A DNA stretch of 35,026 nt from positions 1 to 35,026 of the forward strand of contig JAHWKK010000029.1 in the NCBI GenBank assembly GCA_019347945.1. The letters run 5' to 3'. Positions within the stretch are counted from its first letter, which is position 1; each line of letters begins with the position of its first letter. The translations under genes and the position numbers were made by a program. Source of the DNA: Acidobacteriota bacterium. GTDB lineage: Bacteria > Acidobacteriota > Thermoanaerobaculia > Gp7-AA8 > JAHWKK01. This document shows positions 1-35,026 of the stretch, piece after piece. The notes below the pieces were generated by a model that was not told the origin of the DNA, did not search any database, and saw nothing but the letters and a program-made list of their open reading frames with translations.

Positions 1-200
1 GGCGGTCTCTATTGCTCGTGTTGGGGTTGGGCGCCTCGCACGTGAATGGCCCGTTTGTGCGCTGCGCCCAACCCAACCTTAAACTCTGACCCCTTAACCG
101 GGGGGGGGGGGGGTTTCAACTTGAAATTACCCCCCCCCAATTGGGGGCGCCCCCCACGCGCCCGGGATTTTTTTTTACATTTTACACCCCCGACCCCGCG
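1..200. other. Homopolymer-rich window edge without a gene
   Basis: No credible gene is visible. Positions 21-34 and 64-76 form an imperfect inverted repeat (TTGGGGTTGGGCGC against GCGCCCAACCCAA). From about 100 to 180 the sequence is a run of G, then C, then GGGGGCGCCCCCC-like sequence, then T, unlike anything else in the window. This looks like a low-quality contig end rather than biology, but that is inference. The gene that follows reads leftward and stops at 201, so its terminator would lie here. Confidence 0.5.
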
Positions 201-779
201 TCACTGCACCACGCCGTGGAGCTCGTCGGCGAGTGCCGAGTAATCCCTGAGCTCGAAGGATGCCGGATCGTCGACGAGGCTGTCGAGCACCGGGGTCTCG
301 AACTCGCCGGCGCGGAGCTCGGCGCGAAGTCCGGCCGCATCTCCGGCCAGAGTCTCGGGCGAGTGAGGGAGGGACTCCGGCTCGGTTCCGGGAGGGAGGA
401 AATTTCTTCGCTCGGCCGCCCTGAGCCGTTCGTTGATCCGCTCGATCATCTTTTCGATCGATGCCCGCACATTCCCGCTCAGCGCATAGCCTTTCATCTC
501 TTCGGCGATCGCGGTGAGCTCGACGAGGATCTTTTCGAAGGGGACCGAATCGGGGCCGAGCTCGGATGTGATCGCCTGCAGATCCTGACGGGCGAACTCG
601 AAATCCCGGAGGCGGCGTGCGGTCTGCGATTCGATCAGCGCGTTGGCCGTATCGATCAGCATGTTTCCCGCGAGCATCGTCTGATTGCGCATGAACTCCT
701 CATCGATGCCCGCTGTCGCGATGGGGAGCCTTCCGAGGGCGGATACGAGTCTTTCGTGGGTCGAGAGCGCGAGCGTCAT
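201..779 (-). CDS. Hypothetical protein downstream of mqnD
   Basis: This 192-residue protein is not recognised. It looks soluble: no signal peptide or membrane segment, a long predicted-helical middle (residues about 25-135, rich in Glu, Arg, Leu and Ala) and an acidic C-terminal third. The start at 779 follows a GAGGAA Shine-Dalgarno-like sequence. It begins only 13 nt after the mqnD stop, so it is probably the third gene of the plsC-mqnD operon. The helical composition could fit an adaptor or coiled-coil protein, but nothing in the sequence assigns a function. The coding frame is convincing because of the operon spacing and the high GC at third positions. Confidence 0.7.
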   Translation of the reverse strand: MTLALSTHERLVSALGRLPIATAGIDEEFMRNQTMLAGNMLIDTANALIESQTARRLRDFEFARQDLQAITSELGPDSVPFEKILVELTAIAEEMKGYALSGNVRASIEKMIERINERLRAAERRNFLPPGTEPESLPHSPETLAGDAAGLRAELRAGEFETPVLDSLVDDPASFELRDYSALADELHGVVQ

Positions 780-792
780 GGGATTCCTCGAG

Positions 793-1629
793 TCAGTAGA
801 AGTCGTAACTCCGGATCGGATCGACGAGACCGCGCTCGTGCGCGCGGCTCAGAAAAGTTTTCACCGCGTTCCGGCCACGCTCGCCGTAATCGACGGTGAG
901 ATCGTTGACGTACATGCCGACGAACTCGTCGCCTCGGGTTCGATCGAGACCGCGTCCGAAGCCGAGCGCATAATCGAGCGCGGCATCGCGATGCGAAAGG
1001 GAGTATTCAATCGATTCCCGAAGAATCCGCGAGACCTTTCGCATCATCTCTTCCCCGAGCGACCGCCTGATTGCGTTGCATCCGAGAGGAAGCGGCAGAC
1101 CGGTCTCGCGTTTCCACCACTCGCCGAGATCAACGACGAGCTTCAACCCGAGGTCCTTCCAGGTGAGCTGTCCTTCGTGAATGATGATCCCTGCGTCGAC
1201 GTCCCCGCCGAGCACGGCATGCTGCACATGATCGAAGTTCATCATGACCGGATCCACATCCGGCTCGAAGAGCTGCATCGCGATCCACGCCGAGGTGTTT
1301 CTGCCGGGGATTCCGACACGGCGGCCCGCGAGGTCGTTCTCTTCGATCTCGTTCTTCGAAACGACGATCGGGCCGTAACCGTCACCGATCGAAGCGCCGC
1401 TCGAGAGCAGCGCGTACTGGTCGGCGACGGAGGGATACAACGCGAACGACAGAGCGGTCACGTCGTAAATCGTGTCGCGCGCCTTTTCGTTGAGCGACTG
1501 GATGTCTTCGAGATGATGCGTGAAGCGGACTCCGTCGGTATCGATCAGGTCTTTCGCCAGAGCGTAGAACATGAACGCGTCGTCGGCGTCGGGGGAGTGA
1601 GCGAGAGAGATCTCGGTCGATTCAGTCAT
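793..1629 (-). CDS. mqnD: 1,4-dihydroxy-6-naphthoate synthase (futalosine menaquinone pathway)
   Basis: MqnD converts cyclic dehypoxanthinyl futalosine to 1,4-dihydroxy-6-naphthoate in the alternative menaquinone pathway. The 278-residue length fits the family, which has a periplasmic-binding-protein-like fold. An N-terminal SPDADDAFMFYAL motif (residues 12-24) matches the family SPxxDDxFxFYAL signature. GIIIHEGQLTW (148-158) carries His151, which probably corresponds to the catalytic His described for the Thermus enzyme. MqnA is a paralogue, but its N-terminus differs (SYLNxxP type), so MqnD is preferred. The start codon overlaps the plsC stop as ATGA, indicating translational coupling. The polyprenyl diphosphate synthase near the other end of the window could supply the menaquinone side chain. 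Confidence 0.88.
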   Translation of the reverse strand: MTESTEISLAHSPDADDAFMFYALAKDLIDTDGVRFTHHLEDIQSLNEKARDTIYDVTALSFALYPSVADQYALLSSGASIGDGYGPIVVSKNEIEENDLAGRRVGIPGRNTSAWIAMQLFEPDVDPVMMNFDHVQHAVLGGDVDAGIIIHEGQLTWKDLGLKLVVDLGEWWKRETGLPLPLGCNAIRRSLGEEMMRKVSRILRESIEYSLSHRDAALDYALGFGRGLDRTRGDEFVGMYVNDLTVDYGERGRNAVKTFLSRAHERGLVDPIRSYDFY

Positions 1630-2342
1630 TCAGCGTGGGCTTCGCGCAGGAGAGCTTCGATCTCCGCGCGCGTCCTTTCAGTGAGCTCGTCCCTGCGGGG
1701 GGCGGGATAGTCGGCGACCGGGATTGGTGCCGCGATCCGAATGGTGACAGGGCCCGATCGAATGATCAACTTCCCGACCGGCATCACATCTCTGGTCCCG
1801 ATGATGCCAACCGGAACGATGTCGAGCCTCGCTCGCATCGCGAGGAGAAACGCCCCTCGCTGAAACGCGCCCAGCTCGGTCGATCGCGAACGGCTCCCCT
1901 CGGGAAAGACGAGCACCGAATTGCCCATCCGGATGCGATCGCCGGCGAGTCGGAACGACGCGAGGGCCGTCGAGCGGTCCTTCCGGTCGATCGGGATGAA
2001 GCCGGCGGCTTTCAACCCCCAGCCGAAAATCGGAATCTGAAACAGACTTCTCTTCGCCATCACCCGGATCGGCTGGCGGACCGCGACGAAAAGCACCGGG
2101 ATGTCGAGGTAGCTCTGATGATTCGCGATGAAGACGTACTTTGTCTCCGGATCGACCGACGGGTCGGTTTTCGCCGTGACGGTCACACCCGCTGCGAAGA
2201 GAATCATCTTTGCCCACAGGCGGACGAGCCGGTCGATCGTCGGAGTGTTCGTCCGTCCGAACATTCCGAATACGATGATCGGCGTCGCACAGATCACCGT
2301 TGCGAAGAGGGTCACGGACGCGGTCCAGATCGATCGGAGCAT
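1626..2342 (-). CDS. plsC: 1-acyl-sn-glycerol-3-phosphate acyltransferase
   Basis: This membrane enzyme acylates lysophosphatidic acid to phosphatidic acid in phospholipid synthesis. The 238-residue protein has a hydrophobic N-terminus (residues about 7-28 and 43-57), the HX4D catalytic motif NHQSYLD (His75, Asp80) and the glycerol-phosphate binding motif FPEGSRS (146-152). The Met at 2342 is chosen because the open frame further upstream, to 2471, is made of heptad repeat DNA and translates into repeated RQPATG peptides, so it is not genuine coding. It is first in an operon with mqnD (4-nt overlap) and the 192-residue hypothetical. Its upstream gap is shared with the divergent hydrolase at 2879. 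Confidence 0.88.
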   Translation of the reverse strand: MLRSIWTASVTLFATVICATPIIVFGMFGRTNTPTIDRLVRLWAKMILFAAGVTVTAKTDPSVDPETKYVFIANHQSYLDIPVLFVAVRQPIRVMAKRSLFQIPIFGWGLKAAGFIPIDRKDRSTALASFRLAGDRIRMGNSVLVFPEGSRSRSTELGAFQRGAFLLAMRARLDIVPVGIIGTRDVMPVGKLIIRSGPVTIRIAAPIPVADYPAPRRDELTERTRAEIEALLREAHAE

Positions 2343-2878
2343 CGATCGGGATTGTTCCGATCTCGACGCGGGAGTCAAGTAGGTTGGAGGTTGGAGGTTG
2401 GAGGAGCCAGTTGCCGGTTGCCGGAGGCCGGTAGCCGGTTGCCGGTGTGCAACTAGGTTGATGGTTGCCACTCTTGTCCAGGTTGATTGTTACCACCCTC
2501 AGGTGGCGGCAGGAGCGGGGGGAACGTGGAAAAGGATTGCGGTGCTCGTCTCTCCTTTCTGTCCTGAGCGCTTCCACCGTTTCCGCGTTCGGGATCCGGT
2601 CAGCCCGCGCCAGCGGGCGACAGGTCTTAGCCCCCGGCTTCAGCCGGGGGACAGAAGCTTTCCTAAATTTAATGTCGAGCCCGCTTCAGCGGGCGACAGA
2701 GCGGAACAATCAACCTGGACATCTCTGGTAACAATGTACCCATCAACTGGCCACTGGCCACTGGCCACTGGCACCGGCAACCGGCAACCGACAACCGACG
2801 TCCTCGGAAATGACCCCAGGTTAGATATCGTTGGGAAACGGGCAGATCCCACAGTGCCGTGTCGTCCCGGCTCTTCCA
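2343..2878. repeat. Composite inverted-repeat element between divergent genes
   Basis: This 536-bp gap has no credible gene. From outside inward it shows AGGTTGG repeats (2381-2401), six degenerate heptads of the GGTTGCC type (2409-2450), a 17-bp arm at 2475-2491 with its exact reverse complement at 2705-2721, three hairpins (2602-2623, 2629-2654, 2678-2699), then eight in-register heptads (2743-2798) running from GCCACTG to CAACCGG to CAACCGA. The right heptads are the complement of the left ones, so the whole block is a nested inverted repeat. Promoters for plsC and the 2879 gene must lie at its edges; no clear box was seen. Confidence 0.8.
2602..2699. repeat. Three tandem AGCCC-hairpin-GACAG units
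   Basis: Three short hairpins share the frame AGCCC...GGG(C/G)GACAG. Unit 1 (2602-2623) has stem GCCCGC with loop GCCA. Unit 2 (2629-2654) has stem CCCCCGGC with loop TTCA. Unit 3 (2678-2699) has stem GCCCGC with loop TTCA. Stem bases differ between units while remaining paired, so the structure is kept by compensatory change. They resemble REP-type hairpins. None is followed by a T tract, so intrinsic termination is not supported. Confidence 0.75.
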
Positions 2879-5020
2879 ATGAAAAAACAATCGATCCTTT
2901 TCACAATCGCTCTCACGCTCGTCTGCTTTGGAGCGGCCGGCGCCGAACAGCCCTCGAAGATGATGGTGATCGGGTTCGACGGCGTCGACGCCCGGCTCAC
3001 CGAACAGTGGATGGACGCGGGCGAGCTTCCGAACCTGGCGAGGCTCCGCGACGAGGGCACTTTCTCGCATCTCCGGCCGACGATCCCGCCGCAGACCCCG
3101 GTCTCATGGTCGACGTTCTCGACCGGAATCGACCCGGGACGCACCGGAATCTTCGACTTTCTGAGACGCGATCCTGCGACGTACTACCCGGTCTTCGCGG
3201 CGATCGACGAGGGAACCGCGCCGTTTCTGCTCGGCGAGCACAACGGATGGCTCGCGGGGGGCGTCGTTGCGTTGCTGGTCATCGGGATTTCCTTCGGCCT
3301 GATGCTTCTCTTCCGAGTGAAGCGCTGGATCGCGTTTGTCATCGCGATTGCCTCCGGCCTGGTCTTCGGTCACCTCGGTCGCGTCTGGGCGGAGGCCAAC
3401 ATCCCCAGCCAGCGCCCGACCGTCGAGTCCCGCCAGAGCGGCACTCCGATGTGGGAAGTGCTCGGAAAGGCCGGATTCAGTACGCGCGTGGTCCATGTTC
3501 CCGTGACGTTTCCGGCGCACGAGCTCGAGAACGGACACCTTCTTTCCGGCCTCGGAGTGCCCGACATCTCCGCAAGAGTCGGCAAACCGTTCTTCTTCAC
3601 CTCGGAGCTCGATTTCAACCGCTCCCGATCGAACGAGTTCTCGATCGAGGTCGTTCAGCTCGAGGACAACCGCGGCGTCATCGAGACCGAGATCGTCGGA
3701 CCGCCGAACAAACTCTTCGACGAGCCCCCCTACATCTCGATTCCGATGACCGTCGAGGTCGCTGAGGATCGCCAGTCGGTCGAGCTCCGCGTCGGAAGCC
3801 AGGAAGTCACTCTTCGGCCGGGAGAGTGGAGCGACTGGGTAGAGTTCGATTTCCCCTTCAGCAGCCTGGTCACGGTCCACGGGATCAGCAGGTTTCATCT
3901 CTTCTCGGTCGAGCCGGAAGTGAAGATCTATCTCTCGCCGATCAATTTTGATCCGCGGAATCTTCCGCCGGGGTTCGACATCTCGCATCCGACGGACTGG
4001 GCGGGAGAGCTCGCCGAGATCTACGGCCCGTACAAGACGATCGGCTGGCAGATCGATACGTGGGCGATCTCGGAAGGCTTCGCTGACGAAAAGACATTCT
4101 GGGACGATCTCGAATGGACCGTCGCGCAGTATCGCCCGATGTATCGCGACTTTCTCGCGAGCGACGACGATCTGTTCATCCAGGTTTTCGAATTTCCCGA
4201 CCGGGTCGGTCACGTCTTCTTCCGACTCGAGGACCCCGAGCATCCTGCCTATGATCCCGAACTGGCAGAAGAGTGGGGCGATTCGATCCTGCGGGCCTAC
4301 AAGATCATGGACGAGCTCGTGGGGGAGGCAATGGCACTCTCCGCCACGAACGGCTCGGAGCTCATCGTGATGTCGGATCACGGGTTCTCGACGTGGCGAT
4401 GGACGGTCAATTACAACACCTGGCTTGCGGAGAACGGATATCTCGCCCTCAGGAGCGGCGTCGAGGTGAAGGAACGGAATGTCGAGATCCTCTTCGATCA
4501 CGGCGAGTTCTGGGAGAACGTCGACTGGAGCGGGACGAAGGCCTACGCGCTCGGGCTCGGTGACGTCTACATCAATCTCGCGGGGAGGGAGAGGGACGGG
4601 ATCGTGCAGCCGGGTGCGGAGTACGAAGGGCTGAAGGAAGAGCTGAAGGAGAAGCTGGAAGCAATGGTGGACCCGGCGACCGGACGCAATCCCGTATCAC
4701 GCGTCTTCACGCGCGAAGAAGCGTACGGTTCGTTCGACCCCAATGTGATGCCCGACCTGATCGTCGCGAATTCCGAGGGGTATCGGGTGAGCTGGCAGAC
4801 CTCGCTCGGGGGGGTGCAGAAGGAGATTTTCGCCGAGAACGATGCCGTCTGGAGTGGCGACCACTGTTCGCTCGATCCGGAGCTCGTCAAGGGCATCTTC
4901 TTCTCGAACCGGAAGCTCGAGCGAGCCGCAGAGCCGTACATCGCCGACATCTATCCCACCGTGCTCGCGCATTTCGGCGTCGACGCTCCTTACGAGGTCG
5001 ACGGCAAAGTGCTCGATTGA
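2879..5020 (+). CDS. Exported alkaline-phosphatase-superfamily hydrolase with an internal membrane hairpin
   Basis: This 713-residue protein is of the type I phosphodiesterase / nucleotide pyrophosphatase class (predicted AkP-superfamily hydrolase or phosphomutase). Residues 1-22 are a signal peptide. Metal-ligand motifs are visible: GFDGVD (32-37), the nucleophile region PPQTPVSWSTFSTG (70-83), SDHGF (about 508-512) and WSGDHC near the C-terminus. The catalytic domain is interrupted at residues about 124-168 by two hydrophobic segments separated by RVKRW, which would anchor it in the membrane. The start is the Met before KKQS, because it opens the signal peptide; 16 upstream residues in the open frame are ignored. 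The substrate is unknown. A phosphatase gene follows 13 nt downstream, implying co-transcription. Confidence 0.82.
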   Translation: MKKQSILFTIALTLVCFGAAGAEQPSKMMVIGFDGVDARLTEQWMDAGELPNLARLRDEGTFSHLRPTIPPQTPVSWSTFSTGIDPGRTGIFDFLRRDPATYYPVFAAIDEGTAPFLLGEHNGWLAGGVVALLVIGISFGLMLLFRVKRWIAFVIAIASGLVFGHLGRVWAEANIPSQRPTVESRQSGTPMWEVLGKAGFSTRVVHVPVTFPAHELENGHLLSGLGVPDISARVGKPFFFTSELDFNRSRSNEFSIEVVQLEDNRGVIETEIVGPPNKLFDEPPYISIPMTVEVAEDRQSVELRVGSQEVTLRPGEWSDWVEFDFPFSSLVTVHGISRFHLFSVEPEVKIYLSPINFDPRNLPPGFDISHPTDWAGELAEIYGPYKTIGWQIDTWAISEGFADEKTFWDDLEWTVAQYRPMYRDFLASDDDLFIQVFEFPDRVGHVFFRLEDPEHPAYDPELAEEWGDSILRAYKIMDELVGEAMALSATNGSELIVMSDHGFSTWRWTVNYNTWLAENGYLALRSGVEVKERNVEILFDHGEFWENVDWSGTKAYALGLGDVYINLAGRERDGIVQPGAEYEGLKEELKEKLEAMVDPATGRNPVSRVFTREEAYGSFDPNVMPDLIVANSEGYRVSWQTSLGGVQKEIFAENDAVWSGDHCSLDPELVKGIFFSNRKLERAAEPYIADIYPTVLAHFGVDAPYEVDGKVLD

Positions 5021-5033
5021 GCCCGGGCCTCTC

Positions 5034-6215
5034 ATGAACTACAGGTCTCTTCTCGATCAGGTGATGCGAACCCTGGACGAGGTCGACATCGCCGATCGCT
5101 CGGAGTCTTCGATCCGGGAGGTCGCCGAGACGATCGCGTCGAACTTCCGGGAAGAGCTGGGGATCAAGGGAGGACGCATCTTCCGCTGGGAGGGGACGAG
5201 TTACGAGCTCGTCGGCCGGTTCGGTACACACGGGAAGGGGGCGCTCGGAATCGTAATCTCGGCTTCGTATGCTCCGATCCGGGAGCTTCTCGAAAAGGGA
5301 ATCCTGGTCATGGATCGGAACGATCCCGCCGCCGACCCGAATCTCGAGAAAAAGCTCGGAGCCAAACGGTTCGCGGCGATCGTCGTGGGCGACGACGACT
5401 TCATCATCAGCTTCGACATCACGACCGATACTCCGAGAGAAGACATCTTTCAGGCGCTCGCAATCGTCCGCCACGCGATCAATCAGAAGCTTCGGGTCAA
5501 CCGGTTCGAGTCGATGATCCGGGAGGCGCAGCGAATCCAGCAGTCGATCCTACCGACGACGAGTCCGCAGTTCGAGGGATTCGACATTCACGGCCGGACC
5601 GTCGCAGCGGAGCACGTCGCCGGTGACTACTTCGGTTACCTCCGGCTCTCGCCCAAGTCGCTCGGCCTCGCCGTGGCCGACGCCACGGGACACGGCCTGC
5701 CGGCAGCGCTCGTGGTCAGAGATATTCACATGGGACTCCGGATGGGGGCGGACCGGGATTTCAAGATCGTGCGAACGGTCGAAAAGCTGAACCGGATCAT
5801 TCACGAATCCGGAATCTCGACCAAATTCGTCTCGCTCGTCTATGCGGAGCTCGAAGCCTCGGGGACCCTGGTCTACGCGAATGCGGGGCATCCGGCGCCG
5901 CTTCTGATCAATGGCAGCCGCGTCGAATGGCTGACCTCGGGGGGGCCCGTGCTCGGCCCGACACCTGATGCGTCCTACACGCGAGGCTACGTCAACATCG
6001 AGCCCGGCGGCGTCCTCTGTCTCTACAGCGACGGGATCGTCGAGGCGACCAATGCGAAGGGGGAGGAGCTCGGTCAGGAGCGTCTCGAGCGAATGCTCGA
6101 ATCATTGCGGAACGAAGACGCCGAGACGATCGTCACGACCATTCTCGAGAAAGTCGATGAGTGGGATCGCGGTGAGCCCGACGATCGGACGGTCGTGATC
6201 ATCCGCCGGACCTGA
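5034..6215 (+). CDS. SpoIIE/RsbU-type PP2C phosphatase with N-terminal GAF-like region
   Basis: Predicted serine/threonine phosphatase of 393 residues. Residues about 1-155 look like a GAF-type sensor (IREVAETIASNF, then a GRIFRWEG beta-strand region). A linker helix REAQRIQQSILP leads into the PP2C-like domain, where VAGDYFG, VADATGHGLPAAL, YANAGHPAP and LYSDGIVEA carry the metal-binding Asp residues and the usual SpoIIE signatures. Such proteins usually dephosphorylate anti-sigma-factor antagonists in partner-switching pathways; no anti-sigma or STAS gene is in the window, so the target is unknown. It begins 13 nt after the AP-superfamily gene, in the same operon. The Met at 5034 is chosen because the upstream reading is a shadow of that gene. 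Confidence 0.88.
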   Translation: MNYRSLLDQVMRTLDEVDIADRSESSIREVAETIASNFREELGIKGGRIFRWEGTSYELVGRFGTHGKGALGIVISASYAPIRELLEKGILVMDRNDPAADPNLEKKLGAKRFAAIVVGDDDFIISFDITTDTPREDIFQALAIVRHAINQKLRVNRFESMIREAQRIQQSILPTTSPQFEGFDIHGRTVAAEHVAGDYFGYLRLSPKSLGLAVADATGHGLPAALVVRDIHMGLRMGADRDFKIVRTVEKLNRIIHESGISTKFVSLVYAELEASGTLVYANAGHPAPLLINGSRVEWLTSGGPVLGPTPDASYTRGYVNIEPGGVLCLYSDGIVEATNAKGEELGQERLERMLESLRNEDAETIVTTILEKVDEWDRGEPDDRTVVIIRRT

Positions 6216-6728
6216 ATCGGAACCGGGCGATCAGGATGACCAGTGTTGGAGGTTGGAGGTTCGAGGTTGGAGACTCGAAGTAATGATCTCGCGCCATTCC
6301 AACCCACGTCATTCTGAGCCCGGCGCAGCGCGGGCGAAGAATCTGGGCGGGGGATCGTGGAGAAGAGTGAAGAGTGAAGAGTGAAGAGTGAAAGAAGAGA
6401 CATCACGAAGGTAACCTCTGCATACTCTCACCCTTCACCCCCAATTCCTGCCGCCAGATCCTTCGCCGTCCTTCGGCGGCTCAGGATGAAACCACCATGA
6501 AATTGTTGGACTTCGACCCTTTTGCAGCGCTTCGCTTGGCCTGATGTCCCACCCTGCAAGGTCCCTCGCTTGCCCGCCCGACCGCCCGCTCGGGACGACG
6601 TCGGTTTGAGTATGAGGTGCGGAGTTTCGCGGACTCCGGTTTTCGTTCCCGCTTCACCGGCGCAACGCGCCGGTCAATTGCTCAGGATGACGTGGGCCGC
6701 GTTGCCCGAACTGGCAACTGGCAACTCC
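6216..6728. repeat. Composite intergenic repeat block
   Basis: No gene is seen here. In order: GTTGGAG heptads (6245-6272); an inner module (about 6312-6352, TCATTCTGAGC...GAATCTGG); four GAAGAGT heptads (6362-6389); the inverted counterpart of the module (about 6450-6488, AGATCCTTCGCC...CAGGATGA) containing hairpin CGCCGTCCTTCGGCG; a roughly 194-bp dispersed unit (6497-6690) ending in the hairpin at 6656-6674; and three CAACTGG-type heptads (6708-6728). The block lies at the 3' ends of converging transcription units, so its paired modules could stop transcription from both sides, although no T tracts support this. Confidence 0.75.
6497..6690 (+). repeat. Dispersed ~194-bp repeat unit, copy 1
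   Basis: The unit starts at ATGAAATTGTTGGACTTCG and ends near CAATTGCTCAGGATGA. The first ~125 bp recur at 9344-9470 on this strand and, reverse-complemented, at 21067-21194 and 21270-21390. The tail has a strong hairpin, ACCGGCGC-AAC-GCGCCGGT (6656-6674). It has short open frames in both directions, but frame is not conserved between copies, so it is treated as non-coding. Confidence 0.8.
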
Positions 6729-6811
6729 TGCTCGCCGGCCGCGCAGCAGCACGAAAGCTAATCGGCGCGAGCAGGAAGAGCGCGGTCTGCTGGGGCGTCG
6801 CGCTCGCGGAG

Positions 6812-6916
6812 ATGATCCCGCAGCGGTGGCGGCGCGTTATGGCCGCCGGATCGATGCTGATCGCACTGTCGATTGCCTTCGCCGGTCTGCTGACGATCCG
6901 GGCGGCCTTCGGCTGA
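6812..6916 (+). CDS. Possible small membrane protein, 34 residues
   Basis: A short open frame beginning MIPQRWRRV, after GGAG immediately before the ATG, encodes a basic N-terminus followed by a hydrophobic stretch (residues about 10-30, MAAGSMLIALSIAFAGLLTI). Third positions are GC-rich like the real genes. The frame stays open upstream into repeat DNA, so this could be the C-terminal remnant of a longer gene cut by the repeat block. It faces the CPXCG gene tail-to-tail. No family is recognised and the call is tentative. Confidence 0.3.
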   Translation: MIPQRWRRVMAAGSMLIALSIAFAGLLTIRAAFG

Positions 6917-6938
6917 AACATCAGTTCGGGTCGAGCGT

Positions 6939-7115
6939 TCAGCTCTCCCGGGAGACGGTGACGTCGGGATCGTTCCACTCGTCCCTGGTGATGCGAAGCT
7001 CGATCGGCTGGCAGCAGACCTCGCAGTCCTGGACCATCACACCGGAGACGGCGGGATCGAGTGTCAGGTCATTGATCTCGCCGCAATACGGGCACTGAAT
7101 GGCGATGTCGTCCAC
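6939..7115 (-). CDS. CPXCG-motif cysteine-rich small protein
   Basis: A 58-residue protein with IQCPYCGE (residues 6-13) and QDCEVCCQPIELR (29-41): two CPxC/CxxC-type cysteine pairs likely to bind one zinc. This closely matches the CPXCG cysteine-rich family of bacterial small proteins, whose function is unknown. The start is GTG at 7115; an in-frame TAG five codons upstream excludes a longer protein and there is no in-frame ATG. A TAGAAT box ends 6 nt before the GTG and there is no Shine-Dalgarno, which fits a leaderless message. It is divergent from the radical SAM gene. Confidence 0.8.
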   Translation of the reverse strand: MDDIAIQCPYCGEINDLTLDPAVSGVMVQDCEVCCQPIELRITRDEWNDPDVTVSRES

Positions 7116-7121
7116 GGGATC

Positions 7122-7127
7122 ATTCTA
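7122..7127 (-). promoter_or_regulatory. TAGAAT -10 box, probable leaderless start of the CPXCG gene
   Basis: TAGAAT read on the minus strand sits 6 nt upstream of the GTG at 7115, leaving no room for a ribosome binding site. It fits the TANNNT pattern associated with leaderless transcripts. Confidence 0.5.
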
Positions 7128-7239
7128 CGAGGGTTGGAGAGCCCTCGCATCCGACGCGTCGGCAGTGACCGCGCCGCTCTACGAGGAGTGGAGCATTCGC
7201 GGGCAATGTCAAACTCTGCACCGGTGTTTCAATCTTCCT

Positions 7240-8301
7240 GTGACGGTCGATGAGAAGACCACACGCCGCCCCGCCCGCGGCGCCGCATCCAATCCGAAGA
7301 ACCGCTTCGAATCGATCTCGGTGGAATGGGATCCGGAGAGCGGTGAGCCGGAGCCGCATCCCGAGACCGAGTACCTCGAAGATGCGAGCCGTTCGATCAT
7401 CACCCGCAACGACAGTCCCGACGTCGGATTCGAGCGCAGCCTCAATCCGTATCGCGGCTGCGAGCACGGCTGCGCGTACTGTTTCGCCCGCCCGACCCAC
7501 GAATATCTCGGTTTTTCCGCGGGGCTCGATTTCGAGACGAAGATCATCGCGAAGCGGAACGCACCGGAGCTTCTGAGGCGCGAGCTCGCAGCAAAGGGAT
7601 GGGAACCAACGCCGCTTGCGATGAGCGGAGTCACGGATCCCTACCAGCCCGTCGAGCGCCGCCTCCGGATCACGCGAGGGTGCCTCGAGGTTCTGGCCGA
7701 GACGCGGAATCCGGTGATCATCATCACGAAAAACGAGCTCGTGACGCGCGACATCGATCTTCTCGGGGAGCTGGCCGCATTCGAGGCCGTCGCCGTCTGC
7801 GTTTCCGTGACGACGCTCGATCGGGAGCTCGCCGGAAAGCTCGAGCCCCGCACCTCCCGGCCGCACCGGCGCATCGAAGCGATCCGGGCGCTCGCCGACG
7901 CTGGGATTCCGGTCGGGGTCCTCTTCGCGCCGGTGATTCCGGCGATCAACGATTTCGAGATCCCGAAAATCCTCGAAGCGGTTGCGGGCGCCGGTGCCGT
8001 CTTCGCGAGCTGGGTGATGCTGCGGCTTCCCTGGGCAGTCTCGCCGCTGTTTCAGGACTGGCTCGAGCGGCACTACCCGGATCGGAAGGATCACGTCCTC
8101 TCCCGGCTGATGGAAGCCCGCGAAGGGAAGCTCTATCGAGCCGAGTTCGGGAAGCGGATGCGCGGTTCGGGCGAGCTCGCGCGTCAGACCTCGACGATGT
8201 TCGATGTCGCGCGACGGCGTGCCGGTCTCGACGCCAAAGGACCATCGCTGTCGATCGCGCACTTTCGACCCCCCGAGGGAGCGCAGAAGCGATTGTTCTG
8301 A
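7240..8301 (+). CDS. Radical SAM protein of the PA0069/SplB-like family
   Basis: A 353-residue protein with the radical SAM cluster motif RGCEHGCAYCFARP (CxxxCxxC), preceded by the family-typical N-terminus RGAASNPKNRFE and LNPYRGC. Further family-like segments are GVTDPYQPVERRLRITRGCLE, VIIITKNELVTRDIDLL and the TTLDRELAGKLEPRTSRP stretch. Relatives are annotated as PA0069-family radical SAM proteins or as spore-photoproduct-lyase-related repair proteins; the true substrate is unknown. The start is uncertain. GTG at 7240 gives the family-like N-terminus and leaves room for a promoter, but it lacks a clear Shine-Dalgarno. An ATG at 7099 would add 47 atypical residues and overlap the divergent CPXCG gene. 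Confidence 0.85.
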   Translation: MTVDEKTTRRPARGAASNPKNRFESISVEWDPESGEPEPHPETEYLEDASRSIITRNDSPDVGFERSLNPYRGCEHGCAYCFARPTHEYLGFSAGLDFETKIIAKRNAPELLRRELAAKGWEPTPLAMSGVTDPYQPVERRLRITRGCLEVLAETRNPVIIITKNELVTRDIDLLGELAAFEAVAVCVSVTTLDRELAGKLEPRTSRPHRRIEAIRALADAGIPVGVLFAPVIPAINDFEIPKILEAVAGAGAVFASWVMLRLPWAVSPLFQDWLERHYPDRKDHVLSRLMEAREGKLYRAEFGKRMRGSGELARQTSTMFDVARRRAGLDAKGPSLSIAHFRPPEGAQKRLF

Positions 8302-8471
8302 AGTGAAGGTGGGCCGAGAGTGAGAGTGGACGTGGTTGACGAAGTGGACGTGGTGGACCCGAGGCACCCGACGCAATCGTGTCAGTCCACCCTCGTCCAC
8401 GTCGTCCACAGAGTCCACGACCTCCAGACCTCCAGCTCGAACTTCCAGACCTCCAATCCCATGTCCAGTGA
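8302..8471. repeat. Inverted GTGGAC/GTCCAC repeat tract
   Basis: Repeated GTGGAC units at 8326-8358 (roughly 9-bp spacing) are mirrored by GTCCAC units at 8385-8418, so the two tracts can pair across a 26-bp loop. They are followed by GACCTCCA octamers (8419-8455). This is the one composite gap without a clean 7-bp period. No gene is seen. Confidence 0.65.
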
Positions 8472-8477
8472 TACATT
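8472..8477 (+). promoter_or_regulatory. TACATT -10 box, probable leaderless start of dat
   Basis: TACATT ends 8 nt before the ATG at 8486; the intervening CCCGTCTC contains no Shine-Dalgarno. It fits the TANNNT leaderless pattern. Confidence 0.45.
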
Positions 8478-8485
8478 CCCGTCTC

Positions 8486-9334
8486 ATGAGTGACGTGCTC
8501 TGGTTCAACGGCAAATGGACGACGACGGAGCAGCCGGTTCTCCCGGTCGAGGACCGCGGACTCCAGTTCGGCGACGCCATCTACGAGGTGATCAAGTTTC
8601 TCGGGGGAACGCCTGCCTTCGCGCGCGAGCATTACGATCGGATGGAGCGTGGACTCGGAGCGCTGACGATCAGGCATGGCTGGACCTGGGAGAGTTTTCG
8701 CGAGCTGCTTCGCGAGCTGATGGACCGAACCTCCTTCGATGACGGGATCATCTACGTGCAGGTGACCCGCGGCATCGCTCAGCGGAAGCACGACGCGGAG
8801 CCGGAAGAGCCGGTGAAGATCGTTTACAGCCGCAGCTTCAAATTTCCCGATGAGGCGAAGCGGCGCAACGGCGTCGCGGTGATCACGCGTCCCGACCTGC
8901 GCTGGGGACGATGCGATCTCAAGACGACGAACCTCCTTCCGAACACGCTGGGAAAGAAGGAAGCAATTGCGGCGGGAGCCGACGAAGCCATCTTCATCGA
9001 CGACGGGTTCGTCACCGAAGGAAGCATCTCGAACTTTTTCGCAGTCGAGGGGGAAGCGGTGATCACTCATCCCGCGAACGAGAAGGTGCTTCCGGGAGTC
9101 GTGAGGGATCGGACGATCTCGGTTGCGTTGCGGGATCGGGTCCGCGTGGACGAGCGGCCGATTCTGGAGAACGAGCTCTTCAGCCTCGATGAGGCGTTCA
9201 TCACGAGCACGACCGCGGGAGTGATGCCGGTCGTCTCGATCGACGGAAGAACCGTCGGCAACGGGACCGGCGGTCCGATCACGCTGAGGCTGCAGAAGGA
9301 GTTTCTCGATCTCGAGCGATCGCAGACCCTCTGA
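8486..9334 (+). CDS. dat: Class IV aminotransferase, probably D-amino-acid (D-alanine) transaminase
   Basis: This PLP enzyme of 282 residues interconverts D-alanine and D-glutamate with their 2-oxo acids, supplying peptidoglycan precursors. EDRGLQFGDAIYEVIK (residues 22-37) is the D-amino-acid aminotransferase N-terminal signature. Lys146 in CDLKTTNLLPNTLGKKEA should hold PLP, and VTEGSISNFF (176-185) binds the cofactor phosphate. The length matches Bacillus Dat-type enzymes; a branched-chain aminotransferase or aminodeoxychorismate lyase is less likely given the RGLQFGD and DLKTTNLL forms. The ATG at 8486 follows a TACATT box; residues upstream are repeat DNA. Transcription appears independent of the genes on either side. 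Confidence 0.82.
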   Translation: MSDVLWFNGKWTTTEQPVLPVEDRGLQFGDAIYEVIKFLGGTPAFAREHYDRMERGLGALTIRHGWTWESFRELLRELMDRTSFDDGIIYVQVTRGIAQRKHDAEPEEPVKIVYSRSFKFPDEAKRRNGVAVITRPDLRWGRCDLKTTNLLPNTLGKKEAIAAGADEAIFIDDGFVTEGSISNFFAVEGEAVITHPANEKVLPGVVRDRTISVALRDRVRVDERPILENELFSLDEAFITSTTAGVMPVVSIDGRTVGNGTGGPITLRLQKEFLDLERSQTL

Positions 9335-9343
9335 CGAGGAAAC

Positions 9344-9470
9344 ATGAAATTGTTGGACTTCGACCCTTTGCAGCGCTTCGCTTGGTCTGATGTCCCAACC
9401 TGCAAGGTCCTTCGCCTGCCCGCCCGACCGCCCGCTCAGGATGACGTCGGTTTGAGTATGCGAGTGCGGT
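9344..9470 (+). repeat. Dispersed repeat unit, copy 2 (lacks the terminal hairpin)
   Basis: Starts ten bases after the dat stop with the same ATGAAATTGTTGGACTTCG as the copy at 6497, and stays similar to about 9470. The following GTGTCATTTCCGCTTCACCG (9489-9508) matches the region just before the hairpin in other copies, then the similarity stops at the ribosome binding site of the next gene. The hairpin is therefore lost or replaced here. Confidence 0.75.
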
Positions 9471-9521
9471 TGTTTCTGCACTCACAGGTGTCATTTCCGC
9501 TTCACCGAGGGGAGAGTTCCG

Positions 9522-10943
9522 ATGAGTGACGAATTCGATGTCGTTGTGATCGGCGGTGGAACGGCGGGGCTCGTCACGGCGTCGGGGTGTGCACGGCTCG
9601 GGCGGAAGGTCGCGATGATCAGCCGGGACCCGCTCGGGGGTGACTGCCTCTGGACCGGCTGCGTCCCGACCAAGGCCCTGGTCGCGACATCCAAACTGAT
9701 CGGAGGGATGCATCACGCCTCCAGATTCGGACTCGGTGATTACCGGCCTCATATCGATTCCGCCCGGATCATGGAGTCGATGCGGGCCGCACGGCGGAAG
9801 ATCGAGCCCCATGACGATCCGGAGAAGTTTCGGGCGCTCGGGATCGACGTCATCCTCGAGGCCGCCGAGCTCGAGTCGCCGACCCGGGTGCGAACAGCCT
9901 CGGGACGGGCTCTCGAAGCGAAACAGATCGTCCTCGCCACCGGATCCCGGACCTTCGTCCCGCCGATCGAGGGAATCGATGCGGCGGGGTGGATGGATCA
10001 CGCATCGTTTCTCGAGCAGGATGAGTTCCCCCGCAGGATCGCCATCCTCGGTGCCGGCGCGATCGGAACCGAGTTCGCGCAGCTCTTCGCCCGGTTCGGA
10101 TCATCGGTCACCCTGATTCAGCAGTCCGCGAGAATTCTGGATCGTGAGGATTCCGAGGTTGCCGCCAGGGTCCGGGCCATTCTCGAAGCGGACGGTGTCA
10201 CCATTCGAACCGGAACGACCGCGGTCAGGGCGGGTACCGACGGCTCCGGAAAATGGATCGATCTCGAGGGGGAAGGAGCGGGGAGGCTCTCGGTCGACGA
10301 GATCTTCGTCGCAACGGGGAGACGCGGAAACATCGAAGGGCTCGGTCTCGAGAACGCCGGCGTGAAGACCAGCCGTACGTGGATTGCCGCCGACGAGTAC
10401 CTCCGGACGAGCGTGGACGGCATCTGGGCCTGTGGCGACATCAAGGGTCCTCCGCAGTTCACGCATGCTGCGGCGCATGAAGCCGTCGGGCTCGTTCGCA
10501 ATCTCCTCTTCCCGCTGAAGAGCAAAATCGATTACACGCATATGCCGTGGGGGGTGTACACCGACCCGGAAGTCGGGCACATCGGAATGACCGAGGAGGA
10601 GGCGCGGGCGGGGGGTGGTGACGTCCGGGTCTACCGGGTCGAGATGGACCAGGCAGATCGCGCGGTGGCCGAGCGCCATACCGCCGGGTTTATCAAGATC
10701 ATCGCCGACGGGAAGGGGCGGATTCTCGGTGCGCACGCCGTCTGCGAGCACGCGACGACCGTGATCCAGGAGATCGTCCTCGCGCGCAAGCACGGGCTGA
10801 AGGTGAAGGATCTCGCGGGGCGTGTGAGCTCGTATCCGTCGATGGCCGACGCCGTTCAGAAGGCCGCGACGCAGTATTACCAGGCGCTGTCGAGCTCGTG
10901 GCTCGGCACAGTTGCGAAGAAGGTGGCGTCCTGGAGCTCGTGA
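9522..10943 (+). CDS. FAD-dependent pyridine nucleotide-disulphide oxidoreductase, mercuric-reductase-like
   Basis: A 473-residue flavoprotein with FAD-binding VVIGGGTAGLVTA (8-20), redox-active disulphide GGDCLWTGCVPTK (Cys42, Cys47), NAD(P)-binding ILGAGAIGTEF, a second FAD motif WACGDIKG, and the C-terminal dimerisation domain. Lipoamide dehydrogenases end in an HPTxxE motif whose His-Glu pair acts as the base; here the equivalent segment is YPSMAD, so both residues differ, as in mercuric-reductase-like members. It is therefore unlikely to be the E3 of a 2-oxoacid dehydrogenase, and the substrate is unknown. The ATG at 9522 follows GGGGAG, a good Shine-Dalgarno. Confidence 0.83.
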   Translation: MSDEFDVVVIGGGTAGLVTASGCARLGRKVAMISRDPLGGDCLWTGCVPTKALVATSKLIGGMHHASRFGLGDYRPHIDSARIMESMRAARRKIEPHDDPEKFRALGIDVILEAAELESPTRVRTASGRALEAKQIVLATGSRTFVPPIEGIDAAGWMDHASFLEQDEFPRRIAILGAGAIGTEFAQLFARFGSSVTLIQQSARILDREDSEVAARVRAILEADGVTIRTGTTAVRAGTDGSGKWIDLEGEGAGRLSVDEIFVATGRRGNIEGLGLENAGVKTSRTWIAADEYLRTSVDGIWACGDIKGPPQFTHAAAHEAVGLVRNLLFPLKSKIDYTHMPWGVYTDPEVGHIGMTEEEARAGGGDVRVYRVEMDQADRAVAERHTAGFIKIIADGKGRILGAHAVCEHATTVIQEIVLARKHGLKVKDLAGRVSSYPSMADAVQKAATQYYQALSSSWLGTVAKKVASWSS

Positions 10944-11245
10944 GGTGGATCAGGGATCAGGGGCCAGGAGCCAGGATTCAGGAGCCAGGATTCAGGAGCG
11001 CAGAACTCGTCATTCTGAGCCCGGCGAAGCACGGGCGAAGAATCTGGGTGGGGGATCGTGAGTCACCGTTGCCGCTCACTTGTTAACTTTTTTCACGAGC
11101 CGCCACCCAGATCCTTCGCCGTCCTTCGGCGGCTCAGGATGACGAGGGGGTGGGTTCGCGAGAGCAAACCTTCGGCCATGAATGTTGCATCGCGCAGGCT
11201 CGTCCCGCGTCCCTGAATCCTGGATCCTGGCTCCTGTCTCCTGCC
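10944..11245. repeat. Composite nested inverted repeat between convergent genes
   Basis: This 302-bp gap has no gene. Outer arms: seven heptads at 10948-10996 (GATCAGG, GGCCAGG, AGCCAGG and ATTCAGG types) and five at 11212-11246 (CCTGAAT, CCTGGAT, CCTGGCT, CCTGTCT, CCTGCCT), which are the reverse complement type. Inner arms: about 11009-11055 (TCATTCTGAGC...GAATCTGGGTGGGGG) and about 11102-11142 (CCACCCAGATCCTTCGCC...CTCAGGATGACG), again inverted. It sits between two genes reading toward each other, so it may act as a bidirectional transcription end. Confidence 0.82.
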
Positions 11246-13033
11246 TCACACGTCCAGGCCGATCTGGCGCATCAGCTCGACCGCGTTGCTTCGCTCGACG
11301 ACGCCCGGCTTCATTCCGTAATCGAAGATCATCTCGCCGTTCTCGATCCGGTCCTCGAAATGGACGTTCGCCGCGGTCGGGATCGACTCGGCGATCTTCG
11401 ATAGCGCCAGATCGTGAGTCGTGACGAGTCCGGAAGCCCCTCTCGCGAGCAGTGAACGGACGATCGCCTCGGCGCCGATCCGCCGGTCGTGCGAGTTGGT
11501 CCCGTGGAGGATCTCGTCGAGAAGAAAGAGAAAGGGTCGCTCGGATGACTCCGCCTCGCGGACGATGTCCCGGAGCCGGAGGATCTCGGCGTAGAAGCGT
11601 GAGCGCCGTTCGAGAAGCGAGTCGCGAACCTGAATCGACGCCCCGAGCCGCATCTCCGAGAGCCGAAGCGAGGCCGCGCAGACCGGAGCGCCTGCCAGAC
11701 CGAGAACGGTGTTGACCCCGACGGTGCGGAGAAACGTGCTCTTCCCCGACATGTTCGACCCGCTGATGACGAGAAGCTCGAGATTCGAATCGAGCCGGAA
11801 GTCATTGCGCACGAGCTCGACCGGAGGGATCAGCGGGTGGCCGGCCGCGGTGGCGTCGAAGAGAGGACGGCTCGAATCGACGATCTCCGGAAAGACGTAG
11901 TCCGGGTTCTCCCAGGCGAAGCTGCCGAAGGAGAGGAGCGCTTCGAGCTCGCCGAGGGCCTCGACCCATTCGCCTGCATGACTGCCGTACTTCCGGCGCC
12001 ACGCGCCGATGGCGAATGAAAGATTCGTGTCCCAGAGCAACAGCAGAGCGATCGGGTAGAAGATCTGGTTCCTTCGCGAGTCGAGCAGCGTCACCAGCTT
12101 CCGGAGCTTCCGGATTCCCCGGGCGGCCGCTTCCTCGCCGCCGATCAGAGTCTCGTGAATTCTCGCAAGGGCGGGATCGTCGAACAGTTCGTGCTCGATG
12201 CGCTCGAGCAGTGTCTCGAGAAGCATCAGGCTGTCGCTGATCGGTTCGATTCCGCTGAGGCTCGTCCGGTACCGGCGGCTGAGCCAGGCAGTTGCTGCCG
12301 ATGCCAGGACCGAAGCGAGAAACCACGATCTCGGGAGATCCGCTGCGAGCCAACCGAGGAGTGTGATGACGTTGGTGGCGGCGAAGAGGAGCGCGGCGAC
12401 GCGGAGTGCGACCGGTGCAGGGCCGGGGTCGGTCGAATCCGCTGCCGCGTCTGCAAAGGCATCGGGGCCGATCTCGGCCACATCCGGTCCGACGATCGAG
12501 AAGAGATCCTCGCGCAGCTCGCTCCGGTCCTGCAGCTCCCGGCTGGCCGTCTGCCGCTCGAGAATATCCGTCCGCGAAGCCGGCTCGAGGAGCCAGCGCG
12601 TGAGCGTGGTCCGTCCCGCCACGGTGCGAGCCGTCGAGATCAGCGAAACGACCGAGCCCGTTCCCGCGATGTCGAGATCGTCGGCATAGAGGTGATCTTC
12701 GGGGATCTCCGATTCGATCTCGGGGATCTCGTTCCAGTTGCGATCGATCCGGGCGATGCCGAGCGAGCAGAAGCGAGCACGCCGCTCGACGATCCGTTTC
12801 CGGCGGATGAGTCGTGCGTGAATCACGATCGCCACGATGAAAGCCAGAAGGGGAATCACCGAGAGCCAGCCGTTGAGCAATCCCTCGACGAAGGCCATCC
12901 ACGCGACGACGACGAAGAGAATGAACAGCGCCAGTCGCGTCCAGACGAGCGAACGCTCGCGGATGTCCAGCAGCTGCAGCTCGGCCGTCAGTTTGTCGAG
13001 CCGCGCCCGGTAACTGGAGCGGGGATCAGGCAC
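11246..13033 (-). CDS. Membrane-anchored MutS-like ATPase
   Basis: A 595-residue protein whose C-terminal domain is a MutS-type ATPase: Walker A GSNMSGKST (425-433), Walker B FLLDEI with the following HGTNSHDR (503-516), and TTHD (538-541). Canonical MutS mismatch-recognition domain I is missing. The N-terminal part instead has hydrophobic segments at about 32-50 and 54-72, another pair at about 208-230 and 236-250, and one at 325-342, so the protein should sit in the inner membrane. Residues 110-180 match the MutS core/lever region (SLISTARTVAGRTTLTRWLLEP). It starts 8 nt after the SEC-C gene stop, at the end of the rod-shape cluster. Role in mismatch repair is unlikely; function is unknown. 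Confidence 0.8.
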   Translation of the reverse strand: MPDPRSSYRARLDKLTAELQLLDIRERSLVWTRLALFILFVVVAWMAFVEGLLNGWLSVIPLLAFIVAIVIHARLIRRKRIVERRARFCSLGIARIDRNWNEIPEIESEIPEDHLYADDLDIAGTGSVVSLISTARTVAGRTTLTRWLLEPASRTDILERQTASRELQDRSELREDLFSIVGPDVAEIGPDAFADAAADSTDPGPAPVALRVAALLFAATNVITLLGWLAADLPRSWFLASVLASAATAWLSRRYRTSLSGIEPISDSLMLLETLLERIEHELFDDPALARIHETLIGGEEAAARGIRKLRKLVTLLDSRRNQIFYPIALLLLWDTNLSFAIGAWRRKYGSHAGEWVEALGELEALLSFGSFAWENPDYVFPEIVDSSRPLFDATAAGHPLIPPVELVRNDFRLDSNLELLVISGSNMSGKSTFLRTVGVNTVLGLAGAPVCAASLRLSEMRLGASIQVRDSLLERRSRFYAEILRLRDIVREAESSERPFLFLLDEILHGTNSHDRRIGAEAIVRSLLARGASGLVTTHDLALSKIAESIPTAANVHFEDRIENGEMIFDYGMKPGVVERSNAVELMRQIGLDV

Positions 13034-13041
13034 ACCGTATC

Positions 13042-13698
13042 TTACTGGGGTTGTGCGGAATCGGTGGACGGCGAATCGGAGGTCGCGGGAGCCTCCGCGT
13101 CATGCCAGTGTCCGTGCACGGTAGACCAGACCTTTCCCTCGGGAACCGGGCCCGGAGGCTGGGGAACGGGGTTGAATCCCTGCGTCGCTGTGCCTCCTCC
13201 GACGGTGACTCGCGGGATGTCGTGCCGCGGTATCGGCTGATTCGGCTGTGGCGGGGCGGGCGCGCCCTCCTTCGGGTGCCAGTGGCCGTGCTCGGCGTGC
13301 CAGATCATCCCGTTGCGCTCTTCTCCGTCGACCGGCGGCCGGTCATCGGTCGAGGCGGTCAGCGCGGAGGTGGGGGGCGGCGCGTCGGTCCGGATCTGTA
13401 CCGGCGACGCATCGTGCCAGTGGCCATGTTCGGCGGACCAGACTTTCCCTTCGGGGGCCGGACCTGGTTGCGCGGCCGGTGCGGTCGGCAGGGGAGCCGG
13501 GCTCGAGACTCCGTAACTGGAAGTGCTCGAGGCCGGCTCGTCGGAGCCCGAGAAGATTCCCGCGATCACGAGTCCGCCGACCGCGATCAGCGCGACGATC
13601 GGGAAAATGCTGGTCCTGTTCTTCGAATTCGTTCCGCAGCAGTGCTTCGCCTTGCGGCCGCTGCCGCACTCGCAGGGGGCGTTACGGTTGATCTTCAT
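13042..13698 (-). CDS. SEC-C zinc-motif membrane protein with three HGHWH repeats
   Basis: A 218-residue protein with three parts. Residues 1-22 are a SEC-C zinc motif (NAPCECGSGRKAKHCCG; Cys9, Cys11, Cys20, Cys21). Residues 31-49 are a membrane segment. The rest is Pro/Ala-rich and low complexity, punctuated by three copies of a GKVWS-x-x-HGHWHD motif (about 84-96, 130-141 and 188-200; the middle copy reads GMIWHAEHGHWHP). The His clusters could bind metal; this is inference. The start is the Met of MKINRNAP, preceded by GAGGAG; the open frame further upstream is not SEC-C-like. It lies 91 nt after rodA and 8 nt before the MutS-like gene. Confidence 0.78.
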   Translation of the reverse strand: MKINRNAPCECGSGRKAKHCCGTNSKNRTSIFPIVALIAVGGLVIAGIFSGSDEPASSTSSYGVSSPAPLPTAPAAQPGPAPEGKVWSAEHGHWHDASPVQIRTDAPPPTSALTASTDDRPPVDGEERNGMIWHAEHGHWHPKEGAPAPPQPNQPIPRHDIPRVTVGGGTATQGFNPVPQPPGPVPEGKVWSTVHGHWHDAEAPATSDSPSTDSAQPQ

Positions 13699-13789
13699 TC
13701 TCGGGCTGGGCTCCTCATTCTTGGCGTGAAGAACGGAACTCGACGCCGGAAAGTTCCAGAAAAGGAATCGATGAGCCCGGACCGTCGCG

Positions 13790-14884
13790 TCAGACGTTGA
13801 CGTACTTCCGGAAATCGACGTTGAGGATGAGGCCGATCGCAAGGAAGAACATCATCGTCGAGGAACCTCCGTAGGAGATCAGCGGAAGGGGAATTCCGGT
13901 CGTCGGAAGGAGTCCGATCTGCATCGCTACATTGATGAAGACGTGGAAGATGAAGAACGAGATGAGGCAGATGACGAGAAACGCTCCTCCTCGATCCCTC
14001 GCGGATCTCGCGATGGTGAGCGCCTGGATGATCAGGAAGAGGTAGAGCCCGAGAACGACGGCAACTCCGATGAATCCGAACTCTTCAGCGAGTACCGAGA
14101 AGATGAAGTCGGTATGACTCGCGGGGACGTAGCCGTAGCGGGCCTGAGTGCTTTGCTTGAAGCCCTTGCCGGTGATCCCGCCCGAGCCGATGGCGATCTT
14201 GGCCTGGGTGACCTGATAGCCGCTTCCGAGCGGGTCGCGCTCCGGGTTGAGAAAGACGATGACTCTCTCCTTCTGGTAGGGCTGAAGGAGGTTCCAGGTA
14301 ATCGGTGCCGCGACGGCGAGCAGGATCAGAGCCATCACCCAGTAGCGAGGCTTGATTCCGCCGAAGAACATCGCGGCGGCCAGAAGGGGAGCGTAGGTTG
14401 CCGCCGTGCCGAAGTCCGGCTGCATCGCGGTCAGGATGACCGGGATGCCAATGATCAGAGCGATCACGAGCAGAGTCTTGAAGTCGAGATAGCTGCGTGT
14501 CCTGGAGTCGAAGAACTTCGCCAGCGCGAGAGCCGTGAATATTTTCATGAATTCCGAGGGCTGAAACCGGAAATCGCCCGGCAGGATGATCCAGGACTTG
14601 ACGTTGGCGGTGACGGCTCCCCAGATGAGGAGATAAATGAGCAGAGCTACTCCGATCCCGTAGAGGATCGGGGAGACGTCGAGCAGCGTGTGGTAGTCGA
14701 CGGCGATGAAAATGGCCATGATGATGAGCGAGACCGCGATCCAGGTAATCTGCTTCTGGTGAAAGGGTGTCGTCGCGGTGAACCAGGTGGCCGAATAGAT
14801 GGCGACGACTCCGATGGCGGCGAGCACGATTGCGGTGCCGAGAAAGTTGAGGTCGAGTCGGAGGATCGATCGGCTGTCGATCAT
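13790..14884 (-). CDS. rodA: Rod-shape peptidoglycan glycosyltransferase RodA (SEDS family)
   Basis: This 364-residue polytopic membrane protein polymerises lipid II during cell elongation together with PBP2. About ten hydrophobic segments are visible. SEDS signatures include AVTANVKSWIILPGDFRFQPSE (Glu of QPSE), QPDFGTA with the essential Asp, the RYGYVPASHTDFIFSVLAEEFGF extracellular region, and LLPTTGIPLPLISYGGSS near the C-terminus. The ATG at 14884 is 1 nt after the mrdA stop, indicating coupled translation. FtsW is a paralogue, but the neighbouring PBP2 and mre genes argue for RodA. Confidence 0.95.
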   Translation of the reverse strand: MIDSRSILRLDLNFLGTAIVLAAIGVVAIYSATWFTATTPFHQKQITWIAVSLIIMAIFIAVDYHTLLDVSPILYGIGVALLIYLLIWGAVTANVKSWIILPGDFRFQPSEFMKIFTALALAKFFDSRTRSYLDFKTLLVIALIIGIPVILTAMQPDFGTAATYAPLLAAAMFFGGIKPRYWVMALILLAVAAPITWNLLQPYQKERVIVFLNPERDPLGSGYQVTQAKIAIGSGGITGKGFKQSTQARYGYVPASHTDFIFSVLAEEFGFIGVAVVLGLYLFLIIQALTIARSARDRGGAFLVICLISFFIFHVFINVAMQIGLLPTTGIPLPLISYGGSSTMMFFLAIGLILNVDFRKYVNV

Positions 14885-14885
14885 C

Positions 14886-16832
14886 TCAGCGACTCCGGGT
14901 TTCTTCGCCCGCCCTCGGGAGGTCGCCCTCCCGCAACATTTCGATCTGCTCGGGATTGCTCAGGTCGCGGCGGTCCTGCGCGATCTGGCTGCGGAAATAC
15001 GCCTTGTAGATCGAGCCGGCCAGCGGTGCGGCGTCCGACCCACCGTGGCCGCCATGCTCGGCCAGGACCGCGACGACGATCTCGGGATTGTCCTTCGGGG
15101 CGAAGGAAGCGAAGAAGGCGTGATCGCGAAACTTGAACGGGAGCTGCTCGGCTTTCACCCAGGTTGCCTGCGCGATCACCTGGATCGTTCCGGTTTTCCC
15201 GGCGACGTCGAATCCTTCGACGCGTGCGCGGCTCCCGGTGCCGCCGGGCTCATTGACCACCTTCCACAGCCCTTCGCGGACGCTGCGAAGCGCGTCGTCA
15301 TCGAGCTCGACCTGCTGGAGCACCTCCGGCTGGGCGATGCGTCGTTCGACGGTGCGGTCGGGGTTGACCTGATCGACGATCCGGAGAACGTGCGGACGGT
15401 AGACTTCCCCTCCGTTTGCGATGGCGGCCATCATGTTCGCGGTCTGCAGAACGGTCACGAGCAGCGGCCCCTGACCGATCGAGACCGAGATCGTCTCGCT
15501 GTCGTACCACTTCCGGTTCTGAACTTCCCGGGCCCACGTCGTCGAGGGGATCAGGCCGGCCTTCTCGCCCGGGAGATCGATGGTCGTCCTCTCGCCAAAG
15601 CTGAGCTTCCGCGAGAACTCAGCGATCCGGTCGATTCCGAGCCGCTCGCCGACGTTGTAGAAATAGATGTCGCAGGAGACCTTGATCGCCCGTTCGAAGT
15701 TGACCGCGCCGTGACCCTCGCGCTTCCAGCAGCGGAACCGGCGCCCGAAGAAAACGTCGCTTCCTGCGCAATAAAACGTCGTCGACGGGTTGATGACGTT
15801 ATTGGAGAAGCCAGCCATCCCCATGACGGTCTTGAATACCGAACCGGGGGAGTAGAGCCCCTGTGTCGCCCGATTGACCTCGATCCGGAACGGATTGGAG
15901 AGAATCGTCTTCCAGACTTCCGGGGTGAAGCGCCGGGAGTAGACGTTCGGGTTGTACGAGGGGGAGGAGACCATCGCGAGGATTTCTCCGGTGCGAGGAT
16001 CGAGGGCGACGGCGGCACCGACGATCTCGTTCTCGGCGAAGAACTGCTCGGAGATGCGCTGAAGATCGAAATCGATCGTCAGAAAGATGTTCGAGCCGGG
16101 AAGCGGCTCTTTTCTCGCGTCGGTGTACTCCGAGAGAGTCCGGCCCCGGGAGTCGACGACCATGTAGTCCGCCCCGTCGTCACCCCGCAGAAACTCGTCG
16201 TAGATCAGCTCGACGCCGCGCTTTCCGATGAAATCGCCCATCTCGAGCGTCTTGTCTCTCTTGAGATCCTCGTCATTGGCCTCCCCGATGTACCCGAGTA
16301 CGTGAGCGGCCATCGTGTCGTAGCGATAGTTCCTTCGTTGAATCGTCTCGATCTCGAGAGCCGGATAGACGTCGTGATGAGCTTCGATAACGGCAACTTC
16401 CTTCAGAGAGAGATCCTCGAAGAGAGGGAGGGGGAGCGCGGTCGGAACCTTGTTCTCGCGGGTGATCCTTTCGACTACGAACTCCGGTGACGTTCCCACG
16501 GTCTGAGCGACGAACTCGTGGAGTGCGGCCTTCTCCACGTCGGAGAGATCGCTGTAGTCGCGACGGCGGAGGCTGATCGTGTAGGAAGCCTCGTTATCGA
16601 CGAGGATCTTTCCGTTGCGGTCGAGAATGAGCCCGCGTTTCGCGGGCACTTTGACCTCACGAAGTCGATTCGACTCGGCCAGCCCCTGGTACTCCTCGGC
16701 CTGAACCCCCTGGACGTACCAGAACGATCCGGCGATGAAAACGAAGCCGGCCACGATGAGCCATATGACGATGGTCACCCGTGTGTTGAGGACTTTCTGG
16801 TCGTTCCTGCTGGATCGTACATTCAGAGGCAT
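14886..16832 (-). CDS. mrdA: Penicillin-binding protein 2 (elongasome transpeptidase)
   Basis: Class B PBP that cross-links peptidoglycan during side-wall growth; 648 residues. Residues about 17-38 form the single N-terminal membrane anchor. A PBP dimerisation domain follows (NRLREVKVPAKRGLILDRNGKILVDN). The transpeptidase domain has the active-site SVFK (Ser331, Lys334), SCD as the SxN-like motif, and KTG (546-548). The gene sits 4 nt after mreD and 1 nt before rodA, the standard arrangement. The C-terminal roughly 25 residues (SNPEQIEMLREGDLPRAGEETRSR) are charged and probably unstructured. Confidence 0.95.
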   Translation of the reverse strand: MPLNVRSSRNDQKVLNTRVTIVIWLIVAGFVFIAGSFWYVQGVQAEEYQGLAESNRLREVKVPAKRGLILDRNGKILVDNEASYTISLRRRDYSDLSDVEKAALHEFVAQTVGTSPEFVVERITRENKVPTALPLPLFEDLSLKEVAVIEAHHDVYPALEIETIQRRNYRYDTMAAHVLGYIGEANDEDLKRDKTLEMGDFIGKRGVELIYDEFLRGDDGADYMVVDSRGRTLSEYTDARKEPLPGSNIFLTIDFDLQRISEQFFAENEIVGAAVALDPRTGEILAMVSSPSYNPNVYSRRFTPEVWKTILSNPFRIEVNRATQGLYSPGSVFKTVMGMAGFSNNVINPSTTFYCAGSDVFFGRRFRCWKREGHGAVNFERAIKVSCDIYFYNVGERLGIDRIAEFSRKLSFGERTTIDLPGEKAGLIPSTTWAREVQNRKWYDSETISVSIGQGPLLVTVLQTANMMAAIANGGEVYRPHVLRIVDQVNPDRTVERRIAQPEVLQQVELDDDALRSVREGLWKVVNEPGGTGSRARVEGFDVAGKTGTIQVIAQATWVKAEQLPFKFRDHAFFASFAPKDNPEIVVAVLAEHGGHGGSDAAPLAGSIYKAYFRSQIAQDRRDLSNPEQIEMLREGDLPRAGEETRSR

Positions 16833-16836
16833 AGGT

Positions 16837-17334
16837 TCAGGATCTCCTTGCCGCTTCCATCGGCGAGCGGTTCACCAGCAGTTTGGCACCGTGATAGATC
16901 AGCGCGCCGAGGAGCGAAGTGATCAATGTTTTCAGCAATAAACTCTGCCCGAAGATTTCAATCCGCTGGTCGAGAAGGATGTTCGCGAGTGCAAAAATGA
17001 TCAATTCGTTGACTATCATCGCCCCGAGCAGCGTCAGCCCGAACAGCACGGGCCCACGCAATTCGATCTTCGAGCTGACGAGCGCCACGAAGTATCCGAT
17101 GAGCGTCAGCGCGAAGGCGTGAAGGCCGAAGATCGCATTGGAATAGGCGTCCTGAACGAAGCCCGCAAGGACGGCCGCGGCGATCGTGCCGAGGATATTG
17201 CCCCCCATCGCGTAGTAGACGACCAGAATCATGTAGACATCCACGAAATTGAGCGCGTTGGGAAAGAATTTGTTGAGCAGTGAATGGATCGTCAGCGCCA
17301 GGATGAGACCAATCACGAATTGAGCGATTCTCAC
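16837..17334 (-). CDS. mreD: Rod shape-determining protein MreD
   Basis: A 165-residue inner-membrane protein of the elongasome with about five hydrophobic helices and little else. FVDVYMILVVYYAMGGNILGTIAAAVLAGFVQDA resembles the MreD core, where a polar residue cluster lies between helices. The GTG at 17334 overlaps the mreC stop as GTGA; the longer frame upstream to 17424 would run through mreC and has no membrane character, so it is rejected. Placement between mreC and mrdA supports the call more strongly than the poorly conserved sequence does. Confidence 0.88.
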   Translation of the reverse strand: MRIAQFVIGLILALTIHSLLNKFFPNALNFVDVYMILVVYYAMGGNILGTIAAAVLAGFVQDAYSNAIFGLHAFALTLIGYFVALVSSKIELRGPVLFGLTLLGAMIVNELIIFALANILLDQRIEIFGQSLLLKTLITSLLGALIYHGAKLLVNRSPMEAARRS

Positions 17335-18182
17335 GGCTGATACTCCAGTACTTCTCGGGGAAGTTTGGTCGTGTTGATGATCAGCGCGGTGTCGAGTGCA
17401 GAAAAGGTCACGACCGGGGCGCACTTGATCCTCGTGAAGAGATCGCTTCCTTCCGAGACTTCGGTGACGGTTGCGACGGGGATGCCCGGCGGGTACACGC
17501 CGTCGATGCCGGCGGTGACGATCCGATCGCCGGGAACCACGTCGGCGAGTGCAGGGACCCTGGTGAGATCGAGCCCTCCCTCGCCGTCGCCCTTGAGGAC
17601 TCCCTGCCGGTGCGTTCTCTCGATCCTGACTCCCACGGCCGACTTGGCGTCGATGACGAGCTGAACCTTCGAAAGATCGGGAGTGGTCAGAACGACGCGA
17701 CCGATCAGGCCTTCGGGATTGACCACGGCATCGTTGATCTCGACCCCTGCATTTTCCCCCTGATCGAGCACCATCGACTTGAACGGACCGGCGGTATCGA
17801 GCATCACGATTCCCGACAGCGACGTTGGAAGCTCCGAGGTGAGGGCATAGCCGAGCGTCGCGCGCATGCGGCTGAGGTCGCCGGCTACGTTTCGCAGGTT
17901 GATGTTTTCTTCGGTGAGGCGCTCGACGCGATCTCTCAGCGTCCGGTTCTCCGCGACGATTCCGCGCAGGTCGACATAGCCATAGTAGGCGTCGGCCAGC
18001 GACTGGCCGACGGCGTTGACCCCTCTCGGTATCCAGGAGAAGGCCGCCATGAACGCGCGCTCGAGAAGCCTGGTCTGATTCGGGCCGCTCTCGGTCCTGG
18101 GATGCACGGCCATGATGCCTAGCAGAACGGCCAGAACGATGATCAGGATCAGTGTCGGTCTTCGTTGTACGGGTATCTGCAT
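17331..18182 (-). CDS. mreC: Rod shape-determining protein MreC
   Basis: A 283-residue periplasmic scaffold that links MreB to PBP2. An N-terminal membrane anchor lies at residues about 10-28 (PTLILIIVLAVLLGIMAV). A coiled-coil region follows (about 75-110, ENRTLRDRVERLTEENINLRN), then the beta-barrel domain with DTAGPFKSMVLDQGENAGV, NPEGLIGRV, KVQLVIDAKSAVGVRI and GVYPPGIPVATV, all MreC-like. It starts 75 nt after the mreB stop and overlaps mreD by 4 nt. Confidence 0.93.
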   Translation of the reverse strand: MQIPVQRRPTLILIIVLAVLLGIMAVHPRTESGPNQTRLLERAFMAAFSWIPRGVNAVGQSLADAYYGYVDLRGIVAENRTLRDRVERLTEENINLRNVAGDLSRMRATLGYALTSELPTSLSGIVMLDTAGPFKSMVLDQGENAGVEINDAVVNPEGLIGRVVLTTPDLSKVQLVIDAKSAVGVRIERTHRQGVLKGDGEGGLDLTRVPALADVVPGDRIVTAGIDGVYPPGIPVATVTEVSEGSDLFTRIKCAPVVTFSALDTALIINTTKLPREVLEYQP

Positions 18183-18257
18183 CGGGTCATCGCCTGGTCA
18201 TGGCGTCTGAAGGACGTGGCTTGAAACAATCGTGCCGCGCCTTCGAGCCGCGCGGCA

Positions 18258-19379
<1,122 letters not shown>

Positions 19380-20819
19380 CTACTCCTCGACGAGCACCCG
19401 CTCTCGCATCACCGTCTGGTTCCCCGCCGGATCGACCGCCTTGACGACCACGGTGTTGTAGCCGATCTTCCGGAAGGTGATCAGCTTCGAGAACGAACCA
19501 TCGGAGCCGACCGGAACCTGCTCCTCGTCGATGAAAATCGAAGCGCCCGGCTCCGCGACTCCCCGTATGATGAAGTTCGGACCACCCAGGTGAGAGGGGC
19601 GATCGAGCTGGAGTGACGGCGGCGTCGTGTCCTGCGTGACCGAGACGCCCGGCCCCTCGGAGATCCCCGTCACACGAAAACGGCGATGGCCGGAGAACGG
19701 TCCCTGCTGCCCGTTGCGATCGATCGATGCGACCCGCCAGAAGAACGAGCCGGACGATGTCAGCCGTACCCGGGCGCTCGGCCGATCGCGGCCGGCGTCG
19801 ATCTCGATGTTGCCGAAAAGCCGGGACCGCGAAACCTGAAGACGGTAACCGCCGGCAGCTCCCGGCACCGGGCGCCATTGAAGCTCGATGATCCGCCCCT
19901 TCGACGCCGATATGATCGCGTTGTCCGCTGGAGCCGTCAACGCCGGCGGCGATGTGTATCCTCGTACCTCGGAGAGTCGGCCGGAGGGATCCGCCTCGAT
20001 CCTCTGCCCCTGCTCGAGCGAAACGGTCGGACCGCCGGACGAAGCAACCGAAGAGGTTCCGCGAACGGCGGCGATCTCGGTGCCTCCGCCGGTGCGAACG
20101 TCGATCAGAGTCGTCGAGGTCGTATTGACGGTGACCGCAGTTGCGGGCGTCGAAACGGTGGAGGCATCGTCACCTGTGTTGACTTCTATCGATCCGATCT
20201 CCATCGAGACCGAGCCCGAGCGGCTCGCCGGCTGGCCGGGGCGGCGCGGATAGATTTCGAGCAGCCCGCGGGGCCCGATCGTGTAGAGTGTTCCATCGCC
20301 GAAGAAGATCTCGGCCGAGGAGTTTTCCGCGGTTCGAACCCAGTCACCTCTCTGAAGCGCGCTCCGCGCGGTCGCGCGAAGCCAGTCGCCGCTTCCGCCT
20401 CGCTGAAACTCGACCCTCCCCTCCACAGTCAGGAACTGGGCCGCGGCGCGGGCTTCCCCCTCGAGCCGCGACAGCACCGAGCGGGCCGTCGCCTCGGCTT
20501 CCCGCGCGAGTGTCTCGGCGGCGGGATAGTCGGTTCCCTCGAACGCATCCGACGCCCTCCCGAGCGTCGACTCCGCGGAATCGTACTGGGACCGGAACTC
20601 CTGAAGATTCGGCAGGGCCGCCATCTCGTTGAGCGAGTGCTCGGCGGCTTCGATTGCTGCCTGGGCCCGCTGCCTGGGCGTGCTGCCGAGGATTTCGTCC
20701 CTGAAAAGCCAGACCGTCCCCGCGACCAGAAGCAGAAGAAGGATGCCCCCGATCAATCTGAGCTTGTCGATTGAGATCAGAAACCAATCGAACGTCGATT
20801 CGCCGTCGTCCCTCGCCAT
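19380..20819 (-). CDS. Membrane-anchored FecR-domain protein with C-terminal Ig-like domains
   Basis: A 479-residue protein. Residues 20-39 are a membrane segment following a short cytoplasmic N-terminus. Residues about 45-125 are an Ala/Glu-rich helical stretch. A FecR-like domain follows (about 128-275, with VEGRVEFQRGGSGDW, LQRGDWVRTAENSSAEIFFGDGTLYTIGP and ATAVTVNTTSTTLIDVR). A fibronectin/Ig-like segment is at about 288-390 (WRPVPGAAGGYRLQVSRSR) and a final Ig-like domain from about 400 (DTTPPSLQLDRPS...VKAVDPAGNQT). This architecture suggests a periplasmic peptidoglycan- or sugar-binding role, not classic iron regulation, since no FecI-type sigma factor or TonB receptor is nearby. It ends 96 nt before mreB. 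Confidence 0.8.
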   Translation of the reverse strand: MARDDGESTFDWFLISIDKLRLIGGILLLLLVAGTVWLFRDEILGSTPRQRAQAAIEAAEHSLNEMAALPNLQEFRSQYDSAESTLGRASDAFEGTDYPAAETLAREAEATARSVLSRLEGEARAAAQFLTVEGRVEFQRGGSGDWLRATARSALQRGDWVRTAENSSAEIFFGDGTLYTIGPRGLLEIYPRRPGQPASRSGSVSMEIGSIEVNTGDDASTVSTPATAVTVNTTSTTLIDVRTGGGTEIAAVRGTSSVASSGGPTVSLEQGQRIEADPSGRLSEVRGYTSPPALTAPADNAIISASKGRIIELQWRPVPGAAGGYRLQVSRSRLFGNIEIDAGRDRPSARVRLTSSGSFFWRVASIDRNGQQGPFSGHRRFRVTGISEGPGVSVTQDTTPPSLQLDRPSHLGGPNFIIRGVAEPGASIFIDEEQVPVGSDGSFSKLITFRKIGYNTVVVKAVDPAGNQTVMRERVLVEE

Positions 20820-20831
20820 CCGTCGCGTCGA

Positions 20832-20837
20832 ATCATA
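20832..20837 (-). promoter_or_regulatory. TATGAT -10 box upstream of the FecR gene
   Basis: TATGAT read on the minus strand lies 12 nt before the ATG at 20819, so the 5' leader would be only a few bases. No Shine-Dalgarno is visible between them. Confidence 0.45.
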
Positions 20838-20993
20838 CCTTAAGGAGGTTGGAGGTTGGAGGTTGGAGGTTGGAGGAGCCAGGATCCAGGATTCAGGTCT
20901 GCCCGCGCTGCGCCGCGCTCAGAATGACGAATATTGTGTTTGTGCGCGACGCGACGATCATGGACGAATGTTTGCTCTGGCGAAAACCACCCC

Positions 20994-21194
20994 CTCGTTA
21001 TCCTGAGCAATTGACCGGCGCGTTGCGCCGGTGTATCGGAAATGACACCCGTGAGTAGAGAAAACCACCGCACGCCCATACTCAAACCCACGTCATCCCG
21101 AGCGGGCGGTCGGGCGGGGCAAGCGAGGGACCTTGCAGGGTGGGACATCAGGCCAGCCGAAGCGCTGCGAAAGGTCGAAGTCCAACAATTTCAT
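20994..21194 (-). repeat. Dispersed repeat unit, copy 3
   Basis: Reverse-strand copy of the unit at 6497-6690. It contains the hairpin at 21014-21032 and ends at TTTCAT (21189-21194), the complement of the unit start. Its middle (GGAAATGACACCCGTGAG) matches the copy at 9344 better than the copy at 6497, so subtypes exist. Confidence 0.75.
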
Positions 21195-21204
21195 GATCGT
21201 TTCA

Positions 21205-21390
21205 TTAGAAGCAATTGACCGGCGCGTTTGCGCCGGTGAAGCGGAGATGAAAACCGGAGCCCGCAAACCCCGCACCCCATACTCAAACCCACGTCGTCCC
21301 GAGCGGGCGGTCGAGCGGGCAAGCGAGGGACCTTGCAGGGTGGGACATCAGGCCAGGCGAAGCGTTGAGAGTGGTCGCGTCCAGGAAGTT
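21205..21390 (-). repeat. Dispersed repeat unit, copy 4
   Basis: Second reverse-strand copy, directly after copy 3, with hairpin ACCGGCGC-GTTT-GCGCCGGT (21218-21237). Its middle (GATGAAAACCGGAGCCCGC) matches the copy at 6497. Similarity decays after about 21370, where the typical start of the unit is diverged. Confidence 0.72.
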
Positions 21391-21622
21391 CGCCGTCGTG
21401 TCATTAGGAGCCGCCGAAGGACGGCGAAGGATCTGGGGGAAGGCTCGTGAAAGAAAGTGACGAGTGAGGGCAACGGTGACTCACGATCCGCCGCCCAGAT
21501 TCTTCGCCCGCGCTACGCCGGGCTCAGAATGACGACTGCTTCGCTCTCAACTCTGAATCCTGAATCCTGAATCCTGAGTCCTGAATCCTGACTCCTCCAA
21601 CCTCCAACCTCCAACCTCCAAC

Positions 21623-21656
21623 TCATTCACTTTCCGGGGCCCCGGAAAGTGAATGA
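21623..21656. promoter_or_regulatory. Perfect 34-bp palindrome upstream of ppiD
   Basis: The half-site TCATTCACTTTCCGGGG (21623-21639) is followed at once by its exact reverse complement (21640-21656), with no spacer. It overlaps the last heptad and lies 70 bp before the ppiD start. No T tract follows, so an intrinsic terminator is unlikely. It could be a cruciform, a dimeric-regulator site or an inverted-repeat junction; sequence alone does not decide. Confidence 0.6.
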
Positions 21657-21726
21657 AATTCAGCGGGTGCCGCCCTCCGTTGGGGAAGGTCGCTAACGAG
21701 TCGTTTCCTCAGGAGGTTCATCGCTC

Positions 21727-23673
21727 ATGCTCAAAGCGATGCGTGACAGCTTCAAGCATCTCAAATGGATTCTTTTTCTGATCGTCTTCGCGTTCGTCTT
21801 CCTGGTCTTCGCGGACTGGGGTGGCGCGAACCAGGCGACCGCGACCGCGGGTGCGCCGTGGGCCGCCCGTGTCAACGGGGAGACGATCGAAGTGATCGAC
21901 TTTCAGCGACTGCTTCAGGGAACCGCATTCCAGTACGAGCAGTCGCTCGGTCGCAAACTGACCCAGGACGAGCTCGCACAGTTCGGCATTCAGGAGCAGG
22001 TGATGACCTCGCTCGTGAATCAGAAGCTGATGCTCCAGGCGGCCGAGGAGATGGGGCTCGTCGTGACCGATCAGGAGCTGCGGGAGGAGATTGCCAGGAT
22101 TCCCGTGCTCTATCCGAATGGTCAGTTCGTGGGAACCGATAAGTACGAGTACTACGTCAGATCAGTCCTCCAGTATCCGAGCACCGCTGAATTCGAGGAC
22201 GCAGTGGCGAGGGAGATCGCGATCCGCAAGCTCAACCGCGTCTTCCGCGACTCGATCGTGATTTCCGACGCGCGTGCCGAGCAGGAGTACCGGAACCGCA
22301 GCGAATCCGCCCAGATCGAGTACCTGCTCGTGCCGGTGGAGACCCGGCTGGACAGCGTCACCGTCTCGGATCAGGACGTCAACGACTACTACCTCGAGAA
22401 CACGCGAAACTATACGCACGCGGCACAGAAGAGAATCGAGTACCTCACAGTCGACGAGTCGCGACTCAGAAACGAGATCACCATCACGGAAGACGCCGTC
22501 CGTGCCCGCTTCAATTCAACCAGCTCGGAGCTGGACGAAGTGTCCGCCCAGCACATTCTCCTCACGGTCGACCCGGGAGCGGCTCCCGAGGACGAGCAGA
22601 AGATCGCCGATCTCGCCGAGAGTCTCGCCCGGCGTGCCCGTGCCGGTGAGGACTTCGGAGCGCTCGCGAGCGAGTATTCGGAAGATCCCGGATCGGCGGC
22701 GACGGGAGGCGATCTCGGAACGTTCAGCCGTGGGCGTATGGTTCCGGCATTCGAGCAGGCGGCGTTTTCCACGCCGGTCGGTCAGATCAGCGATCCCGTC
22801 CGCACCCAGTTCGGTTATCACGTCATCAAGGTCAACAGCCGGGACGTGCCGGACTTCGAGGAGATGGCCCCGGCGATCCGCGAGGAACTGATGGCGGAGC
22901 GAGTCGCGGTCGTCGCGAAGCAGCGACTCGAGGCGATCCGGGCCCGGCTCGGGGAGTCTGCGACGCCTGAGGAGTTCCGGGCCGAGGCGGACGGAGCCGT
23001 CGTTCTGAGCCAGTCTCCATGGTTCGCCGAGCGCGGTCCGATCGAGGGCCTCGGACGCGTGCCGGAAATCAATACGTGGGCGTTCGATACGGGAGTGGAG
23101 AACGGCGCGATCGGCCCGGTGACCGAATCTGGTCAGCTCGCGGGTCCGCTTCTTCCGAGAATTCTCGCGTCGAGGGAACCGGGCATCACGCCTCTCGAGG
23201 AGATCCGCGCGCAGGTCGCGCAGGAAGCCAGGAGAGCGGCGGCGCGGGCAGCGATCGAACGGGAGATGAGCTCGGGAGACTACCAGAGCATCGAAGCAGC
23301 GTCCGGTTCGCTCGGGCAGCCCGTGAGGGAAGCAGTCGTGCGTCCGAACACACCTGTCGAGGGTCTGGTCGGTTCATCCGCGGCGCTCGTCCGCGCGGCG
23401 CTGGAGGCCGAAGAGGGAGCAATCGGCGGCCCGGTGACGATCGACAGCGGAGTCGTGCTGTTCGAGGTGGTGGAAAAGACGGTATTCGATCCGGCGAAAT
23501 TCGCCGAGGAGAAGGCGAACCTGATCGAAGAGCTCAGATCGAAAGAGAGTGCGGAGCTGCGGGATGCGATGCTCGACGAGCTGCGCCAGCGAGCGAGGCT
23601 GGAGGTCAACCAGTCCTTGCTCGAGGGGCAGGATCGCGCCGGGCAGGACCACGCCGGGCACGGCCACATTTGA
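21727..23673 (+). CDS. ppiD: Membrane-anchored peptidyl-prolyl isomerase/foldase, PpiD/SurA type
   Basis: A 648-residue periplasmic folding factor with one N-terminal membrane anchor (residues about 13-30, [19 protein letters not shown]). The SurA-like N-terminal chaperone region includes [14 protein letters not shown] and [16 protein letters not shown]. The parvulin domain (about 273-370) shows [41 protein letters not shown] and [10 protein letters not shown]-terminal non-catalytic region follows, ending in a short His-rich tail (QDHAGHGHI). The start is firm: AGGAGG lies 10 nt upstream. It heads a plus-strand series of seven genes with overlaps or short gaps. Confidence 0.9.
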
Positions 23674-24059
23674 CCGAGCCGCTCGCACCGCTTCAGGAAC
23701 CATCGATCCGTGTCCTGATGATGCCGCGCGACACGAACGCGCACGGAACGATTTTCGGCGGCGTCATCCTCTCCTACATCGATCAGGCGGGAGCGATCGA
23801 AGCGAGACGGCAGGGGGCACGGCTGGTCGTGACCGTGTCGATGGACCGGGTCGTGTTTCACGAGCCGGTTCAGGTTGGAGACCTGGTCAGCTTCTACACC
23901 GAGGCCATACGGATCGGCCGTTCGTCGGTGACCGTCAAAGTGGTGGTGAAAGCCGCGCGCGCAGAGACCGACATGGCGACCGTGACGGTCACGGAGGCGC
24001 AGGTCGTCTACGTGAATCTCGACGAGAGCCGCAGACCATCTCCCATCACACGCGCATGA
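23670..24059 (+). CDS. Hotdog-fold acyl-CoA thioesterase, YciA-like
   Basis: A 129-residue protein hydrolysing acyl-CoA thioesters, judging from family. [32 protein letters not shown] is the YciA/ACOT signature, with the Asp of YIDQAG and the N-A-x-G-x-FGG loop; [28 protein letters not shown] completes the fold. The TTG at 23670 overlaps the ppiD stop (TTGA); starting at the next Met (23718) would remove the first beta-strand. Acyl chain preference cannot be read from the sequence. Confidence 0.85.
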
Positions 24060-24060
24060 T

Positions 24061-24087
24061 AGACTCCCGCTCCTTCCAGGGCGGGTC
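24061..24087 (+). promoter_or_regulatory. Small hairpin before trpS
   Basis: GACTCCCGC and GCGGGTC can pair with one bulged T around a ten-base loop, just after the thioesterase stop. No T tract follows, so it may be an RNA-processing or stability hairpin rather than a terminator. Confidence 0.3.
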
Positions 24088-24130
24088 TTCCGCTCGAGCA
24101 ATCCACAATCTTTCCGGGAGTTGATCGATC

Positions 24131-25150
24131 TTGACTGACAAAGGGAGCAACGTCGTACTCAGCGGTCTTCGGCCGACGGGTCCGGTGCATCTCGGCAACT
24201 ACTTTGGCGCGATTCGAAACTGGGTCCGGCTCCAGGATGAGGGCGTTTACGACTGCTTCTACGTCGTGGTCGACTGGCATGCTCTCACCTCCGATTACGC
24301 GGACCCTGGTCATATCCGTCAGGCCGTTTTCGAAGCGACCGCCGACTGGCTCGCTGCCGGACTCGATCCCTCCCGATCGACGATCTTCCTTCAGAGCGAG
24401 GTCAAGGAGCATGCGGAGCTTCACCTGCTGCTGTCGATGGTCACGCCACTGCCCTGGCTCGAGCGGGTTCCCACCTTCAAGGAACAGCAACAGCAGCTCG
24501 CCGAGAAAGATCTGAATACCTACGGCTTTCTCGGCTATCCGCTGCTCCAGACGGCCGACATCATCATCTACAGGGCCGGCCACGTTCCGGTCGGGGAGGA
24601 TCAGGCCGTGCATCTCGAGCTCTCGCGGGAGATCGTCCGGCGCTTCAACAACTTTTACGGGCCCGTTTTCCCCGAGCCTCAGGCCCTTTTCACCGAAACG
24701 CCGAAGGTTCCCGGGACCGACGGAAGGAAGATGTCGAAGTCGTACGGCAACACGATTCCTCTCACTGCACCGGAGGAGGAGATCCGCGCGATCGTGGCGA
24801 ATCTCTTCACCGATCCGAACAGGATCCGGCGGACCGATCCAGGCAATCCCGACATCTGCAATCTCTTTCAGTTCCACAAAATCTTCACCGACGAGGAGAC
24901 GCGGGACCGCGTCGATCGCGAGTGCCGGGCGGCCGAGATCGGATGCGTCCAGGACAAGAAGCTCCTCGCCGACATCATGGTCGAGGCACTCGCGCCGATC
25001 CGCGCCCGCCGCGAAGAGCTCGACCGCAACCCGTCGTACGTGTGGGACGTGCTCCGGGACGGAAGCAAACGCGCCCGGCAGCGCGCCGCGGAAACGCTCG
25101 AAATGGTTCGCTCGTCGATGTCGCTTTCCTATCCGGAGCTGCGCCGATGA
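24131..25150 (+). CDS. trpS: Tryptophanyl-tRNA synthetase
   Basis: Class I aminoacyl-tRNA synthetase charging tRNA-Trp; 339 residues, normal for bacterial TrpS. The HIGH-type motif is PTGPVHLGNYFGA near the N-terminus; DWHAL and the GYPLLQTADIIIYRAGHVPVGEDQ stretch are TrpS-typical, and the KMSKS motif reads GRKMSKSYGN. The start is TTG at 24131, since an in-frame TGA lies two codons upstream and no early ATG exists; a GGGAG 10-15 nt upstream can serve as Shine-Dalgarno. The stop overlaps scpA as ATGA. Confidence 0.95.
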   Translation: MTDKGSNVVLSGLRPTGPVHLGNYFGAIRNWVRLQDEGVYDCFYVVVDWHALTSDYADPGHIRQAVFEATADWLAAGLDPSRSTIFLQSEVKEHAELHLLLSMVTPLPWLERVPTFKEQQQQLAEKDLNTYGFLGYPLLQTADIIIYRAGHVPVGEDQAVHLELSREIVRRFNNFYGPVFPEPQALFTETPKVPGTDGRKMSKSYGNTIPLTAPEEEIRAIVANLFTDPNRIRRTDPGNPDICNLFQFHKIFTDEETRDRVDRECRAAEIGCVQDKKLLADIMVEALAPIRARREELDRNPSYVWDVLRDGSKRARQRAAETLEMVRSSMSLSYPELRR

Positions 25151-25983
25151 CAGGAGTGGACCGCGTCGAACAACCGATCGCCGGAACCGGCCGGGGGGAA
25201 CAGTCGCCACCGGATGAGGCGTCGTATCGGGTTACTCTGCCGGCATTCGAGGGCCCTCTCGATCTTCTCCTTCATCTCATCAGGAAACACGAGATCGACA
25301 TCTACGACATCCCGATCGTTCTGATCACCGATCAGTACAACGCGTACCTCGGGGCGATGGAAGAGCTCGATCTCGAGATCGCGGCCGATTATCTCTACAT
25401 GGCCGCGCTGCTGGTGCACATCAAATCGAAGATGCTGCTCCCCGCGCGGGAGAGCGGCGAAGACGAGGGGGAACAGGAAGACCCACGCGCCGAGCTCGTC
25501 CGGCGGCTCGTCGAATATCAGAAGTACAAGGCGGTGGCCGAGACGTTTGCCGAGATCGACGTTGTCCGGATCGGGGTGTGGAGCCGGCCGGTGGCAATGA
25601 AGCCGGATCCGGGGGAGGAAACGCCCGAGCTCGACATGAGCGAAGTCTCGCTTTTCGATCTCGTCGGTGCGTTTCACACGGCGATGCAGCGCTACAGGAG
25701 CGCGCATCCGGCACCTCTCGAGCTGAGACGCTCCGTTCATCGGATCTCCGACAAGATGAACGAGCTGATGTCGGCGGTCGCGCAAGCCTCCGAGCCGATC
25801 GGGCTTCTCTGGTTCCTCGAGGGACGCGATCGCCCGGAGCTCGTCGCGATTTTTCTCGGCATGCTCGAGCTCGTCCGCCTCGGCGGCATATCCATCAGGG
25901 AGGATTCGCGTCGCGGTCTCGTGATTCACCGCACCGGCCGGGAGATCACAGTCGATCAGCTTTCTGCTTTCGAGGACGCCTGA
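25147..25983 (+). CDS. scpA: Segregation and condensation protein A
   Basis: ScpA is the kleisin subunit of the SMC-ScpAB condensin that organises and segregates the chromosome. The 278-residue protein shows the kleisin N-terminus FEGPLDLLLHLIRKHEIDIYDIPI, then LDLEIAADYLYMAALLVHIKSKMLLP, and the winged-helix C-terminus IGLLWFLEGRDRPELVAIFLGMLELVRLGGI. The first 27 residues are an acidic, probably disordered extension. It overlaps trpS by 4 nt and is followed by scpB after 17 nt. Confidence 0.95.
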   Translation: MTGVDRVEQPIAGTGRGEQSPPDEASYRVTLPAFEGPLDLLLHLIRKHEIDIYDIPIVLITDQYNAYLGAMEELDLEIAADYLYMAALLVHIKSKMLLPARESGEDEGEQEDPRAELVRRLVEYQKYKAVAETFAEIDVVRIGVWSRPVAMKPDPGEETPELDMSEVSLFDLVGAFHTAMQRYRSAHPAPLELRRSVHRISDKMNELMSAVAQASEPIGLLWFLEGRDRPELVAIFLGMLELVRLGGISIREDSRRGLVIHRTGREITVDQLSAFEDA

Positions 25984-26000
25984 GAGTATGGTGAGGATTT

Positions 26001-26750
26001 ATGAATGAAAATGAGATTCGTGCCGCGATCGAAGCCATCTTGCTCGCCTCGGCTGAGCCGGTCTCGCTGGCCGAGCTGACCAATGCGATCGGAGACACCG
26101 ACCTGTCCGCCGTGGACGCGCAGATCTCCGAGATCGAACGACGTTCCGGGGAGCACTTCGGCGGCATCCGGCTCGAAAGGGTCAGCGGCGGATTCAGGTT
26201 CGCAACCAGACCGGAGTACGACCCTTACCTTCGGAAATTCTTCGAGAAAAGGCGCGAGAACCGACTGTCGATTGCATCCCTCGAGACGCTCGCGATCGTA
26301 GCGTATCGCCAGCCGATCACCGGGCCGGAAATCTCCGAGCTCCGCGGAGTGAACTCGTCGGGTGTTCTCCGAACGCTCCTCGACAAGAAGCTCATCCGGA
26401 TCGCCGGTCGGAAGAATGTCGTCGGGAGCCCTTTTCTCTATCGGACGACCAGCGAATTTCTGATGCATTTCGGCCTGGAGAAGATTCAGGACCTCCCGGA
26501 TCTCGAGGAGTTCGGTCAGCTGGTCGGAGAAATGGTCGAGGGAGAGCTCCTCCTCTCCGGTCTCAATACATCGGACGGGATCAGCGAAGTCCCCTTCGAG
26601 GACGATTCCGAGGAGCCTTCAGCGGAAGAGATGTTCGAGGAAGACGAGATCACCGAACCGACGGAGGACGGCGCCCACGACGAAGAAGACTCCGAACGGA
26701 AGGAGTCCGCTACCCCGGTCGTCGCTGGTGATGGTGAGAAGGATGGCTGA
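26001..26750 (+). CDS. scpB: Segregation and condensation protein B
   Basis: Partner of ScpA, with two winged-helix domains. The 249-residue protein has EIRAAIEAILLASAEPVSLAEL at the start, the ScpB core LSIASLETLAIVAYRQPITGPEISELRGVNSSGVLRTLLDKKLIRIAGRK and the VVGSPFLYRTTSEFLMHFGLEKIQDLP motif. The last roughly 75 residues are strongly acidic (DDSEEPSAEEMFEEDE and following) and likely disordered. Both a TATGGT box 8 nt before the ATG and a GAGG are present, so a secondary leaderless promoter inside the operon is possible. Confidence 0.95.
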   Translation: MNENEIRAAIEAILLASAEPVSLAELTNAIGDTDLSAVDAQISEIERRSGEHFGGIRLERVSGGFRFATRPEYDPYLRKFFEKRRENRLSIASLETLAIVAYRQPITGPEISELRGVNSSGVLRTLLDKKLIRIAGRKNVVGSPFLYRTTSEFLMHFGLEKIQDLPDLEEFGQLVGEMVEGELLLSGLNTSDGISEVPFEDDSEEPSAEEMFEEDEITEPTEDGAHDEEDSERKESATPVVAGDGEKDG

Positions 26751-27699
26751 GGAACGAGTCCAGAAGCTCATCGCCCGAGCAGGGCTCGCGTCGCGTCGTG
26801 AGGCGGAGGATCTCATCCGGTCGGGCGAGGTCACGGTCAATGGCGAAGTCGCCGAGCTCGGGACGAAGGCAGATGCGGTCCGTGACCACATCAAGGTTCG
26901 TGGAAAGCTGCTGCGACCCCCCGAGGAGAAGCGTTATGTTCTTCTCAACAAGCCGCAGGGTTACGTGACGACTATGTCGGACCCGGAGGAACGGCCGACG
27001 GTGGTCGATCTCGTCGGGCCGCTTCGGGAGCGGCTCTTCCCCGTTGGCAGGCTCGACTTCAATTCCGAGGGGTTGCTGCTGCTCACCAACGACGGCGAGC
27101 TGGCCGATCGGCTGACGCATCCGCGATACGGCTGCTCGAAGCTCTACCGGGTGAAAGTGCAGGGGAGTCCGGACGAAGCGACGCTCGAGAAGCTTCGTCG
27201 CGGAATCCGGCTCGAGGACGGGACAAAGACGAGACCGTGCCGGATCGAGCGCGTGCGGCGCGGCCGGACAGCGGACTCCTCCAATGCCTGGCTCGAGGTC
27301 ACCCTCACCGAAGGAAAGCAGCAGCAGATCCGTCGGATGTTCGATCTCGTTGGCCACCGGGTCATGCGACTCCGCCGGATCGCGATCGGAGGGCTTCGCG
27401 ATCCGAAACTTCCGCGGGGGCAATGGCGCGATCTCTCCCCCGACGAGGTGGCCCTTCTCACGACTGAACCGAAGAAACCGGTGCCGCGAGATCCCGGCGG
27501 CAGAGGAAAGTCCGGGAAGAGAGGACCCGGGAGGGGGAAGGCGGTCTCAGCCGGACCAAAACGGAAGGCTTCCTCCGGTGGTCGGTCGAAGGGGCGGGAT
27601 TCGAAGGCGAAAAGTCGTTCTCCCAGGGCGGGGTCGGGGAAACCCGCCGGGCGGAGCGCGGGGACAAAGGGCGCCCGGAAGCCGCGAGGACGGAAGTGA
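26743..27699 (+). CDS. rluB: Ribosomal large-subunit pseudouridine synthase B, with basic tail
   Basis: RsuA/RluB-family enzyme making pseudouridine in 23S rRNA; 318 residues. An S4 RNA-binding domain occupies residues 1-50 (RVQKLIARAGLASRREAEDLI). The catalytic motif GRLDFNSEGLLLLTND has Asp105. KLYRVKVQG and EGKQQQIRRMF are family motifs. From about residue 245 to the end is a Gly/Lys/Arg/Ser-rich tail (GKRGPGRGKAV and similar), probably disordered and RNA-binding. The Met at 26743 overlaps scpB by 8 nt. RluE or RsuA are possible relatives, but the scpAB-linked position and S4 domain favour RluB. Confidence 0.9.
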   Translation: MAEERVQKLIARAGLASRREAEDLIRSGEVTVNGEVAELGTKADAVRDHIKVRGKLLRPPEEKRYVLLNKPQGYVTTMSDPEERPTVVDLVGPLRERLFPVGRLDFNSEGLLLLTNDGELADRLTHPRYGCSKLYRVKVQGSPDEATLEKLRRGIRLEDGTKTRPCRIERVRRGRTADSSNAWLEVTLTEGKQQQIRRMFDLVGHRVMRLRRIAIGGLRDPKLPRGQWRDLSPDEVALLTTEPKKPVPRDPGGRGKSGKRGPGRGKAVSAGPKRKASSGGRSKGRDSKAKSRSPRAGSGKPAGRSAGTKGARKPRGRK

Positions 27700-28358
27700 T
27701 CATCGTCGCCATCGACGGGCCATCCGGTGTCGGGAAGTCGAGCACGAGCAGGGCGGTCGCCCGCCGGCTGGCCATTCCGCACATCGATACCGGAGCGATG
27801 TACCGCGCGGTTGCACTCCGCGTGATCGAAGCGGGAATCGATCCATCGGACGAGATCGGTGTCGTCGATCTCGCTTCGCGCACAACCGTCGATTTCGAGA
27901 CCCGGAACGGCGAGAACGAAGTGGTCGCCGACGGGGAAAATGTGGCGGGAAAGATCCGGACACCGGAGGTCAGTCTGGTTGCGAGCACAGTTTCGGCTCA
28001 CCCCGGCGTGCGTCGAAGGCTCGTCGCACTGCAGCAGGAGATCGGCAGAAGATCGGGGGGGGTGCTGGAAGGGCGGGACATCGGAACGAAGGTGTTTCCC
28101 GATACACCCCACAAGTTCTTTCTGACGGCGAGCCCGGAGGTGAGAGCGGGTCGTCGCTGGCGGGAGCTGAAGCAGAAGGGTGTGGACGCTTCGCTCGAAG
28201 AGGTTCTCTCGGATCAGGAGAGACGGGACCGGCAGGATTCTACGCGAGTCGACTCACCTCTGACGGTCAATGAAACGTACCGGGTGATCGATACCTCGGA
28301 GATGACCGTGGAGGAAGTCGTCGACGTGATCGTCGAATCGGTCGGCGATGCAGGCTGA
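27696..28358 (+). CDS. cmk: Cytidylate kinase
   Basis: Phosphorylates CMP and dCMP to the diphosphates for nucleic-acid synthesis; 220 residues. The P-loop is GPSGVGKSS (8-16), followed by PHIDTGAMYRAVAL. GGVLEGRDIGTKVFPDTPHKFFLTASPEVRAGRRWRE holds the CMP-binding GRDIGT and the LID Arg residues. DRQDSTRVDSPL is the family DxxRxxSPL segment. The GTG at 27696 overlaps the rluB stop (GTGA). It is the last gene of the ppiD series; REP repeats begin 37 nt downstream. Confidence 0.95.
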   Translation: MIIVAIDGPSGVGKSSTSRAVARRLAIPHIDTGAMYRAVALRVIEAGIDPSDEIGVVDLASRTTVDFETRNGENEVVADGENVAGKIRTPEVSLVASTVSAHPGVRRRLVALQQEIGRRSGGVLEGRDIGTKVFPDTPHKFFLTASPEVRAGRRWRELKQKGVDASLEEVLSDQERRDRQDSTRVDSPLTVNETYRVIDTSEMTVEEVVDVIVESVGDAG

Positions 28359-28394
28359 GAGAGGATTGTCGGGACTTGCGCGATGTCCCCACCA

Positions 28395-28780
28395 CCGGGA
28401 GGGCGAGGCGCCTGCCGAGCCGCACCGTCTCGAGCTTGCCCGAATCAAACCTGAAACCCACGACGTCCCATCCCCCCGGGAGGGCGAGGCGCCTGCCGAG
28501 CCGCACCGTAGCGAGCTTGCCTGAATCAACCCTGAAACCCAGGACGTCCCATCCCCCCGGGAGGGCGAGGCGCCTGCCGAGCCGCACTGTCTCGAGCTTG
28601 CCCGAATCAAACCTGAAACCCACGACGTCCCATCCCCCCGGGAGGGCGATGCGCCTGCGAGCCGCCCCGTAGCGAGCTTGCCTGAATCAACCCTGAAACC
28701 CGCGACGTTCCATTCCACCGGGAGGGCGATGCGCCTGCCGAGCCGCCCCGTAGCGAGCTTGCCTGAATCAATCATCGCGG
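28395..28780 (+). repeat. Array of five ~81-bp REP-containing units
   Basis: Units start at 28395, 28476, 28557, 28638 and 28718 (periods 81, 81, 81 and 80). Each begins with a ~31-bp GC-rich core, CCGGGAGGGCGAGGCG then CCTGCCGAGCCGC, able to fold around GGCGCC. The rest is linker. Units 1 and 3 share one linker form (CTCGAGCTTGCCCG) and 2, 4 and 5 another (AGCGAGCTTGCCTG), so there is a 162-bp higher-order period. The last unit runs into the stop codon of the transposase gene. It fills the convergent gap between cmk and the RAYT gene; nothing else is seen there. Confidence 0.88.
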
Positions 28781-29272
28781 CCGCCTCTGCCGAGCCTCGA
28801 CAGGTCCCGACCAACGGCCCGAATTCCACACGATCCGGTGCATCTCTCCCTGAAACGGCCATGCGTCAGGGTCGTTCACCAAAGCTTTTCGCACGGGGTT
28901 CCACCGCACGTACTCCCACCGGTCGGCATAATGAGACTCACTCCTGATGCGAGTGTCCCATTCGCCGCTCTGCATACGTATCCCCGTTCGACGCGTGACG
29001 AGACTTTTCCAGAACATGACCCAACGAGTGAAATCGTGCTCCGCCGAGGTCGGTGCGCAGAAGTAGTGAATGTGGTCGGGCATGATGACAAATCGCCCGA
29101 CGAGGAAACGGTCAGCCTCTTCCCAGCATTCGACCAGGCTCTCCATGAACGCCTCGTTGGCGAGGATGGGACGTCTGTCGCGCACGCAAACCGTATCGAG
29201 AATGATCGTTGGCTGATCATCGCGCCACGATACCCCTCGAGCGGGTCGGCGGCGGTGGGGCAACTTTGCCAT
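28772..29272 (-). CDS. REP-associated tyrosine transposase (RAYT, Y1/HUH family)
   Basis: A 166-residue single-strand DNA transposase-like protein related to IS200/IS605 TnpA. The HUH motif is VIMPDHIHYF (His67, His69). The candidate catalytic tyrosine is Tyr121 in DRWEYVRWNPVRKALV, matching the YxxxNPV(R) signature of RAYTs. SLVTRRTGIR and the WDTRIRSESHY segment fit the family. RAYTs are usually single-copy, non-mobile genes flanked by the REP hairpins they process; here REP arrays flank it on both sides in opposite orientation. The frame is intact, so it may be functional. The start at 29272 is supported by family length; a TATCCT box lies 5 nt upstream. Confidence 0.87.
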   Translation of the reverse strand: MAKLPHRRRPARGVSWRDDQPTIILDTVCVRDRRPILANEAFMESLVECWEEADRFLVGRFVIMPDHIHYFCAPTSAEHDFTRWVMFWKSLVTRRTGIRMQSGEWDTRIRSESHYADRWEYVRWNPVRKALVNDPDAWPFQGEMHRIVWNSGRWSGPVEARQRRPR

Positions 29273-29304
29273 GATTCAGGATACCTCGGGGGTGGGGGAC
29301 AATT

Positions 29305-29540
29305 GCGCCAGTTCGTCGCGGTGCGGCTCGGCAGGCGCCTCGCCCTCCCGGTGAGATGTTTCATCGCGCCAGTTCGTCGCGGTGCGGCTCGGCCGGCGCC
29401 TCGCCCTCCCGGTGAGATGTTTCATCGCGCCAGCTTGTCACGGGGCGGCTCGGCGGGCGCCTCGCCCTCCCGGTGAGATGTTTCATCGCGCCAGCCCGTC
29501 GCGGTGCGGCTCGGCGGGCGCCTCGCCCTCCCGGTGATGG
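29305..29540 (-). repeat. Array of four 61-bp REP-containing units, opposed to the 28395 array
   Basis: Units start at 29305, 29366, 29427 and 29488. Each holds GTGCGGCTCGG then a GCGCCTCGCCCTCCCGG stretch, the reverse complement of the core at 28395, joined by a shorter linker (GTGAGATGTTTCATCGCGCC). Variation between units is concentrated at the centre of the hairpin (GGCAGGCGCC, GGCCGGCGCC, GGCGGGCGCC). The array lies between the RAYT start and the 3' end of pckA; no gene is seen in this 305-bp gap. Confidence 0.87.
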
Positions 29541-29577
29541 GGGAGATTGCGCAACCTCGTCAGTTGAACCGGATTGC

Positions 29578-31161
29578 CTATTCTTCGTCGGGAGCCGGGA
29601 CGGCGTCGATGATGCGCGGATCGAGGCCGTTCCACTTTTCGAGGTACTCCCGCCGCTCGGTCTTGTACCGGTCCGCGAGGCCGAGATACTCGTCGATCCG
29701 GTTCTGCCTCTCGTAGAGCCGTTTCGGTTTCAGGAAATCGAGATCCTCCCCTTCGAAGCCGGGAACGGAGCGGGCGATCTGATAGCCGAACTCCTCGTCG
29801 ACCTCCCATTCGATCGTCCCCTCGGCGATTGCCTCCACGATGGCGCTGGAATGCCGGATCTTCACTTTCTTCGATCGTTCGTCGTTCTCGCCCCCTCCGA
29901 TCCTTCCCGTATTCATCAGGTAGACGTCCATCGGGGATCCTTCGAAGAGCTCGAGGAAACGGTTGCCCTGGAGAGCGTGGAGAAGAGGGAAGAACGGATT
30001 GGTTCCCGGAACGCGCAGGCTCTTGCCAGCTTCGGCAGCTCCACCGGCGCTCGTTCCCTTGGTCTCGCCGAGCATGAAGAAAGCCGCAGCCGTGGCTCCC
30101 TCGAGTTTGGCCACGGCGGGAATGATGTTCTCGTTCCGGTTGAGAATGAGGAGAAAGTCCGCCTTGTCGATCTCGCGGGCATCGGCGCTGCCGGCGACGT
30201 CGGCCATCCGGATGACGGCGCGACCGTTCTGCGTGTAGCTGGTGTCGAAGAAATCGACCTTTCCGTCCTTGTCCATCGAGACATTCTCGAGCCAGGCGGA
30301 GGGCTGGGTGACCGCGTCGTAGATGGTCGGCTCGTCGTCGCGGCTCAGCCCGAACGTCTTGGCGAAGCAGCCGTTCTCGGTGGCGACGATCTTACCTCCC
30401 GGCATCAGGGCGACGAAGTCGTCCTGGACCGGTGACGAGTCGTTCTGTTTCGTGAAGGTCGTCGTCGTCTTTCCCGTGCCCGACAGACCGACGATGAGTC
30501 CGGTTTTCTTGTTTCCGTCGACCGGGATCACCTTGCATCCGGCGTGGAGCGGCAGGCCGCCTCTGTCGTACATCATCCGGTTCCACATCCGGAGGCCCCC
30601 CTTTTTCGATTCGCCGAAGTAGTCCGAATTGAATACCCGGGTGATATTCGCGGAGAGGTCGACCGCAATCAGCCGGTCCTCGGGGTAGCCCTCCATTTTG
30701 AGATTCGGGGTGTAAATCACCTGGACAGCGGGCTCGAACGACTCGAGGTCTTCCTCCGAAGCGGGGTAGTAGAGGATCTGCTGCATCGCCGCGATGTTGG
30801 CGTGGGACTTTTCGATGATCAGCCTCGCCGGGGTCCGGTATTCCGGGTCGTTCCCGATGTAGCCCTCGATGACGATCATCTCCCGATCGCGGACGTATTT
30901 GTCCTGCAGCGCGGCGACCCGGTCGTATTCGTTTCGTGTGATGGTCTGATCCGAATGCTCCCGGGACGAGTCGGTTGCGATGAAGGTCGAGAGCTTGCTC
31001 CGGGAGGTGACCCGGGTCTCGACGTTGAGGTTGTCGAACTCGGTGACGCGGGCATTCGGCATCGCGGCTGCCATCTCGCGAAGCTCCGACTGGGAAGGGT
31101 TCCAGAAGATTTTCTTCGGTTCCACGGGCAGGGTTCTCGACACGGTCGCGTGCTCTGTCAT
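29578..31161 (-). CDS. pckA: Phosphoenolpyruvate carboxykinase (ATP)
   Basis: Converts oxaloacetate and ATP to phosphoenolpyruvate, CO2 and ADP in gluconeogenesis; 527 residues, typical for the ATP type. PLHAGCKVIPVDGNKKTGLIVGLSGTGKTTT carries the P-loop (GLSGTGKT, 225-232); the following PVQDDFV and GGKIVATENGCFAKT are metal- and substrate-site segments of this family, and the N-terminal region has the usual NLNVETRVTSRSK-type stretch. A GAGAGGA Shine-Dalgarno precedes the ATG at 31161. It is transcribed alone, divergent from kdsD. Confidence 0.92.
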   Translation of the reverse strand: MTEHATVSRTLPVEPKKIFWNPSQSELREMAAAMPNARVTEFDNLNVETRVTSRSKLSTFIATDSSREHSDQTITRNEYDRVAALQDKYVRDREMIVIEGYIGNDPEYRTPARLIIEKSHANIAAMQQILYYPASEEDLESFEPAVQVIYTPNLKMEGYPEDRLIAVDLSANITRVFNSDYFGESKKGGLRMWNRMMYDRGGLPLHAGCKVIPVDGNKKTGLIVGLSGTGKTTTTFTKQNDSSPVQDDFVALMPGGKIVATENGCFAKTFGLSRDDEPTIYDAVTQPSAWLENVSMDKDGKVDFFDTSYTQNGRAVIRMADVAGSADAREIDKADFLLILNRNENIIPAVAKLEGATAAAFFMLGETKGTSAGGAAEAGKSLRVPGTNPFFPLLHALQGNRFLELFEGSPMDVYLMNTGRIGGGENDERSKKVKIRHSSAIVEAIAEGTIEWEVDEEFGYQIARSVPGFEGEDLDFLKPKRLYERQNRIDEYLGLADRYKTERREYLEKWNGLDPRIIDAVPAPDEE

Positions 31162-31292
31162 TCAGGTCCTCTCGTTGGGTCCGGGCCGCCTCTGATCCGG
31201 GTGAGGGGGGCGCCCAGCGAAAGCGTGAAGTCTATCACCGGAGCGGTTCCGCCGCCCGTTTCAGTGGCATGGCCCCCGGTCCGGTACGGTGG

Positions 31293-31298
31293 TATTCT
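31293..31298 (+). promoter_or_regulatory. TATTCT -10 box, probable leaderless start of kdsD
   Basis: TATTCT ends 7 nt before the GTG at 31306 and there is no Shine-Dalgarno in between. The same TATTCTTCG sequence precedes the polyprenyl synthase start. Confidence 0.5.
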
Positions 31299-31305
31299 TC
31301 GCCGC

Positions 31306-32304
31306 GTGAGCTCGGAGGACATCGGGGAGAACGATCGGGCGCTCCACCCAGCCCTTCTGGAAGGGCGGAGAGTCCTCGAGGTCGAGTCGGCCGCCATCGG
31401 AGAGCTCGTCTCCCGGCTCGATGAATCGTTCATTACAGCCGTCGAAATGATCCGTGATGCCAATGGGCGGGTCGTAACCATGGGGATCGGCAAATCGGGA
31501 ATCATCTGCAGGAAGATCACAGCGACGCTGGCCTCGACCGGAACGCCGTCGCTGTTCCTCCATCCCGCCGAGGCTATTCATGGGGATCTGGGGATGGTGG
31601 TGAGGGGGGACGTGGTGCTGGCGGTTTCCAACTCTGGTGAAACCGAGGAGATGGTCAAGCTGGTCGAGCCGATCAAGCGGATCGGTGCGAAGCTGATCTC
31701 GATCACGGGGAAGCCGGCCTCGTCGCTGGCGCGGCATGCTGACGTCCACCTGTCGGCGGAGATCAGCCGCGAGGCGTGTCCGCTCGGTCTGGCCCCGACG
31801 GCCTCCACGACGGCGTCGCTTGCGCTGGGAGATGCTCTGGCGATGGCGGTGCTCGTCGCGAGAGGGTTCAGAGAGGAGGACTTCGCGTTTCTCCATCCTG
31901 GCGGGAAGCTCGGGAAGCGGTTTCTCCGAGTCGTCGACCTGATGCACGCCGGCGACGAGATCCCGGTTGTCGCGGAAGATACGCTGATGCGGGAAGTGAT
32001 CTACGAGATGTCTCGGAAGGGCTTCGGGATCACGGCGGTGGTCGACGGTGACGGGAAACTGACCGGGGTGATCTCGGACGGCGATCTGAGGCGTCTGCTG
32101 GTCGAGGACGAGCGGATGGTGGGGAAGAGGGCCGTCGAGTGCATGCATGGGAATCCCAGAACCATCGATGGCTCAGAGCTGGCATCGGCAGCACTTGCGA
32201 TCATGGAGAATCGAAAAATCACATCGTTGTTCATCACGGACGACGCAGGACGACCGGAGGGGATCCTCCACATTCACGATCTATGGGGAATCGAGCTCTT
32301 CTGA
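31306..32304 (+). CDS. kdsD: Arabinose-5-phosphate isomerase, KpsF/GutQ family
   Basis: Isomerises ribulose 5-phosphate to arabinose 5-phosphate, the first step of Kdo synthesis for lipopolysaccharide; 332 residues. The SIS domain (about 45-180) shows VVTMGIGKSGIICRKI, STGTPSLFLHPAEAIHGDLGM, VLAVSNSGETEEM and the SREACPLGLAPTAST signature. Two CBS domains follow (about 208-330, ITAVVDGDGKLTGVISDGDLRR and SLFITDDAGRPEGILHIHDLW). The GTG at 31306 is chosen because the much longer upstream frame is antisense to pckA. The stop overlaps the next gene by 1 nt, and lolA follows, consistent with outer-membrane assembly. Confidence 0.9.
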   Translation: MSSEDIGENDRALHPALLEGRRVLEVESAAIGELVSRLDESFITAVEMIRDANGRVVTMGIGKSGIICRKITATLASTGTPSLFLHPAEAIHGDLGMVVRGDVVLAVSNSGETEEMVKLVEPIKRIGAKLISITGKPASSLARHADVHLSAEISREACPLGLAPTASTTASLALGDALAMAVLVARGFREEDFAFLHPGGKLGKRFLRVVDLMHAGDEIPVVAEDTLMREVIYEMSRKGFGITAVVDGDGKLTGVISDGDLRRLLVEDERMVGKRAVECMHGNPRTIDGSELASAALAIMENRKITSLFITDDAGRPEGILHIHDLWGIELF

Positions 32305-32675
32305 TGGCCGACGAAGCGAAGGAAGTGACCGAAGCGCCGGTTGTTCTCCGATTCATCGACGGGAGGACAGTTCGCCTGAGCTCGACTCCGACGATCGACA
32401 TGGAAGCCCGGACCGTCGCATTTGCCGACGGTTCGCACGAGTCGATTCGATTCGATCAGCTCAAGGCGATCTTCTTTCGAGGTAGAGAAGACTCTCCGTC
32501 TTCGGGAAGCCTCGTGTCGATCGAGTTCGGGGATGGCGAGGTACTTCGCGGGATTGCTCCCGAATACAATCCGGCGTCGCCGGGTTTCTATCTTCATCCG
32601 ACGGAAGACACGCGAATCGGCAAAGCATTCATCGTAACCGGCGCGGTCAATTCCATCGACGTCGAGCGTTTCTGA
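32304..32675 (+). CDS. Hypothetical protein between kdsD and lolA
   Basis: A 123-residue, probably cytoplasmic, beta-rich protein. The pattern VVLRFIDGRTVRLSSTP, VAFADGSHESIRFDQLKAIFFRG and LVSIEFGDGEVLRGIAPEYNPASPGFYLHP resembles a small family of unknown function found in Acidobacteria-type genomes and sometimes beside PilZ-like domains; that resemblance is from memory and not firm. The ATG at 32304 overlaps the kdsD stop (TGATG), so it is translationally coupled; an ATG at 32283 is a less likely alternative. Co-transcription with lolA suggests an envelope-related role, which is inference only. Confidence 0.65.
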   Translation: MADEAKEVTEAPVVLRFIDGRTVRLSSTPTIDMEARTVAFADGSHESIRFDQLKAIFFRGREDSPSSGSLVSIEFGDGEVLRGIAPEYNPASPGFYLHPTEDTRIGKAFIVTGAVNSIDVERF

Positions 32676-32695
32676 CGCCCCGTCGGAAGGAGATC

Positions 32696-33319
32696 ATGAT
32701 GAAAACCCTCAGAGTTTCTCTGACAGCTTTGTTCGTCGCATTCGTTGCTTCGGGCGTGTCGGCTTCGACCGCATCCGAGCTTCGCGACGCTCTGATGAAG
32801 AGCGCCGGTCATCGCGCCGACTTCACCCAGGAGTTCACGGCAAAGGGCTTCAGCAAACCGCGTGTCGAATCGGGGAGCGTCGTGATTGGAAAACTTCCGA
32901 ACATGCGCTGGAGCTACGAGAGCCCGGAGGTCAAGACGTTCGTTTTCGACGGCACGACCTCGTGGTTCTGGGCGAAGGAAGACAACCAGGTGCTCGTTCA
33001 CGAGGTGGGCGCGGACGAGAGAGCGTCGCTCCCATTCGTGTTTCTGACGAACACGGAGTGGCTCGAACAGAATTACGCGATCTCGCAGGAGTCGAGGCAG
33101 GGCTCGAAGGTCGTGAAGCTCGCACCGAAAAAGCGGGGACTCGTCAGCGAGATCGAGATCGAGGTCGATCGCAGATCCGGATACGTCCGCGAGCTGAGCT
33201 GGGTCGACGACGCGGGCAACCGGACCAGGTTCCGGCTGTCGAACTACCGGCCGGTCCGAGTCGCTGCATCGACGTTCTCCTTCGACCCGCCTCCGGGCGC
33301 CTCGGTTGTCGAGAACTGA
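32696..33319 (+). CDS. lolA: Outer-membrane lipoprotein carrier protein LolA
   Basis: Periplasmic chaperone that carries lipoproteins from LolCDE to the outer membrane; 207 residues with a signal peptide (residues about 1-24, cleavage near VSASTA). Family features include RADFTQEFTAKGFSKPRVESGSVVIGKLPNMRWSYESPEVKTFVFDG and the later LSWVDDAGNRTRFRLSNYRP. An AGGAG lies 5-9 nt before the paired ATGs at 32696 and 32699. No LolB gene is visible. A decamer repeat spans its stop codon. Confidence 0.88.
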   Translation: MMKTLRVSLTALFVAFVASGVSASTASELRDALMKSAGHRADFTQEFTAKGFSKPRVESGSVVIGKLPNMRWSYESPEVKTFVFDGTTSWFWAKEDNQVLVHEVGADERASLPFVFLTNTEWLEQNYAISQESRQGSKVVKLAPKKRGLVSEIEIEVDRRSGYVRELSWVDDAGNRTRFRLSNYRPVRVAASTFSFDPPPGASVVEN

Positions 33320-33349
33320 CGAGAACTGACGAGAACTGACGAGAACTGA
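33309..33349 (+). repeat. Decamer tandem repeat across the lolA stop
   Basis: About four copies of ACGAGAACTG, the first containing the lolA stop codon. The 10-bp period means each later copy offers a stop in a changing frame. It lies just before the yajQ Shine-Dalgarno (GGGGAGG). Confidence 0.75.
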
Positions 33350-33363
33350 GAAGGGGAGGACAG

Positions 33364-33855
33364 GTGGCCAAAGACTTTTCATTCGACGTCGTTTCCGAGA
33401 CGGACTTCCAGGAAGTGATCAACGCCGTGAATCAGGCGCAGAAGGAGCTTTCGCAGAGGTTCGATTTTCGCGGAAGCAAGAGCTCGATCGAGATCAAGGA
33501 TCAGGAGATCGTGCTCGTGAGCGACGACGAGCAGAAGCTGGCGAGCGTCAGAGACGTTCTCGAGAGCAAGCTCGTCAAGAGGAAGGTCTCGCTGAAGGGA
33601 ATCGACTATCAGAAGGTCGATCAGGCTTCGATGGGGACGGTCCGGCAGCACGCAAAAGTCGTTCAGGGAATCGAGCAGGAGAAGGCGAAAGCGATCGTCA
33701 AGACGATCAAGGACGCGAAGATGAAGGTCCAGGCTTCGATTCAGGGCGACCAGGTGCGGATCTCGGGTCGCAACAAGGACGAGCTTCAGGCGGCCATGGC
33801 GATCATCCGCGAGAAGGACTTCGGCATCCCGATTCAGTTCCAGAACTACCGCTGA
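33364..33855 (+). CDS. yajQ: YajQ-family nucleotide-binding protein
   Basis: A 163-residue cytoplasmic protein; family members bind nucleic acid or nucleotides, and some bind cyclic di-GMP. The start FSFDVVSETDFQEVINAVNQAQKELSQRFDFRGSKSSIE and the end KVQASIQGDQVRISGRNKDELQAAMAIIREKDFGIPIQFQNYR are diagnostic. The GTG at 33364 follows GGGGAGG with short spacing. It is 44 nt after lolA in the same direction, so co-transcription is possible. Whether this copy binds cyclic di-GMP cannot be read from the sequence. Confidence 0.93.
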   Translation: MAKDFSFDVVSETDFQEVINAVNQAQKELSQRFDFRGSKSSIEIKDQEIVLVSDDEQKLASVRDVLESKLVKRKVSLKGIDYQKVDQASMGTVRQHAKVVQGIEQEKAKAIVKTIKDAKMKVQASIQGDQVRISGRNKDELQAAMAIIREKDFGIPIQFQNYR

Positions 33856-33878
33856 TTCTCCGGCGGGCCGAAATGGTT

Positions 33879-33884
33879 TATTCT
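33879..33884 (+). promoter_or_regulatory. TATTCT -10 box, probable leaderless start of the polyprenyl synthase
   Basis: TATTCT ends 8 nt before the GTG at 33893; the spacer TCGGAACT has no Shine-Dalgarno. It is the same TATTCTTCG block seen before kdsD. Confidence 0.5.
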
Positions 33885-33892
33885 TCGGAACT

Positions 33893-34909
33893 GTGACGAT
33901 TTCCCGAGGCTCAATCGCCCGCGAGGCGACCGCCGCCACAACCGCGAAGTTTCTCGAAGTGATCGCGCCTCGTCTCCTTCTCGTCGAGGAAGAGCTGGAA
34001 AAGAACTTCCGCTCGGAGATCGCCACGATCAACGACGTCGGCCAGCATATTCTCGCGGGAGGGGGGAAACGGATCCGGCCCGCGCTGCTGCTCCTCTCCT
34101 CGTCGATGATCGGTTACGAGGGGGATGCCGACGTCCGGTACGCGGCGGTCATCGAGCTGATCCACACCGCGACGCTGGTTCATGACGACGTCATCGACGG
34201 CGCCGATACCAGACGCGGTCGCAGCTCGGTCAACTACCACTGGGGAAATCATCTGACGGTTCTGGTCGGAGACTATCTGTACACCCATGCGATGAAGATG
34301 GCGATTCGCGAAGGGCGGATGGAGATCGTCGATCTTCTCTGCGACGCGACGATCCATCTCACCGAGGGTGAGATCCTGGGGCTCGAGACGAAGGGGCGGA
34401 TCGATCTGACCAGTGACGAGTACTTCGAGCTGATCGGCAGAAAGACGGCGTCGCTTTTCGCTGCCGGCTGCCAGCTTCCCGGACACCTCGTCGATCTCGA
34501 CCCGGCCGAGCTCCGCGCGCTTCACGATTACGGATACAACCTGGGAATCTGCTTCCAGCTCACCGACGACCTGCTCGACTACACGCAGACCGCGAATGTG
34601 ATCGGCAAGCCGGTTCTGGCGGATCTCCGCGAGGGGAAGGCGACGCTCCCGTTGATTCTCGCGCTGCAGGACGCCTCCGGCGACGACGTCGACCGGGTCA
34701 GGCGGATCGCCGGCGAGAACGTCTTCGAGAGCGGGGACGAGCGCGCGTTGCTCGAGATGCTCGAGCGGCACCGGGCGATCGATCGCGCCAGGGAGATTGC
34801 ACGCGAGTATGCCGACCGGGCGCTGGGCGCGCTCGAATCGTTTCCGGCGTCGGTGTCGCGCGAAGGGCTCGAGTTCGCGGTCGGCTATGTCCTCGACCGC
34901 GATCGCTGA
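33893..34909 (+). CDS. ispB: Long-chain polyprenyl diphosphate synthase
   Basis: Elongates allylic diphosphates with isopentenyl diphosphate to make a quinone or lipid-carrier side chain; 338 residues. The first Asp-rich motif is HDDVIDGAD (Asp98, Asp99, Asp102) and the second is QLTDDLLDY (Asp225, Asp226, Asp229); GGGKRIRPALL binds the diphosphate. Ala93, five residues before the first motif, is small, which in this family allows a long product. With mqnD in the same window a menaquinone tail is the likely product, though this is inference. The GTG start follows a TATTCT box with no Shine-Dalgarno. Confidence 0.9.
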   Translation: MTISRGSIAREATAATTAKFLEVIAPRLLLVEEELEKNFRSEIATINDVGQHILAGGGKRIRPALLLLSSSMIGYEGDADVRYAAVIELIHTATLVHDDVIDGADTRRGRSSVNYHWGNHLTVLVGDYLYTHAMKMAIREGRMEIVDLLCDATIHLTEGEILGLETKGRIDLTSDEYFELIGRKTASLFAAGCQLPGHLVDLDPAELRALHDYGYNLGICFQLTDDLLDYTQTANVIGKPVLADLREGKATLPLILALQDASGDDVDRVRRIAGENVFESGDERALLEMLERHRAIDRAREIAREYADRALGALESFPASVSREGLEFAVGYVLDRDR

Positions 34910-35026
34910 GGTTGGAGGTTCGAGGTTGGAGGTTGGAAGAGTGAAGAGTGAAGAGTGAAGAGTGAAGAGTGAAGAGTGAAGAGTGAAGAGTGAAGAGTGA
35001 AGAGTGAAGAGTGAAGAGTGAAGAGT
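34909..35026 (+). repeat. In-register heptad array at the window end
   Basis: Four AGGTTGG-type heptads (34909-34936, one with TTCG) continue without a register break into nearly thirteen copies of AAGAGTG (34937-35026). The first heptad includes the last base of the ispB stop codon. The array runs off the window edge, so its true length and any inverted partner are unknown. Confidence 0.92.

Follow-up and report, generated by a model that had tools for sequence, protein, structure and literature searches.

Inverted heptad arrays and nested palindromes at gene junctions in Acidobacteriota

The cyanobacterial heptads known as short tandemly repeated repetitive (STRR) sequences are a named class of bacterial repeats. 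Related arrays have been described in several other groups, and the papers concerned are cited here for their accessible parts. G-rich GGGNATC heptamers are present in Xanthomonas and Nostoc, with 70 and 75 convergent heptamer pairs in two Xanthomonas genomes; their function and origin were left open in these parts, in which three Calothrix heptads are also mentioned (Rehm et al. 2015, PMC4692102). In Geobacter metallireducens, tandem octads (GTTGCTYN), paired on opposite strands at variable distance, and heptads (MTYCTGA) were presented as putative global regulator sites (PMC2700814, 2009). The TAACTGA heptamers of the Beggiatoaceae are almost always direct, with one indirect repeat, and lie mostly just before start codons (PMC4679880). 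Finally, CGTC-tagged REPs form dimers, which in three species lie within larger palindromes (Di Nocera et al. 2013, PMC3733652).

The window considered here is a stretch of 35,026 nucleotides from an Acidobacteriota genome (contig JAHWKK010000029.1). At 20844-21624 it holds a 781-bp block between two genes, with the following parts and neighbours.

19380..20819 (-): left neighbour gene, FecR and Glucodextran_B domains, with 25 bp between its start codon and the left arm
20844..20878 (+): outer arm on the left, some 4.7 copies of GGAGGTT (20844-20876), passing into GGAGGAG
20879..20897 (+): left inner heptads, CCAGGAT-CCAGGAT-TCAGG (CAGGAT-type)
20901..20930 (-): REP-like module, core CGTCATTCTGAGC on the minus strand
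21006..21209 (+): unit of about 200 bp, copy 1, a dispersed repeat with approximate bounds
21210..21410 (+): unit of about 200 bp, copy 2, bounds approximate
21506..21535 (-): second REP-like module, repeating 20901-20930 in direct orientation (93%)
21552..21596 (-): inner heptads on the right, CTGAATC (ATCCTGA), counterpart of 20879-20897
21594..21622 (-): outer arm on the right, CCTCCAA heptads, counterpart of 20844-20878
21727..23673 (+): right neighbour gene, SurA_N / PpiC rotamase, beginning about 105 bp from the right arm

The initial annotation of this DNA had described heptad arrays at both ends of the block, with motif and order both reverse-complemented, and this is what is found: GGAGGTT and CAGGAT-type heptads on the left are answered by CTGAATC and CCTCCAA heptads on the right, and the two ends, separated by 675 nt, make up a 50-nt inverted repeat with 94% complementarity. 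It was equally correct in placing the block between divergent genes (the FecR-domain gene on the minus strand, the SurA_N/PpiC rotamase gene on the plus strand), in seeing no transposase inside it, and in recognizing two copies of a unit put at about 194 bp, which measures about 200 bp and is made of blocks 83-100% identical at a spacing of 200-205 bp. Its phrase "nested inverted repeats" is true of the outer arms, but not of all layers, since 20901-20930 and 21506-21535, the inner modules, repeat each other in the same orientation. As a single folded DNA strand, 20840-21625 reaches -187.5 kcal/mol, compared with -142.5 +/- 6.2 for 20 shuffles; its stability lies 7.3 standard deviations beyond the shuffles, and the outer arms pair.

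Searching the genome of origin with the block gave 81 matches including the block itself, all others being in pieces; over its full length the block was matched by itself only, and the second-best match spans 365-748 of the query at 86%. The parts of the block are found elsewhere in different combinations, as the annotation's alternative reading of a modular block had implied. The outer heptad pattern GGAGGTTGGAGGTTGGAGG is found at 25 positions of this genome, which often overlap, so that the arrays are fewer than 25. Among known RNAs, the block matched just a CRISPR repeat below threshold (20.6 bits, cut-off 42; E 0.29), which was ascribed to chance. Next to the block, a perfect 34-bp palindrome with zero spacer (21623-21656) abuts the right arm and leaves 70 bp to the SurA_N gene; the sampled stretches of the genome yielded no further copy. 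The 781-bp block is real, and it is a layered junction, with inverted heptad arrays outside and palindromes and a dispersed repeat inside.

Three further gaps of the window are built in a like manner.

2379..2799: arm of GGAGGTT/CCGGTTG/CCAGTTG at 2379-2446 and inverted CCAGTGG/CCGGTTG arm at 2744-2799
6244..6727: outer arms unmatched, GGAGGTT on the left and CCAGTTG on the right
10958..11243: CAGGAGC arm facing an inverted CCTGGAT arm, in a gap between two convergent genes

The interior of the second contains REP-like cores and GAAGAGT heptads (6360-6393), and the arms of the third enclose a pair of opposed REP-like modules. Two arrays of long palindromic units, of about 81 bp (28395-28771) and about 61 bp (29305-29537), lie between convergent genes and are mutually inverted, so that they have the same head-to-head tandem plan with a far longer unit. 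At 33310-33349, CGAGAACTGA is present in four exact copies; the gene that ends at 33319 has its stop codon in the first of them, and the gene end itself is thereby repeated past the stop. The contig stops within 13 exact copies of GAAGAGT (34936-35026); it is therefore probable that assemblies break at long arrays and that the counts of the longest are too low.

The period of these arrays was surveyed in two samples of the same genome, the first consisting of the window and 20 partly chosen stretches (435 kb), the second, held out, of 20 preset stretches (400 kb). They contain 24 and 21 exact period-7 arrays, respectively, and each other period from 4 to 13 is represented by 0-1 array in either sample. 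Period-7 bases make up 3.1% of gap bases versus 0.02% of coding bases (first sample), and the arrays sit at gene edges, at a median distance of 18-42 bp. The G-rich strand begins at the nearer gene for 64 of 70 arrays in the first sample and 37 of 43 in the held-out one, and for 68 of 88 in G005, a genome from another family of the same order; exceptions to this nearest-gene polarity (6/43 held out, 20/88 in G005) are more frequent than by the 5'-arm measure given below. The heptads are diverse (GGAGGTT, GAAGAGT, CAGGGAT, CCGGTTG, GAGTCCT, AATTGAA, CAGATCG, CAGACCG, and others) and their families are multi-copy within each genome, yet the more than 20 commonest have one common architecture. 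GGG is lacking in the major families GAAGAGT, AATTGAA, and GAGTCCT. No array was detected in 100 kb from each of two genomes (G040, G012) representing two other families of the class. In G005 (L108, L099, L101), several genes run into an array and terminate at a TGA supplied by the heptad, e.g. GAGTCCTGA; as the unit is 7 bp long, such a heptad-borne TGA falls in all three frames.

Gaps with arrays on both sides tend to carry one heptad in inverted orientation on the two sides. This is the case for 13 of 19 such gaps in the first sample (permutation mean 4.3; reached by 0 of 5000 permutations), 7 of 9 in the held-out sample (mean 2.7; 15 of 5000), 22 of 25 in G005 (mean 6.8; 0 of 5000), 13 of 16 in G041 (0 of 3000), 6 of 6 in G021 (99 of 3000), and 3 of 3 in G013, where the count is reached by 515 of 3000 permutations and is not significant. 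Altogether, five genomes of the order yield 81 matched period-7 pairs, in which G exceeds C in the 5' arm of 77, falls short of it in 3, and equals it in 1, a measure that is independent of judging which gene is nearer. The same polarity is seen whatever the orientation of the neighbouring genes (++ 23/23, -- 22/24, -+ 19/20, +- 13/14). Octads obey it less strictly than heptads (14 of 17 pairs G-first), and the few arrays of periods 5, 6, and 9-12 form 3 pairs altogether. Purine loading was considered and rejected, as the 5' arm is purine-rich in just 50 of 77 matched pairs, ties excluded, versus 76 of 79 for G over C; the relevant property is therefore G over C. Because heptads without G-tracts have the same polarity, the G-quadruplex is not the cause of the geometry.

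Such a geometry could be that of selected regulatory or structural sites, either transcript hairpins with the G-rich arm first (Rho protection, mRNA end stability) or sites of a global regulator. The location of the arrays at gene edges would suit such sites, a G-first polarity would keep the C-rich RNA paired, and the paired 7-8-mers of Geobacter metallireducens carry an annotation as putative binding sites of a global regulator in the accessible text (PMC2700814). However, if transcription were the cause, the polarity should be looser between convergent genes, where read-through matters differently; it is not looser there (13/14), which points to the making of the hairpins. Orthologous junctions bear on this reading further.

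Two sets of genes were traced across 18 genomes of a neighbouring family, and changes at four of their junctions (J1 to J4) were counted on a tree of 17. G025 was dropped at J2 before counting (gap -1118), G057 at J1 and G021 at J2 were unscored as a neighbour was absent, and the state of G045 at J1 is based on a partial gene (gap -24). The initial annotation had proposed a search for empty sites in relatives, and they exist. J3 is a 4-bp stop/start overlap in 14 of 17 genomes, and the other three carry a palindromic insert: a 106-bp CAGATCG hairpin in G005, in its sister G041 a 184-bp insert whose CAGACCG heptads enclose another palindrome, on the same nested plan as the window's block, and in G060 a palindrome differing from both. 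J4 is an overlap in 10 of 17, including G005, and its sister G041 has a 124-bp GGTGCTC hairpin there. At J1, scored in 13 genomes, G041, G033, and G049 have the overlap (gap -4), and hairpins are made of GATGAAG in G017, a GGTGCTG/GAGTGCT mix in G021, AAGGCAG in G025, and AATGTTG in G037; that of G005 is weaker (3 of 100 shuffles reach it), and G013 has one array as a single arm. J2 has an insert or gap in nearly all genomes and is therefore uninformative on direction. The minimum numbers of state changes on the tree are 4 for J1, 1 for J2, 2 for J3, and 5 for J4. An inverted repeat beating all 100 shuffles is present in 18 of the 26 inserts of at least 30 bp; in the other 8, one of which is the single-armed insert of G013 at J1, it is not beyond the shuffles. 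Palindromes, mostly heptad hairpins, have thus been repeatedly inserted at junctions, with both arms of one kind.

The sister genomes G005 and G041 were also compared gap by gap, with orthologues defined by at least 50% identity and low-identity pairs (L107/L159) excluded. Among 31 orthologous gaps in which at least one side has 40 bp or more, arrays are found in either genome in 15, a fraction that is biased by the choice of some G041 contigs for array matches, and in both in 6. At one junction of G041 (L186:977-1114) the hairpin is made of octads (CTCAGTTA/CTCAGTTG) in agreement with GTTGCTYN of Geobacter, and the orthologous junction of G005 (L097:15764-15892) bears GCTCTTG heptads. Since sister species differ in the heptad at the same junction, there is no fixed binding site, and at J3 the hairpin is missing from most orthologous junctions; selected sites are accordingly an unlikely explanation of the hairpins. 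For the window itself, family and genus are represented by one genome, so that gain at its own locus is read by analogy: gain, matched arms, and polarity, as observed in the relatives, probably hold for 20844-21624 as well.

The interior of the hairpins bears on whether they travel as units. Among hairpins of the same family in G005, 0 of 54 pairs have similar spacers, which argues against copied elements, and several of the longer spacers hold other dispersed palindromes. REP-like cores (CGTCAT[CT]C[CT]GAGC) number 67 in gaps and 0 in genes of the sample, and occupy 34 of 347 gaps. In the inner modules a CGTC tag is followed by AT, which opens the stem, and the sequence past the stem reads CTGG (no consensus built), to be compared with a CCA tail. 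Heptads and REP-like cores occur together in 23 gaps of the window's own genome, and on 39 of the 46 sides of these gaps the heptads are outermost. Taken together, spacers and nesting indicate that the nested look of the block is best read as palindromes within a heptad hairpin. A single composite transposon was rejected for lack of a second full copy in the genome and for the unrelated spacers.

Another version of mobility would have miniature elements moved by a transposase in trans, for instance of the Y1/REP-associated type, with the arms as recognised ends and spread as units. The genome has 8 Y1_Tnp loci, the heptad families are multi-copy within each genome, presence and absence at junctions is clean, and REP dimers within larger palindromes are published for three species (PMC3733652, accessible parts), all of which would be expected of such elements. 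On the other hand, same-family copies are without common spacers, and no heptad array or REP-like core was found at the 8 Y1_Tnp loci in the stretches examined, several of which are cut by contig ends; spread driven by Y1/RAYT was rejected for this reason. Four of these Y1_Tnp genes (L009, L011, L014, L015) lie within about 1 kb of a contig end, as if in unresolved repeats. One architecture is common to more than 20 of the commonest heptads, and no target duplication was recognised beyond what the ATGA overlap requires: where such an overlap has been split, no shared flank is seen by eye beyond the ATG needed anyway for retained stop and start codons. Mobile elements of this kind are decidedly improbable. 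As to the initial annotation, its observations are mostly right and its modular reading is right, but its reading as a single non-autonomous element is wrong, given the dissimilar spacers, sister species that differ in heptads per junction, and the independent, unrelated repeats found in orthologous gaps of relatives.

Two properties of the arms suggest how they change. Their lengths are uncorrelated within pairs (rho 0.08), and for spacers of at most 60 bp, a split chosen post hoc, 23 pairs have arm variants that line up better when counted from the loop, and 8 have variants that do so when counted from the outer end (9 versus 12 for longer spacers; p=0.19 for all 81 pairs). Both are expected if a junction hairpin or array expands one arm by slippage and template switching within the hairpin copies the change, in a quasi-palindrome correction that makes a break, tailing, and mobility all unnecessary. 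Period 7 would agree with this, being a known excess in bacterial simple repeats according to earlier work cited in the accessible parts of PMC4692102. Slippage with correction nevertheless leaves unexplained why 77 of 81 pairs have a G-rich 5' arm, how a full hairpin came to lie within a 4-bp overlap, and why the same resident heptads surround unrelated spacers at different loci, and as a sufficient cause it is possible but rather doubtful.

The explanation preferred here, with slightly better than even confidence, is a layered junction in which heptad hairpins are recurrently gained by a repair-linked extension of G-rich 3' ends. The first layer would be the heptad hairpin, a short spacer between inverted arrays of one 7-bp unit with the G-rich arm first, gained again and again between genes in this taxonomic order, even within 4-bp start/stop overlaps. 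Each gain would bring a new spacer, and its heptad would be one of the few that the genome already carries. A junction break or a stalled fork may expose 3' ends, which would be extended by G-rich heptads. The second arm could be a fold-back copy of the first, or could arise by like tailing of the other end followed by joining; the better loop-side match of compact hairpins (23 versus 8) is a weak sign of fold-back. Arm lengths would then be altered by slippage. In the second layer, other palindromes, namely the CGTC-type REP-like modules and the dispersed unit of about 200 bp, lie inside the hairpin and probably entered it later. Inserts would survive at junctions because neither gene is destroyed. 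No host function is necessary in this scheme, and the long transcript hairpins may be a by-product open to use by selection.

A more specific version of repair-linked extension, in which the hairpins are scars of telomere-like repair with both 3' ends tailed by G-rich heptads and joined around filler, is quite unlikely. If true, it would yield in one step the matched families, the head-to-head geometry, and G-rich strands that start at the genes, and it would also explain the unrelated spacers and the lineage-specific heptads. Bacteria would then have an activity for adding short tandem repeats to the ends of DNA, and its template or stutter would vary by lineage.

Set beside the accessible accounts of described systems, the arrays of this lineage have in common with the heptamers of Xanthomonas and Nostoc (PMC4692102) the 7-bp unit, a mostly intergenic location, the turnover of lengths between species, a G-rich strand that begins by the nearer 5' gene in either gene direction, and convergent pairs, of which 81 matched ones are counted here in five genomes. 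Unlike the single G4-capable heptad of those genera, there are many heptads here, several without G-tracts (GAAGAGT, AATTGAA, GAGTCCT) and with the same polarity, and divergent gaps carry pairs too (19/20 G-first). A matched family per gap, empty sites, and nested palindromes are seen here and not in the accessible parts of that paper. The Geobacter heptad MTYCTGA fits the ATCCTGA heptad of the window, but the Geobacter sites are described as protein-binding, and the accessible text has nothing on gain, polarity, or change of family; insertion sequences at a fixed distance from the sites are noted there and not here (PMC2700814). The inner modules resemble CGTC-tagged REPs in the CGTC tag, in the AT at the start of the stem, and in being confined to gaps, sometimes as opposed pairs, but they differ from the accessible descriptions in a CTGG-like tail instead of CCA and in enclosing palindromes made of tandem heptads (PMC3733652). 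The TAACTGA repeats of the Beggiatoaceae are likewise intergenic tandem 7-bp units by gene edges, but with a single heptad (PMC4679880, accessible parts), and the STRR heptads of cyanobacteria resemble the present ones in that several occur in tandem per genome, their pairing and polarity being undescribed in the accessible accounts. A literature search covering few subscription journals found no account of matched arms of multiple families or of empty start/stop overlaps.

Paired arrays of 7-8-mers are known, then, from Xanthomonas (2015) and Geobacter (2009), unexplained in the accessible parts of those reports; new here are a rule that spans many families, heptads lacking G-tracts, nesting, and empty sites. 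An excess of 7-bp repeats and convergent pairing had been noted in unrelated bacteria; this lineage supplies a natural series of empty start/stop overlaps and of full hairpins whose heptads differ among relatives at one junction, and it also illustrates the build-up of "nested" intergenic mosaics. What is conserved is the geometry (inverted, G-first, units of 7 or 8) and not the sequence, so that G-quadruplexes and fixed protein sites can be set aside as its cause, and the question becomes how DNA ends or forks are processed. The phenomenon is a wider, multi-sequence version of a known repeat class, to which it adds a direction of change and a strict geometry.

Follow-up and report, generated by a model that had tools for sequence, protein, structure and literature searches.

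Contig C29 of this acidobacterial genome ends in a tandem array of 7-bp units in which one word, AGGTTGG, gives way to another, GAAGAGT. The locus raises the question of what such arrays are, and of how a spacing of 7 bp can be kept while the word changes. In the present study, we analyzed the window, which is the whole stretch of 35,026 nucleotides presented as contig C29, within a sample of 1.98 Mb from the 3.72-Mb, 49-contig genome.

Period-7 arrays between genes

Genes were called with a simple home-made codon model, which gave 1,614 genes in the 1.98 Mb, and intergenic tracts with a score of at least 14 were counted at each lag. At lag 7, 165 intergenic tracts covering 7,125 bp were observed, whereas lags that are not a multiple of 7 gave at most eight each. 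Markov shuffles of stretches from C1, C2, and the window contained no period-7 tracts. These results indicated that period-7 tandem arrays were over-represented between genes; the excess of period 7 over 6, 8, and 9, for which the lag scan had been set as a refutation test by an earlier sequence-only reading, was confirmed. Every array cited in that reading was recovered in the window by Tandem Repeats Finder and by reading the letters directly. GAAGAGT was the commonest array word in the sampled genome, and the words E, D, and P were three of the four commonest. The headline array coincides with a contig end, as an assembly artefact might; however, the majority are embedded in contigs with unique genes on either side, and comparable arrays are present in isolate genomes and finished plasmids, which makes an artefact hardly credible.

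The arrays of the window are collected in Table 1, in which the plus strand is defined as the purine-rich, AG-bearing strand. The headline array starts inside the stop codon (TGA, 34907-34909) of a polyprenyl synthetase gene and reaches the last base of the contig (35,026); the extent given is a minimum.

Table 1. Heptad arrays of the window, with their place in inverted pairs.
Feature	Position	Strand	Basis or remark
Left arm, AGGTTGG to AGGAGCC/AGTTGCC/GGTTGCC (V to P family)	2381..2446	+	Tandem Repeats Finder, reading
Right arm paired with 2381..2446; inward GGTTGCC/AGTGGCC; one 6-base unit	2746..2797	-	
Left arm, AGGTTGG array	6245..6278	+	
Left arm, GAAGAGT array, separate from 6245..6278	6362..6392	+	
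Probable right arm, AACTGGC (inward AGTTGCC)	6709..6726	-	
Left arm, AGGGATC to AGGAGCC/AGGATTC, convergent intergenic region	10947..10999	+	
Right arm paired with 10947..10999	11212..11247	-	RNA fold of pair, z = -11.9
Left arm, AGGTTGG to AGGAGCC/AGGATCC/AGGATTC (V to Q)	20844..20897	+	
Right arm mirroring 20844..20897 (V outside, Q inside)	21553..21622	-	
Headline left arm, AGGTTGG then GAAGAGT x13	34908..35026	+	

It had been proposed that the arrays change their word without losing register. At the headline switch (34936/34937) the word does change, but the meeting on a heptad boundary is trivial: a word may be written in any rotation, and every abutting pair of period-7 tracts therefore meets on one. 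Measured from the AG anchor, the two parts are out of phase by 3. Register is also lost at 2743-2798, which contains a 6-base unit, GCACCG, with one base missing (4% indels in Tandem Repeats Finder), and 6245-6272 and 6362-6389, taken as one word-switching array, are two arrays 90 bp apart. The AG anchor did stay in phase through the word change at 20844-20897, 21553-21622, 10947-10999, and 2381-2446. In the sampled genome, AG phase survived the word change in 13 of 16 arms, and the AG (or GG) anchor kept its phase at 21 of 24 junctions between the V, D, Q, and P families (chance 1/7), with some freedom in this test since words were anchored on AG by the analyst and AG occurs twice in two of the words. 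At E-word junctions the AG phase was not kept. Word mixing occurred mostly among variants of one family, different families being mixed in only 16 of 165 arms. AG was enriched in the inward words (39 of 49, against 25.9 expected; absent from the other 10), and within arrays its conservation exceeded that of the other heptad positions (p = 0.007). The proposals that spacing is conserved more than the word, and that slippage of a single word is an insufficient explanation, were both borne out.

Polarity and pairing of the arms

Arrays were found in 118 intergenic regions, in the order plus-minus in 47, minus alone in 40, plus alone in 31, and minus-plus in none. In all 118 regions, the AG-bearing, purine-rich strand ran from the gene edge to the intergenic interior, with each arm lying close to the gene on its own side. 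Matched inverted arms, comparable to the terminal inverted repeats of MITEs, were present in 36 of the 47 pairs, in which both arms came from one word family (11.5 expected). The arrays form the arms of inverted pairs whose polarity is fixed. This had been missed by the sequence-only reading, as had the word family common to both arms, the AG retained as words change, and the bracketing of PF05635 genes described below. Folding of array pairs as RNA gave z = -8.7 and -11.9, so the arms are predicted to form a stem. Binding on one face of the DNA had been suggested as possible, three heptads (21 bp) being equal to two helical turns; reading as a single strand (RNA) fits the AG strand bias and the complementarity of the arms at least as well.

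An unlikely alternative is that the arrays are heptameric simple repeats growing by slippage, that the second arm arises by fold-back template switching (quasi-palindrome correction), and that IVP genes, described below, merely accumulate there. Heptamers are reported as over-represented among bacterial repeats (PMC4692102), the word variants within a family resemble the outcome of point mutation plus slippage, and template switching would yield matched arms without a mobile element. However, this explanation gives no account of a period of 7 rather than 6, 8, or 9, or of the complete absence of the minus-plus order.

The outermost arrays lay at a median of about 4 bp from stop codons but mostly at least 14 bp from start codons, and arrays occurred at 102 of 909 gene 3' ends compared with 62 of 1,042 gene 5' ends. 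They were most frequent in convergent regions (42 of 154). Both the closeness to stop codons and the convergent maximum would suit gene-end regulatory structures kept for host function, such as terminators, mRNA-stabilizing hairpins, or G-quadruplexes, as would the long RNA stems predicted; moreover, heptamers of Xanthomonas and Nostoc are reported to form G-quadruplexes in vitro and to be largely transcribed (PMC4692102). Against this, the arms stand hundreds of bases apart and occur in divergent regions too, GAAGAGT has no G-runs, and among 101 related genomes only 4 carry arrays of this word. In other phyla, several GAAGAGT arrays start at or inside a stop codon, and paired arms can bracket an apparent host terminator, so that the arrays lie outside the terminator hairpin. 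We therefore regard a host regulatory role as improbable.

Other repeats accompany the arrays. Dispersed intergenic modules, for example CGTCATTCTGAGC...GAAGAATCT and GAGCCGCCGAAGGACGGCGAAGGATC, lie inside array pairs (10999-11212, 20898-21552, 6278-6709) and are often near-palindromes. Their orientation is free and they do not follow the polarity rule, and we rejected them as part of the array unit. At 28392-28771 and 29305-29537, tandem repeats of 81 bp and 61 bp flank about 530 bp next to a PEPCK gene and share a common core, CCGGGAGGGCGAGGCGCC, in opposite orientation. A perfect tandem repeat of period 10, CGAGAACTGA x4, occupies 33310-33349.

The genome also holds eight Y1_Tnp matches along with its many dispersed intergenic repeats, as would be expected if the arrays were REP/BIME sequences moved by TnpA_REP (RAYT) transposases. 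A REP sequence adjoins its TnpA_REP gene, yet no heptad array lay near any of the eight Y1_Tnp genes. Two of these TnpA_REP-like genes (L274 and L275; G000:C8:405-740 and C5:112637-112972) are flanked instead by modules m and n (GCGGGCGACAGA and CCGGCTTCAGCCGG) in both orientations, and the inner modules, with their free orientation, fall outside the polarity rule. A REP/RAYT origin of the heptads was rejected on these grounds as very unlikely. Modules m and n, which are also dispersed between genes, look like the ordinary REP/RAYT system of this genome together with the TnpA_REP-like genes.

S23P/IVP genes between heptad arms

The sampled genome contains five genes of the S23P/IVP family (PF05635). 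Three of them are bracketed by matched arms (D|IVP|D, E|IVP|E, and P|IVP|P), and a fourth (L270) has hexamer arms. Among 33 Acidobacteriota IVP loci, which are the best-scoring matches of each search rather than a random draw, 12 had arrays on both sides by the strict threshold and 22 by the loose one, compared with 0 of 26 control NTP_transf_2 genes. One of the 33, L290, is a truncated locus with an unreliable arm pair; without it the loose count was 21 of 32 (Fisher p = 4e-8; 6e-4 at the strict threshold). The arm words matched in inverted orientation in 11 of 12 loci, and an inverted repeat exceeding 99% of the null was found at 18 of 30 IVP loci and at none of 25 controls. Within single genomes, the IVP elements each carry a word of their own in matched arms. 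The slippage explanation does not account for this bracketing of IVP genes while control genes are unbracketed.

In an independent set of named plasmid and viral-contig IVP loci, likewise best-scoring matches, arrays stood on both sides in 12 of 17, the viral contigs contributing only three IVP relatives. Positions in this set included nrdB-nrdA, cas6-cas4 (twice), and cas10-cmr3. IVP genes of cyanobacterial plasmids were bracketed by heptad arrays, and at L429, L422, and L430 gene and arrays lie inside cas operons (cas10/cmr3, cas6/cas4). The flanks of L428, L430, L366, L270, and L436 were exceptional (direct, 8-base, hexamer, or non-heptad): the arrays run in the same direction at L430 and L428, and L436 has a non-heptad inverted repeat. 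Bracketing was weak in Bacteroidota (1 of 30 strict, 5 of 30 loose), where no IVP locus exceeded the 99% inverted-repeat null. Five of six further IVP loci of genome G250 had no paired arrays, and some genomes carry many IVP copies without obvious arrays.

In the window and the other sampled array-bearing intergenic regions, neither an IVP gene nor a recognizable remnant of one was found between the arms, and in the window the ORFs enclosed by arms had no Pfam match; the five S23P genes are elsewhere in the genome. The link of these gene-less pairs to IVP therefore rests on shared words, polarity, and pairing.

Among the matches listed, exact (GAAGAGT)5 occurred in Bacteroidota, Planctomycetota, Verrucomicrobiota, Campylobacterota, Pseudomonadota, Myxococcota, Nitrospirota, Chloroflexota, and others. 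On a Campylobacteraceae contig (L206), a GAAGAGT pair brackets a PF05635 gene. All 16 GAAGAGT-array genomes searched hold IVP, a co-occurrence that is only suggestive because IVP is present in 146 of 297 Acidobacteriota and 90 of 118 Bacteroidota genomes.

One orthologous operon site in genus g85, between genes that look like pdhA and pdhB, was compared in empty and filled form between species, whose divergence is too great for a target-site duplication to be resolved; neither such a duplication nor movement was observed. In many species 16-64 bp separate the two genes, and the site is empty at L313, L318, and L331. It holds an IVP gene of clade 1 with AGTGGTC arms at L311 and L323 (genomes G250 and G401), an IVP gene of clade 2 with GTGAGCA or GTAAGCA arms at L333 and L335 (genomes G389 and G385), and a solo short AGTGGTC array at L315 (genome G278); further species carry unrelated inserts. 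Two IVP clades with different words occupy the same site; therefore, different elements reach the same place. Slippage does not explain why two IVP clades would each bring their own word to one site.

Proposed element and known systems

Based on these results, we propose, with a probability of about 0.62, that the heptad pairs form the inverted ends, or stems, of small selfish elements resembling IVSs, with S23P/IVP as their coding member. An intact element would read (AGNNNNN)n - IVP gene - (NNNNNCT)n, usually over about 0.4-0.6 kb, and would be placed between genes, often within operons. The window arrays would be the ends of related gene-less elements, degenerate or non-autonomous, which probably descend from IVP elements or receive help from them. 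The mobility of the array elements and the manner described next are inferred.

The stem and ring steps of the mechanism are put forward tentatively. At the RNA level, base pairing of the arms may produce a stem like those of 23S rRNA IVSs. The IVS of Coxiella is excised by RNase III (PMC4990558), and with such a stem insertion into an operon would be tolerated. The S23p protein of Xanthomonas is a homopentameric ring (PMC4990558), and the sole solved relative found for the IVP family by sequence, 2RLD, has five chains. A pentameric IVP ring might contact the AG repeat of the leader, with one AG and 7 nt per subunit. Such a ring could be compared with TRAP, which reads triplets. If the ring reads AG, the spacing and the AG would be held while the other bases drift, slip, or are exchanged between elements. 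A broader version, possible but doubtful, is that heptad arrays throughout bacteria serve a widespread class of mobile elements as binding sites and ends. Such elements would be built on the IVP ring and would need no classical transposase to move themselves, and also gene-less copies, from operon to operon; the pentamer would read one AG per subunit at 7 nt, so that the spacing is kept and the word is free.

STRR sequences of filamentous cyanobacteria, a group to which the present acidobacterium does not belong, are heptad tandem repeats between genes; neither paired arms nor a gene forms part of their definition. Heptanucleotides of Calothrix are cited in PMC4692102. The GGGNATC heptamers of Xanthomonas and Nostoc, as presented there, are likewise intergenic with a period of 7, and they have the polarity seen here, the G-rich strand being in sense orientation downstream of stop codons and in antisense orientation ahead of ORFs. 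They are reported as G-quadruplex repeats, and the abstract and introduction do not mention arm pairing or IVP genes; in contrast, several words here, GAAGAGT among them, lack the G-runs of a quadruplex-forming word. The TAACTGA repeats of Beggiatoaceae (PMC4679880) are also heptad direct repeats between genes with a patchy distribution across phyla; however, they use a single word, which mostly lies in the forward direction and directly before start codons, and translational regulation was suggested for them.

The elements also resemble the IVS of 23S rRNA in Coxiella and Leptospira (PMC4990558), which has an S23P gene and inverted flanks able to form an RNA stem, as the arrays do in predicted folds, and is regarded as selfish. 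In Coxiella, tandem heptamers (GACAGAT) whose number varies between strains lie directly upstream of the S23p ORF (PMC4990558). The elements described here differ in being intergenic or operonic and not in 23S rRNA (Rfam gave no RNA family match in the window), in having long heptad arrays as both arms with a word that differs per element, and in the window copies without an S23P gene. In the open-access literature, we found no paper describing heptad arrays that bracket S23P genes outside rRNA. Genes annotated 23S_rRNA_IVP have been reported to adjoin cas4 and cas6 and were read as having a CRISPR-Cas-associated function (PMC3936711). The IVP genes of the cas loci in our set are bracketed by heptad arrays, which fits insertion into an operon, and such insertion may explain the reported association.

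The over-representation of heptamer repeats in bacteria is an old observation that lacks an explanation, and the S23P/IVP proteins, although common, have no known function. The link between them would give both a testable role and predicts what IVP binds; it would also explain the period of 7 and the recurrence of the same words in distant phyla. Many intergenic repeats and odd operon genes, including those in cas operons, would then be copies of one selfish element. Collectively, the inward-pointing array pairs, an arrangement shared with the small, widespread S23P gene in several phyla, suggest that these puzzling bacterial repeats are part of a family of mobile elements that has received little study.
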